Below are positions 1 to 64,000 of a stretch of 64,000 nt of DNA, piece after piece. The notes under the pieces were generated by a model, which had not been told where the DNA came from, did not search any database, and saw nothing but the letters and a program-made list of their open reading frames with translations. The stretch covers positions 248,001 to 312,000 of the forward strand of contig NZ_JAPCHV010000001.1 of assembly GCF_026107645.2 (NCBI RefSeq), read 5' to 3'. The position numbers were made by a program, and so were the translations under genes. The stretch comes from Flavobacterium sp. MFBS3-15 (GTDB lineage: Bacteria > Bacteroidota > Bacteroidia > Flavobacteriales > Flavobacteriaceae). How positions within the stretch are numbered: position 1 is the first letter of the stretch; every line of letters begins with the position of its first letter.

Positions 1-460
1 TGTCATACGCATCGCTAAGGCCGTCTTTCTGCATGCCGTCGATCATTGTCGCAGGGCCAAATTTAGCGCCGGTCCTCATCTGTACATAGTGCGGTATAAG
101 GCTCATGTTCTCCATGCCACCGGCAACGATAACATCCGCATCGCCAAGCTGTATGGCCTGTGCGGCCTGCATAACGGCTTTCATTCCCGATGCGCATACT
201 TTATTCACTGTAGTAGCAATAACGGTGTCAGGAAGCCCTGCGTGGCGCGATGCCTGGCGTGCCGGGGCCTGGCCTACACCGGCCTGTACTACGTTGCCCA
301 TGATCACTTCGTCAACGTGCTTAGGGTCAAGGTTTATCTTTTCGAGCGCGCCTTTGATTGCTGCTGCGCCAAGGTGCGAAGCCGTAACGGTTGACAAAGC
401 GCCCATAAAGCTGCCGATTGGGGTACGAACAGCTGAAACTATAACTACTTTCTTATTCAT
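1..460 (-). CDS. Acetyl-CoA C-acetyltransferase (thiolase), N-terminal part
   Basis: This is the first ~153 residues of a thiolase; the gene runs off the left edge of the window. The reverse-strand reading starts with ATG at 460 and opens with a typical thiolase N-terminus (VVIVSAVRTPIGSF). The nucleophilic cysteine is Cys89 in the VCASGMKA motif, followed by the GGMENMS loop. Family members condense two acetyl-CoA to acetoacetyl-CoA, or cleave 3-ketoacyl-CoA in beta-oxidation. With only the N-terminal half visible, biosynthetic and degradative thiolases cannot be told apart. No pathway neighbour is visible in the window. Confidence 0.93.
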   Translation of the reverse strand, partial: MNKKVVIVSAVRTPIGSFMGALSTVTASHLGAAAIKGALEKINLDPKHVDEVIMGNVVQAGVGQAPARQASRHAGLPDTVIATTVNKVCASGMKAVMQAAQAIQLGDADVIVAGGMENMSLIPHYVQMRTGAKFGPATMIDGMQKDGLSDAYD

Positions 461-652
461 ATTATTGCTTATCTGTTTGGTTGTGAGTTGCGAAATTAAT
501 GAAATTACTTCCATATAAAAATATTATATGTAAAAAATATTTCAAAAAAATGGGTTTGTTTGAGGATTGATTAAATTTCACAGGTGGTCATATAACAATG
601 CCATACCCTGCCAAATTCTTCCTATAATTGTATCCGAAAAAAACCAACCCCT

Positions 653-1012
653 ATGGAAGCTATTTCAATTATTATTACTGTTATATCCCTCATTCTTGGT
701 ATCGTAAAGCTGGTTAGCGGCGGGGACAAATCCCCGGAAAGGCAAAAGGAATATTTTGTTACGGCCAACCTCAAAGTGCCTGTTGAGACCGTAAAAGCCT
801 CAGGGATTGAGGCCGGGGACGCTGTGACACTACAGCTGACAGGAGAAATGCAGACTGTAAGCGTGCACGCGCAGGGCACCTCGTGGACACCCGTGCACCT
901 TGGTAACGTAACGGATTACGAACTGTACAGCAAGGTAAGCCAGAATAATGCCAGGGCAAGGGTATATGCGGTAAATGGCGATGTGGTAACCCTCGAGTTT
1001 GTGTACAGGTAG
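653..1012 (+). CDS. Small membrane-anchored protein of unknown function
   Basis: This is a 119-residue protein I do not recognise. Residues 1-22 form one hydrophobic helix rich in Ile/Val/Leu, followed directly by GGDKSPERQK and then a soluble beta-rich domain of about 85 residues with alternating hydrophobic positions. It has no cysteine and no obvious catalytic motif. The likely arrangement is an uncleaved N-terminal anchor with the small domain outside the membrane or in the periplasm. It stands alone: the thiolase points away on the left, and a dispersed repeat lies directly downstream. A real gene is supported by the clean codon pattern and by the lack of a better ORF on the other strand. 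Confidence 0.7.
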   Translation: MEAISIIITVISLILGIVKLVSGGDKSPERQKEYFVTANLKVPVETVKASGIEAGDAVTLQLTGEMQTVSVHAQGTSWTPVHLGNVTDYELYSKVSQNNARARVYAVNGDVVTLEFVYR

Positions 1013-1019
1013 AATGATT

Positions 1020-1158
1020 TAGCCACGAACTACACCTACTAATCCAACCGAAATTTCATCTTACATAAAGTCATTGCGAGGATTCTTCCGCCCGCAATGA
1101 CTCACGTATTCGGAGAAGTCCTGATATTATAGTGCGAAATTTGTGTAATCCGTGGCTA
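1020..1158. repeat. Dispersed element with terminal inverted repeats and a nested palindrome
   Basis: The ends are imperfect inverted repeats: TAGCCACGAACTACAC at 1020-1035 and, at 1143-1158, a sequence whose reverse complement is TAGCCACGGATTACAC. Inside lies a second inverted repeat (GTCATTGCG at 1070, CGCAATGAC ending at 1101) of a kind seen as an independent dispersed palindrome in many bacterial genomes. The end sequence recurs as both arms of the hairpin at 2671-2729, so this looks like a miniature repeat family. It carries no coding potential. Confidence 0.6.
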
Positions 1159-1166
1159 AATACAGA

Positions 1167-1583
1167 TTATACCAAGGTAGCCGAAAGTGTTATCTCAGCA
1201 TTAAGTACTTTAGATACCGGGCATATTTCTTTCGCTTTCTGGGCGGTTGTCTGGAAATCCTGTTCGGTGATGCCCGGAACGGTAGCCTCCAGTTTCAGGT
1301 GGATTTTGGTAATGGTGCCGTCTTCAAAAGTAAGCTGTGCTTCCGTATCAAGGTTTTCAGGCGTAAAGCCAAGCTCGCTAAGCAGGAAGCTCAACTGCAT
1401 CGTGTAGCATCCTGAGTGTGCCGCAGCAATAAGCTCTTCCGGGTTGGTGCCTACGCCTTCTGCAAAGCGGGTTTTGAACGATAGCTGCGCTTTGTCGAGC
1501 GTGGTGCTTTGAGTGCTGATGGTTCCTTGTCCTTCCATGCCTGTACCTTTCCAGTTGGCATTTGCTTTTCTTGTAAATTTCAT
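1167..1583 (-). CDS. osmC: OsmC family peroxiredoxin
   Basis: This is a 138-residue OsmC/Ohr-family protein, close to the usual family length. The two redox cysteines are Cys59 (HSGCYTMQLS) and Cys121 (EICPVSK). The N-terminal strand plus KGTGMEGQGTIST is typical of the OsmC subgroup. Family members reduce organic hydroperoxides in the cytoplasm by a Cys-Cys thiol mechanism. The gene is divergent from an OxyR-type regulator with 110 bp between the start codons, and a good Bacteroidota promoter lies in that gap. Regulation by OxyR is therefore likely but inferred from position only. Confidence 0.93.
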   Translation of the reverse strand: MKFTRKANANWKGTGMEGQGTISTQSTTLDKAQLSFKTRFAEGVGTNPEELIAAAHSGCYTMQLSFLLSELGFTPENLDTEAQLTFEDGTITKIHLKLEATVPGITEQDFQTTAQKAKEICPVSKVLNAEITLSATLV

Positions 1584-1623
1584 GGTTATTGATTTTAAGA
1601 TTATTGTTCCGTTGAATTACAGA

Positions 1624-1655
1624 CAAATTTACGGCGGATGTGTTATCGAATCAAA
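1624..1655 (-). promoter_or_regulatory. Promoter of osmC (Bacteroidota type)
   Basis: Read on the minus strand, TTTG (complement of 1652-1655) is followed after 20 nt by TAAATTTG (complement of 1624-1631), an exact fit to TTTG-N19-21-TAnnTTTG. The start codon of osmC lies 41 nt downstream. The -33 box abuts the direct repeats at 1656-1689. Confidence 0.75.
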
Positions 1656-1689
1656 TTAATAATTTTATATCTTTATTAATAATTTTTAT
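1656..1689. promoter_or_regulatory. Direct repeats in the osmC/oxyR gap, candidate OxyR site
   Basis: TTAATAATTTTAT begins at 1656 and nearly the same sequence begins at 1676, a 20-bp period that puts both copies on one helix face. They sit between the osmC -33 box and the oxyR start codon, where a divergent LysR-type regulator would bind to control osmC and itself. The AT-richness makes chance repetition possible. Confidence 0.35.
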
Positions 1690-1693
1690 AATC

Positions 1694-2665
1694 ATGACAC
1701 TCCAACAACTCAGATACATTGTCGCACTCGACGAACACCGCCATTTTGCCAAGGCTGCCGAGGTATGCATGGTAACACAGCCGGGCCTTACCATACAGCT
1801 GAAAAACCTTGAAGAGGAGCTTGGCATTAAGATATTCGACCGTGATAAAGTCCCCCTAAAGCCTACCGAAGCCGGGCAAGAAATTATCATACGGGCTAAA
1901 AAGACATTGTATGAGGCAGATGGGATACGCGATTTTGTCATCGGGCAAAAGGACAACCTCCACGGCACTGTCACCATTGGGGTCATCAGCACATTATCTC
2001 CCTACCTGGTGCCGCAATTTATGAAGGCCATTGGCCCGAAGGCGCCAAAAATGCAATTCACCATTAAAGAAATGAACACCGGGCAACTGATGGAAAGCGT
2101 TCTTACAGGCGCGATCGACATTGCCCTCATGGCAACACCTACGGGCCATCCGCAGCTCAGGGAAAATGTGGTCTTTAATGAGCCGTTTGTGGCATTGCCG
2201 GAGGTTTCAGCTACGGTTGGGGATGATTTGTACCAACTTAGTTCCGGCGACACGCAAAACCTGCTGCTGCTACGCCAGGAATACTGCTACAATGCGCAGT
2301 TGCTGGACATTTGCGGAATCAATAATGGGAAGGGTGTAATGGCCGGGCAGTTTATCTACGACATCAGCTCGGTAGAAACGCTCAAGAACATGGTGCGTGC
2401 AGGGTTGGGCTTTGCCATTGTGCCTGAGCTGTCGGTAATACATGACACATCAATACCATACAAACGATTTGCGGAACCGGCACCATCGCGGGAAATAAGC
2501 CTCGTAGTGTCCGATAGCTTTACGCGTAAGCTGCTGCTCGAAAAAATTAAGGAATCGCTTTGGGAATCGCTGCCGGAATCGTTAAAGCAAGGCAAGCGCT
2601 ATCGCAGGATACAATGGAATGATTCTCCTTATTTTATTAATGCGGTGAGTGGATTGAAGGGGTAA
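1694..2665 (+). CDS. oxyR: OxyR-type LysR family peroxide sensor
   Basis: The ATG at 1694 gives 323 residues starting MTLQQLRYIVALDEHRHF; the reading frame is open upstream, but the LysR wHTH begins exactly here. Residues 1-60 are the DNA-binding helix-turn-helix, and the rest is the periplasmic-binding-like sensor domain. Two cysteines, Cys198 and Cys207, lie nine residues apart in the region of the OxyR peroxide switch (E. coli Cys199/Cys208), which argues for a true H2O2 sensor and not a metabolite LysR. It is divergent from osmC. Its own promoter is unclear; TATCTTTA at 1668 is one base off the -7 consensus. Confidence 0.9.
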   Translation: MTLQQLRYIVALDEHRHFAKAAEVCMVTQPGLTIQLKNLEEELGIKIFDRDKVPLKPTEAGQEIIIRAKKTLYEADGIRDFVIGQKDNLHGTVTIGVISTLSPYLVPQFMKAIGPKAPKMQFTIKEMNTGQLMESVLTGAIDIALMATPTGHPQLRENVVFNEPFVALPEVSATVGDDLYQLSSGDTQNLLLLRQEYCYNAQLLDICGINNGKGVMAGQFIYDISSVETLKNMVRAGLGFAIVPELSVIHDTSIPYKRFAEPAPSREISLVVSDSFTRKLLLEKIKESLWESLPESLKQGKRYRRIQWNDSPYFINAVSGLKG

Positions 2666-2670
2666 AATAA

Positions 2671-2729
2671 GCCACGAATTACACGAATTCCACCAATTTT
2701 GAACTTGTGGAATTTGTGTAATTCGTGGC
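2671..2729. repeat. 23-bp near-perfect inverted repeat, same family as the 1020-1158 element
   Basis: Arms at 2671-2693 and 2707-2729 pair at 22 of 23 positions around a 13-nt loop. Both arms carry GCCACGAATTACAC, the end sequence of the element at 1020-1158. It lies between the convergent oxyR and lpxD genes. Read on the minus strand the hairpin is followed by TTATTTTA, so it may also end lpxD transcription. Confidence 0.7.
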
Positions 2730-2737
2730 AAAAAAGA

Positions 2738-3730
2738 TTATTTATTCTCCGCCAGCCTTTTCAAAACCGCCCACTGCTTGAGTGCGGTACGTGCTTCTAC
2801 GGCAGGGTAGCCCAGCATTGTTTTGCCGGCAGGTACGTCGCCGGTAACACCGGATCCCGCACCTATTATAACGCCCGATCCCAATGTACTGTGGTCTTTT
2901 ATCGAGGCGCTTCCGCCAATAATCACGCCGTCGCCAAGCGTTACCGATCCTGCCAGCCCGCTGTTGCCCGCCATAATGCAGAACTTGCCCAAAATGCTGT
3001 TGTGGCCTATCTGTACAAGGTTGTCAATCTTACACCCATCGCCAAGTATTGTCGAGCTAAACTTGCCACGGTCTACACAGGAATTGGCGCCAATTTCCAC
3101 GCCATTGCCTAAAATTACGTTGCCAATTTGCGGTATTTTAGCCAGCCCACGCTCGGCACAAGGTGTAAACCCGAAGCCATCCGCACCTATGGCTGCATTG
3201 GGGTGGAGTATGCAATGCGCGCCTATGTGGCACCTTTCGCGAACCACAACACCCGACCATATTATGGTGTTTTTGCCTACAGTACAGTCGTCAAGAATGG
3301 TAGCATTAGGGTATATGGTAACATTTTCGGCGATCTTCACGTTAGGGCCTATGTAGCAGTTGGCCCCCACTTTTGTGCCTTCGCCGATTGTTGCGGTAGG
3401 ATGAATTACTGCTGTTGGGTGTATGGCATCGTCAAAACGTGGCGGTGCAGGATTAAAGAGCTCCAGTACTTTAGACATGGCCAGGTCGGCATTCTTTACC
3501 TTGATGAAAGCCCTGCCGTCGCCCGGTTCTATGGAAATGTTGTCATTGACAATGGCTGCAGAGGCTTTGGATGCTGCCCATAGCTTTTCATATTTTGCAT
3601 TGCCGATGAAGGTAATGTTGCCGGGTTCGGCCATTTCAATCTGCTGGGGCCAGGAGATGCTGTCGGGCGTGCTGCCAACGACTTCACCACCGACCAGGTC
3701 GCTGATCTCTTTGATGTAATACGATTTCAT
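2738..3730 (-). CDS. lpxD: UDP-3-O-acylglucosamine N-acyltransferase LpxD
   Basis: This 330-residue protein is close to the usual LpxD length (~340). It adds the second 3-hydroxyacyl chain, from acyl-ACP, to UDP-3-O-acylglucosamine in lipid A synthesis, at the cytoplasmic side. Residues 1-100 are the uridine-binding domain. Residues ~105-300 are left-handed beta-helix hexapeptide repeats (IHPTATIGEGTKVGANC and many more), and the C-terminus is helical. The catalytic His is probably in IGHNSILGK. The gene stands alone here; no lpxA, lpxB or fabZ is nearby. Many flavobacteria carry an extra lone lpxD-like copy, so this could be a paralogue of the main gene. Confidence 0.9.
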   Translation of the reverse strand: MKSYYIKEISDLVGGEVVGSTPDSISWPQQIEMAEPGNITFIGNAKYEKLWAASKASAAIVNDNISIEPGDGRAFIKVKNADLAMSKVLELFNPAPPRFDDAIHPTAVIHPTATIGEGTKVGANCYIGPNVKIAENVTIYPNATILDDCTVGKNTIIWSGVVVRERCHIGAHCILHPNAAIGADGFGFTPCAERGLAKIPQIGNVILGNGVEIGANSCVDRGKFSSTILGDGCKIDNLVQIGHNSILGKFCIMAGNSGLAGSVTLGDGVIIGGSASIKDHSTLGSGVIIGAGSGVTGDVPAGKTMLGYPAVEARTALKQWAVLKRLAENK

Positions 3731-3885
3731 TTAAACGATTGTTTTAGATTGTATGTTTTATGTTGGCTAAATATAGATAAAATATAATTTTTAATGCTTA
3801 TTTTTTGTGAAATGTGTTAAAATGGGTTTTTGGGATGTAATTTTGTGAGCTGCAGGACATCGCTGACAATAGGTAATTGATTTAT

Positions 3886-3918
3886 TTTGCCGTGTCGCGG
3901 GACTCATTTGTATCTTTG
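3886..3918 (+). promoter_or_regulatory. Promoter of the SusR-like regulator
   Basis: TTTG at 3886-3889 and TATCTTTG at 3911-3918 are separated by 21 nt, matching the Bacteroidota -33/-7 consensus. The start codon chosen for the regulator is 27 nt further on. Confidence 0.65.
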
Positions 3919-3944
3919 AAGCGGTCAATAAATATGTGCACTAT

Positions 3945-5624
3945 ATGGGCAACCCTATTAAACATAGTTTTATCTTACTGATCCTGCTACTCGTTGCATC
4001 CTTGCAGGCAAACGGCCAGGAAGCCGGGGAGCTTGACAGGCTTTTCAGGGCCATTGATGATTCCGGCAGGCATGACGCCAAAAAAAACGAAATAATAGAC
4101 AGCCTGAAAAGCGTTTTAAAAGGGTTGCCAAAGAACAATTATGCCGGTCAATTCGCTGTTAGCCAACACCTTTTTGATCAATACAGTGTCTTTAAGCGCG
4201 ATTCGGCGTTTACCTACGCGCTGAGGACGAAACAGGTTGCCGAAAGGACCGCAGACCCTTCCTTAATTGTAAAGTCATATCTGAATCTCGCTAATATTTG
4301 TGTCTCTGCCGGAATGTATAAGGAGGGCATTGATTACCTGTCATCTGTTAATCCGGAGGATATTACAGGGGACAATGGTTCGCTTTATTACGGATTGCTT
4401 GGGCGTTGTTACAGCGACATGGCTGAATACAGTACCATACCTTTATTTAGCAGCAAATATAATCTCCTTGCCCGCCAAAACAGAATCAAGGCGTTGGAAT
4501 TGACTGATGATGGAACATTTTTCAATTCATTTCTTAAAGCATTCAATTCCTATAAAGATGGTAAGTCAATGCAGGCCAAAGATGCTTTCCTGGGTTTGCT
4601 GGAGACTACCATTGGCGACCGGGACAGGGCACTGGTAAACTACATGCTGGGGGAAATATATAATGAAATGGGAGACGTAAGGCTTGCCATAAGCTACTAT
4701 ACCAAGGCTGCCATTAGCGACGTACAGGTATCTACCAAAGAATCCCTGGCATTAATACGCCTTTCTGAACTGCTTTTTAAGGACAAGAAACTCAAGGAAG
4801 CCTCAGCGATAATTACAAAAGCCTATGAAGATGCCCAGTTTTACGGCGCACAGCAGCGCAAGCTTCAGGTGGGGGCGATACTCCCGCTGATAGAGCAGGA
4901 AATCGTTGAAAACAGTGAGAGGGAGCGCAAAAGATTATACATACAGTACATTGGGGCTATAATATTTTCGATAATCGTGATTTGTTTTCTTGTGCTTGTA
5001 TTCATTCAGAACAGGCGAATTAAAAAAGCCAGGAAAATCATAGCCGCTGCCCACAGCGATCTGGAAAAGATAAATAATGAGCTTGTAAAGGTCAACGGGC
5101 AGGTGAGGGCACGTAACGAAGAAATACAGCAGATTAACAGCCAGTTGTTTGAGGCCAATAAGATCAAGGAAGAGTACCTTGGGTTCTTTTTTACCCAATA
5201 CGACGACATTTTTGAGAAGTTTAACGAGTTCATTTCCAATATAGGGGCCGAAATAGATGCCGGTAATTATGCCAGGGCAAAAAGCCGCGTATCGCGCTAT
5301 GACCTTAAAAGGGAAAAGGAAAAGCTGCTACACAATTTCGACACAGCATTTGTGAGCCTTTTTCCCAACTACATTGCCGAATTTAATGCCCTGCTGCGTG
5401 AAGAAGAGCAAATTACCCTGAAGGAAGGACAGATATTAAATAAGGAACTGCGAATATTTGCCCTGATGCGGCTCGGTATTACCCACAACGAAAAAATAGC
5501 GCAGATACTGGGTTATTCGGTTAATTCGATCTACTCTTACAAGACCAGGGTAAGGAGTAAGTCAAAGATTGAAAATGAAGGCTTCGACAAAAAACTTTTA
5601 ATGAATACATCAATAAAGCAGTAG
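3945..5624 (+). CDS. SusR-like membrane transcriptional regulator (TPR, TM, C-terminal HTH)
   Basis: The ATG at 3945 gives 559 residues; a GTG nine bases upstream in the same frame is also possible. A signal peptide (residues 1-25, ending QANGQ) precedes ~300 residues of TPR-like helices facing the periplasm. One transmembrane helix follows at ~327-350 ([19 protein letters not shown]). After it comes a cytoplasmic coiled coil (~355-415), then a domain ending in a LuxR-like helix-turn-helix ([18 protein letters not shown], then [10 protein letters not shown]). This matches the SusR/DUF6377 type, which senses sugar in the periplasm and activates the neighbouring sus genes. It lies directly upstream of the SusC gene and almost certainly controls this locus, with an alpha-glucan oligosaccharide as the expected signal (inferred). 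Confidence 0.85.
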
Positions 5625-5897
5625 CCACTACACTACATTATCTTTTAAATATAAATAATAGTTATTTTATGTTTAATTCGTTGAAAATAGCTCCAAAAAA
5701 ATCTATACGATTTAAAACGATATAGTAAAATTAAGATGTTGTGAATCAGTATTTTTTAATTATTTTTTGCTGCTAAATGTCTTGATTTTTCTATACGGGA
5801 TTTTCATAACTGCTTTCCGCTTTTTAATTTTTGTTCCTTTGTGATGCTAGCACCCATAAAACAAATGATAACACGAATTTAAACTCAGAAACAGTAA

Positions 5898-8800
5898 ATG
5901 AAAATACCTATTATTGACAGTACGGAAAGATCCCGGATAGGATTTTTACTGTGCCTCCTTTTGCTGACAGGTTTATGGAACCCTACCCATGTTTCGGCCA
6001 CTCCGGGCGGCATGGCCATGATTTTCCAGCGACAGGTTTCGGGCACGATATACGACGACCAGCGCCAGCCCCTCCCGGGGGCATCGGTTATGGAACAGGG
6101 AACATCCAACAGCACTATTACCGATGCAGACGGAAAATTCTCGCTTACACTCACTTCCACTTCACCGGTTTTGGTGGTATCCTACATGGGATTTTTGCAG
6201 CAGCAGGTGGTAGTTAATGGCGACACCGTTGAGGTACAATTGGTGCCCGACATTACGACTTTAGAGGACGTGGTTGTGATAGGCTACGGAAAGGCGCGTG
6301 CAAAAGATCTTACAGGCGCGGTTTCGACGGTAGACCTGAACAAGACGAGAAGCCAGCCTGTTGCCGACCTTGGCCAGGCCATACAGGGCCGTGCCGCAGG
6401 CGTACAGGTATACAGCTCGGGCGAGCCGGGCAGCAACGTGACCTTCAGGGTGCGCGGTACCGGTACCATTGCCAACAACAATCCCCTTATCGTTGTAGAC
6501 GGAATGCCCCTTAACGGCGGCCTCAACCAGATCAACATGAACGATGTGGAGTCGATAAGCGTACTCAAGGACGCGTCATCTACCGCGATATACGGTGCCC
6601 GGGGCGCCAACGGTGTGGTGATTGTAACCACTAAGAGGGGCAGCAGGCAGGAGGGCAGCACCCTGAGCTTTGACACCTTTACAGGCATACAAAACGCCGC
6701 TAACATGGTGGAAGTGCTCAACGGCAGGCAGTTTGCCGCCCTGAATAACGAAATGCTGGCCAATGCCGGCCTTACGCCAAACCCTGCCTGGGCAGACCCT
6801 TCTGCCGTGGCCAGGGGTACCGACTGGGTTGGGGCGCTCTTTAATCCCGAAATGATGTCGAGCTATACGCTGTCTTACGGCAACAAAAGCGAGAAATCCA
6901 ACCTCTATGTGTCCGGTAACTACTTTAAGCAAAAGGGTATCGTGCTCGGTACTGACTACGAGCGTTTTGTGGTGCAGTTCAATTCGGATACCCGTTTTAA
7001 CGACCATATTAAATTTGGCAACAGCCTCAAGCTTAACCACGACATAAAAAAACGGGGCGATTACAACATCCAAAATGCCTTGCTGGCCAACCCGACACAG
7101 CCGATACGCGATGAGAACGGAAACTACACCGGGCCAACCGGCAACCCGTTGTACTCCGGGGATATACTTAACCCCATCGGCCAGGCCAACAGGGTGGAGA
7201 CCTCGACAAAAGGCTACAACCTTCAGGGCAACATTTTTACCGAGATCACCTTCCTTAAGAACTTTACCTTCAAATCGCTGGCAGGGGTTGAGGCTAACTT
7301 TTGGTTCGACCGCACCTGGTCGCCAAAATATTCATGGGGATCGGACGTGCAGGCCAATTCCTACCTGTCCGAAGGCGCCAACCGCAGCATCACATTGCTT
7401 TGGGACAACACCGTTACCTACGATGCCTACTTTGGAAAGCACCACGTGAACGCCGTTGCGGGCAGCAGCGCCCAGCAGAACAAGTACAATTTCCTTAACG
7501 GGTCGATACAGGCTTTTGCCAGCGATAACACCCAGCAAATCGACAATGGTACGCTCCAGCCAACAGTGGGGGGCAACGCTTCAGAGTGGGCCATTATGTC
7601 TTATTTAGGCAGGGTAAATTATGATTTTGATGAAAAATATTATGTTACGGCGACCATCAGGCGGGACGGTTCTTCACGGTTTGGCGGCAACAATAAGTGG
7701 GGATGGTTCCCGTCGGGAGCCCTTGCATGGAGGATATCGGGCGAAAAGTTCATGGAAAAGGTGACTGCCATAAACGACCTGAAACTTAGGCTGGGTTATG
7801 GTATAACAGGCAACCAGGAGATAGGCAACTATGCTTTTTCATCGGCATACAACACGGTTATGTATAACTTCAACAACAGCTATGTGAGTGCGGTTGTTCC
7901 AACGGTTTTGCCGAATACCAACGTGAAATGGGAAGGGCAGGAGCAGTTTAATGCCGGTATCGATGCATCGCTTTACAATGGCCGCATCAACCTTACCCTG
8001 GATGCTTATGTAAAGAACACCAATGATATGCTGGTACCGATGTCTGTGCCGGTAACGTCGGGTTATTCCGACATCTATGTGCCGTCCATCAATGCGGGAA
8101 AAATCGTGAACAAGGGTATCGAACTGGCATTGTCCACCAAAAACTTTGTGAACGAATTCCGGTGGTCTACCGATGTGGTGTTCTCCTATAATAAGAATGA
8201 GGTGAAAAGCATCAATGGCGATACGGCCATCATTACAGGTAGTACGGGCCTTAACAGCAGCATTTCGCTCATACAGGCGGGCTATCCGGTAAATGTTTTT
8301 TACGGCTACGTAACCGACGGCCTTTTCCAGACACAGGCCGACGTGAATGCGCACGCCGTTCAGATGCCCGGAACGAACCCTGCAACCAGTACGGCTCCCG
8401 GAGACATCAGGTTTAAGGACCTGAACAGCGACGGAATCATCAATGATAAGGACAGGACCTATCTGGGCAACCCGAATCCCGATTTTACCTTCTCGCTCAA
8501 TAACAGTTTTTCCTATAAAAATTTCGACCTGAGCATTTTCTTCCAGGGCGTATTTGGCAATGATATTTATAACGCGAACAGGATGTACACCGAATCGATG
8601 TCGGTAATCAACAACCAAACGACCGAAACGCTGGGCCGCTGGACCGGCGTAGGGACAAGCAACTCAATGCCGCGTGCCGTATATGGCGACCCTAACGGCA
8701 ACGCCAGGGTTTCGGACAGGTTCGTAGAAGACGGTTCGTACCTGAAGCTCAAGAACATCAACCTCGGATATACCTTCCCGTCGGAAACCTTCAAAAACGT

Positions 8801-8954
8801 GTTTTCATCAGCCAGGGTATATTTCTCGGCACAAAACGTATTCACCATTACCGACTATAAAGGGTTTGACCCCGAAGTATCGGTAAACGGGATTGATAAC
8901 AATGTATATCCGGTAACAAGTATATTCTCACTGGGATTAAATGTTGCATTTTAA
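5898..8954 (+). CDS. SusC-like TonB-dependent outer-membrane transporter
   Basis: This 1018-residue SusC-family protein imports oligosaccharides across the outer membrane, driven by TonB/ExbBD. It has a signal peptide (~1-34), then a carboxypeptidase-like beta-sandwich (~48-125, GTIYDDQRQPLPGASV). The SusC signature LEDVVVIGYGKARAKDLTGA and the plug (~130-250, with GVQVYSSGEPGSNVTFRVRG) follow, then a 22-strand barrel to the C-terminal aromatic residue (NVAF). It is the first gene of the operon and is followed after 6 bp by SusD. A weak -7 box (TTCCTTTG at 5834) precedes it, consistent with need for the upstream activator. The cargo is inferred from the GH66/GH97/GH31 genes to be isomalto-oligosaccharides. 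Confidence 0.95.
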   Translation: MKIPIIDSTERSRIGFLLCLLLLTGLWNPTHVSATPGGMAMIFQRQVSGTIYDDQRQPLPGASVMEQGTSNSTITDADGKFSLTLTSTSPVLVVSYMGFLQQQVVVNGDTVEVQLVPDITTLEDVVVIGYGKARAKDLTGAVSTVDLNKTRSQPVADLGQAIQGRAAGVQVYSSGEPGSNVTFRVRGTGTIANNNPLIVVDGMPLNGGLNQINMNDVESISVLKDASSTAIYGARGANGVVIVTTKRGSRQEGSTLSFDTFTGIQNAANMVEVLNGRQFAALNNEMLANAGLTPNPAWADPSAVARGTDWVGALFNPEMMSSYTLSYGNKSEKSNLYVSGNYFKQKGIVLGTDYERFVVQFNSDTRFNDHIKFGNSLKLNHDIKKRGDYNIQNALLANPTQPIRDENGNYTGPTGNPLYSGDILNPIGQANRVETSTKGYNLQGNIFTEITFLKNFTFKSLAGVEANFWFDRTWSPKYSWGSDVQANSYLSEGANRSITLLWDNTVTYDAYFGKHHVNAVAGSSAQQNKYNFLNGSIQAFASDNTQQIDNGTLQPTVGGNASEWAIMSYLGRVNYDFDEKYYVTATIRRDGSSRFGGNNKWGWFPSGALAWRISGEKFMEKVTAINDLKLRLGYGITGNQEIGNYAFSSAYNTVMYNFNNSYVSAVVPTVLPNTNVKWEGQEQFNAGIDASLYNGRINLTLDAYVKNTNDMLVPMSVPVTSGYSDIYVPSINAGKIVNKGIELALSTKNFVNEFRWSTDVVFSYNKNEVKSINGDTAIITGSTGLNSSISLIQAGYPVNVFYGYVTDGLFQTQADVNAHAVQMPGTNPATSTAPGDIRFKDLNSDGIINDKDRTYLGNPNPDFTFSLNNSFSYKNFDLSIFFQGVFGNDIYNANRMYTESMSVINNQTTETLGRWTGVGTSNSMPRAVYGDPNGNARVSDRFVEDGSYLKLKNINLGYTFPSETFKNVFSSARVYFSAQNVFTITDYKGFDPEVSVNGIDNNVYPVTSIFSLGLNVAF

Positions 8955-8960
8955 AAAGAT

Positions 8961-10445
8961 ATGAAAATGAAATTTACCAAAATAGGCTTACTGCTCCTGT
9001 TATCACTTTCATTAGTGCAGTGCAGCGACGAGTTTTTAGAAAAAACGCAGCCCGATACCATAAATACCGGCAACTACCCCACCAATGCCGAAGAGCTTGT
9101 CACGTTGGTCAACGGCGCCTACCAGCCCTTGCAATGGCCAAAGCTGTACAACCTGAGGATGTGGACTACAGACATTTTTGCAGGCAACAGCCTTGTGGGT
9201 GCCGGCGGGGGTGAGGACGGCATTGAGACCACCAGCCTGGCTAACTTTGTGACCAACAGCGCCAACGAAGGCGTACTCGACCTGTGGCGCGGGCCATGGC
9301 CGGGGATACTACGCTCGAATATCGTGATTTCGGTAGCGCCCGGGCTTAACATAGATGAAACCATAAAGAACCGTAGCCTGGGCGAAGCCTACTTTCTCAG
9401 GGCACATTACTACTTTGTGCTGGTAAGGTTTTTTGGCGATGTGCCGCTCATTACACAGCCGCAAAGTTCAAGCAGCAACCTGTACCCTTCACGTACCCCT
9501 GCTGGTGAGGTGTATGCCCAAATCATCAGCGACCTTGAAAATGCCGCGGAGCTGCTCCCGGTAAAGCAGGATTATGCCGATGCCGACAAAGGACGCGCCT
9601 CCAAAGGCACTGCCCTGGGGATGCTTGCCAAAGTACACCTTACGCGGGGCAACTGGCAGGAGGTGGTAAACCTTACCGCCCAGCTGCAAAGCATGGGTTA
9701 CAGCCTTAATGCCAACTATGCCGATAACTTCAGGACGGAGACCGAGAACTCCAACGAATCGCTGTTTGAGGTGCAATATGCCGCCAATGCGGGCTATGAT
9801 TTCTGGAGCAACGAAAACCAGTCGTCATGGGCAAGTACCTTTATGGGGCCGAGGAGCTCCGGGCTTGTGGCAGGCGCCTACGGGTGGAATCAGCCTACGC
9901 AGGAATTCATGAGCAATTACGAAGCAGGCGATAACCGTAAAGATGTAACCGTATTGTATGAAGGCGGCCCCGCGTTTGACGGGCAGCAATACAGCGCGTC
10001 GTGGTCGTTTACAGGATACAATGTACGCAAGTTCCTGGTGCCGCTTAGCGTAAGTTCCTCATTTGACAACAGTCCCCTCAACTTTCCGGTGCTTCGTTAT
10101 GCCGATGTGCTGCTGATGCGCGCGGAAGCACTGAACGAACTGGGGCAGACAGCCGCCGCGGAAGCGCCGCTTAATGAGGTGCGCCACCGTGCGGGATTAG
10201 ACGATATACAATCCGGGCTGAGCCAGTCCGCTTTCAGGGATGCCGTGCTGAAGGAGCGGAGGCTGGAGCTCGCGTTTGAAGGCCAGCGCTGGTTCGACCT
10301 CATAAGGGTGAACAACGGCCAGTACGGGCTCGACTTCCTGCACTCCATTGGGAAGACCAATGCGGATGAACACCACCTGCTGCTGCCGATACCGCAGATA
10401 GAGCGCGACAGGAACCCTAACTTAACCCAGAATCCCGGATATTAA
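8961..10445 (+). CDS. SusD-like surface glycan-binding lipoprotein
   Basis: A 494-residue RagB/SusD-family protein that forms the lid of the SusC channel and binds the glycan at the cell surface. The lipoprotein signal ends LSLVQC, with Cys21 as lipidation site. It is followed by SDEFLE, an acidic tail of the kind that directs lipoproteins to the surface in Bacteroidota. TPR-like helices appear in the middle (YFLRAHYYFVLVRFFGDVPL), and the C-terminus carries the family ending (ERRLELAFEGQRWFDLIR, then LLLPIPQIERDRNPNLTQNPGY-type tail). It begins 6 bp after SusC and is clearly co-transcribed. Confidence 0.95.
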   Translation: MKMKFTKIGLLLLLSLSLVQCSDEFLEKTQPDTINTGNYPTNAEELVTLVNGAYQPLQWPKLYNLRMWTTDIFAGNSLVGAGGGEDGIETTSLANFVTNSANEGVLDLWRGPWPGILRSNIVISVAPGLNIDETIKNRSLGEAYFLRAHYYFVLVRFFGDVPLITQPQSSSSNLYPSRTPAGEVYAQIISDLENAAELLPVKQDYADADKGRASKGTALGMLAKVHLTRGNWQEVVNLTAQLQSMGYSLNANYADNFRTETENSNESLFEVQYAANAGYDFWSNENQSSWASTFMGPRSSGLVAGAYGWNQPTQEFMSNYEAGDNRKDVTVLYEGGPAFDGQQYSASWSFTGYNVRKFLVPLSVSSSFDNSPLNFPVLRYADVLLMRAEALNELGQTAAAEAPLNEVRHRAGLDDIQSGLSQSAFRDAVLKERRLELAFEGQRWFDLIRVNNGQYGLDFLHSIGKTNADEHHLLLPIPQIERDRNPNLTQNPGY

Positions 10446-10457
10446 AAGCTATATATC

Positions 10458-11912
10458 ATGAAAAAAAATAGAAACATAAAGCTTTGGTCACTACTGTCGT
10501 GCCTGGCAATATTGCTGGTGTTTGGCTGTAGTAGCGACGACGAACTGAATGAGAACATACCTCAGGCCGGGCCACTTCAATTGTCAGTCTCTGCCAATGA
10601 AATGGTGCTGGAACCCAGCATGTACCTGAACAATTTTACTTTTTCCTGGACAACAGGCACCAATGAAAATACAGGAGCATCGATATCGTATAAACTGGAG
10701 ATTGACAGGGCAGAGAATGGTTTTTCCAACCCGATTGAATACGATTTTGGCAGGAACAAATTTTCGTTCGACCTGAATGTGGCAACGCTGAACAACATCC
10801 TGCTGACCACATTTGCCGCAGAGCCGGGTGCGCCCATTGCCTTGCAGGCAAGGATAACCGCTACGTTTGGTGATGAGTCGGTTGCCAACCAGACTTCTAC
10901 GGTAGATTTGGTGTTTACACCCTACAGGCTGCTGACTTCTACATTGTATATTGTAGGGAGCGCCACACCGGCAGGTTGGGATATTGCCAATGCGATCCCT
11001 TTGGTGCAATCGTCAACCAACCCCATGGAATTCCGCTACAGCGGGCAGATGAGTTCGGGAACGTTTAAGTTTGCCGTGAGCCAGGAAGGCTGCTGGTGCC
11101 AGGATTTTTATACCCGTGACCCGCAGGACGCCGGAAAAATGGTATATAATGAAGGAGGCAGCGGAGACGACCTGCAATGGGAAATGGAAGCGGGCGGAAT
11201 GTTTGAGATCGTGGTGAATGTACTCGACCTTACCATCACGATACAGGAGCAGGATTTACCATTATTCAATAATTTATGGATCGTGGGCGATGCCTCTGAA
11301 AGCGGATGGAACATTGATACCCCCGCGGCATTTACGCAAACCAGTAACCCTTTTGTATTTACCTACGAAGGGATGCTTACTCCGGGCAACTTTAAGATAC
11401 TGGCAGGCGCTACGGGCGACTGGTGTGGCCAGTGGTACAGGCCCTTGACAGACAACGAGGTGCTGACCGCTACAACGGTGGAGCAAAACTCAGGTTGCGA
11501 TGTGGACAACAAGTGGCAGGTGACTGCCCAGACCGCAGGACGATACAAGATAACGCTGAACATCGCGACCAACGTGATAAAAATCCAGCCGGTTGAGGTA
11601 TACCTTATAGGCAGTGCCACGCCAAACGGCTGGAGCATGGGCAATCTGGCGCCTATGACCAAAAACGGCAGCATTTACACCTGGACAGGCAACCTTACCG
11701 AAGGGGAAATGAAGTTTACCAAATTCAACACCAACTGGTGCGAGGGCACAGAAATCGTGGCCGCCACGCCAAACCAGAACATTACCAATACCAACTTTAA
11801 TTACCGTGACAATTGCGAAGGCGACGATAACAAATGGCTGGTAACCGCTGCCCAGGCTGGTACGCACACCATTACCATCGACCTTGTTACTAATACACTT
11901 ACCATACAATAA
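10458..11912 (+). CDS. SusE/SusF-like outer-membrane starch-binding lipoprotein with three CBM-type repeats
   Basis: A 484-residue lipoprotein (Cys24 in LLVFGC, then SSDDE). Residues ~35-160 form an Ig-like SusE-type domain. Three tandem glucan-binding repeats follow, each opening with the same pattern: LYIVGSATPAGWD (~170), LWIVGDASESGWN (~275) and VYLIGSATPNGWS (~378). Each carries a later Trp/Cys pair (QEGCWCQDFY, TGDWCGQWY, FNTNWCEGTE). Classical SusE has two such repeats and SusF three, so this is SusF-like. It would hold alpha-glucan at the cell surface beside SusCD. It follows SusD by 12 bp and overlaps the GH66 gene by one base (TAATG). Confidence 0.88.
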   Translation: MKKNRNIKLWSLLSCLAILLVFGCSSDDELNENIPQAGPLQLSVSANEMVLEPSMYLNNFTFSWTTGTNENTGASISYKLEIDRAENGFSNPIEYDFGRNKFSFDLNVATLNNILLTTFAAEPGAPIALQARITATFGDESVANQTSTVDLVFTPYRLLTSTLYIVGSATPAGWDIANAIPLVQSSTNPMEFRYSGQMSSGTFKFAVSQEGCWCQDFYTRDPQDAGKMVYNEGGSGDDLQWEMEAGGMFEIVVNVLDLTITIQEQDLPLFNNLWIVGDASESGWNIDTPAAFTQTSNPFVFTYEGMLTPGNFKILAGATGDWCGQWYRPLTDNEVLTATTVEQNSGCDVDNKWQVTAQTAGRYKITLNIATNVIKIQPVEVYLIGSATPNGWSMGNLAPMTKNGSIYTWTGNLTEGEMKFTKFNTNWCEGTEIVAATPNQNITNTNFNYRDNCEGDDNKWLVTAAQAGTHTITIDLVTNTLTIQ

Positions 11913-13663
11913 TGATAAAAAGAAAAATGACAGGGCTGTGGCTGGCCGCTTTTTTGGCGGTAGCCATTGCCTGCAATGACGATGAGGATGGCGCGATAAG
12001 CTATATCCCGGATGCTGTGGCCAACACCATGGAGGTGACTACCGATAAGGCGGCCTACCAGCCGGGCGATAATGTTGCCTTTACTGCCGATAAAACTTAC
12101 GATAATGCTTTTGTACGCTACCGCCATCTGGGTGAAATACTCGAAGAGGCGCCGCTTGCGGGAACCTCGTGGACATGGACTCCGCCGTCGCAGGACTACC
12201 GCGGGTACATGGCCGAGATATTTGTAAGGCATGAAGACGGCACTGAGGAAATAGTGGGTACTGTGGGTATCGATGTGTCTTCAGACTGGGCGAAATTCCC
12301 GCGCTACGGCTTCCTTTCGGAATACGGCCAGACGAACGATGCCGAAATGGCGGGTGTTATCAATAACCTGAACAAGTACCACATCAACGGGATCCAGTTT
12401 TACGACTGGATGTACCGCCAGCACCAGCCTTTGGCCGGAACGCCGGAAAACCCGATGGCCATGTGGAACGATATTATGAACCGCAGCAACTACAAAAGCA
12501 CCGTGGACGGTTACATTGCAAAGGCGCACCAAAAGAACATGAAGGCGATGTTTTACAACCTTGCCTTCGGGGTACTGGACGATTACGACCAGTCACAGAT
12601 CACCCCGCAGATGTTCATTTATAAAGATGCCAGCCACAATGTGAAGGACAGGCACGAACTGGGCCCGCCGTTCATCAGCAACATCTACCTGACGGATCCG
12701 GCAAACAGTGGCTGGCAGTCGTACCTGGCGCAAAAGAACGACGATGTGTACCAGGTATTCAATTTTGACGGCTACCACATTGACCAGTTGGGCGACAGGG
12801 GCAATGTGTACAAATACGATGGGTCATCGGCCAATCTTGAAAATGCCTATCCAACGTTTATCTCGGCCATGAAAGCCGCACATCCTGATAAAAGGCTTTT
12901 ATTCAATGCCGTGAACCAGTACGGGCAGGAGCAGATGGCGAACGGTCCGCTGGATTTTCTCTATACCGAAGTATGGGGGCCGAATGAAGGTTTTAAAGAT
13001 TTGACAACCATTCTGGAAAATAATAATGCCTATGGCGGAGGGAAAAATACAGTGCTGGCGGCCTACGTGAATTATAACAAAGCCAACAGCCAGGGGATTT
13101 TCAACACGCCGGGGGTTTTGATGGCCGATGCCGTGATCTTTGCCTTTGGAGGGTCGCACCTTGAGCTGGGGGAGCACATGCTGGCAAAAGAATACTTCCC
13201 GAACAAAAACCTGAGCATGACCGCCGAGCTAAAAGCCAGCCTGGTGGAGTACTATGATTTCATGGTGGCGTACCAGAACCTTTTACGTGATGGCGGAACC
13301 TTCAATAGCCCTGTCATTACTACCGGCGACGGAAAGCTCAACCTGGGCAGCTGGCCGCCATCAATGGGCAAAGTGGCCGCGGTAGGTAAGCAGGTAGGCA
13401 GTAAGCAGGTAATACACCTGCTGAACTTTACCAATGCCAATTCCCTGAACTGGCGCGATACCGACGGCACGCAAAACACCCCGGCCACTATTGAAAAGGC
13501 AGTGGTGAACATTCAGGCGGGCGGTGCGGTAACTAAAATATGGTATGCCTCGCCGGATTATAAAGGTGGTGCCGCCATACCGTTGGAATTTACCCAAAAC
13601 GGCAATGCTGTAAACATAAAAGTACCGTCCCTCAAATACTGGGGAATGATCGTGATAGAATAA
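11912..13663 (+). CDS. Glycoside hydrolase family 66 dextranase, lipoprotein
   Basis: A 583-residue GH66 enzyme. A lipoprotein signal ends at Cys21 (AVAIAC) and is followed by NDDEDG, an acidic surface-export-like tail. An N-terminal beta domain runs to ~125, then a (beta/alpha)8 barrel from FPRYGFLSEYG, then a C-terminal beta domain. The expected retaining residues are Asp291 in FDGYHIDQLGDRG (nucleophile) and Glu353 in LYTEVWGPNEG (acid/base). GH66 contains endo-dextranases and cycloisomaltooligosaccharide glucanotransferases; the latter carry an inserted CBM35, and no such insertion is seen here, so dextranase is favoured. As a surface lipoprotein it would cut alpha-1,6-glucan for import by SusCD. 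A terminator-like hairpin follows it. Confidence 0.9.
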   Translation: MIKRKMTGLWLAAFLAVAIACNDDEDGAISYIPDAVANTMEVTTDKAAYQPGDNVAFTADKTYDNAFVRYRHLGEILEEAPLAGTSWTWTPPSQDYRGYMAEIFVRHEDGTEEIVGTVGIDVSSDWAKFPRYGFLSEYGQTNDAEMAGVINNLNKYHINGIQFYDWMYRQHQPLAGTPENPMAMWNDIMNRSNYKSTVDGYIAKAHQKNMKAMFYNLAFGVLDDYDQSQITPQMFIYKDASHNVKDRHELGPPFISNIYLTDPANSGWQSYLAQKNDDVYQVFNFDGYHIDQLGDRGNVYKYDGSSANLENAYPTFISAMKAAHPDKRLLFNAVNQYGQEQMANGPLDFLYTEVWGPNEGFKDLTTILENNNAYGGGKNTVLAAYVNYNKANSQGIFNTPGVLMADAVIFAFGGSHLELGEHMLAKEYFPNKNLSMTAELKASLVEYYDFMVAYQNLLRDGGTFNSPVITTGDGKLNLGSWPPSMGKVAAVGKQVGSKQVIHLLNFTNANSLNWRDTDGTQNTPATIEKAVVNIQAGGAVTKIWYASPDYKGGAAIPLEFTQNGNAVNIKVPSLKYWGMIVIE

Positions 13664-13694
13664 GTTTGGTTTGATTAATCGTTAGGTTAGTTAA

Positions 13695-18394
<4,700 letters not shown>

Positions 18395-18399
18395 CGAGA

Positions 18400-18428
18400 C
18401 CGGGCTGCTAAGGGCAGCCCGGTTTTTT
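18400..18428 (+). terminator. Intrinsic terminator of the glucan operon
   Basis: A perfect 9-bp GC-rich stem (18400-18408 with 18414-18422), 5-nt loop, then TTTTTT at 18423. It is 6 bp after the GH31 stop and faces the convergent di-haem gene. Confidence 0.9.
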
Positions 18429-18460
18429 ATAAAAAGAAAGAAAGTTTACTGTTGGAATAC

Positions 18461-19861
18461 TTACAGCGAGTTGAGGAAATCGAGCAGGTCCTGTCTTTCT
18501 GCAGCAGTCAGCTGCTTAAACATGTTTTTGCTGTTTTCTGCCTCTCCACCATGCCACAATATTGCCTCTGTAATGTTCCCTGCACGGCCGTCGTGAAGCA
18601 GTTGCGTATGGCCGTTTACAGTGCTTATTAGCCCTATGCCCCAAAGTGGCGGTGTGCGCCACTCATTGCCTGTAGCCAGGTAATCGGGAGCACCGTCAGC
18701 AAGTCCCGGCCCCATGTCGTGCAGGAGCATGTCGGTATACGGCCGAATGGTTTGGTTGCGCAATCCCTGAAGGTAATAATCGTTGCCGGTTTGCATTTTG
18801 GGGATATGGCAGGATGCACATTTGATATCGCTGAATATTTTCTTGCCGCGCAAAACATTGGGTGCATCGTGGTTGCGCCTTACGGGAACCGAAAGTGATT
18901 GGGAGTAAAGCACTACCCGGTTAAAGGCGACATCGGTAATTTCCGGGGTACCGCCATTGGGTATGCCGGAAAAATCAAAGCCTGCAGGGCCATGCTCATC
19001 AGGAAAAACGGGCGAGGTAATTCCAATGTCGTTTACAAAAGCCGCTGCTACCTGCTGCCGTATATTGGGCTGATTGGCTTTCCACCCGAATAGCCCCATT
19101 TTAATGCTGTTGCTTTCTTTGTCGTAAACATAGTTTGGCCTGCCGGATATGCCGTCGCCATTTGCATCATGTTCATCTGCAAAGGAAAGGTAGGTTGCCT
19201 GTGGTACAGCCTCCAATAGCCCGAGTCCCACCATCTGGCTGGCTACCCTTGGCGAAACAAGCACTCCGGGAGCCAATGGGCCGTAAGCGAGGGCGTTGAT
19301 ATGGTAGGAAGGCGAACGGAGCTGTACAATGGTGCCATCAGCAAGTGTTTCGGTAATGTTTTGATAGGTAATGGTATAAACTCCTTTCGGGGTTACATCC
19401 AGCAGGGCATTGTCCTGCAGCTGGTGCCCGTAAATTGGGTCTGCAATGGCGCCGCCCCAGGCATCTGTCCCCGGAAGGCTTAATCTCAAAAGCAGCCCTT
19501 TGCCCATTTCGCCGTCAAAGGAAGGCGGACGGCCACGGCCATCCTTAAAATGGCAGGCGCTGCACGAAATGGCGTTGAAAAAAGGCCCAAGCCCGTCGCG
19601 GGCTGTTGTAGATGAAGGCGCTGTTACCCAGCTTTGCCTGAATAGGGAATTACCTACACCAAAGTCTACCGACTGGTCGGGTGTAAGGGTAGCGGATGCA
19701 AAACCAAAGGCTTCTGCCGTTGCATTGATTACCGTTGATGTACCGCCGCTGAATTCCTCACCGTCTTCCGCGGTAATCTTTTCATAGCCGCTTTCATCGT
19801 CTGAGCAGGATAGTGCAAGCAGCGAAAGGGCTATCAGCCATGTGTGTCGTATACCTTTCAT
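18461..19861 (-). CDS. Di-haem c-type oxidoreductase lipoprotein (DUF1111 / DHOR family)
   Basis: The start at 19861 gives 466 residues opening MKGIRHTWLIALSLLALSC. Cys19 is the lipidation site, followed by SDDES. Two haem c attachment motifs are present: CSACH at ~100-104 (with HFKDGRGRPPSF) and CASCH at ~348-352. This is the family annotated as thiol oxidoreductase/DUF1111, related to MauG and di-haem peroxidases; its substrate is not established. Downstream of an imelysin on the same strand (57 bp gap), it belongs to the widespread imelysin / di-haem / HTTM / TonB-receptor set, thought to be iron-related. A redox step on metal or ligand at the cell surface is possible but unproven. Confidence 0.88.
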   Translation of the reverse strand: MKGIRHTWLIALSLLALSCSDDESGYEKITAEDGEEFSGGTSTVINATAEAFGFASATLTPDQSVDFGVGNSLFRQSWVTAPSSTTARDGLGPFFNAISCSACHFKDGRGRPPSFDGEMGKGLLLRLSLPGTDAWGGAIADPIYGHQLQDNALLDVTPKGVYTITYQNITETLADGTIVQLRSPSYHINALAYGPLAPGVLVSPRVASQMVGLGLLEAVPQATYLSFADEHDANGDGISGRPNYVYDKESNSIKMGLFGWKANQPNIRQQVAAAFVNDIGITSPVFPDEHGPAGFDFSGIPNGGTPEITDVAFNRVVLYSQSLSVPVRRNHDAPNVLRGKKIFSDIKCASCHIPKMQTGNDYYLQGLRNQTIRPYTDMLLHDMGPGLADGAPDYLATGNEWRTPPLWGIGLISTVNGHTQLLHDGRAGNITEAILWHGGEAENSKNMFKQLTAAERQDLLDFLNSL

Positions 19862-19918
19862 AAACCAAGTAAGAGTGCCGTTTTGCGGCACTCTTAGTAT
19901 TCAAAAGCCAAAATTGTA

Positions 19919-21112
19919 TTATTCTATGCCGTTTACAGTAATGCCCGAAGCTGTTGCCCCCGCAAGTAGCTTCTGGGACATTGCCATGATCTGCAGGTAG
20001 GCAGTTTTTACTTTAGCGCCTTCAGTACTTGTAGGGCCGCCACTGATGGCAAGGTCAAACGGAGTTGCTATTGCATTTACGTCATCATAAGCTGCGTCAA
20101 TTGCATCTTCAATAGCATTGTACTGATCCCTGTTGGCCTGCCTTACAAGGTCTGCCAGCGATGGGCCGTCAACGTTTCCGTATTTGCCTTCATATACATT
20201 TACTATGCCTTTAAGGTTCAGGTAAACATCGCGGTGCGTGTTATCGCTAAAGCAAGAGTGTTCGTCCTCCTGGTCGGCGTTTTCAAGGGCAACCGACATA
20301 CGTTCGATTGGCAGCTCAGAGCTTCCCAGCGTGATTATTCCAAGATAAATGTTTTGAAGTGCATCGTTTTCCGGCATGGCAAGGAATGTGTTCCTGTAGC
20401 TTCCGCCTTCTTTCCAAAGGTTTACCAGGTAAGTAAGGTGGTCGGTAAGCAGGTCTGCCGCTGCATTAAGGTAGTCCCTTCTCCTGTCCTGGTTGTCAGC
20501 TGTACCACCGTCAACAAAGTCAGTATAGGGCCTTTGTCCCGGTTGGTTGGCAGCGGGTGCTGTAAGATCCTGCCCCCAAAGAAGGAACTCAATCGCGTGG
20601 TATCCTGTAGAGATGCTCTTCTCATCCTCTCCTTCGTTAAGGTCTTCCAGCAGTTGTTTGTTTATTACCGGATATATGGCCGGCTTGTTGATGATGCCGC
20701 CACCATAATCAGGCGAATTGCTGTCATTAACATAGTCAATATAAGCCTCGTCAAGCGGCCATGCGTTAATAAGCCCTTCCGGGGCTTCAAAGTCGATGTC
20801 GTTATCTATAGGGCCGTTGGCAAAACGAAATGCTTCTGTAGTACCATAGCTTTCACGGGCTGCTTTCCATGCCGCTTTTGCTTCGTCAAATTTAGCTTGC
20901 GTTGGGTTGGCAGTAAATGCATTGATGGCGGATTTAAGAGCTACAGCGTCATCAAGGGCATCCTGGTAGTTTTGATATACCAGGTCAGCATAGTTCTCAA
21001 TTACTTCTGCTTTTGTAACATTCCTGCTGCCTGAGCTGTCGTCACTGCTGCATGCTGTCATGATCAGGCCTGAAACCGCAAGAGCCAGTAAACTAAAGGT
21101 AACTTTCATCAT
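19919..21112 (-). CDS. Imelysin family lipoprotein (peptidase M75 / IrpA-like)
   Basis: A 397-residue lipoprotein; Cys21 (LIMTAC) is followed by SSDDSS. Two adjacent ATG codons (21112 and 21109) could start it. The imelysin fold is indicated by two helical bundle halves and by the GxHxxE signature at 170-175 (TGYHAIEFLLWGQDL). Imelysins are homologues of the EfeO iron-uptake component and of cyanobacterial IrpA; the His/Glu of the signature are thought to bind metal, and peptidase activity is doubtful for the family. Divergent from a second imelysin across a shared promoter region, and followed by the di-haem protein. Iron-regulated uptake is the likely job. Confidence 0.9.
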   Translation of the reverse strand: MMKVTFSLLALAVSGLIMTACSSDDSSGSRNVTKAEVIENYADLVYQNYQDALDDAVALKSAINAFTANPTQAKFDEAKAAWKAARESYGTTEAFRFANGPIDNDIDFEAPEGLINAWPLDEAYIDYVNDSNSPDYGGGIINKPAIYPVINKQLLEDLNEGEDEKSISTGYHAIEFLLWGQDLTAPAANQPGQRPYTDFVDGGTADNQDRRRDYLNAAADLLTDHLTYLVNLWKEGGSYRNTFLAMPENDALQNIYLGIITLGSSELPIERMSVALENADQEDEHSCFSDNTHRDVYLNLKGIVNVYEGKYGNVDGPSLADLVRQANRDQYNAIEDAIDAAYDDVNAIATPFDLAISGGPTSTEGAKVKTAYLQIMAMSQKLLAGATASGITVNGIE

Positions 21113-21143
21113 TACTTGTTATTTAGATTGATTAAAAACAGTG

Positions 21144-21151
21144 CAAATGTA
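21144..21151 (-). promoter_or_regulatory. -7 element for imelysin/di-haem genes
   Basis: TACATTTG on the minus strand fits TAnnTTTG exactly, 32 nt upstream of the imelysin start. The -33 is weak (TTTC about 18 nt upstream). Confidence 0.5.
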
Positions 21152-21222
21152 AGGTAATTTTTTATTTGTGAAAGTTTAATCGTAAAAATTATTTAGAACT
21201 ATTACAGATAAGAAATTTGTCA

Positions 21223-21230
21223 TACATTTG
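21223..21230 (+). promoter_or_regulatory. -7 element for second imelysin/HTTM/TonB genes
   Basis: TACATTTG is identical to the -7 box of the divergent gene and lies 19 nt upstream of the ATG at 21250. The stretch 21190-21213 upstream (TTATTTAGAACTATTACAG and on) loosely resembles an inverted Fur-like site, but the match is too weak to call. Confidence 0.5.
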
Positions 21231-21249
21231 CCCGCAAATTCAATTCGTT

Positions 21250-22356
21250 ATGAGAAATACGATATATTTACTTTTTATAATCTTCTTTGCAGCGGCGGGT
21301 TGTTCATCGTCCGATAACGACAAGGGGCCGGAAGGTACTTATGACCGCTCAGCCATGATGGCCAGCTGGGCCGATAACATCATTATACCTTCATTCAGCA
21401 ATTACCAGGCAAAGCTGAATGCGTTGCATGCAAGCGCACAGGATTTTTCGGGTGCGCCTTCCCAGCAGTCACTGGAAGCTTTAAGGAGCGCATGGCTTGA
21501 TGCTTATAAAGCCTACCAGCATGTGGGTATATACGATGATCCCAAAGCGTACGAACTCCACCTTATAGAGAGCAGCAATACCTATCCTGCCGATGTTGCG
21601 GGAATTAACAATAACATTGCAACAGGTAACTATAACCTTTCGCAACCGGCACAATATGCCCGCGAAGGTTTCCCTGCACTGGACTATTTGCTTTATGGTG
21701 TTCAGGATTCAGATGAGGCGATAGTTACCTATTATGCGGGTAATGCCAATGCCCGCGAATATATGACCGACCTTACGGCACACCTGAAAAATGTGGCCGA
21801 CGGAATTCTTGCCGACTGGAACGGCAGCTATCGCGACACCTTCATAAGCGGTACCGGAACTGCAGTAAGTGCACCGATAAACCAGACCGTAAACAATTTT
21901 GTAAAAAACCTTGAGAAAGATGTCCGTACACCTAAATTGGCTATCCCGGCAGGTAAGTTCAGTAACGGTGCGACATTGCCGGATAAAGTAGAGGCCTATT
22001 ACAGGAACAATGTCAGCAAAGAGTTGCTTGTTGAGGCGCTGACGGCTTCGCGTAATTTTTTCAATGGCAAATATTTTAATTCCCAGACTATGGGCCCCGG
22101 GCTTAAAGGATACCTGGATGCCGTACATGCCGGGCGCAACGGGCAGAACCTTAGTGATATCATCAATGCACAGTATGATGCCGCCATTGCTGCCGCCAAC
22201 CAGCTTAATAACAGCTTTGGCAGCCAGATTGCCACAGATAACTCTAAAATGCTGGCGGCTTATGATGCCCTGCAACAGGTTGTTGTATATGAAAAGCTGG
22301 ACATGCTGCAGGCGCTGAACATCAGCATCGACTATGTAGACGGCGACGGTGACTAA
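21250..22356 (+). CDS. Imelysin-like lipoprotein with altered metal motif
   Basis: The ATG at 21250 gives 368 residues with a lipoprotein signal ending AAAGC (Cys18), then SSSDND. It has the imelysin length and fold pattern, but in place of GxHxxE it reads GFPALD (140-145, REGFPALDYLLYGV): the His is Pro and the Glu is Asp. The surrounding LDYLLYG still aligns with the family. It therefore probably keeps the fold but binds a different ligand or metal from the divergent imelysin. Its stop overlaps the start of the HTTM gene by 8 bases, which suggests translational coupling and joint function. Confidence 0.88.
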   Translation: MRNTIYLLFIIFFAAAGCSSSDNDKGPEGTYDRSAMMASWADNIIIPSFSNYQAKLNALHASAQDFSGAPSQQSLEALRSAWLDAYKAYQHVGIYDDPKAYELHLIESSNTYPADVAGINNNIATGNYNLSQPAQYAREGFPALDYLLYGVQDSDEAIVTYYAGNANAREYMTDLTAHLKNVADGILADWNGSYRDTFISGTGTAVSAPINQTVNNFVKNLEKDVRTPKLAIPAGKFSNGATLPDKVEAYYRNNVSKELLVEALTASRNFFNGKYFNSQTMGPGLKGYLDAVHAGRNGQNLSDIINAQYDAAIAAANQLNNSFGSQIATDNSKMLAAYDALQQVVVYEKLDMLQALNISIDYVDGDGD

Positions 22357-23734
22357 GCTGCGCCAAAAAATAACACACTACATCAGCCTGGATGCAGATG
22401 CGGCAACACTTGCTTTTTACCGCATTGCATTTGGGCTGATGATGTTTTTCAGCCTGGTGCGCTTTGCCCTCAATGGATGGATTGAAAAGTTTTACATTGC
22501 GCCCAAATTTCACTTTAGCTACTGTGGTTTCGAATGGGTTAAACCCATCGGTGGCTATACATATCTTATTTTCATTATTTGCGGCATTGCCTCGCTGATG
22601 GTTGCCGTGGGCTACAGATACCGGTTGGCGATAGTACTGTTTTTCCTTAGCTTTACCTATATCGAGCTTATGGATAAGACAACTTACCTCAACCACTATT
22701 ACTTCATTTCTGTCATAAGCTTTGTAATGATTTTCCTGCCGGCAAATGCCTTTTTTTCCGTAGATGCAAAACGTGACGGGAAAGTTTATTCAGAAAGGGT
22801 TCCCCGTTATGCGGTTGACGTACTTAAAGTACTGCTCGCTGTGGTTTACATTTATGCCGGCCTTGCCAAACTGAATTCTGACTGGCTGGTGCATGCGATG
22901 CCGCTGAAAATATGGCTAACAGGCAATACACACCTCCCCCTGATAGGGCCATGGCTGGGCAGGGAATGGGTAGCTTATGCCTTTAGCTATGCAGGCGCGG
23001 TATACGACCTTTTTATCGTTTTCCTGTTGCTGGGCCGCCGTACAAGGCTGTTTGGTTTTTTTCTTGTAGTGGTTTTTCATGTGCTTACGCGAATCCTGTT
23101 TCCTATAGGTGTTTTCCCGTTTGTGATGATCGTATCATCGCTGATTTTCTTTAGCCCGCTACTTCACAGGAAGCTATTGGCAGGAATAAAATGGGTTCTC
23201 ACCTTTGGGAAAAATAAAAACATTTCGGGCAGCCCTGCCGATGCTACAAACAGAGTAGCAGTCCGGCCAAATGTTTTTGTTGCGTACTTCCTTGGGATAT
23301 TTCTTGCCATCCAATTATTGCTGCCGTTCCGTTACCTGTTGTATCCCGGCGAATTGTTCTGGACCGAAGAGGGCTTCCGGTTCTCCTGGCGGGTAATGCT
23401 TATGGAAAAGGCCGGTTACATACAGTTCAGGGTCAGGGATGGCATAACGGGCAGGATACAATATGTCAATAACCGTGAGCACCTTACTGCCTTTCAGGAA
23501 AAGCAGATGTCCTTTCAGCCCGATTTTATTTTAGAATATGCCCATTACCTGAAGGACCTATATGCTGCAAAAGGCATGGCCCGCACCGAAGTATATGCCG
23601 AAAGCTACGTGGCGCTGAACGGAAGGCTGAGCACACCCTATATTAACCCGGATGTAAACCTTGCTGACGAATATGAATCATTTGAACATAAAACCTGGAT
23701 ATTGCCGTTTAAAGAAAGCATTGCGGGCTTTTAG
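22349..23734 (+). CDS. HTTM domain membrane protein (vitamin K-dependent carboxylase-like)
   Basis: A 461-residue protein starting with GTG at 22349, inside the preceding gene. It has several transmembrane helices (about 20-40, 68-88, 92-105, 112-135, 155-175, 205-225, 235-255, 262-275) and a soluble C-terminal part. The motif YAGLAKLNSDWL, with Lys174, resembles the region around the catalytic base Lys218 of human gamma-glutamyl carboxylase (KL-DW pattern). HTTM proteins are bacterial relatives of that enzyme with unknown reaction. It sits between an imelysin and a FecA-like receptor, overlapping both, so it may modify the envelope partners or act on an iron ligand. No specific reaction can be assigned. 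Confidence 0.88.
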   Translation: MTKLRQKITHYISLDADAATLAFYRIAFGLMMFFSLVRFALNGWIEKFYIAPKFHFSYCGFEWVKPIGGYTYLIFIICGIASLMVAVGYRYRLAIVLFFLSFTYIELMDKTTYLNHYYFISVISFVMIFLPANAFFSVDAKRDGKVYSERVPRYAVDVLKVLLAVVYIYAGLAKLNSDWLVHAMPLKIWLTGNTHLPLIGPWLGREWVAYAFSYAGAVYDLFIVFLLLGRRTRLFGFFLVVVFHVLTRILFPIGVFPFVMIVSSLIFFSPLLHRKLLAGIKWVLTFGKNKNISGSPADATNRVAVRPNVFVAYFLGIFLAIQLLLPFRYLLYPGELFWTEEGFRFSWRVMLMEKAGYIQFRVRDGITGRIQYVNNREHLTAFQEKQMSFQPDFILEYAHYLKDLYAAKGMARTEVYAESYVALNGRLSTPYINPDVNLADEYESFEHKTWILPFKESIAGF

Positions 23735-26144
23735 CCTTTTGCTGATCCTTTTTTCAGGAGCATCTGTATTTTCGCAAAGCGTTTTCACCGGATTTGTAAC
23801 GGATGAAAGCAATGCACCGTTGGCTAATGTGGAGGTCATCTATACGCAAAATAACGTTACGGTCCGCACAGCTGCAGATGGCACATTTAACCTGTTGGCA
23901 GCAGATGAAAAAGTGCACCTTGTGTTTTATCTCGATGGTTATGAGCTTACAGAGCAGGACCTGTCGCAAGGGCAATCGGCAACCATAATCCTGCAGCGCA
24001 TTACCGAATTAAATGAAGTAGTAATAGAGCGCGAGCAGAACCGCCTTTTTGCCCTTACGCACCTGAAGGATGTTGAAGGAGTTTCGGTATTTGCAGGGAA
24101 AAAGACCGAAGTTGTGCGCATGGACAGGATTACCGCCAACAAGGCAGCCAATGCGGCAAGGCAGATATACTCGCAGGTGGTGGGGCTTACCATCAACGAA
24201 AATTCCGATGGCGGGCTGCAGCTAAACATAGGGGGGCGGGGGCTTAACCCCAACCGGAGCAGCAATTTCAATACGCGCCAAAACGGTTACGACATTAGCG
24301 CAGATGTATTGGGTTATCCTGAAAGCTACTATACGCCTCCGGCAGAAGGTGTAAGCCAAATACAAGTGATACGGGGTGCGGCCTCATTGCAATATGGAAC
24401 ACAGTTTGGCGGACTTGTAAACTTTGTAATGCGCGAGCCGTCATTAAAACCTATTGAGGCTACCGTGCGTAATTCAGCAGGTTCGTATGGTTTTCTATCA
24501 AATTTTACGAGCGTTGGGGGAACTACGGGTAAATTCAGCTATTATACATTTTTCAACTATAAGCAAGGCGATGGTTTCAGGAGCAATTCGCAGTACAATA
24601 GCCGTAATTTCTTCGTGAACGTGAATTATGCTTTTAAGCCCGGCACATCGCTGCACTTTGATTATACCCTGTTCGACTACCTTGCCAAACAGCCCGGCGG
24701 ACTGACTGATTATATGTTTGAGAAAGATATGTTCCAAAGCAACCGCACCCGCAACTGGTTTGACGTCAACTGGAATCTGTACAGCCTGCGATTTAAGCAC
24801 GCTTTGTATGAAAAAACCAGATTCGAATTGCAGCTATTTGGGCTAAATGCAACACGCAGCGCCCTTGGCTACCTGAGCAACCGTGTGAGCTCATCAGACG
24901 TGGAGGGTACTGTGCGTGACCTTATAACGGGCGATTTCAACAACTGGGGCAGTGAAGCTAAGTTGCTTACGGAATATAATATCATAGGCAGGAAGAGTAC
25001 ATTTATGGTGGGGGCTAAGTACTACCAGGCCAGGAATACAGGCCAGCAGGGTCCGGGCAGTAGCGGCAGCGGGCCGGATTTTAATTTTGCCGACGATGAA
25101 TTCCCCTACTATACCAGCCAGAGCAGCTATACCTACCCAAACAGGAATGTGTCCTTGTTTGCTGAAAACATCTTCAGGGTATCGGATAAGTTTTCGATAA
25201 CACCCGGTTTGCGTACGGAGTACATTAAAACACAGGCCGAAGGCTACTGGGGCCGCATTAATACCGACCAGGCCGGGAACGTGATACTGGATGAAAGGGA
25301 AAATGAGGACATCGACAAGGGCCGTACATTTTTACTGGCAGGGCTGGGGTTCAGCTATAAATCGGGTACTAAAACAGAATGGTATGCCAACATATCGCAA
25401 AACTACCGTTCAGTTACGTTTAATGACATTCGGACTGCCAGCCCGGGACTGGCTATAGACCCTTCAATAACAGACGAGAAAGGGTTCACGTTCGACCTTG
25501 GCGTAAGGGGCACTGCCGATGACCGGTTTAATTATGATTCCAGTGTTTACCTGCTGTATTATAATGACAAGATAGGGGAGTATATGGCGCCAAACCCTAA
25601 CGGAAGCGGTGCGGTAGTGCGTTACCGGAGTAACATAGGCACAGCGGTGACCTATGGTTGGGAGCTTTTGGCAGACTGGAACATAGCCAACACTTTTTTT
25701 ACAGGGAACAGGAATTTCAACTGGTCTGTTTTCGTAAATAATGCCATAACAGGAAGCAGCTACATTAAGTCAGATGCGCCAAACATTGAAGGAAATTCGG
25801 TTGAGTTTGTGCCATTGGTCAACCTGAAGGCAGGAACATCTGCCGGTTACCGTAATTTCATGGCTTCGGTACAGATGAGCTGCCTTACAGAACAGTTTAC
25901 CGATAGCGGCAATACCATAACCGACAGCAATGACAATACCTATGGTATTTTTGGGCAAATACCGTCCTACTACGTTGCTGATTTTTCGGCTTCCTATACA
26001 TGGCGGAACTTCAGGCTGGAGGGCAGCATCAGTAATTTTACCAATAATTACTATTTTACCAGGCGTGCAACAGGGTATCCGGGTCCGGGCATATTACCGA
26101 GCGATCCCAGGATGTATTATGTAACGTTGCAGGTTAAAATTTAA
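23673..26144 (+). CDS. FecA-like TonB-dependent receptor
   Basis: Starting at the ATG at 23673, this is ~823 residues; a TTG at 23721 would give a tidier signal peptide (RAFSLLLILFSGASVFSQS) and is an alternative. Either start overlaps the HTTM gene. A carboxypeptidase-like domain (~40-115, FTGFVTDESNAPLANVEV) precedes the plug. The plug segment GGRGLNPNRSSNFNTRQNGY, then ISADVLGYPESYYTPPAEGV, closely follows the ferric dicitrate receptor FecA pattern, and the barrel ends in YYVTLQVKI. The cargo is probably an iron chelate; with the imelysins and the di-haem protein this forms an iron acquisition locus (inferred from family and context). Confidence 0.88.
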   Translation: MNHLNIKPGYCRLKKALRAFSLLLILFSGASVFSQSVFTGFVTDESNAPLANVEVIYTQNNVTVRTAADGTFNLLAADEKVHLVFYLDGYELTEQDLSQGQSATIILQRITELNEVVIEREQNRLFALTHLKDVEGVSVFAGKKTEVVRMDRITANKAANAARQIYSQVVGLTINENSDGGLQLNIGGRGLNPNRSSNFNTRQNGYDISADVLGYPESYYTPPAEGVSQIQVIRGAASLQYGTQFGGLVNFVMREPSLKPIEATVRNSAGSYGFLSNFTSVGGTTGKFSYYTFFNYKQGDGFRSNSQYNSRNFFVNVNYAFKPGTSLHFDYTLFDYLAKQPGGLTDYMFEKDMFQSNRTRNWFDVNWNLYSLRFKHALYEKTRFELQLFGLNATRSALGYLSNRVSSSDVEGTVRDLITGDFNNWGSEAKLLTEYNIIGRKSTFMVGAKYYQARNTGQQGPGSSGSGPDFNFADDEFPYYTSQSSYTYPNRNVSLFAENIFRVSDKFSITPGLRTEYIKTQAEGYWGRINTDQAGNVILDERENEDIDKGRTFLLAGLGFSYKSGTKTEWYANISQNYRSVTFNDIRTASPGLAIDPSITDEKGFTFDLGVRGTADDRFNYDSSVYLLYYNDKIGEYMAPNPNGSGAVVRYRSNIGTAVTYGWELLADWNIANTFFTGNRNFNWSVFVNNAITGSSYIKSDAPNIEGNSVEFVPLVNLKAGTSAGYRNFMASVQMSCLTEQFTDSGNTITDSNDNTYGIFGQIPSYYVADFSASYTWRNFRLEGSISNFTNNYYFTRRATGYPGPGILPSDPRMYYVTLQVKI

Positions 26145-26212
26145 GATGCGGTATTGATTAGGTCGGGATCTTTTATGGATTAAGATTTTTTTTAGAAAAA
26201 TTTAAGAAGGGC

Positions 26213-26242
26213 TTTGTTGTTTTACTAAAAAAATTATATTTG
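26213..26242 (+). promoter_or_regulatory. Promoter of the MORN-repeat/DUF3857 operon
   Basis: TTTG at 26213-26216 and TATATTTG at 26235-26242 are 18 nt apart, fitting the Bacteroidota consensus; the ATG is 20 nt further downstream. Confidence 0.7.
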
Positions 26243-26261
26243 GGAAAAATAACCTCCCAAT

Positions 26262-29200
26262 ATGAAAAACCTACTGGCAGCCCTTGTTTTCGGGCTTTGC
26301 AGCACTACTTATGCCCAAACGGATTATTCAGTTGTTTACGATGGCGATGCTTATCTATCTGAAGGCATCCGGCTGTATGACGAAGAAAAATATGCTGAAG
26401 CCATTAAGCAGTTTGATAAGATTGTAAAAACAGACCCGATTTTTTATACCGCACAATATGAAAAGGCCCTGGCTCTTGCCGCGGGAGAGGATATGGAGGC
26501 CGCAAAAGCCTTTTATGAGAGTGCCCTTGAAAAAGGCTATATGCAGGAAGCCCCGGATTTTTATATGTCATACGGCACCTTCCTGAGCGACCGGAAAGAG
26601 TATGACAAATCGGAAAAGATGTTTTTGGAAGCGCAAAAGCTGTATCCGAATTCAAGCGTACTGCTATACAACATGGCATTGCTTTATGTAAGAAAGGATG
26701 AGCGCCAGAAGAGTGTTGATCTTTTGGAAAAAGCCATAACAATAAACCCTAACCATGTTGGCTCCCACTACCTGTTGGGCCTTATAGCCCTTGAGGATGG
26801 CCGCGCTGTTGAAGGAACCATGGCTTTGCTGGCTTACCTTACATTATTACCGGAGAGTTCGGTAAGTCCCGAAATTATTGTAAAGCTGAATGCCAAATTT
26901 GCAGATAATTACACTGAAAAGAGCAAACTTGTTTTCTCTAAGGCTGGTGGGGACAATTTTGAAGAGATTGATGTTATACTGCGCAATTCGCTACCATTAA
27001 GGAGCGCTTATAAAGTGAATTCGGAGTTTGATGACATTATCATCCGCCAGGTGCAGGCTGTTGTGGAATATGCCGCAGAACATAAAGTACAAAATGGTTT
27101 TTTTGAAACTACTTATGTTCCGTGGCTTGCCGACATGGCGAAGAAAAAACAGTTTGAAGGATTTTCGTATTATATGCTGTCGAGTATGAAGGAACAGCTT
27201 GGTAAAAAGCTCACGGCCCACAATAAAAAAGCCCAGGCTTTTATAGATAACTACCTCTCGAACGATTTCTGGCAGGTGTTTGCAAAGCGAAAAGTAGACC
27301 TTTTTGGTAAGCAGGAAGAGGTTGTGGTTTACCTGAATGAGGGCAAGCCGTATCTTTTGGGCAAAGTGGTAAACGGGAAGAAGGAAGGTAAGTACAAAGT
27401 ACTTAACACAAGCGGAAACATGGCCAGCGAACTTAACTTTGTCAACGACATGGCCGAAGGCTTGCAGAAGTATTATGACTACAAAGGCCGCCTGAGCGAA
27501 GAAAAGGAATACAAGAACGATAAGCTAGACGGGAAAAGGACTACTTATTTTGATAATGGCAATGTCTCTTTGGTTGAAATCTATAAAGATGATAAGCTTC
27601 AGGGTATAAGCACTTCTTATTACATCAATGGGGGTAAAGCCTGCGAAGGTAATTTTGTTAACGGTGAGCGGGATGGCAACGCGGTATGTTATTATGAAAA
27701 CGGAAGTAAAAAAAGCGAGACCGGCTACAGCAACGGAAAGCTGAACGGCAAACATGTGATGTACGATAAAGCCGGCAATATTTCACTCGAGGAATCGTTT
27801 AAGATGGATAAGCGCGATGGCAGGGCTGTGGAATATTATGATGGCAAGGTTTTGAAATCAGAGATTGAGTATAAAGACGGTGCAGCCGTTTCATCGTATA
27901 AAAAATATTTTCCGAACGGGACGCTAAATGAGCAGACCGACTTTGTAAATGACCTGCCTACCAAAGGCCTTTATAATTTTGCAAATGGTAAAAAATCGTA
28001 TGAGGCGGTATATGACAAAGCAGGAAACATTGTGAGTTACGATTATTATAATGATAACGGCGAACTATACTATCAGGAAAACTACAAAAATGGGGAAATG
28101 AAGTCCGGGAGCCAGTATGTTGCAGGAAACACAAAGCCTGTCGAGGTGCCGGTAAAGGGAACCTATACCATAAAGACTATTGACGGCATAACACTGACAT
28201 CAGGAAAATACGAGAAAGGCAAGAAAACAGGAGATTGGGAGTATTTTTTCAGGACAGGTGTACTGAGAAATAAGGAAACTTACAAAAATGGCCTCCAGTC
28301 GGGAAAATCATTTGTTTATAATGATGACGGCAGGCTGTACAGCGTTTCGAATTATGTGAACGATTCGCTTCAGGGAATTTATGAGAAATATGATTACGGA
28401 GACCTTTCTTATATGTATCATTATAACCATGGTGTTGCAAATGGTCCGGCTAAGTCATTCTTCTCCAATGGTAAAGTTTCTTCTGAAAGCTTCTACATAA
28501 ATGATGAGGTTTACTCAAAAAGGTATGACTATTGGCAAAATGGCAATCCGAGTGAAATAACAACTTATGTGGATGGTGTGGCAGTAAAGATGGAGAGCTT
28601 CTCCGTTGATGGCAAAAAAGAGGTAGAAATTGATTACACCAACAAGAATGGTAAGGTTGCCCAGGCGTATTATAACGGAGCCATATTGCACGACTTTATA
28701 TTGGCGAACGGTACTTTGAATGGCAAGTATACCGTGAAAGAGAAAAATGGAGCATTGATTATTGAAGGCAACTATCTAAACGGCAGCCGCCATGGCAAAT
28801 ACGTTAAAAATGGCCCTACAGGGGCTCCTCTTCTTGAGAAGAATTATTATTCAGGGAAAGAACATGGAACCAGTAAATACTATGATATAGCGGGTAACCT
28901 GAGAAGGGAAGATGCATATGTTTTTGGTAGCGAAACAGGTAGTAATATTACTTATTATGGCAGCAAAGGCAAGCTTTCTGAAAGCACCGTGTTTGATGAT
29001 GATAAGGAGGGTGAGGTAAAATATTATAATCATAAGGGTGATATAGTGCTGATACTGGGATACCAGCGCAATGCCCTGGTGTATTACATAACTCCGGGTA
29101 AAGACGGTAAGTTTACGGATAAGAAACCTGTAGCCGGACAAACTGCCAAAATCGTTTCGACCTATCCTAACGGGAAAACTGCAATGGAAGTGAACTTTGT

Positions 29201-29513
29201 GCAAGGGAATATGGATGGCAGGTTTCTTATAAACAGTGCCGATGGCAAGCCCGAGTATGAGTCTAACTATGACAAAGGGCTTTTGAAAGGAGTGCGCATA
29301 GAGTATTATGCTAACGGAAAGATTTACAAGAAAGAAAATTTCAGGAATTCATCATTTGACGGGGTTCAGGAATTTTTTAAAGAAGACGGCAAGCCCTGGA
29401 TAGCAGCAGAGTATAAAAATGACCAGATGCATGGGGCTTGTAAAATTTATACCAATGGAGTGTTGTCGCAAACAAAACAATATGATTCAGATGTCCTTAT
29501 TGAAATTAAATAG
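26262..29513 (+). CDS. Secreted TPR and MORN-variant repeat protein
   Basis: A 1083-residue protein with a signal peptide (MKNLLAALVFGLCSTTYAQ). Residues ~25-210 hold TPR repeats (AEAIKQFDKIVKTDPIFYTA). From ~365 to the end there are about 25 copies of a ~22-residue MORN-like unit (patterns such as GKRTTYFDNGNVSLVEIYKD and GKHVMYDKAGNISLEESFK). This is the repeat annotated in databases as YwqK-like; it forms a long beta-hairpin strip. No catalytic residues are seen. It is the first gene of a three-gene coupled operon with two DUF3857 proteins. A periplasmic or outer-membrane scaffold is likely; the partner is unknown. Confidence 0.85.
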   Translation: MKNLLAALVFGLCSTTYAQTDYSVVYDGDAYLSEGIRLYDEEKYAEAIKQFDKIVKTDPIFYTAQYEKALALAAGEDMEAAKAFYESALEKGYMQEAPDFYMSYGTFLSDRKEYDKSEKMFLEAQKLYPNSSVLLYNMALLYVRKDERQKSVDLLEKAITINPNHVGSHYLLGLIALEDGRAVEGTMALLAYLTLLPESSVSPEIIVKLNAKFADNYTEKSKLVFSKAGGDNFEEIDVILRNSLPLRSAYKVNSEFDDIIIRQVQAVVEYAAEHKVQNGFFETTYVPWLADMAKKKQFEGFSYYMLSSMKEQLGKKLTAHNKKAQAFIDNYLSNDFWQVFAKRKVDLFGKQEEVVVYLNEGKPYLLGKVVNGKKEGKYKVLNTSGNMASELNFVNDMAEGLQKYYDYKGRLSEEKEYKNDKLDGKRTTYFDNGNVSLVEIYKDDKLQGISTSYYINGGKACEGNFVNGERDGNAVCYYENGSKKSETGYSNGKLNGKHVMYDKAGNISLEESFKMDKRDGRAVEYYDGKVLKSEIEYKDGAAVSSYKKYFPNGTLNEQTDFVNDLPTKGLYNFANGKKSYEAVYDKAGNIVSYDYYNDNGELYYQENYKNGEMKSGSQYVAGNTKPVEVPVKGTYTIKTIDGITLTSGKYEKGKKTGDWEYFFRTGVLRNKETYKNGLQSGKSFVYNDDGRLYSVSNYVNDSLQGIYEKYDYGDLSYMYHYNHGVANGPAKSFFSNGKVSSESFYINDEVYSKRYDYWQNGNPSEITTYVDGVAVKMESFSVDGKKEVEIDYTNKNGKVAQAYYNGAILHDFILANGTLNGKYTVKEKNGALIIEGNYLNGSRHGKYVKNGPTGAPLLEKNYYSGKEHGTSKYYDIAGNLRREDAYVFGSETGSNITYYGSKGKLSESTVFDDDKEGEVKYYNHKGDIVLILGYQRNALVYYITPGKDGKFTDKKPVAGQTAKIVSTYPNGKTAMEVNFVQGNMDGRFLINSADGKPEYESNYDKGLLKGVRIEYYANGKIYKKENFRNSSFDGVQEFFKEDGKPWIAAEYKNDQMHGACKIYTNGVLSQTKQYDSDVLIEIK

Positions 29514-31428
29514 AAAAAGCCTTGTGGCCCTATTGCCGTTAATGGCAATTACGGCCCTGGCGCAGGAAAAGCAGGGTGCTTTTGCAGAGTATAAAAAGGT
29601 TTACCCCAATGTAAATGAATTGGTTATCAGCGATAAAAACACCTATGATATTTTTGTTGAAGACAAAAAGCTCAGGGTGTTGCGCAATAACTATTATGAG
29701 TCGATGATTATGTCGCAAAACGGCATACAAAATAATGAGGAGAGCTTCTCCTATTCAGAGCTTGTAAAGCTTAATGAGTTTGAAGCGTATTCGATTGTTA
29801 ACGACAAAGGGAAAGACCGTAAAATAAAGGTTACACAAACCAACGAAAAGCAGTCAAGACAAAATTCTGTTTTTCATGATGATGTAAAGCAGCGCCAGCT
29901 TATTTTTCCAAATCTTGAAGCAGGGGCAAGAAAGGTGTATTCGGTTGAGACTGAATTTCTGGATCCGTTTCTTCTCCAAAGCTATGTTTTTGGAAGCAGT
30001 TTTCCAATGCTGAATTCAACACTGGAAGTGCGTACTGACAAAGACGTTACCATCGGTTACCGTGTTTTTAACGATCCCGATAACAGCATCATATTTTCCA
30101 AAACCGAGAAAAAGGGGAAGTATATTTATACCTGGACATTGAAAGATGTTAAAGCAGTGAAATTTGAACCGGGCAATCCGGGATTCCGGCATTTTATTCC
30201 GCATATCAATGTCTATGTGAAGGACTATAAGGTAGATTCAAAAAAAGTGGAGGTACTTGATAATACTGAAAAGCTGTATGATTACTATAAATCGTTTACA
30301 AAAAACCTTAACAGGACAGAGGACGCCGAACTAAAGGCAATTACAAAAGAGATTACTGCCGGTCTTACTACTGACAGGGAAAAGGTCAAAAAAATATTCT
30401 ATTGGGTAAAGGACAACATTAAGTATATCGCTTTTGAAAATGGGTATGAAGGCTTTATTCCCCGTGAAGCCGCACTCGTTTGCAAGCGCAAGTTTGGAGA
30501 TTGCAAGGACATGGCGAGCATTATTAGCGCTATGGCTAATTATGCCGGGGTAAAGGATGTAACGGTATCCTGGATAGGCACACGCGACATTCCCTATTCT
30601 TATGAAGAACTTGCCACACCTGCAGTAGACAATCACATGATTGCTGTATTCAATGACAATGGCAACTATGTTTTCCTGGATGCTACAGATCGTGAGACAC
30701 GATATGGGCTGCCTACATCTTTCATACAGGGTAAGGAAGCACTGATGAGCAATGGCGATACTTATAAGATTATACAGGTTCCGGTTGTTTCTGGCGAAGA
30801 TAATGCTACTCATGAAGTGGTTGATCTTACGCTGGATAAGGAGAAAATTACAGGGTCGGGCTCATTAAACTTCTATGGTTTTTCAAGAAGCCATATCTTA
30901 CCGCAGATTGGAGATGCTTCGGGCAAAACACGCTTTGAAATGATAAAGAGCCTGGTACTTTTAGGCAGCAATAAATTTATGCTGAAAGAGTATAACGAGG
31001 CCAATGTGGCCGACAGGGACAAACCATACCAGGTGAATTTTAGTTTTGAGCTGGAAGACTATGCCATACAGGTTGATAAGGAACTTTACATTAATCTGTT
31101 TATGGACCGGGCTTATGAAAAGCTTACCCTTGAACCTGACCGTGTCACCGCTTATGAAATGGATTTTTTGTCGGCCTATAATACTACCTATAACCTGAAA
31201 ATCCCGCAGAACTACTCGGTAAAATACCTGCCGGAAAACTTCAGCCTTGACAATGCGCTTATGAAGGCAGATTTTACTTATGCCAATAAAGCCGGGGTAG
31301 TTTCATTAAATGCAAAAATACAGGTGAAAAAGCTATTGATTGAAAAGGCCGATTTTGCACTATGGACTGACACTGTAAAACAACTGAAGAATGCCTATAC
31401 ACAAACCTTAATACTTACCGAAAAATGA
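29491..31428 (+). CDS. DUF3857 / transglutaminase-like secreted protein
   Basis: The ATG at 29491 (645 residues) gives a good signal peptide, MSLLKLNRKSLVALLPLMA then ITALAQ; ATG 29482 is an alternative. Both lie inside the preceding gene, so the two are translationally coupled. Residues ~45-240 form the DUF3857 domain. A transglutaminase-like core follows, with the triad Cys338 (FGDCKDMASI), His382 (VDNHMIAVF) and Asp397 (VFLDATD). The C-terminal ~170 residues are a DUF2569/3858-like beta domain. The protein is probably a periplasmic amidase, peptidase or cross-linking enzyme of unknown substrate. The stop overlaps the next gene by ATGA. Confidence 0.87.
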   Translation: MSLLKLNRKSLVALLPLMAITALAQEKQGAFAEYKKVYPNVNELVISDKNTYDIFVEDKKLRVLRNNYYESMIMSQNGIQNNEESFSYSELVKLNEFEAYSIVNDKGKDRKIKVTQTNEKQSRQNSVFHDDVKQRQLIFPNLEAGARKVYSVETEFLDPFLLQSYVFGSSFPMLNSTLEVRTDKDVTIGYRVFNDPDNSIIFSKTEKKGKYIYTWTLKDVKAVKFEPGNPGFRHFIPHINVYVKDYKVDSKKVEVLDNTEKLYDYYKSFTKNLNRTEDAELKAITKEITAGLTTDREKVKKIFYWVKDNIKYIAFENGYEGFIPREAALVCKRKFGDCKDMASIISAMANYAGVKDVTVSWIGTRDIPYSYEELATPAVDNHMIAVFNDNGNYVFLDATDRETRYGLPTSFIQGKEALMSNGDTYKIIQVPVVSGEDNATHEVVDLTLDKEKITGSGSLNFYGFSRSHILPQIGDASGKTRFEMIKSLVLLGSNKFMLKEYNEANVADRDKPYQVNFSFELEDYAIQVDKELYINLFMDRAYEKLTLEPDRVTAYEMDFLSAYNTTYNLKIPQNYSVKYLPENFSLDNALMKADFTYANKAGVVSLNAKIQVKKLLIEKADFALWTDTVKQLKNAYTQTLILTEK

Positions 31429-33401
31429 ATTTAAAACAAAAGGTGAAAGCCGGATTGCTATTTTTGACAGCCTGTTTTTACAGTAATGCCCAGGGGCAGG
31501 ATTTTTCTTTTAAAAACTACAACTGGGACACAAAGGAGACCAAAGTAGAAATACCTGCCAAGTACAAAGATGAGAAGGAGGTAATACTTGAACGGAATGT
31601 AAAAATTGAATTTGTACCGGGCAAGGATGGTGCATTACAATATTATCTTTCACATGAAAAGATTTACATTAACAGTGATGAGGCTGTAGAGCGTAACAAC
31701 AAAATTTATGTGCCTTATGGCTCTAACGAAAACGTGATTGCTACGAAAGCACGCGTACTATTGAAAAGCGGTAAGGTGATTGAGCTTAAAAAGAGTGATA
31801 TTAAGGAAGAAACAGATGAGGAGCGTGGGGTTAAGTACAAATACTTCGCGGTGAACGGCCTGGAGAAAGGAGCGGTTGTAGAAACAATATTCATACTTGA
31901 AGAGGAACCGGAGCTAAAAGGGCATACAATCAGGATGCAGGATGAATACCCTATAGCAAAAGGTACGTTCCAACTGATTTATCCCGATCATCTGGTGTTT
32001 CGAACCAAGGGTTACAACGGATTGTCTGAACCGGTTATAACCGAAAAGGCTCCTTCGGCAAAATTCACAACCCTCACAGTAAACGAGGCGGATACACCTG
32101 CCCTGGATGACGACGAAAACTACTCGAACTGGAATAACAACATAAAGCGTTTTCGTTACAAGCTTGATGCAAACTTAGCCAACGGGGCAAAGAATTTGTT
32201 TAATTTCAAGGAATTTTCCACAAATCTTTATGACAGGTTCCATCCGGAATATAGCAAAAAAGACCAAACCGCTATAAATGACTTCTGTAAGGGAATAGCC
32301 AAATCTAATGATGTTCAGGAACAGGTTTGGAATATTGAGAATAAAATAAAGAAAACTATTAACTACAGCCGTTATATTGACAGTAAGGAAACGCTTCAGG
32401 ATATTCTAAAATCCAAACAGGCTAACCAAACGGACATTATAAGGCTGTACATTGCAGTATTTACTACAATGGGGATTGAGAATAACCTCGTATTTACTTC
32501 AAGCCGTTACAAGAAGCCTTTTGATGCCGATTTTGAAAGCTATGAAAACCTTGATGAGCTTTTGTTTTACTTCCCTTCTGTCAAAAAATACATGACTCCT
32601 CTTGAAGTGGAGTACAGGATACCGCTAATCCCAAGGGAACTTGCCGGAACCAATGGCCTGTTCATTAAGGAGAAATCTTTTGCAGGTACAAAAATGGGAA
32701 TCGGCGAAATAGCGATGATTGACATTCCGGGAGCTGAAATTACTCATGACATCATGGATATCACTATTGATTTCTCAAAGGACATTGAAAATCCTTTAGT
32801 GACCAGTAAAATACAGTTTGGTGGCTATTCGGCCCTGAATTTTCAACCCATAAAGGATTTTGCGCCTGCCGAAAATTATAAGACCATACTGAAAAGCATT
32901 GCTGAAAATTATACTGCTGAAACAGAATACAAAACTCTTACTACATCGAATGATGGTGTAGAGTTCATCGGCAAGAAGCCATTTGTGATGGACATTACTT
33001 TTGAAGGTAAGGACCTTGTACGTAAGGCTGGAGAAAATTACCTGTTTTCTGCGGGTCTGACTATTGGCAAGCAAATGGAATTATACCAGGAAAACAAGCG
33101 CGTGCTGCCGGTTGAAATCAACAATCCGCATTCGTATACCCGTAAGATAAAGATCATTCTGCCGCAAGGGGCAACGGTAAAGAACCTTGAAAAGTTTAAT
33201 ATGGATAAAAAGCTTGATGTTAACGGTAAGACAGAAGCAGCTTTTGTCAGCAAGTATGAGAAAAAAGGTAATGAGATCATTGTGGAAAATACAGAATATT
33301 ACAACATACTGCACTACCCGCTTGAGCATTTTGAAGCCTACCGTGCCGTAATAAACGCTGCTGCCGACTTCAATAAGATTGTTATCATAGTGAATAAATA
33401 A
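31425..33401 (+). CDS. DUF3857 protein with degenerate transglutaminase core
   Basis: A 658-residue paralogue of the preceding gene with a signal peptide (~1-24, ending YSNAQGQ). DUF3857 occupies ~45-230 (LERNVKIEFVPGKDGALQYY). The region aligned to the transglutaminase core reads NQTDIIRLYIAVFTTMGIE where active members have GDCKD; the cysteine is absent, and the later segment ENLDELLFYFPSVKKYMTP shows no His/Asp equivalents. It is therefore probably an inactive pseudo-enzyme that binds the same ligand or forms a complex with the active neighbour. It is coupled by ATGA to that gene and followed by a hairpin terminator. Confidence 0.85.
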   Translation: MNLKQKVKAGLLFLTACFYSNAQGQDFSFKNYNWDTKETKVEIPAKYKDEKEVILERNVKIEFVPGKDGALQYYLSHEKIYINSDEAVERNNKIYVPYGSNENVIATKARVLLKSGKVIELKKSDIKEETDEERGVKYKYFAVNGLEKGAVVETIFILEEEPELKGHTIRMQDEYPIAKGTFQLIYPDHLVFRTKGYNGLSEPVITEKAPSAKFTTLTVNEADTPALDDDENYSNWNNNIKRFRYKLDANLANGAKNLFNFKEFSTNLYDRFHPEYSKKDQTAINDFCKGIAKSNDVQEQVWNIENKIKKTINYSRYIDSKETLQDILKSKQANQTDIIRLYIAVFTTMGIENNLVFTSSRYKKPFDADFESYENLDELLFYFPSVKKYMTPLEVEYRIPLIPRELAGTNGLFIKEKSFAGTKMGIGEIAMIDIPGAEITHDIMDITIDFSKDIENPLVTSKIQFGGYSALNFQPIKDFAPAENYKTILKSIAENYTAETEYKTLTTSNDGVEFIGKKPFVMDITFEGKDLVRKAGENYLFSAGLTIGKQMELYQENKRVLPVEINNPHSYTRKIKIILPQGATVKNLEKFNMDKKLDVNGKTEAAFVSKYEKKGNEIIVENTEYYNILHYPLEHFEAYRAVINAAADFNKIVIIVNK

Positions 33402-33426
33402 TGTTAGGCAAAAAGTTTTTGATGAG

Positions 33427-33450
33427 AGCCCGGTTTTTAGCCGGGCTTTC
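33427..33450 (+). terminator. Hairpin after the DUF3857 operon
   Basis: AGCCCGG (33427-33433) pairs with CCGGGCT (33441-33447) around a 7-nt loop. The T-run is short (TTTC), so it is a moderate terminator. Confidence 0.55.
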
Positions 33451-33796
33451 ACTTAATAGTACAGCATGATTTTTTTCTCACATAGAAAATTTACCAAAAT
33501 TTGGTGACTGTTTTGCTATTTCATTATTCCACCAGAATTAATTTAATACATTTACTTAATGGACAACGCAAGGCTAAACTGATATGGTAGCTTTACATCG
33601 CCACTTATCCGAAAGAGGACATCTTAGAATTTTTATCTAAGAGTTTTTATGTGAGATGTATTAGCTTTTTGCAGTAAGTGTTCAGATATATCCTAAAAAA
33701 GGGTAGCAAAAGGGGAAATGCTCCAAAAAAATCACCTGAAATTCCCAGTGCTTAACTAAAAATGCCTGAGGATTTTACGAACTAAAACTTATTTTA
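33451..33796. other. Intergenic stretch without a gene
   Basis: About 350 bases with no credible ORF. The only structure seen is a weak hairpin at about 33622-33640 (CTTAGA / TCTAAG) followed by AGTTTTT. No clear TAnnTTTG box was found for the following ATPase gene; a metal-responsive site may be present but was not recognised. Confidence 0.4.
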
Positions 33797-35770
33797 ATGG
33801 AAACAGGGAACAAGCATAATCATGAAAATCATATTCATAGTGGCCTATTGGGGAAGAATACAGAACTGTATTTTTCAATACTCTGTGGCATATTGCTTGG
33901 ATTTGGTTACCTGTCTGCGTTCACGGGTCTCGGGCCAAATGTAGCACTGGGTTTATATATAGGTGCCTATTTTTTTGGTGGATTCTTTACTGCTAAGGAA
34001 GCTGTTGCGACTATGGCAAAGGGTGGTTTCGAGATCGACTTCCTTATGCTGGTAGCTGCGGCAGGTGCCGCCATTTTGGATGAATGGGCAGAAGGTGCGC
34101 TGTTGTTGTTTCTGTTTAGCCTTGGGCATGCGCTTGAACATTATGCCATGGGGCGTGCACGAAAATCGATTGAGGCACTGGCTAACCTTGCACCGCCGAC
34201 AGCAATCCTGCATCAGGGAGGTATTGAAAGGGAAGTAAATATAGAGGAATTGTCTTTAGGGGATATTATCCTCATTAAGCCCAACAGCAAGATTCCTGTA
34301 GATGGGGTAGTAGTAAAAGGGATTACCAGCGTTAATCAGGCACCGGTGACCGGTGAGAGCGTACCTGTTGACAAAAGGCCGGTTGATGATGTAGATAAGG
34401 ATTATTCAACGGACGAGAAAATAAAGCCGGAAAACAGGGTTTTTGCAGGAACAATCAACGGTAGTTCAGTTATAGAGGTTAAAGTAATACGCGAAGCTGA
34501 CGACTCAACAATAGCAAGGCTGATAAGGATGGTTAATGAAGCTGAAAAGCAAAAATCGCCAACCCAGCTATTTACAGATAAGTTTGAAAAGTTTTTTGTG
34601 CCCTCAGTATTGCTGTTGGTTGCCCTTTTGTGCCTGGCCTTCCTGGTGATCGATGAGCCATTCAGTAAAAGCTTCTACCGGGCGATGTCTGTACTTGTTG
34701 CTGCCAGTCCCTGTGCGCTTGCCATATCTACGCCCAGTGCAGTACTTAGTGGCGTAGCGAGGGCTGCCCGCGGAGGGGTTTTAATAAAAGGCGGCAGGCC
34801 TCTGGAAGATCTTGGCAACCTGGAAGCAGTGGCCTTTGATAAAACCGGTACCCTCACAGAAGGAAAACCAAAGCTTACAAACATCATCACGCTTGCAGGT
34901 AAAGAAGAAGATTTTCTGAAACTTCTTGTAGCGGTTGAGAGCCAGAGCGATCACCCTTTGGCAGAAGCGATTGTCAATGGTATCAAAGAAAAAAATCCTG
35001 ATATCCAAGAACCTGAACCCAAAAATGTAAAAGGTATTGTAGGGAAGGGGGTGAGTGCTGAGATTGACGGTGAAACGATCCTAATAGGCAACAAGTCGCT
35101 CTTCAGGGACAATGGAGGGTTGCCCAAAGAACTGGAAGAAAAGGTAACCGGCCTGGAGCAGGGTGGGCACACGACTATGATCGCTAAAAAAGGGGTAACG
35201 TTTATAGGCATAGTTTCCCTTATGGATGTACCCCGTGCCGAGGCCAAAGTCGTTCTTTCAAAACTTGCTGCATTAGGTATAAAGGAAATGATAATGCTTA
35301 CCGGTGACAATCAAAAAGTAGCCGAAGCTGTGGCCGGACAAATAGGTATAACTGTTGCGAGGGGTAACCTGATGCCGGAGGATAAGGTTGCAGCAGTGGA
35401 GCAACTCGATACACAATTTGGCAAAGTTGCTATGGTAGGCGACGGTGTTAACGATGCTCCGGCAATGGCCAAGAGTACAGTAGGAATAGCAATGGGCGCA
35501 GCAGGCAGCGACGTGGCACTAGAAACAGCTGACATTGCACTTATGGGAGACAAACTTATAGCTCTTCCGTTTGCCATAGGCCTTAGCCGGAAAGCCAGGA
35601 CTATAATAAAACAAAATTTATGGATTAGCCTTGGAATGGTTGCCATCCTCATCCCATTAACCATAACGGGGATTGCCTCTTTAGGGCCTGCCGTTATTGC
35701 CCATGAGGGATCAACATTGCTTGTAGTCTTTAATGCATTAAGATTATTAATGTATGAGCCTAAAAAATAG
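33797..35770 (+). CDS. P1B-4-type heavy-metal-transporting ATPase (CoaT/Fe-efflux type)
   Basis: A 657-residue P-type ATPase. It has a His-rich N-terminus (KHNHENHIH) but no ferredoxin-like metal-binding domain. Motifs in order: TGES (185-188, actuator); SPC in the transport helix (304-306) in place of the CPC of Cu/Zn pumps; DKTGT with phosphorylated Asp348; nucleotide domain with the SDHPLAEAI His; GDGVNDAP hinge; and HEGST (636-640) in the last helices. SPC plus HEGxT is the signature of subgroup P1B-4, which exports Co2+, Fe2+ or sometimes Zn2+. Cadmium/zinc annotation is therefore less likely. It stands alone, with a strong terminator behind. Confidence 0.93.
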   Translation: METGNKHNHENHIHSGLLGKNTELYFSILCGILLGFGYLSAFTGLGPNVALGLYIGAYFFGGFFTAKEAVATMAKGGFEIDFLMLVAAAGAAILDEWAEGALLLFLFSLGHALEHYAMGRARKSIEALANLAPPTAILHQGGIEREVNIEELSLGDIILIKPNSKIPVDGVVVKGITSVNQAPVTGESVPVDKRPVDDVDKDYSTDEKIKPENRVFAGTINGSSVIEVKVIREADDSTIARLIRMVNEAEKQKSPTQLFTDKFEKFFVPSVLLLVALLCLAFLVIDEPFSKSFYRAMSVLVAASPCALAISTPSAVLSGVARAARGGVLIKGGRPLEDLGNLEAVAFDKTGTLTEGKPKLTNIITLAGKEEDFLKLLVAVESQSDHPLAEAIVNGIKEKNPDIQEPEPKNVKGIVGKGVSAEIDGETILIGNKSLFRDNGGLPKELEEKVTGLEQGGHTTMIAKKGVTFIGIVSLMDVPRAEAKVVLSKLAALGIKEMIMLTGDNQKVAEAVAGQIGITVARGNLMPEDKVAAVEQLDTQFGKVAMVGDGVNDAPAMAKSTVGIAMGAAGSDVALETADIALMGDKLIALPFAIGLSRKARTIIKQNLWISLGMVAILIPLTITGIASLGPAVIAHEGSTLLVVFNALRLLMYEPKK

Positions 35771-35814
35771 AGATTAAAGGATTGTTTATATCTGTCACTA
35801 CCCAAGAAATGAGT

Positions 35815-35870
35815 AAGGGCACTGCCAGGCGGATTCCTCCGCGTTGGCAATGCCCTTCTTCTTTTATTTT
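35815..35870. terminator. Strong terminator between the ATPase and catalase genes
   Basis: AAGGGCA (35815-35821) pairs with TGCCCTT (35851-35857), with inner pairing TGCCA/TGGCA and GGCGGA/TCCGC, making a long stem followed by CTTCTTTTATTTT. It ends the ATPase transcript; the convergent catalase message ends nearby at 35950. Confidence 0.8.
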
Positions 35871-35949
35871 ACAATCTCAGATTATGACGGTATCTATGTA
35901 TCTCCGTTAGTTATACTAATAATTGGATGCATACAACAAATCTGCTTAT

Positions 35950-38112
35950 CTATTCGGCAAAAAGCTGCTCGCGCTCCCAAATACGGTGCCTGCCCATTTC
36001 TGAGGTAAAACTATCAGTAAAGGCTTTCGCGGTACCGTCGTTAATGATTACACCGGGCACACTATCCTTTTCAGGTTTTCCTGCCATGCCAATTGCGGTT
36101 TTGGCAATGAGCCCGTCAAGGCCTTTATCAAAGCCTGTGACCTTACAGTGCCTGAATGCATCATTGATGAATTCCCTGACATTGGCATTCTTTTCGAGTG
36201 CAGCTATGTCAGTTGCAGAAGGCACATATACTGCATCGAACAATACTGAAGACGAAGAGAAAAAGGCAAAGTCTACTTTAATGCTGTTACCCATATCACC
36301 CTTAATTTCCCCGGCATGAGGACCGATTATTTTGGCTGCCGCGCCTTTGGCTTCCAGTGCTTTCTTGAGTGCGTTGACCGATTTTTCACTTACTCCCTCA
36401 CCACATATAAAGGCTACCTGCCGGGTTTCAATGCTGTCGGTCACCGTAGGGTTATTGACCATACTAAGAGCTTCGCTAGGTTTGTAGCTTTTATCCAGAG
36501 GTTTTGGTTCGTGTTTTTGAGGATCTGCATCTGCACCTACCCCTTTATTCATGGGCCTTTCCGGTTGTTGCGGTACTGATATCCCCAGGCCTTCTGCCAC
36601 CTTTTCTGCAAGCATTTTGTCAACCTGTCCCAGCAGCCCCAGCATCCGTTGGCGTATCTCTACCGTCTCTACCTTGCTGAGTTCGAAACGCAGGGCGCTT
36701 ATGATATGATTTTTTTCCACATCGGTCTGGCTGTTAAAAAAAAGTGCTGCCTGGCTGAAATGGTCGGAAAAGCTTTCGCTGCGTGTGCGTACTTTATGCG
36801 CATCAATACGTTCATTATAGCTGACAAATCCGCCCTCAGCCTCTTTTGCCTGCTCGGGATAACCTCCTCCAAGAGAATTTGGGCTGTAACTGACGCGGCC
36901 AACATTGATTTCCTGGCGCATATGGCCGTCGCGCTGGTTATTGTGCATAGGCACTATCGGACGGTTGATAGGAATCTCGTGAAAGTTAGGGCTCCCAAGC
37001 CTTGAAAGCTGGGTGTCGGTATAAGAGAAGAGCCTGCCCTGAAGCAACGGATCGTTGGTAAAGTCAATGCCGGGCACTACATGGCCGGGGTGGAATGCTA
37101 CCTGCTCGGTCTCTGCAAAAAAGTTGTCAGGGTTCCTGTTCAATACCAGCCTGCCGATAGGGGTTACCGGTACTACTTCTTCCGGTATGATCTTCGTTGG
37201 GTCCAAAAGGTCAAAGTTAAACTTATGCTCATCTTCTTCCGGCACCAGCTGTACGCCGAATTCCCATTCGGGAAAATTGCCCATGTCGATGTTTTCCCAC
37301 AGGTCGCGGCGGTGGAAGTCAGGGTCATTTCCCGATATCTTCAGCGCCTCGTCCCATACTACGGCATGCGTGCCCAGTTTAGGCTTGAGGTGGAATTTGA
37401 CAAAAGTGGATTTGCCTTCAGCATTGATGAAACGGAAGGTATGGATGCCGAAGCCTTCCATCATGCGGTAGCTGCGCGGTATGGCACGGTCGCTCATGGC
37501 CCACATGACCATGTGCATGGATTCCGGCATAAGGGAAATGAAATCCCAAAAAGTATCGTGTGCCGACGCAGCCTGGGGCATCTCATTGTGAGGTTCAGGC
37601 TTTACAGCGTGGATCAGGTCAGGAAACTTCATGGCATCCTGGATAAAGAATACCGGGATGTTATTGCCCACCATATCGAAGTTACCTTCCTGTGTGTAGA
37701 ATTTGATGGCAAAGCCGCGAACGTCGCGGGCAAGGTCTGTCGAACCCCTAAAACCGGCCACTGTTGAAAATCGTACAAACACCGGCGTCCGCTGGGTAGT
37801 ATCGTTCAGAAAGGCTGCTTTGGTATATTCGTTGACATTTCCAAAGGCTTCAAAGTACCCATGCGCACCCGAACCCCTTGCATGCACTATCCGTTCCGGT
37901 ATGCGCTCGTGGTCAAAGTGGGTAATCTTTTCGCGCATTATAAAGTCCTCAAGCAGCGATGGCCCGCGTTCACCGGCTTTTAAAGAGTTATGGTCGTTAT
38001 TGATCCTGACGCCCTGGTCAGTGGTAATGAATTCACCCTGACCGTTTTCACGGTTTCGATCCAGGTCACGGAGCTTGGCATCCTGGTTGGGAGGTGTGTT
38101 GTTTTTTTTCAT
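35950..38112 (-). CDS. katE: Large-subunit catalase (HPII/KatE type)
   Basis: A 720-residue clade-2 catalase, near the length of E. coli HPII (753). It decomposes H2O2 in the cytoplasm. The active-site His lies in RIVHARGSGAHGYFEAF, the distal Asn in FDMVGNNIPVFFIQD, and the haem-ligand Tyr in GRLFSYTDTQLSRLGSPNF. Residues ~560-720 form the extra flavodoxin/DJ-1-like domain typical of large catalases. The start overlaps the stop of an upstream ankyrin gene by four bases, so the pair is translationally coupled. OxyR at 1.7 kb could regulate it, but no site was identified. Confidence 0.95.
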   Translation of the reverse strand: MKKNNTPPNQDAKLRDLDRNRENGQGEFITTDQGVRINNDHNSLKAGERGPSLLEDFIMREKITHFDHERIPERIVHARGSGAHGYFEAFGNVNEYTKAAFLNDTTQRTPVFVRFSTVAGFRGSTDLARDVRGFAIKFYTQEGNFDMVGNNIPVFFIQDAMKFPDLIHAVKPEPHNEMPQAASAHDTFWDFISLMPESMHMVMWAMSDRAIPRSYRMMEGFGIHTFRFINAEGKSTFVKFHLKPKLGTHAVVWDEALKISGNDPDFHRRDLWENIDMGNFPEWEFGVQLVPEEDEHKFNFDLLDPTKIIPEEVVPVTPIGRLVLNRNPDNFFAETEQVAFHPGHVVPGIDFTNDPLLQGRLFSYTDTQLSRLGSPNFHEIPINRPIVPMHNNQRDGHMRQEINVGRVSYSPNSLGGGYPEQAKEAEGGFVSYNERIDAHKVRTRSESFSDHFSQAALFFNSQTDVEKNHIISALRFELSKVETVEIRQRMLGLLGQVDKMLAEKVAEGLGISVPQQPERPMNKGVGADADPQKHEPKPLDKSYKPSEALSMVNNPTVTDSIETRQVAFICGEGVSEKSVNALKKALEAKGAAAKIIGPHAGEIKGDMGNSIKVDFAFFSSSSVLFDAVYVPSATDIAALEKNANVREFINDAFRHCKVTGFDKGLDGLIAKTAIGMAGKPEKDSVPGVIINDGTAKAFTDSFTSEMGRHRIWEREQLFAE

Positions 38113-38639
38113 TGTAAGTTGGATTTTGAAAAGTTAGGTAAGGTAGCTATTGGTCGTTTCGACTGATAATTCTGTATGTATTCTGCCGCAGGCATGTTAT
38201 TTTGTTGGAGGGCCAGGTCAAGGGCGGTAAAGCCCCGCGCGTCTTTAATATCTGTTGCGGCGCCATGGGCTAATAAAAGCTCCACAAGCTCGTTACGCCC
38301 AAACATCGAAGCAAACATCAGCGCAGTGCCTCCATTGCCATGCTGGGCATCGAGACTGGCGCCGTGGCCGATTAATATGCGTGCAACATCTGCATGGCCT
38401 TTAAAGCTCGCTCCCATCAGTGCTGTATTCGCACCCTTATCGGCAAGGTCAGGATGAGCACCCGCCTTAAGCAATGCTGCCACGGCTTCAGGCTGGTTAT
38501 TGTATGCTGCGATGATGAGTGGCGTAAATCCCCTATCATCACGTCTATCGACATTGTCTATTAAAGGAAATATTTCCTCAAGTACAGGCACGTTGCCCTG
38601 CCGTGCTGCCAAAAATAATGCCTGGGTAATTTCATCCAT
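38109..38639 (-). CDS. Ankyrin-repeat protein coupled to catalase
   Basis: A 176-residue protein built of about five ankyrin repeats (for example RDDRGFTPLIIAAYNNQPEA, then DKGANTALMGASFKGHADVA), with no signal peptide. It lies directly upstream of the catalase with an ATGA overlap. Small ankyrin proteins next to catalase genes are known in other bacteria; in Pseudomonas aeruginosa AnkB is needed for full KatB activity, though that one is periplasmic. A role in catalase folding, haem loading or protection is a reasonable inference. Confidence 0.9.
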   Translation of the reverse strand: MDEITQALFLAARQGNVPVLEEIFPLIDNVDRRDDRGFTPLIIAAYNNQPEAVAALLKAGAHPDLADKGANTALMGASFKGHADVARILIGHGASLDAQHGNGGTALMFASMFGRNELVELLLAHGAATDIKDARGFTALDLALQQNNMPAAEYIQNYQSKRPIATLPNFSKSNLQ

Positions 38640-38779
38640 AGTAAATAATTTTTAATCAGGAACAAGGTACAAAATGCTGTCATTGAGCCTCCTTAATGTT
38701 TTCCCAAATCTTCCCCCTTATCTGAAATCAATAATTATTCTATATCATACAAAACCCGCATTGCTTTCACTATATAAAC

Positions 38780-38932
38780 TTACCCAGTGCCATATTGGCG
38801 TTGCACGTCCAGGATTGATCTCTGATTAATCCCTTCAAGGCAGGGCAGCAACTTTGAAATCTTGTTGAGATGATGCTGTGTGGATTGGAAATTCATCAGC
38901 ACATAAAAAAGGCCGGAATTATACCCAATCAT
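38780..38932 (-). CDS. Small ORF or gene remnant with a membrane segment
   Basis: From ATG at 38932 the frame gives 50 residues (begins MIGYNSGLFYVLMNF; ends YGTG). The same frame is open ~25 codons further upstream and reads LRFFGLLFLFVTMIGYNS, so a hydrophobic helix continues across the proposed start. There is no visible ribosome-binding site. Composition looks protein-like, but no family is recognised. More likely the remnant of a longer membrane protein than an intact gene. Confidence 0.25.
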   Translation of the reverse strand: MIGYNSGLFYVLMNFQSTQHHLNKISKLLPCLEGINQRSILDVQRQYGTG

Positions 38933-39045
38933 TGTGACGAATAAAAATAGCAAGCCAAAAAACCTGAGATTTAAAGGTTTACAGATTTCCAGGGAATTGT
39001 TTTAGGTTTAGAGTTTTAAACTTTTTAAGTTGTATAGTAAAAAAA

Positions 39046-39098
39046 GGAATCGAACCTAAAAACCTCAGTAAGCAATAACGTTTTTAGGTTCGATTTCC
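39046..39098. repeat. Inverted repeat resembling a tRNA T-arm sequence
   Basis: The arm at 39046-39063 and the arm at 39080-39098 are reverse complements apart from one extra T, around a 16-nt loop. The right arm contains GGTTCGATTTCC, close to the conserved T-arm of tRNAs, but no acceptor or anticodon arm is present. There is no T-run, so it is not a normal terminator. Confidence 0.5.
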
Positions 39099-39292
39099 AA
39101 ACGGCACCTGCACGGACAATTTTCGAACATTTTTATTAAAGATTTGTCAGTAATGGCGCGGCTTCCAGCGTAAAGTATTTTGAATTAAAAGACGATTTTA
39201 TGGTGTGCTAAGTAATGGCCTCATATTGAAGATCATTATGTTCGGAGTAGATAATTCTAATGTAAATAAAATAAATAGCTGATATCGGTCTT

Positions 39293-39938
39293 TTATCTAG
39301 TATGAAGTAGCATACCTCCGTCTATGACAAAATCGGAGCGGGTTATAAAGGATGCTGTATCACCTGAAAGGTACATAACCATTTGTGCAACATCCTCAGG
39401 GGTACCGATTTTTTTAAGTGGTATCCTTTCGGCAACGCTATCCCAGATTCCCTAGGCTGTCACAGTATCGTACGATTTGTCAAATACATTAGTCCTGTGG
39501 GGCTCGGGCTGACAATGTTTACCCTTATTCGTCGTGGTGCCAGCTCGGCAGCTGCGGTACGGGCAAAGGAATTAACCGCCGATTTACTGGCCTGATAAAT
39601 GGAGCTCTGCTGATAGTTGGTTGTTGCTACATTAGAAGATAGCAAAACTATTGAAGCCACGTAGTTTATAAGAGGGGGTTAATCTGCTGAGCGTAAAATA
39701 TGCACCTTTAAGGTTCACATTCATTACATTGTCAAAATTTATCTCTGTGGCTTCTTCAATTAGCGTATTATCTCCGGTGATACCAGCGTTAATGAACAGT
39801 ATATCTATTTTGCCGGCAGTTTCACCAATATGATGTGCCAGCTCCTCGATATACAAAACACTGGACTGGTCGGCAAGACAGGGCCTCGCCCCTATTGCCA
39901 CCGGTTACCACTGCGATTTTATCTTTAAATCGTTTCAT
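39293..39938 (-). pseudogene. Decayed short-chain dehydrogenase/reductase
   Basis: Reading from ATG at 39938, the opening KRFKDKIAVVTGG is a standard SDR start. Later pieces lie in different frames: INAGITGDNTLIEEAT and NVNLKGAYFTLSRL (39632-39901), the catalytic YQASKSAV with NSFARTAAAELAPRRIRVN (39460-39660), and the C-terminal GTPEDVAQMVMYLSGDTASF, then VIDGGMLLHTR, ending at 39293. At least three frame changes separate them and the glycine-rich cofactor loop is broken. It was once a classical SDR of about 245 residues, divergent from an HxlR gene that has decayed too. Confidence 0.85.
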
Positions 39939-39983
39939 TTTACTCTTTTTAAATTAATACAGTAAAGGTATAATTGATTTGAT

Positions 39984-40002
39984 ATACTTTTGCAACCAGT
40001 AT
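39984..40002. promoter_or_regulatory. Palindrome between decayed SDR and HxlR genes
   Basis: ATACT and AGTAT flank 9 nt, giving a 19-bp inverted repeat midway between the two divergent start codons, as expected for an HxlR operator. It may be all that remains functional of the pair. Confidence 0.4.
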
Positions 40003-40025
40003 CACAGAGTATACCAGACAGAACA

Positions 40026-40352
40026 ATGGAAAGAGATCAAAAAGAAGAACTACTGGCCTTACAGGATACTCTTTATTTCATAGGGTAGTGGCGGATACCT
40101 GTTATTAATTCATTATGTAATGGCATCGCCGCTTTAGGGAAATTGAACGCAGTATATTTGGAATTACAAGCCGTATGCTATTCCGCGAACTGAAGGAGAT
40201 GGAGATGAATAAGCTTGTTGCGAAAGGTTTATCCCGAAATCCCGGTGCTTATCGAATATGAACCCACCGAATATTGCCGCACTTTCGGTAAGATTATTAT
40301 GGAGATGATCAATTGGGGCCGCCAACATAGGGCGAAAATTAAAGAAGAATAA
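40026..40352 (+). pseudogene. Decayed HxlR family transcriptional regulator
   Basis: The ATG at 40026 reads MERDQKEELLALQDTLYFIG and then hits TAG, where family members have GGKW. After the stop it continues WRIPVINSLCNG, shifts frame to HRRFREIERSIFGITSRML, and shifts again to VYPEIPVLIEYEPTEYCRTF and a normal C-terminus (INWGRQHRAKIKEE). One nonsense codon and two frameshifts make it inactive. HxlR proteins are small winged-helix regulators, usually sensing electrophiles or quinones and controlling a divergent oxidoreductase. The neighbour here is the decayed SDR. Confidence 0.88.
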
Positions 40353-40420
40353 AGATAGGAATACATTGTGACTAGTCCTAAAATAGCGATACAGGATTAA
40401 TAACAGTAAAAATACATTTT

Positions 40421-41278
40421 TTAGACAGAAGTAGCTTTCGGGTTGCTTCTGTTTTTTGTTTTATATGTTCTCATTTCAATCTGCGCCTGCTGATGCATTT
40501 GTACAGGAGTGAGCATATAGTTCGACCAATGTGGTCTCAATGTATTATATATGTTTATTGATTCTTTTACCACTGATTTGATAATATTAATATCATAATC
40601 CTTATACCGATCGACCATGAATTCCTGTTTTAATATCCCATTCACTCTTTCTGCAACAGCATTTTGATAAGGGTCATACGATTCGGTCATACTACAGAAC
40701 AGTTTTTTAGTTTTATTTATAACCGTCTGATATTCATCACAACAGTATTGGATACCCCTGTCATAATGATGTATTAGGCCCAAGTCTTTATCTTTCCTTT
40801 TCTTTAAAGCCATTTTTAAGGCCTTTAGGCTGCTTTCGGCATTCAGGCTCGGTGCTACATTATATCCCATTATTTGTTTAGAGTAGGCATCTGTGATAAG
40901 GCTTAAATAGCAAGGCTTGCTCCTTTTTCCTATATAGGTTATATCTGACACCCATACTTGTTCAGGACGTGTGATGTTCATATTTTCAATCAGGTTCTTG
41001 TGCTTTTTAAAACGATGGTAAGAATCAGTTGTGACATGATAATTCCTTTTAGGTATTATCAATAGGTAATTTGCTTTTAAGATGGCAAAGAACTTATCTC
41101 TACCTATTTTTAATGTTCTAAGGTCTTTATATAGCAGATAGTATAGCTTCTTGCCTCCAAGACGAGGCATTGTTAACCTGATTTTATTTACCATAGCAAC
41201 AACCTGTTCCGATAAGCAACGTCTTAAACTTTTCCTTTTTATTCTTCGATAATAAACCTGTCGATCCATCCCGAACAA
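40421..41278 (-). CDS. IS3-family transposase OrfB
   Basis: A 285-residue integrase-fold transposase. HTH_21-like N-terminal part (MPRLGGKKLYYLL), then the rve catalytic domain with DDE residues: Asp in VWVSDITYIGKRS, Asp in IHHYDRGIQYCC, Glu in NAVAERVNGILKQEF. The frame is open upstream of the ATG (EKQTLSFTCSLFGMD) and overlaps the end of orfA, as expected when OrfAB is made by -1 frameshifting near the TTTAAAG at about 41320 (read on the minus strand). The catalytic domain looks intact, but transposition is doubtful without the OrfA DNA-binding domain. Confidence 0.9.
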   Translation of the reverse strand: MFGMDRQVYYRRIKRKSLRRCLSEQVVAMVNKIRLTMPRLGGKKLYYLLYKDLRTLKIGRDKFFAILKANYLLIIPKRNYHVTTDSYHRFKKHKNLIENMNITRPEQVWVSDITYIGKRSKPCYLSLITDAYSKQIMGYNVAPSLNAESSLKALKMALKKRKDKDLGLIHHYDRGIQYCCDEYQTVINKTKKLFCSMTESYDPYQNAVAERVNGILKQEFMVDRYKDYDINIIKSVVKESINIYNTLRPHWSNYMLTPVQMHQQAQIEMRTYKTKNRSNPKATSV

Positions 41279-41292
41279 ACTACAGGTAAAAC

Positions 41293-41490
41293 TTAGTGTT
41301 TGTTTCTCTTGTTCTTTAAATTGGCTAATTGTTCGGGTGACGAGTTTTTTCGGATATCGATATTATACTCTTTCTCAGCAATATCGATAAGCATATCAAA
41401 GATAATTGCCTTCTTGTCGGTAAAATTGACCTGTTGCTCTAATAAAGCTTTCTGCTTTTCGAGAAGCTTTACCTGGGCCTGAAGTTCCAT
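41293..41490 (-). pseudogene. IS3-family OrfA, C-terminal fragment
   Basis: 65 residues with a leucine-zipper-like coiled coil (LQAQVKLLEKQKALLEQQ) and the family ending IAEKEYNIDIRKN. The frame continues upstream as TPEQQI to a TAA stop. The ~50-100 residue helix-turn-helix that should precede it is missing in all frames, so this is a truncated orfA. Confidence 0.7.
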
Positions 41491-41573
41491 TATCTGTTGT
41501 TCCGGGGTTTAAGATACTAAAATAAACATTTAATAAATCACCGCTATCAATTCAGAATTGTGTAGTTCTCTGA

Positions 41574-41612
41574 TACCCATGCCCTGTAAACGTAGTTTAC
41601 AGGGCATGGGTA
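41574..41612. repeat. Perfect 39-bp palindrome (18-bp arms, 3-nt loop)
   Basis: Arms 41574-41591 and 41595-41612 are exact reverse complements (TACCCATGCCCTGTAAAC and its complement) around GTA. There is no T-run. A second hairpin lies 14 bp downstream. Position: between the truncated IS end and the fic leader. Confidence 0.9.
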
Positions 41613-41626
41613 ATCTGTAACTAACT

Positions 41627-41649
41627 CTTCAGCGCCGCCGTCGCTGAAG
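41627..41649. repeat. Second hairpin upstream of the fic promoter
   Basis: CTTCAGCG (41627-41634) and CGCTGAAG (41642-41649) pair perfectly over 8 bp with a 7-nt loop. No T-run follows on either strand. Confidence 0.7.
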
Positions 41650-41659
41650 CAAAGGTACG

Positions 41660-41667
41660 TAATTTTG
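41660..41667 (+). promoter_or_regulatory. -7 element of the fic gene
   Basis: TAATTTTG fits TAnnTTTG exactly and would start transcription near 41674, just before the first of six palindromic repeats. No TTTG -33 box is seen at the right distance. Confidence 0.45.
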
Positions 41668-41680
41668 TAGACATAGCCTT

Positions 41681-41872
41681 ATGTTGGAAAATATTTTAGC
41701 GTTTACAATCTATAATGGAAAATATTTTATTTAACTAGCAAAATTGGCGTTTATAATTGAAAATATTTTAAAACTCAAACTATAATGGAAAACATTTTAC
41801 GAAAACGAGTTTATAATGGAAAATATTTTATAAATTTACATGATAATGCTTTTATAATGGAAAATATTTCAC
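41681..41872. promoter_or_regulatory. Array of six phased AAAATATTTT palindromes in the fic leader
   Basis: The unit TATAATGGAAAATATTTTA occurs six times with small changes. Its palindromic core begins at 41688, 41719, 41760, 41789, 41820 and 41861, so steps are 31, 41, 29, 31 and 41 bp, and copies n and n+3 are exactly 101 bp apart. These steps are close to whole helical turns, placing the cores on about one face of the DNA. Five copies contain ATGGAAAA-type start-like sequences, and the last holds the likely start codon. The best reading is an operator array for the protein's own winged-helix domain. Confidence 0.6.
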
Positions 41873-43329
41873 AAAGCCGCTTACCCGAACTGTTGTATTC
41901 ATCAAGTGACTCCGCCAGGAGCCAACAGATATCAAAATTAGAAAAGTCCGGAATTATCCGGAAAATAGCGCCAAGAATTTATACCTCGAATCTGGACGAG
42001 GAACCGGAAATGATTATCAGGCGTAACATTTTCGCTATACTTGGTAACCAATATCCAGGTGCTGTTCTAAGTCATCGTTCGGCATTTGATTTTAAGCCCA
42101 CTTCTGCAGGGCACTTATTTATAACCTATACATATACAAGGAAGATAGAATTGCCGGGCGTAATTCTGCGGTTTATGGAAGGCTCCGGGCCAATCGCTAA
42201 TGACAACAAATTTAACGGTGAATTATACGTTTCCCAAAAGGAAAGGGCGTTCCTGGAAAACCTGCAGGTGTCCCGACAGCCGGGTCCGGAATCCAAAACC
42301 CTGACATTACCTGAAATTGAGGAAAAGCTGGAAAATATCATTAAGGTTAACGGAGAAGAGGAGTTGAATAAAGTTCGTGACCGTGCCAGAGCTATATCAG
42401 AAGAACTGGGCATGCAAGCGGAATACGAAAAGCTTAACAAAATGATTGGCGCTTTGCTAACCACAAAGCCGTCAAAAATATTAAGCTCACCTGTCGCCAT
42501 AGCCAGGGCCTATGGAAATCCTTTTGATAAGCATCGCATCGAATTGTTTGAAAAGTTATTTATGGCGCTCAAGCAAAGTGAGTTCCCCAACCGGCCTGAC
42601 CAAAATACAGCGACAGTCAAATTCCGGAATTTTGCATTCTTTGAGGCTTATTTTTCCAACTACATTGAGGGAACGAAATTTGAAATAGATGAAGCAAAAC
42701 AAATTGTGGAATCACAAACTCCCATGCCGGACCGCGATGAAGATTCCCATGATATTCTTGGTACCTACAATATAGTGAGGGATAAAAAGGAAATGAGCAT
42801 AATTCCTGCTGATGCGGATGATTTACTGAAAATCATCCAGTACCGCCATGCGACCCTGTTGTCGGCCAGAACTTCCAAAAAGCCAGGACAATTCAAGGAT
42901 TTAAATAACCGTGCCGGTGAGACGCATTTTGTAGATTTCAAGCTGGTCCGCGGTACCCTGATGGAGGCATTCAATTTTTACCAGGCCCTGGACAATCCCT
43001 TTTCAAGGGCAGCCTATATTATGTTTATCATTAGTGAGATACACCCGTTCCTTGATGGAAACGGCAGGATTGCACGGGTCATGATGAATGCCGAACTTGT
43101 TGCAGCAGGACAAACCCGTATCATCATCCCTACAGTTTACCGTGATGATTATTTGGGCGCACTCAGGAGATTGACCCGGAACAATGACCCGGAAGTATAT
43201 ATAAGAATGCTTCAACGCGCACAGGAATTTTGCGCAACATTAGATGCAGCTGATATGGATAAACTTGAAGCGAAACTTGAAGCCAGCAACGCCTTTAAAG
43301 AACATGACGAATCAAGATTAAAGTTCTAG
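41857..43329 (+). CDS. AbiEi-like wHTH / Fic domain fusion protein (class II Fic)
   Basis: The ATG at 41857 gives 490 residues; an in-frame ATG at 41785 lies within the repeat array and would add 24 repeat-encoded residues. Residues ~1-190 resemble the AbiEi antitoxin: a winged helix (SQQISKLEKSGIIRKIAPRI) and then PGAVLSHRSAFDF. Residues ~215-480 form a Fic domain with the inhibitory motif SNYIEG (267-272; [S/T]xxxE) and the complete active site HPFLDGNGRIAR (396-407). Fic proteins usually transfer AMP to target hydroxyls; the inhibitory Glu keeps class II enzymes off until relieved. No AbiEii-type partner lies nearby. Self-repression through the upstream palindrome array is likely. The low-GC accessory surroundings suggest acquisition by transfer. 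Confidence 0.88.
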   Translation: MENISQSRLPELLYSSSDSARSQQISKLEKSGIIRKIAPRIYTSNLDEEPEMIIRRNIFAILGNQYPGAVLSHRSAFDFKPTSAGHLFITYTYTRKIELPGVILRFMEGSGPIANDNKFNGELYVSQKERAFLENLQVSRQPGPESKTLTLPEIEEKLENIIKVNGEEELNKVRDRARAISEELGMQAEYEKLNKMIGALLTTKPSKILSSPVAIARAYGNPFDKHRIELFEKLFMALKQSEFPNRPDQNTATVKFRNFAFFEAYFSNYIEGTKFEIDEAKQIVESQTPMPDRDEDSHDILGTYNIVRDKKEMSIIPADADDLLKIIQYRHATLLSARTSKKPGQFKDLNNRAGETHFVDFKLVRGTLMEAFNFYQALDNPFSRAAYIMFIISEIHPFLDGNGRIARVMMNAELVAAGQTRIIIPTVYRDDYLGALRRLTRNNDPEVYIRMLQRAQEFCATLDAADMDKLEAKLEASNAFKEHDESRLKF

Positions 43330-43376
43330 CCCTGGAGGCTTACTGGTTCAATAGTGGAAATAAAGCATGGCTGCAC

Positions 43377-43610
43377 CTATGCACTTATAGTTTTCTGACG
43401 ATTGCAATAACGGAAGGGAAACGATATAATCCGCACCTCATTGACCTTTCCTTCGGCTACAAGCGTCCTGTTTTGGCGCTCTACGGTTTTGCGGAATAGT
43501 GAAAGACCAAAGCCGATGCCATCATAGGCAATCTTGGAGTGAAGTCTTTCAAAGAGATGGAGACCTTGTCCGTGTATTATTTCTTCAAATCCGATGCCAT
43601 TATAGGACAC
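43377..43610 (-). pseudogene. Fragment of a sensor histidine kinase (ATPase domain end)
   Basis: 77 codons that match the C-terminus of a HATPase domain: a degenerate N/G1 segment (YNGIGFEE, normally DNGIGF), ERLHSK, then YDGIGFGLSLFRKTVERQNR, where active kinases have YEGTGIGLAL, and VRIISFPF for the final strand. No upstream kinase domains exist in the window. It is a degenerate remnant with no function expected. Confidence 0.7.
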
Positions 43611-43854
43611 GGGTCATTACAACATTTTTTTTCTTTAATTTAGAATCCGTGACCTGATGCTTAGTTTTGGAGGCTGATTGGCCTTCGAGAACTTTAGGGA
43701 GTTGTCTACATGCTGTCAGCCGTATTATTAGCTTTAATATTGTCGCAAATTTAGTAAACATTTGCGACAATAATTTAGGGTGCAGCGCTTGAGGTTTCTC
43801 GTTTATTGGTTGCAACTATAAGCTGTTTGGTAAGAAATAAAAGGTAAACTATAA

Positions 43855-44190
43855 TTATTTTCCAAAGAAATCTGGGAAGCTTATCCATGATTTTTGCTTA
43901 GAGTAGAAGGTATGGGGGCTTTTGGGAATATCAGCCGGTATTATTCCCATTGAGCACAGTTCCCTGTAATGTTTTACCGAAGTGATCTTTAGGAGTCTTA
44001 AAAATGCCATTGCTTCCTCATAACTCCTGAATTTCTTATTCTGGTTGGCAACACTGTTAGTTCCTAAAAATGTGCCCCAACCTTCAAATTCAAAATAAAC
44101 TTCTCCGGGTCGGGAGATATCGTTTCTGGGCGCCGGATCCGTTTTTCTCCAAGCAAGAAAATCAGCCAAAACACCCTTTGATGTAGCCAA
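43855..44190 (-). CDS. Integrase-repeat-unit protein fragment
   Basis: The TTG-initiated frame gives 111 residues, and is open without an ATG back to about 44307. It contains GEVYFEFEGWGTFLGTNSVA, then FRSYEEAMAFLRLLKITSVK and IPADIPKSPHTFYSKQKSWI, ending with SFPDFFGK. This pattern (aromatic GW..FLG blocks and ADIP..P...Y) is the repeat unit found in some phage-type integrases and in helicase-like proteins of mobile regions. Only about one and a half units are present, and no integrase catalytic domain. Probably a remnant of a larger mobile-element gene. Confidence 0.5.
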   Translation of the reverse strand: MATSKGVLADFLAWRKTDPAPRNDISRPGEVYFEFEGWGTFLGTNSVANQNKKFRSYEEAMAFLRLLKITSVKHYRELCSMGIIPADIPKSPHTFYSKQKSWISFPDFFGK

Positions 44191-44707
44191 AACGGGATAA
44201 GATTGTTGATCGTGAATTTTCTGTTGGGTTGAAATTTTAGTAGTCTGCGTAAACCGTTTTCTATAGAAGCTGATGCGTTTGGTATAGTATCCGAAAAGGC
44301 AGTAATCTTAAAGTATAGCTTAGCTGTAAAATTGTTAATGTTTTTAAGTCCTTATCACATGAACAACCTATTCCGGTGTTTTATACTAATCTCCCTAATA
44401 ACGATATACTCGGTTTATTCGCTGGAGAAGACTGTCTTTTCAAGAGATATTGTACAGCATTACCTGATGTACATGAAGAGGCTCAGTTGAATCCAGTATC
44501 CTGAAAAAGGGGTACGGACCTCTGTATTGGATATGGTATCAGTAAGCTGTATTGCTGGCTGCTAAAAATATAATCCTACATCCTGCTCATAGCTGTGGAT
44601 TTAACGATAGCCAGCGATTTCTGTACCCATTTTTCTTAACACCATAATTTTTTCAGGGCTTGGATCAACCCAGAATTCCACTATTAAGCAGCGATAATTT
44701 ACATAAT
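44191..44707. other. Low-complexity accessory gap with a possible small ORF
   Basis: About 500 AT-rich bases. The minus-strand frame of the preceding fragment extends into it to about 44307. On the plus strand, ATG at 44359 opens 43 codons to 44490 (MNNLFRCFILISLITIYSVY, then SLEKTVFSRD), which looks like a signal peptide followed by a short tail. No ribosome-binding site or longer continuation is clear. The rest shows no gene. Confidence 0.35.
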
Positions 44708-45567
44708 ATGAAGTTTAGAATTAAAGTATTAAAGGTTTGACAATAGCGCTACCTATATTGGCCTGTTTCTGTGTCAATGCTCAGGAAAGCGCTGCGTATA
44801 CAAGATTTACCGGCAGCAACAAAGGCAAATTTTTCATATCCTGGGGAGGGAATCGCGAACATTATACAAGGTCGGATATCCGGTTTACCGGCAGCAATTA
44901 TGATTTTACATTACATAACACCAAAGCGCATGATGTGCCCAAGGGTATGCATGTGGATTATATCAATCCGGCGAGGATGACCATCCCGCAAACTAATTTT
45001 AAAATAGGGTATTATTTCAGTGACCATTATTCGGTTGCGATAGGGGTAGATCATATGAAGTATGTGGTATCCCAGCAGCAGTGTGTGCCTATAAGCGGCA
45101 CTATCAGCATACCGGGCTCGCAATTTTATGGCAGCTATCACGGGGAGTCCATTACCATTATCCCGGAATTTTTAGCATTTGAGCATACTGATGGGCTCAA
45201 TTACGTTAATGTTGAGCTGGCCCGGACTGATGATGTGGGGCAGTACCTGTTTTCCGTAAATGGGGATATTGTTCAGATCAACTTTATGTCCGGCGTTTCA
45301 GGAGGCTTTCTCTATCCCCGGACAGATGCTACACTGCTGGGCAAGCAGCGTAACAATGAATTCCATGTTGCGGGTTATGGTGCTGCGGCAAAAGGAGGCG
45401 CTAATCTAACATTCTTCAAATACTTCTTTATCCAGGCAGAGCTGAAAGCAGGGTATATCAACCTTACGGATATACGTACTACCAATAGCAGGGCCGATAA
45501 AGCAATACAGCAATTCGGGTTCCTGCAGACAAATATTTCGGTTGGCGCACTATTCAGGCTTTATTGA
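44708..45567 (+). pseudogene. Outer-membrane beta-barrel protein with frame-interrupted signal peptide
   Basis: ATG at 44708 reads MKFRIKVLKV and stops at TGA; moving one base back (from 44737) continues as LTIALPILACFCVNAQE, the rest of a signal peptide, and then ~255 intact residues. Loss of one T in the GGTTTGAC run would explain it. Alternatively the gene starts at the TTG at 44737 and is functional. The mature part alternates hydrophobic/polar residues (NFKIGYYFSDHYSVAIGVDH, GYINLTDIRTTN) and ends VGALFRLY, the aromatic end of an outer-membrane barrel. The family is not recognised. A convergent SYLF gene follows. Confidence 0.6.
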
Positions 45568-45616
45568 GTAGAAGTACATACGTTTTTATTGCCATCCTTT
45601 GCCCCAAATGGGCAAC

Positions 45617-45645
45617 AAAAAAGCCCGGGCAGTAATGCCCAGGCC
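45617..45645 (-). terminator. Intrinsic terminator of the SYLF gene
   Basis: On the minus strand GCCTGGGCA pairs with TGCCCGGGC (one T-G pair) around TTAC, followed by TTTTTTG (complement of 45616-45622). It is 23 bp past the SYLF stop codon and also faces the convergent barrel gene. Confidence 0.8.
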
Positions 45646-45667
45646 TTAACAAAAATAACCAGTGCTT

Positions 45668-46339
45668 TTATAAAGACGACAAGGTAGCTTTCAAATTCCT
45701 GACGGCTTCATCGGTAGTCGCCTCCGTCTCAAATATGGTTTGCGGAGTGATGCCCTTGACATAAAAATTAGCATTTGACGATTTGTCTATACCCAGGTTG
45801 GACCCGCTGATACTGATGCCGGCGAATGCGCCCCTGCTGCGTGAATAGGAATAGATTTCTGCTTCCAGATTATGGTCAGTGCTCGCGCTAGAATTGCGCC
45901 CTACCGGTCCAGCGGTGACCGAAGCATCGCCACCAATGGTAAAGTCCCCATTATTTACTTTGGCAAGTACCCCTTTGTTTTTGAATACCAAGACCAGGTC
46001 AACAGACTGTACACCGGCCTGGAAACCAATGCTTCCCCCTGTCATCGTGATAAAAACAGGATTGCTCCATTTCCCGTCTGCAAGCTTCACCATAGCGACG
46101 CCCTTGCCCCGTTTACCACCGATACCCAGGCCGGCATTAAGCAATTTTGGTATGATGACCACACCTTCACATTTGTCTAATAATTCTCGTGGGATGCTTT
46201 CCTTCATTTTGCTGAAATCTACAAGCACCTCTGCAGATTCGTTGATGCGTTCGGTTTCCTTGTCCGGGCCAACTGCGGCTGTAAGTAAGAAAACGGCGCT
46301 CATTACAAGGGGCAATTTCCAGAATTTCATTGTTCTCAT
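45668..46339 (-). CDS. SYLF domain lipid-binding protein (YSC84 family)
   Basis: A 223-residue secreted protein with a signal peptide (MKFWKLPLVMSAVFLLTAAV; ATG 46330 is an alternative start). The SYLF/YSC84 core is clear: CEGVVIIPKLLNAGLGIGGKRGKG, shortened here as two parts CEGVVIIPKLLNAGL and GIGGKRGKG, then WSNPVFITMTGGSIGFQAG and VFKNKGVLAKV, and finally GRNSSASTDHNLEAEIYSYS. Family members bind phosphoinositides or other lipids; the bacterial role is unknown, possibly envelope stress. It is the last gene after the pump operon, with its own terminator, and 180 bp separates it from the second LytTR regulator. Confidence 0.9.
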   Translation of the reverse strand: MRTMKFWKLPLVMSAVFLLTAAVGPDKETERINESAEVLVDFSKMKESIPRELLDKCEGVVIIPKLLNAGLGIGGKRGKGVAMVKLADGKWSNPVFITMTGGSIGFQAGVQSVDLVLVFKNKGVLAKVNNGDFTIGGDASVTAGPVGRNSSASTDHNLEAEIYSYSRSRGAFAGISISGSNLGIDKSSNANFYVKGITPQTIFETEATTDEAVRNLKATLSSL

Positions 46340-46519
46340 AGTTTTTTATTTAGTTATTATCAGATTATTGGCATCGCTGCAAACCGTGTTGCCGATGAAC
46401 AATATAAAGGTCTGCTTAAATAAGGGCAGGATGAAATTTTTGAGATGAAGTGCGTTGGTATTGCGAAGAAAGGAATGTAAAATGTTAATGATTCCGCCAA
46501 CGATCAATAATCGGGATTG

Positions 46520-47212
46520 CTACAAGGAGTAGCGGCCAAAGAAGTCCTCCACGAATGTTTTTCCAAGGGGGAATTTTCGCCCACAACCAAAGATAACAGT
46601 TCCCTTTACTGCCTCAATCCTCTTAAAAGGCAGGATAAAACTCCGATGCACACGGATGAATTCATCCGGGTCCAGCTTTTCCATCATTTCTTTCATTGCC
46701 ATCCTGGCCACGATCGTCCTGCGGTTTTCGATGTAAATTTTGAGGTAATCGGCTAAGCCTTCAATGTAGAGGATATCAGCGAGAGGAACCTGCATAAGGC
46801 TAAAGTCGGCACGTATAAAGATGCTTTTGCCCGAACTTTGGTCTCTTCTCCCGATATGATTAAAATGCTCCAGTGCTTTGTGGAGGGCCTGTGAGAACCG
46901 TCTCTCATCAATGGGTTTCAACAGGTAATCGATCGTTCCCAATTCATAACTGAGGGCTGCATAGTCGCTGAACGCGGTTGTGAAGATCACCATTGCCGGG
47001 TAGGGCAGGGACCTCACCAGGCTGATCCCGTCCATTACCGGCATCTGTATGTCGCAAAATATGAGGTCAGCAGGGTATTTCCGCAAATATTTCAATGCTT
47101 TTACGGGGCTGGTGAATGTCTTTTGCAGATTGATGGTTTCGGTGGCACTGCATAACGTTGCAATGGCGTTAAGTGCCAGGGGCTCATCATCTATGGCAAT
47201 CGCATTAATCAT
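46520..47212 (-). CDS. LytTR family response regulator (second, at the end of the pump operon)
   Basis: 230 residues: receiver domain with acidic pocket Asp8/Asp9 and phosphorylation site Asp54 (LIFCDIQMPVMDG), then a LytTR DNA-binding domain (~125-230, DILYIEGLADYLKIYIENRR, FIRVHRSFI, GCGRKFPLGKTF). LytTR proteins bind pairs of ~9-bp direct repeats. Its start overlaps a 45-codon ORF by 8 bases, and that ORF begins 3 nt after the pump gene, so it belongs to the pump operon. No kinase is beside it; it may share the LytS kinase at 54 kb. Confidence 0.92.
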   Translation of the reverse strand: MINAIAIDDEPLALNAIATLCSATETINLQKTFTSPVKALKYLRKYPADLIFCDIQMPVMDGISLVRSLPYPAMVIFTTAFSDYAALSYELGTIDYLLKPIDERRFSQALHKALEHFNHIGRRDQSSGKSIFIRADFSLMQVPLADILYIEGLADYLKIYIENRRTIVARMAMKEMMEKLDPDEFIRVHRSFILPFKRIEAVKGTVIFGCGRKFPLGKTFVEDFFGRYSL

Positions 47213-47342
47213 TTTTTTTACCCGGGTTTAGGCATTTTTTCCAAAAACAAATGAACGATGCGATCTTATTTGCAAAGGGCTGCCTGTCCGGTTTTTCCAG
47301 CCAAGCTTCCCCAAGGTCTTTTTCAAGGTCTTCTGTATCCAT
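47205..47342 (-). CDS. 45-codon small ORF coupled to pump and regulator genes
   Basis: ATG at 47342 (complement) lies 3 nt after the pump stop codon (TAGGTTATG), and the frame ends TGATTAATG-style, overlapping the next regulator's start by 8 nt. The product begins MDTEDLEKDLGEAWLEKPDR, has an acidic first half, then an aromatic/cysteine stretch (KIASFICFWKKCLN), and ends with basic residues GKKND. No family is recognised. Gap and overlap both suggest reinitiation, so it is probably translated, either as a small membrane-associated regulator of the pump or just as a coupling leader for the LytTR gene. Confidence 0.5.
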   Translation of the reverse strand: MDTEDLEKDLGEAWLEKPDRQPFANKIASFICFWKKCLNPGKKND

Positions 47343-47345
47343 AAC

Positions 47346-50300
47346 CTAAATGGTTTTTTTTTGTTTTGCAAAGCTGATGAGGTTGTCAACGATCATATAA
47401 ACGCACGGGACGACAAACAAAGTCAGGAGCATTGAACTGGTGAGCCCACCGATAATGACCCATGCCATGCCGTTTTTCATCTCTGAGGCGGCTCCCCCTG
47501 CCAGTGCGATGGGAAGCATCCCGAAGATCATGGAAAGCGTAGTCATCAAAATTGGGCGAAGCCTTTCCCTGCAGGCCTCAAGCAGCGCTTTCTCCGCTGA
47601 GTTGCCCTCGGCCTTCAGCTTATTGGCAAAGTCGACGATCAGTATCGCATTTTTTGACACAAGGCCCAGTAGCATGATCATGCCGATAATGGTAAAAATG
47701 TTGATGGATTCCATCGTAAGGGCAAGTGCGAGCAAGGCGCCCACAAGGGCTACTGGTATCGAAAATAGCACCACAAACGGGTATACCGCATTTTCATACA
47801 GCGCTACCATGATCAGGTAGACCAGTACAAAAGCCGTTATCAGGGCAAGGATGAGGTTGCCGAAGGCATCTCCCTGGTTTTTGGTCTCTCCAAGGTATTC
47901 GACACTGATCCCCGGTGGTAATTTAATAGCCTTTGCCTGTGCCTTTATCTCATCGCTGACCGTGCCGGTGGGGCGGCCCGTAACGCCAGCCTGCACCGTA
48001 ATGGCTGAGAGGCGGTCAATACGCTGTAAGGTGGTTTCCCCGAGTGTTTCGCTTACTTGTGCAAACTGGCTCAGGAGGATGGTGTTTCCGTCTGAATTTA
48101 CAAAAGGGAGGTTACGGACATCTTTAATGTCCGCGCGATTATAGCCCGACTGGCGGACCATGATATCGAATTCATTACCTTCTTCTTTAAAAAGGCTTTC
48201 ATCATTCCCGCTGAACGAATTTTGGAGGATAGCACCTACCTGGGTAGCATCAAGCCCTAACAGGCTCATCTTACCGCGATCGAGCTTTACCTCGATCTCA
48301 GGGGCCTGGTCCTTGACGGAAAGCTTTACGAATTGCGTACCGGGCACCCGGGTAACCCCTTTAAGATAATCTTGCGCCACCGCCCGCACCTTTTTCATAT
48401 CAACGCCTTTAATTGCGATCTCTATAGGTGCGCTGTCAGCCTCCCCGGTAGGCGATATCGACCCTGTGCTGAATTTCACCCCGGGTATGGCCGTGCTGAG
48501 CTGTTGCTGGATGGCATTGCCTAATTCTTCGGCAGACCGTTCCCGTTCCTCCTTATCCACAAGGGTTACGGTCAGTTCCGCAATATTGGCATTGCTATCG
48601 CTTCCCGAGACGTTGCCGGAGGCAAACCCGACGCTGGAGAATACCTTTTGCACCTCCGGCTGCTGCAGGATTATTTTCTCTGCTTCCTGTACGCTCATAT
48701 TTGTCCTGTAGAGGGTCGAGGTGGCTTCCAGTTCCATGGTAAGGATAAAATCGCCCTGGTCGGTCTCCGGCATAAAATCTGCCCCGATGAACCCGGCAGG
48801 GACCAGCGCGACAGAACCCCCGATGAGCAACGTGGTGAGAAGCAGCAGCCATCTCTTCTTGTGCAGCACCTTTTCCAAAAGCCTTCCGTACTCGTTCTTC
48901 AGGCTTTCGAGGAATCGTTCGAAGCGCAGCCTGGCGCTGCCCCAAAGGGTATTGCTGCGCAGGTGTTCAAGCCTCCCGAAGCGGCTGGCCAGCAACGGCG
49001 TGATCGTAAAGGAAACAAAGAGGCTCATTAGGGTCGAGAACACGACCACAAGCGAAAATTCCTGTAGCAGCCCGCCGATCATCCCGCCACTCAAGGCAAG
49101 GGGGAGGAACACCACTACATCAACCAATGTGATGGAGAGAGCGGTAAAGCCGATCTCATCACGCCCCACCAGGGAGGCAGTACGCTTATCGATTCCCTTT
49201 TCCATATGGCGGTATATATTCTCAAGCACCACGATGGAATCGTCGACAAGTATGCCTACCACCAGCGAGAGGGCCATGAGCGTCATAAGGTTCAGCGAAA
49301 ATCCCAATAGGTATATTGCAATAAATGTAGGTATGATAGAGGCGGGGAGAGCCACCAGTACGAAAAGGGAACTCCTGAGGCTGTGCAGGAATGCCAGCAT
49401 TACGATGCCTACAATAATAACGGCAAGCATCAGGTCGTACATAACGGCATCCGCCGCACTGAGGGTGTACACACTGACATCCGAAGATAAGTCAAACTTC
49501 ACGCCATTTTCCCGGTACTGGCTTTCCATATCGGAAAATACCTCCTTAACCATTTTACTTACACTGACCGCATTGGCATCGCTTTGCTTGATGACCTGCA
49601 GGCCGACTGACGGGATCCCGTTGCTGTGGTTGATGGTCAGTATGTCGGAGGACAGGTCCGCCACTTCAGCCACGTCCATTAGGTATACCGCGCCCTGTGC
49701 CGGATGCTGGAATACCACCAGTTCCCGCAACTGGTCGAGCGAGCGGATATTGGCATCAAACCGGATGGAGAGCTGTTGGTCACGCGTTTCGATGCTCCCC
49801 GCAGGGAACGAAAGGTTGGCATTGGCTATGGCGCTGGTCACCTGCCCGATGCTCAGGCCATAGGCCATAAGCCTGTCCTGGTTGACATTTATCCGGATCT
49901 CCCGTTCTTCCCCGCCGATGATATCCACCTGCCCCACGCCGGTAACATTTCGCAGGATGGGCCTTAGCTGCTTATCCATCAGATTGTACAGGTCCCTGGG
50001 CGCCATATCCGCGGTTACAGCAGCCTTTATGACAGGGGCTTCCTGCATATTAATCTTGTTTACCTGAGGCCTTCCGGCAGCTTCCGGCAAATCATCCATT
50101 ACCTGGTCCGCTTTCCGCTGTACATCCCTTTCGGCCTTGTCGATATCCGTGCCGCTCTTGAAGATGAGCTTTATACCGGCATCACCTTCCCGGGAAGTCG
50201 AGTGGAGCGATTCGAGCCCTTCGATGGATGAGAAAGCATCTTCGAGTTTCTTTGTGACACTTGTCTCCACTTCTGCCGCCGAGGCGCCGGGGTACAGGAT

Positions 50301-50444
50301 GCTTACGGAAACCTCCGGTATAGAAAAACCGGGTAGCAGGTTGTAGTTCAGGCTCAGGTAGGACGTTACACCAAAGTAAATGAGTATGGTAAAGAGCACG
50401 ATCAGCAGCAGGGGCCTTTTTATGGCTATAGCGGTTATTGACAT
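47346..50444 (-). CDS. RND efflux pump, inner-membrane transporter (HAE-1/AcrB type)
   Basis: A 1032-residue transporter, full family length. N-terminal TM1 (PLLLIVLFTILIYFGV), large periplasmic loop, TM2-6, second loop and TM7-12. The proton-relay pair Asp401-Asp402 in GILVDDSIVVLENI marks the hydrophobe/amphiphile class, not the heavy-metal (CusA) class. It pumps lipophilic compounds from the inner membrane or periplasm through a TolC channel, with the adaptor encoded 2 nt upstream. The specific substrate is unknown. Confidence 0.95.
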   Translation of the reverse strand: MSITAIAIKRPLLLIVLFTILIYFGVTSYLSLNYNLLPGFSIPEVSVSILYPGASAAEVETSVTKKLEDAFSSIEGLESLHSTSREGDAGIKLIFKSGTDIDKAERDVQRKADQVMDDLPEAAGRPQVNKINMQEAPVIKAAVTADMAPRDLYNLMDKQLRPILRNVTGVGQVDIIGGEEREIRINVNQDRLMAYGLSIGQVTSAIANANLSFPAGSIETRDQQLSIRFDANIRSLDQLRELVVFQHPAQGAVYLMDVAEVADLSSDILTINHSNGIPSVGLQVIKQSDANAVSVSKMVKEVFSDMESQYRENGVKFDLSSDVSVYTLSAADAVMYDLMLAVIIVGIVMLAFLHSLRSSLFVLVALPASIIPTFIAIYLLGFSLNLMTLMALSLVVGILVDDSIVVLENIYRHMEKGIDKRTASLVGRDEIGFTALSITLVDVVVFLPLALSGGMIGGLLQEFSLVVVFSTLMSLFVSFTITPLLASRFGRLEHLRSNTLWGSARLRFERFLESLKNEYGRLLEKVLHKKRWLLLLTTLLIGGSVALVPAGFIGADFMPETDQGDFILTMELEATSTLYRTNMSVQEAEKIILQQPEVQKVFSSVGFASGNVSGSDSNANIAELTVTLVDKEERERSAEELGNAIQQQLSTAIPGVKFSTGSISPTGEADSAPIEIAIKGVDMKKVRAVAQDYLKGVTRVPGTQFVKLSVKDQAPEIEVKLDRGKMSLLGLDATQVGAILQNSFSGNDESLFKEEGNEFDIMVRQSGYNRADIKDVRNLPFVNSDGNTILLSQFAQVSETLGETTLQRIDRLSAITVQAGVTGRPTGTVSDEIKAQAKAIKLPPGISVEYLGETKNQGDAFGNLILALITAFVLVYLIMVALYENAVYPFVVLFSIPVALVGALLALALTMESINIFTIIGMIMLLGLVSKNAILIVDFANKLKAEGNSAEKALLEACRERLRPILMTTLSMIFGMLPIALAGGAASEMKNGMAWVIIGGLTSSMLLTLFVVPCVYMIVDNLISFAKQKKTI

Positions 50445-50446
50445 GG

Positions 50447-51511
50447 TTACTGTTTTTTTGAATGCTTGATTACTGTACCGTCTTTCAGGTTGATCTGCCC
50501 TGATGTGATAACCTGTTCCCCTGCCAGGAGCCCGGCTGTCACTTCCACCTTGCTGCCGTATTGCAGTCCAACGGTTATCGCGCGCAGGACGGCCTTATCG
50601 TCTTTTGCTACATAGACAGCAGCCTCCTGTGTCCCCTGATTTAGCGCAGCTCTTGGGATTAGCAGGACTTTCCGCTGCGTCTTCGTTGAGAAATCCGCAG
50701 AAACGAACGTGCCGGAGCGCAGGGGATATTGCCCATCATTGGCGGCAGTTACCTCTACCTGGTAGTTATTGGCCTGGTTGGCCCTTGGGCTTATGAAACT
50801 AATGGTGCCGGCAAAGGCCTTCCCGGGATAAATCGACGTGGTAAGCGTAATCGCCTGACCCTGCCGTACCTGGTAAACCTCGGACTCGGTAAGGTTGACC
50901 TGGACTTTTAATCCGGAGAGGTCTACAATCGTAGCGATCTCCGTGCCGATACCTGCAAAAGTCCCTTCCTCTATCGGCCTGGAGGCGATGATGCCGCCCA
51001 CCGGTGCCCTTACCGTAGCATCAGCAATCTGCCTGCGCAGCTGCATGGCCTGATTCAGTGCGTCGCTGTAGCCCTGCCTGACCTCGTCCACCTTTTGTTC
51101 TGTTGCGGCCTGGCCCTGGTAGAGTTCGGTATAGGTCTGTAGATCCCTCTTTAATTTTATAGCGTTGGACTCGGCTTTTTGGAGTTCGAGCTCCAGCACC
51201 CGGGTGTCAATCACAGCAAGGGGCTGTCCCTCGGTAACCCGGTCACCGAGCTGGAACATCAGCCGTAGGACCGTCCCATTGCTTGCCGACAGGGCAGTGC
51301 CTTCCCTGGCCGCTGCCAGTTTGCCCGTCTTGACCAGCCTTATCTCCTGCATTTCTTCCGAGGCGGTGGCAATGGTGACGGGAATACGGATATCATATGC
51401 AGCTGCGGCCGTAGCGCTTTCGCTGATCTTATTGCGGTTGGACACCAGCCTGTAGGCAATGGCGCTGACAATGCCTGCGCCAATCAGGATCAAGAGGAGT
51501 TTTTTCTTCAT
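50447..51511 (-). CDS. RND efflux periplasmic adaptor (HlyD/AcrA family)
   Basis: A 354-residue membrane fusion protein with an N-terminal anchor (KKKLLLILIGAGIVSAIAY). Order of parts: beta-barrel and lipoyl half (SNGTVLRLMFQLGDRVTEGQ), alpha-helical hairpin ~110-165, second lipoyl half (DATVRAPVGGIIASRPIEEG), beta-barrel, and membrane-proximal domain (GLLAGEQVITSGQINLKDG). It bridges the pump and TolC. Its start overlaps the TolC gene stop by four bases and the pump gene begins 2 nt after its stop. Confidence 0.93.
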   Translation of the reverse strand: MKKKLLLILIGAGIVSAIAYRLVSNRNKISESATAAAAYDIRIPVTIATASEEMQEIRLVKTGKLAAAREGTALSASNGTVLRLMFQLGDRVTEGQPLAVIDTRVLELELQKAESNAIKLKRDLQTYTELYQGQAATEQKVDEVRQGYSDALNQAMQLRRQIADATVRAPVGGIIASRPIEEGTFAGIGTEIATIVDLSGLKVQVNLTESEVYQVRQGQAITLTTSIYPGKAFAGTISFISPRANQANNYQVEVTAANDGQYPLRSGTFVSADFSTKTQRKVLLIPRAALNQGTQEAAVYVAKDDKAVLRAITVGLQYGSKVEVTAGLLAGEQVITSGQINLKDGTVIKHSKKQ

Positions 51512-52839
51512 CGGTCGAGGGAGTTATAGAAGTTTTTGAGTGTGCCGGCGGCCTTTTCGAAATCGGCACGCGCCTGGTAATGCAGGTAAAGGGAGCCCAG
51601 GTAATTGTTTTGGGCTTCCTTAAGGGCATATTGGGTATTGAGCCAGTCCGTAAGGTCGGTAGTGCCCTTGCGGAATTGCAGGTCGGTTATGCTAAGTACT
51701 GATTCGGCAAGGATGACGTTCCTTTTATCATTTTCAATGCTTATCTCCGCCTGCAGGAGCCTGGTCCGCGCGTTTTCATATTCCATGATGTATTTGCGCC
51801 CGGCCAGCGTAAGGCTTTCCCCGGCATTGGCCGTATTGATGCTCGCCTGCCGATACTGTGCGCCGCGCCTGAAGAAATCAAATACGGGGATGCTGAGTTT
51901 CAGGCCCACGGTAGAATAGGGCAGCATATCATCATAGGAATCTTTGAAATGGTCCGAAAAGCTCACGGCCCCATAGCGGAAGTAGGCGGAAAGCTTCGGC
52001 AGGGCTTCTGCCCTGATGCGCGACTGCTCTGTTTCGAGTACTTTGATATTGAGTTCCGAGATCCTGTAATCCGTCCTGGCGGACGGGGAAAATGTATCTT
52101 CCGCGCCCTGCGGCAAAGGCGGTAGCGCTATTTCATCGGCAATATGCAGCAAGATGGGCTCGTTAATAGGATATCCCATCTCGTACTTGAGCTGGTTCTC
52201 TGCGAGCCGGAGATTGCTTTGTGCTACCCTTATCTGCGAGGCGGTGTTGTTGAAGTCGACCGTAACCTTATCCAGGTCCTTCTGCAATGCGACCCCTTTC
52301 TCCACCTGCAGCCGGTAAATGTCCTGCTGCCTGGCGTAGGTTTCATTGTTGTACCCCAGCAGCCTGAGCTGCTGCGTATAGACCAGTATCTGGAAATAGG
52401 CGATGCTGATATTATAAATAATCGCCTCCTGGGCCTGCTCGAGGGTAAGGTCAGCCTGCTGGCCGAGATACCTGTTGGCTTTCAGTCCGGTAAGGATGGA
52501 CTGATCGTAAAGGACCTGGTTCACTTCTATGACCGCATCCGTCCCATAGCGCTGTCCAAGTGACCCCCTGATCGCCTCGGGGCCGAAGACATTTGCGGGG
52601 ATTACCGTCTGCTGCAGGCGAATGTTGTTATCGAACGAAGCGGTGATGCCGATATTGGGGAGGTAGGCCGCCAGCGCCTCCCTCGCCATGGCATCGGCAG
52701 CCAGTTTCTCGTTGGCATATATCGTATTGTTGCGGTGGTGCTGCAAGCCGTATGCTATGCATTGCTTTAATGACCAGGCCTCCTGTGCGCCCATCTTAAG
52801 GCAAAGGAGCAGGACGGCCAGCATAATTTTATTGCCCAT
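51508..52839 (-). CDS. TolC-like outer-membrane efflux protein
   Basis: A 443-residue outer-membrane factor with signal peptide (~1-20, ending MGAQEAWS). It shows the two-fold repeat of long coiled-coil helices (for example YRLQVEKGVALQKDLDKVTV and GRKYIMEYENARTRLLQAEI) typical of TolC trimers. It starts the pump part of the operon. A 240-bp gap with its own promoter and a LytTR-type direct repeat separates it from the upstream regulator, and AAGGAG lies 15 nt before the ATG. Confidence 0.93.
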   Translation of the reverse strand: MGNKIMLAVLLLCLKMGAQEAWSLKQCIAYGLQHHRNNTIYANEKLAADAMAREALAAYLPNIGITASFDNNIRLQQTVIPANVFGPEAIRGSLGQRYGTDAVIEVNQVLYDQSILTGLKANRYLGQQADLTLEQAQEAIIYNISIAYFQILVYTQQLRLLGYNNETYARQQDIYRLQVEKGVALQKDLDKVTVDFNNTASQIRVAQSNLRLAENQLKYEMGYPINEPILLHIADEIALPPLPQGAEDTFSPSARTDYRISELNIKVLETEQSRIRAEALPKLSAYFRYGAVSFSDHFKDSYDDMLPYSTVGLKLSIPVFDFFRRGAQYRQASINTANAGESLTLAGRKYIMEYENARTRLLQAEISIENDKRNVILAESVLSITDLQFRKGTTDLTDWLNTQYALKEAQNNYLGSLYLHYQARADFEKAAGTLKNFYNSLDR

Positions 52840-52889
52840 ATACTATCGGTTAGCATCTCCTTACAAAAAAGGGATGTGTTATATGGGGC

Positions 52890-52955
52890 CAAAGTAGGGG
52901 AAAGGGCAGCCGGTATTTTTTTAACTATACCAAACCGTGTCATTTCTATACGAAA
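52890..52955 (-). promoter_or_regulatory. tolC promoter with LytTR-type direct repeat
   Basis: In the direction of transcription: TTTCGTATA (complement of 52947-52955), 12 nt, TTTGGTATA (complement of 52926-52934), 32 nt, then TTTG of the -7 sequence TACTTTG (complement of 52890-52896). The repeat period is 21 bp, the spacing of known LytTR sites. No proper -33 box is present, so activator dependence is likely. Confidence 0.65.
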
Positions 52956-53079
52956 TGAAAAGAATGATGCTTTTAGGCACACACCAAAACGTCCGGAGGT
53001 GGGAAATATTGCGGAATAGCCGGATCATGCGACCAAACCATCCCCTTAGGTCATCAACAAAGCAATGGAGGGCTGGGAT

Positions 53080-53802
53080 TTATTTGCTCAGGATCTTCCG
53101 GGTAACGAACTCATTAAAGAAGAAATCCCTGTAGATGTTGCCGATGGGGATTTCGCTCTTGCGGATGTACACGGTGTTGTTGTCCACCGAATCAATCTGC
53201 TTAATGTTGATGATATAGGATTTGCTCACGCGCACAAACATACTTTTTGGCAGGCGGTCGTGTATGGTCTTTATATTCATCAGGGTCATCACCTTCTGGT
53301 TTTCCGTATGTATCACCACATAGTCTTTCAGGCCTTCGATGAAAAGGATGTTATTGAAGTACACCTTGAACATCTTGCGGTCCGCCTTAACAAAGATGTA
53401 GTCGTCGGCAATGGTCTCGATGTTAGTGTTGGCATAATCGGCCTGCAGCAGCTTCAGGTAGGCCTGTGCCTTTTCCACACCTTTCTGGAAGCGTTCCAGC
53501 TTTACGGGCTTGATCAGGTAATCTATCGCCTCGACTTCATAGCTGTCAGTGGCGAATTCATGGAACGCGGTGGTAAAGATCACAAAGGTTTCCTTAGGGA
53601 TTGTCCTGGCAAACTCAATCCCGTTCACCCCCGGCATCTGTATGTCAAGAAAGACCAGGTCGACCTCATTTTTAGACATAAATTCCGTGGCAGCCTCGGC
53701 CCCGTTGAAAGCGCCTATGGATTCCAGGTTATCTGTCTGGTCAATCAGGTGCTGGATCGCTTTTCGCGCCAGGGGCTCGTCATCGACTATGATGCAATTC
53801 AT
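53080..53802 (-). CDS. LytTR family response regulator
   Basis: 240 residues: receiver domain (acidic pocket DDE at 7-9, phosphorylated Asp53 in LVFLDIQMPGVNG) and a LytTR DNA-binding domain (~130-240; NNILFIEGLKDYVVIHTENQ, FVRVSKSYI, IPIGNIYRDFF). It starts 2 nt after the kinase stop codon, so the two form a standard LytS/LytR pair. It is the best candidate to bind the three 21-bp-period direct repeats found at 52926, 54873 and 55110. Confidence 0.94.
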   Translation of the reverse strand: MNCIIVDDEPLARKAIQHLIDQTDNLESIGAFNGAEAATEFMSKNEVDLVFLDIQMPGVNGIEFARTIPKETFVIFTTAFHEFATDSYEVEAIDYLIKPVKLERFQKGVEKAQAYLKLLQADYANTNIETIADDYIFVKADRKMFKVYFNNILFIEGLKDYVVIHTENQKVMTLMNIKTIHDRLPKSMFVRVSKSYIINIKQIDSVDNNTVYIRKSEIPIGNIYRDFFFNEFVTRKILSK

Positions 53803-53804
53803 AC

Positions 53805-54818
53805 CTATAATTTTAAAGTTAATGAAACGCTGTAGGTTTCAGGATTATCCTCTATGTGCAGCAAGTGCGCTGAGGGAAAGAGCAATTCAAGCCTGCGCCT
53901 GATATTCGCCAGCCCCAGCCCCCCGGATTTACTAACGGCCTTCAGGACGGGCTTTGAGTTGACGCATTTAAAGAAAACCTCGTTGTCCCTGACCTTGAAA
54001 AACAGGTTGACATAGGATGATTTCGCGGAATCGTTATTGTGCTTGACGGCATTTTCCACAAAAGAGATGAACAATAGCGGGGGTACCTGGACACCGCTGA
54101 GATTTCCTTCTTTGGATATCATAAAATCAAAATTATCGCGCCTAACCTTTTCCAAATTTAGAAAATCTTCCAGGAAGTGGATGTCGGAAGTCAATAAAAC
54201 TTTATCCCTTGCGCTGTCATACAACTGGTAGCGCAGCAAATCACTTAGCTTTACCAGGACCTGCGAGGCTTTTTCCGGGTCTTCCTTGGTAAGGACATTG
54301 GCGTTATTGAGCATATTGAATAAAAAATGCGGGTTGATCTGGTTCTTAAGCTGTTCCAGCTCCGCCGAGGATTTTGATTTTTCCAGCTCATGGATCAACT
54401 GCTTGTCCACTATCCATTTCTGGAATACCTGCATCGATGACGAGGCAGCAATAATTACAAGGATAAGCGTGTAGAACAAAGGTATGTTCAATCCGTCAAT
54501 GTTGGAGTCCAGGCCAAAAAGATAACAGCCGAACAGGTAGATCTTGACCGACAGGAGCAGCACAGCTAAAACCGACAGGCAGTACAGGGTGTACTTGTTC
54601 TTGAACAGGAGTCGGGGCACCAGCAAATAGATATTGGTGTAAAACAGCAGCAGGAACAGCACCAGGGTCAGGGTAGGCTCCTTAACCTCCGGCCCGCTGT
54701 TATACAGTACCAGGCTGATGACGGCAACCAGCAATAGCTGGCGGTACACCCTGTATCTGGAGGCCGTTAGGAACTGGAATACCCAATTCTCGTTGATATA
54801 TGGCGAATTTTGTTTCAT
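53805..54818 (-). CDS. LytS-type membrane sensor histidine kinase
   Basis: The ATG at 54818 gives 337 residues; a TTG seven codons upstream overlaps the -7 box and is rejected. Four transmembrane helices (~25-43, 50-66, 78-104, 112-128) are followed by a coiled coil and the His_kinase domain (PF06580) with NPHFLFN (His164), then the ATPase part (ENAVKHNND, GGLGLANIRRRLELL). It has no large extracellular sensor, so it probably senses a membrane-soluble or envelope signal. It heads the operon that leads to the efflux pump. Confidence 0.92.
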   Translation of the reverse strand: MKQNSPYINENWVFQFLTASRYRVYRQLLLVAVISLVLYNSGPEVKEPTLTLVLFLLLFYTNIYLLVPRLLFKNKYTLYCLSVLAVLLLSVKIYLFGCYLFGLDSNIDGLNIPLFYTLILVIIAASSSMQVFQKWIVDKQLIHELEKSKSSAELEQLKNQINPHFLFNMLNNANVLTKEDPEKASQVLVKLSDLLRYQLYDSARDKVLLTSDIHFLEDFLNLEKVRRDNFDFMISKEGNLSGVQVPPLLFISFVENAVKHNNDSAKSSYVNLFFKVRDNEVFFKCVNSKPVLKAVSKSGGLGLANIRRRLELLFPSAHLLHIEDNPETYSVSLTLKL

Positions 54819-54836
54819 AGTTAAAGTTATATCAGG

Positions 54837-54902
54837 CAAATTTAGGCGATACGCCTATAGGCAAATATATATTATACGAAAGCATATTTTTAATATACGA
54901 AA
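54837..54902 (-). promoter_or_regulatory. Kinase-operon promoter with LytTR-type direct repeat and palindromic spacer
   Basis: On the minus strand: TTTCGTATA (54894-54902), 12 nt, TTTCGTATA (54873-54881), then TATATTTG (54862-54869) whose TTTG can serve as -33, 17 nt, and TAAATTTG (54837-54844) as -7. The distance from the repeat to the -7 TTTG is 32 nt. The spacer contains two overlapping palindromes, AGGCGATACGCCT and GCCTATAGGC (54844-54862), a possible second operator. Confidence 0.7.
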
Positions 54903-55109
54903 ATATATTTAGCACTCCTGCTCCCCTGATCAGTAAACGCTGCAAACCTGCGCAACAATGTTCCTGCACTGCGGAATAGAGGGCAGGGAAACTACCCCCT
55001 AGAAACCCTGCAGGCAACACAACCTATCCAAACCTAAGAAAATGCGCTGTGTGCTGCAATGAGGCCCTAAATGGAGATGCCGTATTAATTTGGTCGTGCA
55101 GGCACCTGT
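54903..55109. other. Divergent intergenic region between kinase operon and TonB gene
   Basis: Part of a gap of about 390 bases between the divergent genes. Apart from the promoter elements listed on either side, no ORF, hairpin or RNA feature is apparent here. Confidence 0.4.
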
Positions 55110-55175
55110 TTTTCTATAGCAGGGGACCTGTTTGGTATATATAAAAAATAGTGGGTTTCATAAAAATATACTTTA
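55110..55175 (+). promoter_or_regulatory. TonB-receptor promoter with LytTR-type direct repeat
   Basis: TTTTCTATA (55110-55118), 12 nt, TTTGGTATA (55131-55139), 32 nt, then TTTA of TACTTTA (55169-55175) as a -7-like box. Orientation, 21-bp period and 32-nt distance are the same as at the kinase and tolC promoters; the first half-site differs from TTTCGTATA at two positions. Confidence 0.6.
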
Positions 55176-55211
55176 GTCCAAGATTTCACTAATTAATTCA
55201 AATTTTCAAAA

Positions 55212-56354
55212 ATGGAGAACAAAATCTTTTATGCATTGCTCCTGCTGCTCACAACGGCGCTCAATGCCTTTTCACAAGAGAAAGTCACCCTGAGCGGAAC
55301 CATCGCTGACAAGGCGAACAACGAGACACTGATCGGCGTTGGCATCTATATCCCGGAGGCTAATGCGTCGTTTACGACGAACTCCTATGGATTTTATTCC
55401 ATTACCCTGCCCAAGGGAGACTACACGATCATCATCAGCTATATCGGCTTTGATGACGTGCAGGAGCGCATTTCCCTGACCGAGAACACGAAAAGGGATT
55501 TTGTTATGCTTGAAAACAGCACGGAACTGCAGGAAGTCGTTGTCTCATCCAATGCAACCAAAACAAACATACGTAAACCGGAGATGAGCGTGAACAAACT
55601 TTCGATAGCCACCATAAAAAAGATGCCAGCGGTCCTGGGTGAGGTGGACGTGCTGAAATCAATACTGACCCTGCCAGGGGTGACCAATGCACAGGAAGGC
55701 GCATCGGGATTCAATGTGAGGGGTGGCTCGGTGGATGGCAACCTTGTCCTGCTGGATGAGGCCGTGGTATACAATACCTCGCATCTCTTCGGGTTTTTCT
55801 CCGTCTTCAACTCCGATGTCATAAAAGACCTGAAACTATATAAAGGGGGTATCCCCGCCAATTTCGGGGGCCGCATCTCCTCGGTCCTGGATATCTACCA
55901 GAAAGAAGGAAACAATAAGGAATACCATGTGACTGGCGGCCTGGGCCTTATTTCCAGCAGGCTATTGGTCGAGGGGCCTATCGTAAAGGAAAAAAGCTCG
56001 TTCGTGGTAGCAGGAAGGGGCTCTTACATACACCTGTTCCTGAAGCTGGCAGATGAGCCGAATTCGGTCTACTTCTATGACCTGAATGCCAAGCTCAATT
56101 ATAAGATCAACGAGAACAATAACATTTTCCTGTCCGGCTATTATGGGTATGACTATATGAATTTCGGCGATGCGCTGATCAATGGTTATGGCAATTCCCT
56201 TCTCAATGTCAGGTGGAACCATATCTTCTCGGATAAGCTCTTTTCCAACGCCTCGGCCATCCTCAGTGATTACGATTATGAGCTGAAAATAAAGTTTGCG
56301 GGCCTGAACTGGAAATCCGAGCCTTTGCTTATTATCCAGACGAGAGCCAGCTGA
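55212..56354 (+). pseudogene. TonB-dependent receptor truncated at a rearrangement junction
   Basis: 380 codons: signal peptide (~1-21), carboxypeptidase-like domain (TLSGTIADKANNETLIGVGI), plug (KSILTLPGVTNAQEGASGFN, VRGGSVDGNLVLLDEA) and the first barrel strands. It aligns along its whole recognisable length with the 802-residue receptor at 60142-62550. Homology ends at Ser369 (GLNWKS, matching GIDWTS) at about 56318; the last 11 codons are unrelated and are the reverse strand of the neighbouring reductase. About half the barrel is missing, so it cannot work. It shares the regulatory repeat of the efflux operon. Confidence 0.88.
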
Positions 56355-57181
56355 GAAGGCGTTATATTTTTTTCTGATGCTAAATTTTCAATTGCATTAA
56401 CCAGTTCAATATTCTTATAGAAGTGCTCCGGCTGGAAGCGTGGGATGTTCCTGCGGAAATCATTTTCCGGCAGGTCATCAATAGTTTTAATATGGCCCGA
56501 TAAAAAGCCCCGGCCAAGGGGTGAGTAGGCAACGAAGCCAATTTGCAGTTCATTTAATGTATCTAATATTCCCCGTTGCTCCACACTTCGTTCAAATAAC
56601 GAGTATTCACTTTGCACAGCGGTAATAGGGTGAACCTCGTACGCCCTCTTTACGGTTTCCGATGAGACCTCCGACAGCCCCAGATAGCCCACTTTGCCTT
56701 CCTTCACTAACTGCGCCATTGCCTCAACAGTTTCTTCTACGGGTGTCGTCTTATCAAGCCTGTGGAGATAGTAAAGGTCAATGTAATCTGTGCCCAGGTT
56801 TTTAAGCGATCGTTCCACGGCTTTCCTTACATATTCTTTTTTTCCATTAATAGCCCACGTAACTTTGTTGTTATCATCAATTTCCCAACCAAACTTTGTA
56901 GCAATAATGTATTGGTCCCTTTTGCCTTTAATAGCTTTTGCAATAAGCTGCTCATTTTTAAAAGGCCCGTAAAGGTCTGCCGTGTCCAGAAAATTACCGC
57001 CCATTTCAAGGGAGCGATGTATGGTGGCTATGGCTTCCTTTTCATCTGCAGGGCCATACATGTTTCCTTCTTCAAAACCGGTCATGCCCATACAGCCTAG
57101 TCCGATAACGGGGACGGTAAGTCCCTGATTTCCTAAAGATCTTGTTTTCATTATATTATTATTTATAATTTCCTGATACAA
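56276..57181 (-). pseudogene. Aldo/keto reductase truncated at the same junction
   Basis: The likely start is the ATG at 57151 (MKTRSLGNQGLTVPVIGLGC). Catalytic residues are present: Asp and Tyr in NFLDTADLYGP, Lys in IATKFGW, His in LYYLHRLD. Homology to the family ends at LALVWIISKG (about 56322); active members continue with a cofactor-binding loop and ~50 more residues. Here 14 unrelated codons, antisense to the TonB receptor, follow. Loss of the NADPH-binding C-terminus should abolish activity. Confidence 0.85.
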
Positions 57182-57312
57182 AGTTCTGCAAAGCCAACAT
57201 TACTGCCGTATGTAAAACCCTGAAGCTTGTATGCAAATCCATGAAATCTGCTTTTTATGCTCACGCGTCATTAAAAAGCATTACTTTAGTAACAGTCATA
57301 CATATATAGGCT

Positions 57313-57660
57313 ATGAAAAACATTGAAATATTAGAAAAGGCAAATACAGCAGTTGCAGCAGGCGATTACGAAAGTTTCCTTTCTTTCTGCACCGAAAATA
57401 CAAAGTGGGTTTTTGTTGGTGAGCAGACCTTATACGGGAAGGATGCTGTCAGGAAATACATCAAACAGACGTATCTTGAGCCTCCCCGGTTTAATGTAGA
57501 AAAGATGATTGAAGGAGGGGATCATGTTACGGCAATAGGTGAAATTACCCTCAAAGACAAAGATGGTAATGAGTCACACTATCATTATTGTGATGTGTGG
57601 AGGTTTGAGAGCAGCAAAATGGCCGAATTGAATGCTTTTGTAATACCTATAAATAAATAG
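57313..57660 (+). CDS. SnoaL-like / NTF2-fold protein
   Basis: A 115-residue cytoplasmic protein with the NTF2-like fold: helix EKANTAVAAGDYESFLSFCT, then strands NTKWVFVGEQTLYGKDAVRK, and later HVTAIGEITLKDKDG and HYHYCDVWRFESSKMAEL. Members are small isomerases, hydrolases or ligand-binding proteins; no catalytic set can be assigned. It is divergent from the truncated reductase and stands alone. Confidence 0.82.
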   Translation: MKNIEILEKANTAVAAGDYESFLSFCTENTKWVFVGEQTLYGKDAVRKYIKQTYLEPPRFNVEKMIEGGDHVTAIGEITLKDKDGNESHYHYCDVWRFESSKMAELNAFVIPINK

Positions 57661-57714
57661 GCATACATCCCCAATGATAAACAGCCACTTGCTTATTAAT
57701 AAATTTGAATTACT

Positions 57715-58584
57715 CTATTCCAAAGATGTTACCATTAGATCTCTAAAAGTTTTTGTCTTCCTCCCTAATAAGCGCTCTAAATCACCTGACTGATATTCGA
57801 ACTCACCACCTTCAATAGCCAGTACCCAATTTGTAATAAATTCGGCTACGTTACGGGAGACCCCCTGGGCAACTATCCCGTCGATATATTCTTCGGGGGT
57901 AATTGTGGTAAAAGATACGGGTTGTCCTTTTATTTCCGCAAGAATCTTTGCTATTTCGGAAAACGAGATGGGATGTGAGCCGCCTAATGAATATGTTTTA
58001 TTTTCATGTCCCGGGGTAGAAAGTATCTCAGCGTGGGCTTCTGCCAGTTCATCTCTGGTTGCAGGTAACATTTTTCCATTTTTTGCAGGGACTTTTATAC
58101 CATGTTCATAAGGATTAGGGCCATAATAGAAGGATAACAGATCGGCAAAAGGAGGGTGGTAAACTATAGTATAATTCAGTCCTGATGATTTTAGCAATTG
58201 TTCCGTAAAAATATCTGATTCGGTAACCTCAGGCATAACACGTCCTGAACCTTCCCTGCGCATAATTGACATATAAACCACATGTTTCACACCAGCCTCC
58301 CGGGCAGCAGTAATTACATTATAATGATGAGCAGACCGGTCTGTAAAGGCAACAGCGCTTGTAAGCATTATTTTATCTATATCTTTAAATGCAGCAACTA
58401 ATGAATTATAGTCAGAGTAATCACCGATGCGAATTTCAATTCCTTTCGCTGCTAATTCTTCTATATTTTCCCTTTTCCGTGAAAGGCCGATAATTTGACT
58501 AGCCGGAACACCCTTTTTTAAGAGATGCTCAACTGTGCTTTTTCCAACTACTCCTGTAACTCCTGTAACCAATATTTTTTTCAT
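57715..58584 (-). CDS. NmrA-like NAD(P)-binding oxidoreductase (quinone reductase type 2-like)
   Basis: The ATG at 58584 gives 289 residues; upstream in-frame codons run through the operator region and are rejected. A Rossmann fold opens with KKILVTGVTGVVGKSTVEHL (GxxGxxG). GLSRKREN marks NADPH preference, followed by GDYSDYNSL and the NmrA-type substrate region (MRREGSGRVMPEVTESD, YTIVYHPPFADLL). Family members include NAD(P)H quinone reductases (QOR2) and redox sensors. It is divergent from an intact HxlR regulator, the usual arrangement for electrophile or quinone stress genes. Confidence 0.88.
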   Translation of the reverse strand: MKKILVTGVTGVVGKSTVEHLLKKGVPASQIIGLSRKRENIEELAAKGIEIRIGDYSDYNSLVAAFKDIDKIMLTSAVAFTDRSAHHYNVITAAREAGVKHVVYMSIMRREGSGRVMPEVTESDIFTEQLLKSSGLNYTIVYHPPFADLLSFYYGPNPYEHGIKVPAKNGKMLPATRDELAEAHAEILSTPGHENKTYSLGGSHPISFSEIAKILAEIKGQPVSFTTITPEEYIDGIVAQGVSRNVAEFITNWVLAIEGGEFEYQSGDLERLLGRKTKTFRDLMVTSLE

Positions 58585-58617
58585 GATAAAATAATTTATT
58601 TTTAAATGATTAAATTT

Positions 58618-58700
58618 GCTTTTAATTTGCAAGCGGAATAAAATATTTTTGCTTGCAAAATGCAAGTGTAAAATTAAATAATTACTTTTAATATACAAGT
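58618..58700. promoter_or_regulatory. Three 17-bp operator-like sites at 33-bp spacing (HxlR)
   Basis: Sites at 58618-58634, 58651-58667 and 58684-58700 share the form (G/A)CTT-N9-AAG(C/T). The middle one is the best palindrome (GCTTGCAAAATGCAAGT). Start-to-start distances are exactly 33 bp twice, about three helical turns. They fill the gap between the divergent NmrA-like and HxlR genes. Confidence 0.65.
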
Positions 58701-58715
58701 AGAAATATAAAATTT

Positions 58716-59120
58716 ATGAAGGTGCCTGAAATGCGTTCCAATTGCCCATTAAGCTTGTCACTCGATATTTTCGGGGACAGATGGTCCTTATTAATAGTTA
58801 GGGATTTAATGCTGCATACAACCCGTACTTATGGAGATTTTACAAAATCTGCGGAAAAGATCGCAACGAATATATTAGCGAACAGGTTACAGTTATTGGA
58901 GGATAATGGAATAATCACCAAATTACCCTATCCGGGTAATAAGGTAAAAGGGCTCTACAGGCTTAGCCCAAAAGGTGCTGATTTAATACCCGCTTTAATT
59001 GAGATAGCGCTATGGGGGGAAAAGCATATCTCCGGCACTGATGATTGTTCGCCATTTCTCATGGAAGTCAAAAAGAACAAAACAAAGTTTCTAAAAAAGA
59101 TTAATGAGACCCTTATATAA
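58716..59120 (+). CDS. HxlR family transcriptional regulator
   Basis: A 134-residue winged-helix protein with the HxlR core (LDIFGDRWSLLIVRDLMLHT; NILANRLQLLEDNGIITKLP; LSPKGADLIPALIEIALWGE). It has a cysteine in the N-terminal RSNCPLSLSLD segment, the position of redox-sensing cysteines in relatives such as YodB/HypR. It probably represses the divergent oxidoreductase and itself through the three phased sites. Unlike the HxlR remnant at 40 kb, the reading frame is intact. Confidence 0.92.
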   Translation: MKVPEMRSNCPLSLSLDIFGDRWSLLIVRDLMLHTTRTYGDFTKSAEKIATNILANRLQLLEDNGIITKLPYPGNKVKGLYRLSPKGADLIPALIEIALWGEKHISGTDDCSPFLMEVKKNKTKFLKKINETLI

Positions 59121-59300
59121 GAAAACAGGACTCTTTACTTGTAATTTATCGAAATAATCGGCCTGCGGATTAGGATTCTCTTTACAAAGATTTATTTGTG
59201 AAATTTTTGTGTGACACTTACGGAGAATTTATGTGATTATTACAAAAACTCCACAAATGAATCTGCAAAAAGGCCTGAAAAATGTATGTATTCCTGACTG

Positions 59301-60137
59301 TTAATTAATTGTATAGGATGTAGTATCAAATTCGCCCAGTCTGAAATACCCCAATACCTCTTCGTTTGGATTATTGACATTAATACAGTTTCCCTTTAAC
59401 TGTACAGGGGTTGTAGGAAAAGGCCCGTTTTCATCACTACCTGATTGTTGGATCAATATATATAAATAGTTATAATATCGTCGCGAGATACCATACACAT
59501 TAATGCCTACATTGACTCCGGCTACATAGTTATCATTATCGTTCTCAATAAAATTTTCATTGCCATCCGTAAATTCATCGCTAATAACTGCAAGGGCCGG
59601 CAGCGGTAAATTAGAAGGGACAAATTCGCCTAAATAATAATTTTCAATACCTGCGAAATCATCAAAAAACACCTGAAGCTGAATTTCTGTGTCCTCGCCT
59701 GAACCTTCAATAGTTTGCTCAACCCGATTAATAAATGGTGCTGGAATTAAGGTTTCGGTCGCCCTGTAGACGTTGCCGTTATAGAGAATTTCCAAAGTAT
59801 ACGATGCGTTTAATTCAGGAACAAAATCACTGGTAGTGTAGCTGCCATTATTTTGGTCTGTAAATACAAATACTGATCCGTCATTTTCTTTGGTTACTGT
59901 TACTGAAGCACCCGTAACAGGGGCGTCCGGATTGCTATCAAAAAAAGGTGTTGATTGCCTTAAATTAATAGTTTGTGTTTCTCCTGTAGTACCTTTTTGC
60001 CATTTAATGGATGCATCAACCACTAATCTTGCCCCACCGTTGGGTACGTTAACATCTATTACATCTGTACACGAGTAAAAAAATCCGATTATAACCAGGA
60101 GTGCCGCTAATTTGCTGTATAAATTTATGTTTTTCAT
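59301..60137 (-). CDS. DUF4249 lipoprotein, partner of a TonB receptor
   Basis: A 278-residue lipoprotein (signal ends FFYSC, Cys23, then TDVIDVNV). The DUF4249 pattern is clear: LVVDASI..., then PVTGASVTVTKENDGSVFVF, then ASYTLEILYNGNVYRATETL. It follows the TonB receptor by 4 bp on the same strand. In Bacteroidota such pairs occur widely, with the lipoprotein thought to sit at the surface on the receptor. Cargo unknown. Confidence 0.9.
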   Translation of the reverse strand: MKNINLYSKLAALLVIIGFFYSCTDVIDVNVPNGGARLVVDASIKWQKGTTGETQTINLRQSTPFFDSNPDAPVTGASVTVTKENDGSVFVFTDQNNGSYTTSDFVPELNASYTLEILYNGNVYRATETLIPAPFINRVEQTIEGSGEDTEIQLQVFFDDFAGIENYYLGEFVPSNLPLPALAVISDEFTDGNENFIENDNDNYVAGVNVGINVYGISRRYYNYLYILIQQSGSDENGPFPTTPVQLKGNCINVNNPNEEVLGYFRLGEFDTTSYTIN

Positions 60138-60141
60138 TGTC

Positions 60142-62550
60142 TTAAAAATTAAAATTGTAAGTTACTGAAGGTACTATGCCAAATATGGAAGTGCGGGTGG
60201 CTTCCGTTACGCCCGTCTGTTGGTTTTGACCAAAAGAAATAGAAGCTGCATTTCTTCGATTATAAGCGTTATAGATGCCAAACACCCATTCTCCCTGCCA
60301 TTTTCTGTTCTTATTATTATGAGGTGTTAAGGTTGCAGAAAGATCCAGCCTGTGGTAGGCCGGCAATCGGTCCGCATTCCTTTCGGAGTAGGTGGCCACA
60401 GATAAACCGTTATATAGAAACTGACCGTTAGGATAGGTAACAGGTCGTCCTGTCTGGAACACCATATTAGCGCCGAATCGCCATTTTTCGCTGAGCCTGT
60501 AAGTTCCGGTAAACGAAAAGTCGTGGGTCCTGTCCCAGTTGGAATTATACCATTTCCCGTTGTTAATGCCTAATCCGCCAGCTGCTCCCCCGGGTGTACG
60601 CTGCTGGGATTTTGATAACGTATACGCCACCCAGCCTGTAAAATCGCCTTGGTTTTTGCGCAGCAGGAACTCTAATCCATAAGCCCGGGCTTCACCAGTC
60701 AAAATTTCGGTTTCAATAGTGTTTTGTGCTATAAGTTCTGCGCCGTTAATATAATCTACCCTGTTGTCAATAGTTTTATAATACGCTTCGGCTTCAATCG
60801 AAAACATGTTTTCCCTGAAATTCCTGAAATAGCCTACAGCATATTGGTTTGCAATTTGTGGCTCAATAAATTCTCCGCTCGGCGCCCAGACATCTAATGG
60901 AGTGGCTGATGTCGTATTTGAAATCAGGTGCAAGTACTGCGCTATCCGGTTATAACTTGCTTTAACAGAAGACTTTTCGTTAAGCTGGTAGGAGAGTGCG
61001 AACCGGGGTTCTAAATTATTGAATGTAGCGATGCTCTTGCCCTTACCGTAATGCGTAGTTGAAATGGGTTCGGCACGCTCATAAATGCCTAATTCCTCGT
61101 TGTAAACTACCGGTAAATTATTGGCATAGTTGTTTAAGGTTTGCTTTCCAAGCCGGTTAAAGTAGCTAAAACGCAAGCCGTATTGAGCGGTCAGCCTGTC
61201 GGAAATTTTGTGTTCCAAACCTGCATATACTCCGGCCTCTACAGCAAATTTGTCATCTAATTTCTCCGGATTTACACCCGAATTTGCGTTTAAAGGGTTG
61301 AGCTTGCCAGGATTAAAGTTGTAATAAATGCCGCTTACCCCAAAGTCAAATTTTAATTTATCGCTTGCATAGTACCCAAAGTCATAGCGCATATTATAAT
61401 TGCTTATATCAGAAGTCCAGTCAATTCCTTCAATGGGAATTTCCAGGTTGTAATTATACCGGCTGTATATCAGGGAAACGTTGGAGAATAACTTATCATT
61501 AAAAATATGGTTCCATCGCAGGTTTCCTGATAAGTTTCCGTATGAATTGGTAAAAAATCCTGCCAGGTTAAAATTATCATTTCCTAAATAACCAGATAGG
61601 TACAGTTTGTTCTTTTCATCAATTTCATAATTTGTTTTCAGATTGAAATCATAAAATCCGGCCCTGCTGCTTTCGTTAGCTAAGGCTAAGAATATATTTG
61701 CATAAGAAGCCCTGCCCGCTATCAGGAACGAACCTTTATCTTTAAGCATTGGCCCCTCCGCGGCCAAACGGCTTGAAATCAAACCTATTCCGCCAGTGAG
61801 CTCATACTCTTTACTGTTCCCGTCTTTTTGGCGAATGTCCAAAACGGAAGATGCCCGCCCTCCAAAACGTGCAGGAATACCTCCTTTATAAAGCTTAATA
61901 TCCTTAATAGCATCAGCGTTAAATACAGAGAAGAAACCAAACAAGTGGGAAGCGTTATAAATAATTGCTTCGTCTAGGAGAATCAGGTTCTGGTCTTCTG
62001 CGCCACCCCGCACATTAAAGCCCGATGCGCCTTCGCCGGCATTGGCAACACCCGGCAGCAATTGTATGGACTTGATCAGGTCAACTTCACCCAAAACTAC
62101 TGGTATCTTTTTGATGTCGTTAGCAGAGAGTTTTGTCATACTCATTTGTGGTGTCCTAAGGTCTACTTTCTTTGATTGCTCAGCAGTGATGACAACTTCA
62201 TCTAATTCGGCTGCATCTTCTGTGAGCTCAATGTCGATTTTTTGATCAGCGTTAAGGGATATAACCCTTTCAAAAGTGCTAAATCCTAAATAAGAAATAG
62301 TTAAGGTGTAATCACCTTCAGGCGCTGTGATCGAATAAAAACCATATTCGTTGGTTGTGCTTCCAATGGAAGTGCCTTTTAAGAGAACAGTCGCCCCTAA
62401 GACTGTTTCACCGTTGGCAACATCCTTTACTACACCACTAATTGTGTATTTTGTCTGTGCAAAAAAGAATACCGGATACAACATTGCCATTACAAATAAT
62501 GCCTGCCCTTTTCCTGATTTAAAAGGTTTAAATCGCTTTTTTCTTGTCAT
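60142..62550 (-). CDS. TonB-dependent receptor with carboxypeptidase-like domain
   Basis: 802 residues: signal anchor (~15-31), carboxypeptidase-like domain (~33-115, YTISGVVKDVANGETVLGA), plug (~125-235, LIKSIQLLPGVANAGEGASG, FNVRGGAEDQNLILLDEA) and a 22-strand barrel ending FGIVPSVTYNFNF. It is the full-length homologue of the truncated receptor at 55.2 kb. Located upstream of, and coupled to, the DUF4249 lipoprotein. Ligand not known; no iron or sugar enzyme is next to it. Confidence 0.93.
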   Translation of the reverse strand: MTRKKRFKPFKSGKGQALFVMAMLYPVFFFAQTKYTISGVVKDVANGETVLGATVLLKGTSIGSTTNEYGFYSITAPEGDYTLTISYLGFSTFERVISLNADQKIDIELTEDAAELDEVVITAEQSKKVDLRTPQMSMTKLSANDIKKIPVVLGEVDLIKSIQLLPGVANAGEGASGFNVRGGAEDQNLILLDEAIIYNASHLFGFFSVFNADAIKDIKLYKGGIPARFGGRASSVLDIRQKDGNSKEYELTGGIGLISSRLAAEGPMLKDKGSFLIAGRASYANIFLALANESSRAGFYDFNLKTNYEIDEKNKLYLSGYLGNDNFNLAGFFTNSYGNLSGNLRWNHIFNDKLFSNVSLIYSRYNYNLEIPIEGIDWTSDISNYNMRYDFGYYASDKLKFDFGVSGIYYNFNPGKLNPLNANSGVNPEKLDDKFAVEAGVYAGLEHKISDRLTAQYGLRFSYFNRLGKQTLNNYANNLPVVYNEELGIYERAEPISTTHYGKGKSIATFNNLEPRFALSYQLNEKSSVKASYNRIAQYLHLISNTTSATPLDVWAPSGEFIEPQIANQYAVGYFRNFRENMFSIEAEAYYKTIDNRVDYINGAELIAQNTIETEILTGEARAYGLEFLLRKNQGDFTGWVAYTLSKSQQRTPGGAAGGLGINNGKWYNSNWDRTHDFSFTGTYRLSEKWRFGANMVFQTGRPVTYPNGQFLYNGLSVATYSERNADRLPAYHRLDLSATLTPHNNKNRKWQGEWVFGIYNAYNRRNAASISFGQNQQTGVTEATRTSIFGIVPSVTYNFNF

Positions 62551-63152
62551 ACTTAACAGAAGTTTAGATTAATGTTCTCATTTAACAACGGTAAAAGTAG
62601 ACACGTATCCACGGGGGTTAAAATGAAGTAGGTGTTACATCCGCCTTACGTACCTTTTTGTCATGTAGTTGGATTTAATGTTTTGATTAATAGATAATTA
62701 AATTTTATTGTTCGTGTGGGGCCAGAGGTTCTAAATGCGCTTTCAACACCGGTAATAAAGTCAAAACTAAAATATGTGCTTCTTTTTTGCCCGTTTAAGT
62801 TTTAGATTAGATGCTGTTGTAATGAAAAAACAAGAGTGTTAGATCAGCCATCACAATCGGAGATTAGCCATTCCAAAATTTCCCCTATAGATTCCTTTAC
62901 AATATTATTGTTGGGAACATGCATTCACTGAAATATTCCAGATACTTACCAGCGGGGTAATGCAGGATCGATTTTTGAGATTTTGGTTGATTGGGCCATA
63001 AAGGCACTGCAATATAAATAATTAGTAGTTGCGCTTATGGAAATAATCTGGTAGGCAACGGGAACAGGAGACTTATTTATGTGACAACGGGCTATCTTAA
63101 AATGGATTAAGAAGATAATTCTTAGGTGAAGAATTAGGATAGAAGATTATAT
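62551..63152. other. Intergenic stretch without a recognised gene
   Basis: About 600 bases, AT-rich. The minus-strand TAGTTTTG at 62762-62769 fits TAnnTTTG but is over 200 bp from the receptor start and lacks a -33 box. No ORF with protein-like composition, hairpin or repeat stands out. Confidence 0.4.
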
Positions 63153-64000
63153 TTACACCATTGAAGGTGAAGATAGTGTCTTTTTAAACTCGCTGGGGGT
63201 AACCCCGTAGATTTTTTTAAAGGTCGTGTTGAATGAGGATTTGGATTTGAAGCCAACTTCATTGGCAATGCCCATAATTGAATAATTCGTAAATTTATCA
63301 TCTTTAAGACATTCAACAAATTCTTCAGCCCTGCATTTGTTCATGTAATCCTGAAAATTGGATTTTAAGTACACATTCAGTACTTCAGATAAGTATTGTC
63401 TCGGAATGCCCATCTTTTGCGCAACCTGGTCAACTGTTATATTGCTATTTGTAAAAAGCTTCTGTTCATCCATTAGCTTTAAAAACTCGCTTTTATATAC
63501 CTCCGCTTTGGATTTGCTTAGGCTTGACGTTTTATAAGGCATGGTATCAGATTTGGGCAGTAGAGATTTTGGTGATACCACAAGCCTGAATAAAATTATG
63601 TAGAGAAGAATTGCTGATAAGCTGGTAACTCCATAGCTTTCGAGGAATGAGAAATGATCATAGTTTTCTGTTATAATGAATGAAGCTTCTTCTATTAAAT
63701 GAATTAAAGCATAAGGCAATATAAAGAAGAGCATCCAACTTTTCTTTTTGTTTTTGATGATACTATAAATGGTATAACCCAGATAAACCAGTAGAGTTAC
63801 ACCTGCAAGCACTTCACCTGTCATTAGCCATATATTCTGGCCTAAGCCAAAAACGTCTTCTATGATTTGAAGCGTAATAAAAAACAAGTATGGGGTAAAG
63901 TAAAGAAGATCCCTAAGTTGAAATATTTCATGTTTGGAATTGTGATACTTTATAAGTAAAAAGAAGAGCGTAATGATTAATGGGGACTGAAAAAGATACC
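63153..64000 (-). CDS. Membrane-bound AraC-family transcriptional regulator (5' end outside window)
   Basis: The frame is open from the stop at 63153 to the window edge, so the start lies beyond 64000. Visible order: several transmembrane helices (PLIITLFFLLIKYH; LLYFTPYLFFITLQII; GEVLAGVTLLVYLGYTIYSI; WMLFFILPYALIHL; SLSAILLYIILFRLVV), a linker, and a C-terminal AraC helix-turn-helix pair (ITVDQVAQKMGIPRQYLSEV; IANEVGFKSKSSFNTTFKKI, YGVTPSEFKK). This is the 7TM-AraC type common in flavobacteria, in which a membrane sensor is fused to the DNA-binding domain. The signal and target are unknown; the divergent or adjacent TonB/DUF4249 genes are candidates. Confidence 0.9.
   Translation of the reverse strand, partial: YLFQSPLIITLFFLLIKYHNSKHEIFQLRDLLYFTPYLFFITLQIIEDVFGLGQNIWLMTGEVLAGVTLLVYLGYTIYSIIKNKKKSWMLFFILPYALIHLIEEASFIITENYDHFSFLESYGVTSLSAILLYIILFRLVVSPKSLLPKSDTMPYKTSSLSKSKAEVYKSEFLKLMDEQKLFTNSNITVDQVAQKMGIPRQYLSEVLNVYLKSNFQDYMNKCRAEEFVECLKDDKFTNYSIMGIANEVGFKSKSSFNTTFKKIYGVTPSEFKKTLSSPSMV

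Follow-up and report, generated by a model that had tools for sequence, protein, structure and literature searches.

A direct-repeat pair predicted to be a LytTR operator at kinase–regulator, efflux and TonB receptor promoters of a Flavobacterium locus

LytTR operators of Firmicutes and other bacteria, including those of AgrA, HdrR/BrsR and the LytTR Regulatory Systems, are described in the available text of two reports as a pair of direct repeats, usually separated by 12 bp and located just upstream of the −35 element, with positive autoregulation of its own operon shown for HdrR (PMC4227749, PMC6193735). An LRS-like Bacteroides operon, Btheta7330_RS19915/RS19920, likewise has a LytTR-type regulator of the Bacteroidota and direct repeats that immediately precede a TATCTTTG promoter; its repeats are 11 bp long with 11-bp spacing (TCCGGTATTCA...), its regulator carries transmembrane segments, the operon is a different one, and the assignment is presumed by the authors (Table 3 in the available part of PMC6193735). 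Bacteroidota encode many two-component LytTR systems. A LytTR regulator was mutated in a flavobacterial coevolution experiment (PMC10197871), and LytTR proteins are included in flavobacterial regulator counts (PMC5395568); the accessible sections of these two papers describe no binding site. Repeat geometry and regulator family were already known for LytTR regulators, and our literature search, partly confined to top-ranked results, found no earlier report of the half-site TTTNGTATA discussed here and no binding site for a soluble two-component LytTR regulator in Bacteroidota.

The window, the whole 64,000-nucleotide stretch of Flavobacterium sp. MFBS3-15 DNA that was analysed, contains the following genes of interest.

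53805..54821, minus strand: sensor histidine kinase (PF06580 His_kinase, Pfam E 4.7e-23)
53080..53802, minus strand: LytTR1, response regulator, proposed binder (PF00072, E 2.8e-21, and PF04397, E 1e-17, both over cut-off)
51508..52839, minus strand: TolC-like outer-membrane efflux protein, proposed target (PF02321)
50447..51511, minus strand: HlyD-family RND periplasmic adaptor, proposed target (PF13437; TIGR01730 over cut-off)
47346..50444, minus strand: RND efflux permease, proposed target (PF00873, E 8.3e-262)
46520..47212, minus strand: LytTR2, second LytTR response regulator, downstream of the RND gene, same domains as LytTR1; not the favoured binder
55212..56354, plus strand: TonB-dependent receptor gene, cut short after residue ~370

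LytTR1 is a LytTR-family response regulator, consisting of a receiver followed by a LytTR DNA-binding domain. The PF06580 kinase, whose N-terminal part appears by eye to be transmembrane, is encoded directly upstream, and this pair, probably cognate partners, is retained in the fetched loci. The arrangement differs from the LytTR Regulatory Systems, where a regulator is paired with a membrane protein, since LytTR1 has a receiver domain and is encoded beside a histidine kinase. The top NCBIfam matches of LytTR1 were the BtsR/LytR-type families NF008677 and NF010684 (E 2.2e-35 and 1.2e-30), which share its domains; its scores fell far below their equivalog cut-offs (122/246 and 107/375 bits), so LytTR1 is not BtsR or LytR itself. 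Among 60 of the 103 phmmer matches to solved structures, receiver-domain chains prevailed, and ComE (4cbv) covered residues 37-212, into the LytTR domain. Kinase orthologues (E <= 1e-50) were found in 32 other genomes of the genus, with 37-69% identity, and LytTR1 identity reached 81% in the named loci described below.

The initial annotation had noted three copies of the pair TTTSGTATA-N12-TTTSGTATA, all of which were recovered where it had placed them (operators 1 to 3) with the numbers of mismatches it had given, none at 52926-52955 and 54873-54902 and two, here located to the upstream half-site, at 55110-55139; scanning the window added a fourth copy that it had overlooked. The predicted operators and −7 boxes are as follows, with weight-matrix scores and genome-wide E values from a position-aware model, R1.

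54873..54902, minus strand: predicted operator 1, TTTCGTATA-N12-TTTCGTATA, 5′ of the kinase–LytTR1 operon; 36.2 bits, R1 E 7.5e-7
52926..52955, minus strand: predicted operator 2, TTTCGTATA-N12-TTTGGTATA, 5′ of tolC-hlyD-RND; 35.9 bits, R1 E 3.5e-7
55110..55139, plus strand: predicted operator 3, TTTTCTATA-N12-TTTGGTATA, 5′ of the truncated TonB receptor gene; 26.0 bits, R1 E 4.7e-7
44257..44286, plus strand: predicted operator 4, TTTTCTATA-N12-TTTGGTATA; 27.2 bits, R1 E 5.5e-6
54837..54844, minus strand: predicted −7 box TAAATTTG, kinase operon, 28 nt downstream of operator 1; 6/6 consensus positions
52889..52896, minus strand: predicted −7 box TACTTTGG, tolC operon, 29 nt downstream of operator 2; 5/6 positions
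55169..55176, plus strand: predicted −7 box TACTTTAG, TonB receptor gene, 29 nt downstream of operator 3; 5/6 positions
44316..44323, plus strand: predicted −7 box TAGCTTAG, 29 nt downstream of operator 4; 5/6 positions

Operator 4 shares the variant half-site TTTTCTATA with the site at 55110 and, as there, lies 72 nt from an ATG; no long intact gene follows immediately 3′ of it, and it may be a vestigial copy of the TonB promoter. A second TonB receptor gene (60142-62550) was rejected as a member of the set, the matrix giving no site in the window beyond these four.

All four window promoters carry a −7 box of the Bacteroidota sigmaA type, for which TAnnTTTG is the consensus in the available text of PMC9723704. 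The initial annotation had called the spacing identical, counting 32 nt from each pair to TTTG, TTTG and TTTA; these counts hold, but measured from the pair to the start of the TAnnTTTG box the distance is 28 nt for the kinase promoter and 29 nt for the remaining three, making the geometry near-identical rather than strictly identical. The same distances recurred in relatives: boxes matching at least 5/6 positions were found at offsets 28, 29 and 30 in 24, 35 and 7 of the kinase promoters (n=74; at most 6 at any other offset) and in 24, 38 and 2 of the divergent promoters (n=68; at most 3 elsewhere). The pair therefore sits just 5′ of the promoter, with TAnnTTTG 28-30 nt downstream at most sites, and presumably just upstream of the −33 region. 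In having two direct repeats of ~9 bp set 12 bp apart, inside the 11-13 bp range expected of such sites, it corresponds to known LytTR operators, whereas the half-site, TTTNGTATA, and the sigmaA-type promoter of the Bacteroidota set it apart from operators of the Firmicutes type. Receptor promoters often carried a third half-site in register.

Chance was rejected as the source of these sites, in line with the initial annotation, which had judged the repeated spacing hard to attribute to it. With up to 3 mismatches the window contained 4 matches against 0.28 expected, a number reached in 0/100 window shuffles, and exact matches in the whole genome were confined to 52926 and 54873. The genome scan that had been proposed as a check placed the motif not at random positions but at four sites in 4.0 Mb, all inside 11 kb. 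R1, trained solely on sites from other genomes, gave the four sites E values of 3.5e-7 to 5.5e-6 and the next best candidate 0.25; scoring covered 150 of 2550 first-look candidates, so absence elsewhere is not thereby proven. Five genomic 2-mismatch matches (L005-L009) were dismissed as noise (−8.6 to 9.8 bits), and the 3-mismatch matches (L010-L030) scored 14.8 and 14.7 bits at best. Loose pattern counts alone were worthless, because at 3 mismatches the genome held fewer matches to the pattern (14+18) than to the reversed control (23+19).

The pair was conserved upstream of orthologous kinase operons, in 34/38 genus loci and 53/56 named non-Bacteroidales loci at up to 2 mismatches. The genus set comprised 37 loci plus the window, searched within 400 nt upstream of the kinase, and with a 12-bp gap the pair was present in 22, 28, 34 and 35 of 38 loci at up to 0, 1, 2 and 3 mismatches, against no exact pair and maxima of 4 (1 mismatch) and 9 (2 mismatches) at gaps 4-11 and 13-21. 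In the named loci the corresponding counts were 47, 53, 53 and 53 of 56, against at most 1 at 1 mismatch for gaps 6-11 and 13-19 (one exact, gap 14). A motif-free test, accepting any 9-mer repeat with a box at 28-30 nt, found period 21 in 50/56 named loci and other periods from 12 to 33 in at most 11. Forty shuffled half-sites applied to the 38 genus loci never matched exactly and reached maxima of 1, 15 and 29 loci at 1, 2 and 3 mismatches, making criteria of 2-3 mismatches weak. No pair at up to 3 mismatches was seen upstream of the kinase in 3/37 genus loci (L102, L121, L126), of which L102 may lack the promoter in its upstream stretch because the kinase match begins within the gene, or in 3/56 named loci (L197, L213, L214). 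Three loci of other families with kinases 34-37% identical (L064-L066) were left out of the genus spacer count; their fetched stretches contained no site at up to 3 mismatches.

At Bacteroidales-type loci the pair lay ~3-5.5 kb upstream of LytTR1 rather than beside the kinase, in 12/21 at up to 2 mismatches; by eye, a pair with a −7 box was recognized in 9/23. The Bacteroidales-type loci were set apart by hand, going by record title and order, one of 57 named loci (L162, no upstream DNA) and two short Bacteroidales-type loci of 23 being dropped; the named and genus sets overlap, at least six named loci being, by their length, the same contigs as genus genomes (L158, L168, L193, L195, L213, L233), and related genomes in these counts are not independent samples. 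The motif had been proposed as flavobacterial: it is indeed widespread in Flavobacterium, but its spread extends over the phylum, to Chitinophaga, Pedobacter and Algoriphagus.

Across the genus, the operator followed the kinase. An exact scan allowing gaps of 6-18 gave matches in 154/398 genomes, but reversed-pattern controls yielded numbers of similar magnitude, and the position-aware model was therefore used instead. By R1, the operator was present in 32/33 genomes with a kinase orthologue (E <= 1e-50) and in 4/365 without one (G153, G161, G290, G317); 12 candidates were scored per genome under stricter filters, so that absences are not proven, and the training sites came partly from the same genomes, which flatters the sensitivity.

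This distribution, together with the restriction to four places in 4 Mb here, makes it highly implausible that the pattern, for all its AT-richness and its constant spacing to the −7 box, belongs to certain Bacteroidota promoters as an extension or upstream AT element and is not a regulator site; variants of TAnnTTTG are, by contrast, the three most abundant promoter motifs of F. psychrophilum in the available text of PMC9723704. Binding by LytTR2 (46520-47212), or by multiple LytTR paralogues without distinction, is also improbable, if less so. The LytTR2 gene lies just downstream of the RND gene and encodes the same domains as LytTR1, and each of the 33 kinase genomes encodes either several LytTR relatives or one or more at E <= 1e-30. 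LytTR2 relatives (at least 42% identity) were nevertheless seen, among the matches listed, in at least 15/32 other kinase genomes, against 31/32 for the operator, and LytTR1 is favoured as the binder because the operator co-occurs with the kinase–LytTR1 pair. Moreover, 26 kinase loci not belonging to the orthologue set (L035-L060) reached at most 14.3 bits, compared with 26-36 for the window sites, and three of them bear another half-site, GTTGGTTTA, in the same geometry.

The most serious alternative accepts the pair as the LytTR1 operator and has the regulator repress, or both activate and repress. The sign of regulation is not provable from position alone, and for AgrA a site just 3′ of the bsaA promoter is reported to mediate repression (available text of PMC4227749). 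Here the pair precedes the promoter, with 28-30 nt between it and the −7 box, at the four window sites and most sites of relatives, a placement shared by the activating LytTR promoters in the accessible parts of PMC6193735 and PMC4227749, and we regard repression as rather unlikely.

We thus consider it very probable that the pair is the operator through which LytTR1 activates its own operon, the divergent TonB receptor gene and, in this genome, tolC-hlyD-RND, and the sequence comparisons support the interpretation of the initial annotation overall. Phosphorylated LytTR1 would set one LytTR domain on each 9-bp half-site, both on the same helix face because the period is 21 bp, and from its place upstream of the −33 region would aid sigmaA RNA polymerase at the TAnnTTTG promoter 28-30 nt downstream. 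Activation of the kinase–regulator operon would create positive feedback, activation of the divergent operon would raise the TonB receptor, and the efflux operon would be activated in addition in this genome. The signal could be a cue related to the envelope or to toxic compounds.

Among the loci examined, the neighbour seen most often was a TonB receptor with DUF4249, divergent from the kinase. The BT2172-BT2173 operon similarly joins a receptor to DUF4249, as do most kinase loci examined; the available text of PMC11003636 describes the operon rather than its regulation, and the window differs in that its receptor is truncated and no DUF4249 gene lies behind it. The window receptor (55212-56354) is 80% identical to an F. 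aquatile receptor (L158) over residues 1-370, with unrelated sequence beyond. The divergent receptor, proposed as the third target, thus has a site and a −7 box 5′ of the gene, but the gene itself is truncated. Control of tolC-hlyD-RND appears to be an unusual addition common to few genomes: sites at tolC promoters were also found in G235, G102, G257 and Chitinophaga ginsengisegetis (L172), where the efflux layout recurs, while in G230 the tolC orthologue has an internal stop, no site was found and no kinase orthologue was detected at 1e-50.

More tentatively, and with somewhat less than even confidence, we suggest that insulated kinase–LytTR systems of Bacteroidota share one geometry (21-bp period, 28-30 nt to TAnnTTTG) and each use their own 9-bp word, and that the TTTNGTATA system is phylum-wide, controls TonB receptor–DUF4249 and has repeatedly gained further outer-membrane and efflux operons merely through insertion of the 30-bp cassette ahead of them. 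A motif-free search of the 26 other kinase loci found period 21 in 5, three of these five with GTTGGTTTA, and since other periods occurred in up to 4, the general paralogue rule is weakly supported. The phylum-wide site model provides a directly testable regulator–target pair. The operator would offer a first handle on when the TonB receptor–DUF4249 family is produced, and the locus a view of how an RND efflux pump may come under a receptor-linked sensor.

The locus carries a 30-bp direct repeat, two 9-bp half-sites separated by 12 bp and a predicted operator, at promoters of some of the following genes.

Features of the locus, from the kinase onwards
54873-54902, minus strand, operator 1, at the kinase promoter
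53805-54821, minus strand, histidine kinase (PF06580)
53080-53802, minus strand, after the kinase, LytTR1, with receiver and LytTR domains
52926-52955, minus strand, operator 2, at the tolC promoter
51508-52839, minus strand, TolC
50447-51511, minus strand, HlyD-type adaptor
47346-50444, minus strand, RND permease
46520-47212, minus strand, second LytTR response regulator (LytTR2)
55110-55139, plus strand, operator 3, at the receptor promoter
55212-56354, plus strand, truncated TonB receptor gene, divergent from the kinase
59301-62550, paralogous TonB receptor and DUF4249 genes

The initial annotation had described the repeats at the kinase, tolC and receptor promoters, and both their positions and their match quality were correct; a window scan at ≤3 mismatches recovered all three together with a fourth at 44257-44286 (plus strand, operator 4), so that the total is four rather than three. 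Four repeats compare with 0.28 expected by chance, and none of 100 shuffles contained four at ≤3 mismatches. The LytTR regulator said to be encoded inside the locus is LytTR1, between the kinase and TolC genes. The exact pattern occurred in the 3,992,226-base genome at 52926 and 54873 only. A weight matrix built from 143 sites of relatives, with the window left out, scored the four sites at 36.2, 35.9, 27.2 and 26.0 bits, followed by 5.0 bits for a match overlapping operator 3; the best of six letter-shuffled windows reached 5.5 bits. A sequence-only model trained on 65 sites of relatives (R1) matched only the four operators in the window, and on the whole genome (150 of 2550 first-look candidates scored) it returned the same four sites at E values of 3.5e-7 to 5.5e-6, then 0.25, showing that the motif is not common at random positions. 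No operator was found by the weight matrix at the paralogous receptor and DUF4249 genes.

Kinase orthologues (E ≤ 1e-50, five best candidates scored per genome) were found in 33 of 398 Flavobacterium genomes, at 38 places in total. The pair TTTNGTATA-gap-TTTNGTATA was counted in the 400 nt preceding the kinase at 37 places plus the window, 38 in all. With a 12-bp gap it was present at 22/38, 28/38, 34/38 and 35/38 loci at ≤0, 1, 2 and 3 mismatches, respectively. Gaps of 4–11 and 13–21 bp gave no exact pair and at most 4, 9 and 23 at one, two and three mismatches; reversed half-sites gave 0, 1, 1 and 3 at 0–3 mismatches, and 40 shuffled half-sites gave means of 0, 0.08, 1.5 and 6.3 (maxima 0, 1, 15 and 29). 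In view of these controls, the genus evidence resides in the exact and one-mismatch counts, which bear out the expectation that the repeat would recur upstream of orthologous operons.

The pair also extended across the phylum in the best 80 loci retrieved when GTDB genomes were searched with LytTR1, which included Flavobacterium, Pedobacter, Olivibacter, Niastella, Chitinophaga, Mucilaginibacter, Taibaiella, Chryseobacterium, Epilithonimonas, Algoriphagus, Dyadobacter and Bacteroidales. The exact pair was found in 47 of the 56 usable non-Bacteroidales loci and in 53 of 56 at ≤1 mismatch, the number of loci being subject to the reservation that this set has at least 6 contigs in common with the genus set and that the genomes are related, so the counts are not independent events. 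Gaps of 6–11 and 13–19 bp gave a maximum of 1 at one mismatch (one exact, at gap 14), and reversed half-sites gave 0, 0, 0 and 6 at 0–3 mismatches. A motif-independent test, which required only some repeated 9-mer with a −7 box (TAnnTTTG) 28–30 nt behind it, detected a period of 21 in 50/56 loci; each of the remaining periods between 12 and 33 was seen in no more than 11. In Bacteroidales-type loci the pair lay about 3–5.5 kb upstream of LytTR1 and not beside the kinase; at ≤2 mismatches it was present within 6.5 kb in 12/21, with other gaps giving at most 1. By eye, a −7 box was suitably spaced from the pair in 9/23 such loci (L216, L217, L219, L226, L227, L229, L230, L232 and L236). What follows pair and box, as named by sequence, is TonB-receptor-like in L227, L230 and L236 and membrane-protein-like in L216. 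In two loci of the phylum-wide set (L193:9552-9953 and L167:9880-10264), a second, partial LytTR1-like stretch separates the kinase from the complete LytTR1 gene.

The repeat had been reported to precede TTTG or TTTA by exactly 32 nt. This is right in that reading, but in an alignment on TAnnTTTG, the −7 consensus of the F. psychrophilum primary sigma factor (PMC9723704), the box follows the pair after 28 nt at the kinase and after 29 nt at the three other promoters. Among sites with ≤2 mismatches, a box matching at ≥5/6 positions began 28, 29 and 30 nt after the pair in 24/74, 35/74 and 7/74 kinase promoters and in 24/68, 38/68 and 2/68 divergent promoters; no other single offset from 0 to 42 accounted for more than 6 kinase or 3 divergent promoters. 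A third half-site, set back upstream by another 21 bp, was present in 29/69 divergent versus 4/76 kinase promoters, and both kinds summed to 33 at offset −21 versus 0–10 elsewhere from −28 to −15. Receptor promoters with three half-sites in 21-bp register were seen in L159, L165, L166, L168, L175, L179, L181, L182, L184, L185 and L202.

TolC orthologues of ≥55% identity were found in four other genomes among the 398, and in three of them the tolC promoter carried an operator (G235, 36.5 bits; G257, 23.5; G102, 22.7). The efflux genes adjoin the kinase pair in G102 and G257 and lie about 20 kb off in G235. The fourth, G230, which is absent from the 33 kinase genomes, had a tolC with an internal stop and no operator by the matrix, and three remoter TolC relatives (29–33% identity) had no site above 3.4 bits. 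Chitinophaga ginsengisegetis has the order of the window: kinase, LytTR1, operator, tolC, hlyD, RND. These tolC sites and this layout indicate that an efflux operon behind the predicted operator is no accident of this genome.

Residues 1–370 of the divergent receptor (to ~56321) are 80% identical to a Flavobacterium aquatile receptor, and relatedness ends there; an opposite-strand frame, aldo/keto reductase-like as judged by sequence, ends within the receptor-like stretch. Across 55212-57181 the receptor gene and this convergent frame join near 56321, where receptor homology stops. The natural reading is what looks like a deletion that took the receptor's second half, what came after it and the last part of the reductase gene; alternatively, the junction may come from misassembly. 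A 276-residue outer-membrane-like frame at 44708-45567 has, by eye, its likely signal-peptide start in a different frame from its body, and this gene is therefore probably broken near its start.

Operators 3 and 4 have the half-site TTTTCTATA in common, with an ATG 72 nt after each. A 43-residue frame at operator 4 resembles the receptor signal peptide of F. aquatile (45% over 31 residues; E values of 0.002 when this 601-base stretch is searched by itself, 0.066 for the named loci and 0.028 for the genus loci), a likeness that the window's own receptor does not show. The stretches running from operators 3 and 4 to their ATG, 75 bases each, agree at 33 positions, attained in 13 of 2000 shuffles; operator 3 and the tolC promoter already agree at 30/75. 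Operator 4 is read as a copy of the receptor promoter that has since decayed, on evidence that is no more than suggestive.

The kinase and LytTR1 stand beside the site partly by construction, because the loci were retrieved through one or the other. Conserved position, genome-wide scarcity and co-occurrence are independent points that would favor LytTR1 as the binder. At E ≤ 3e-4, R1 matched 36/398 genus genomes: 32/33 with a kinase orthologue (G206 being the exception), a figure flattered by training sites drawn partly from the same genomes, versus at least 4/365 without one (G153, G161, G290 and G317), a lower bound because scoring was limited to 12 candidates per genome under stricter filters. 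Of the 32 kinase genomes besides this one, only 15 had a LytTR2 relative at ≥42% identity among the matches listed, which were cut at the weak end, whereas 31 had the operator by R1. Three kinase-LytTR loci that do not belong to the orthologue set carry a different word in the same geometry, GTTGGTTTA-N12-GTTGGTTTA, on the strand running divergently from the kinase, which suggests that LytTR paralogues read differing words. These sites (L284:5314, L285:3060 and L286:5221) lie upstream of the kinase-LytTR pair and face the opposite way to the kinase; a −7-like box comes ~29 nt later and, in L286, a TonB receptor-like stretch thereafter. A further candidate word in this geometry comes from a single case, L040, where a period-21 direct repeat around TTCACTGA lies upstream of the kinase on the minus strand, with a −7-like box 28–30 nt on. 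G420 contains head-to-tail TATACNAAA arrays of 22-bp period (C1:945129-945291 and 2843508-2843692); pattern matches numbered 30 in G420 and 23 in G184.

Among the matches listed for the LytTR, DUF4249 and BT2172 literature, with most subscription journals and all preprints outside the scope, there was no prior description of this operator or of the letters TTTGGTATA; the nearest printed relative among them was a different Bacteroides repeat of 11 bp with 11-bp spacing (Table 3, PMC6193735). The TonB receptor-DUF4249 pair BT2172-BT2173 is reported to work together, in an article whose excerpts on the pair contain nothing on regulation (PMC11003636). The rule reported for LytTR Regulatory Systems is a direct-repeat pair, in most cases with a 12-bp spacing, immediately upstream of the −35 region, and positive autoregulation has been shown for HdrR (PMC6193735); the direct repeats bound by AgrA lie upstream of its promoters (PMC4227749). 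Because the present site matches the rule for LytTR Regulatory Systems in every feature tested, we commit to a model, whose sign, phosphorylation and signal we infer, in which LytTR1 would activate transcription from the operator and exert positive feedback on itself. Further candidate operators (L098:6847; L126:10077, 10144 and 14795; L116:5864; L121:10963) precede genes that by sequence resemble envelope or secreted proteins, and the regulon may therefore be larger in some genomes.
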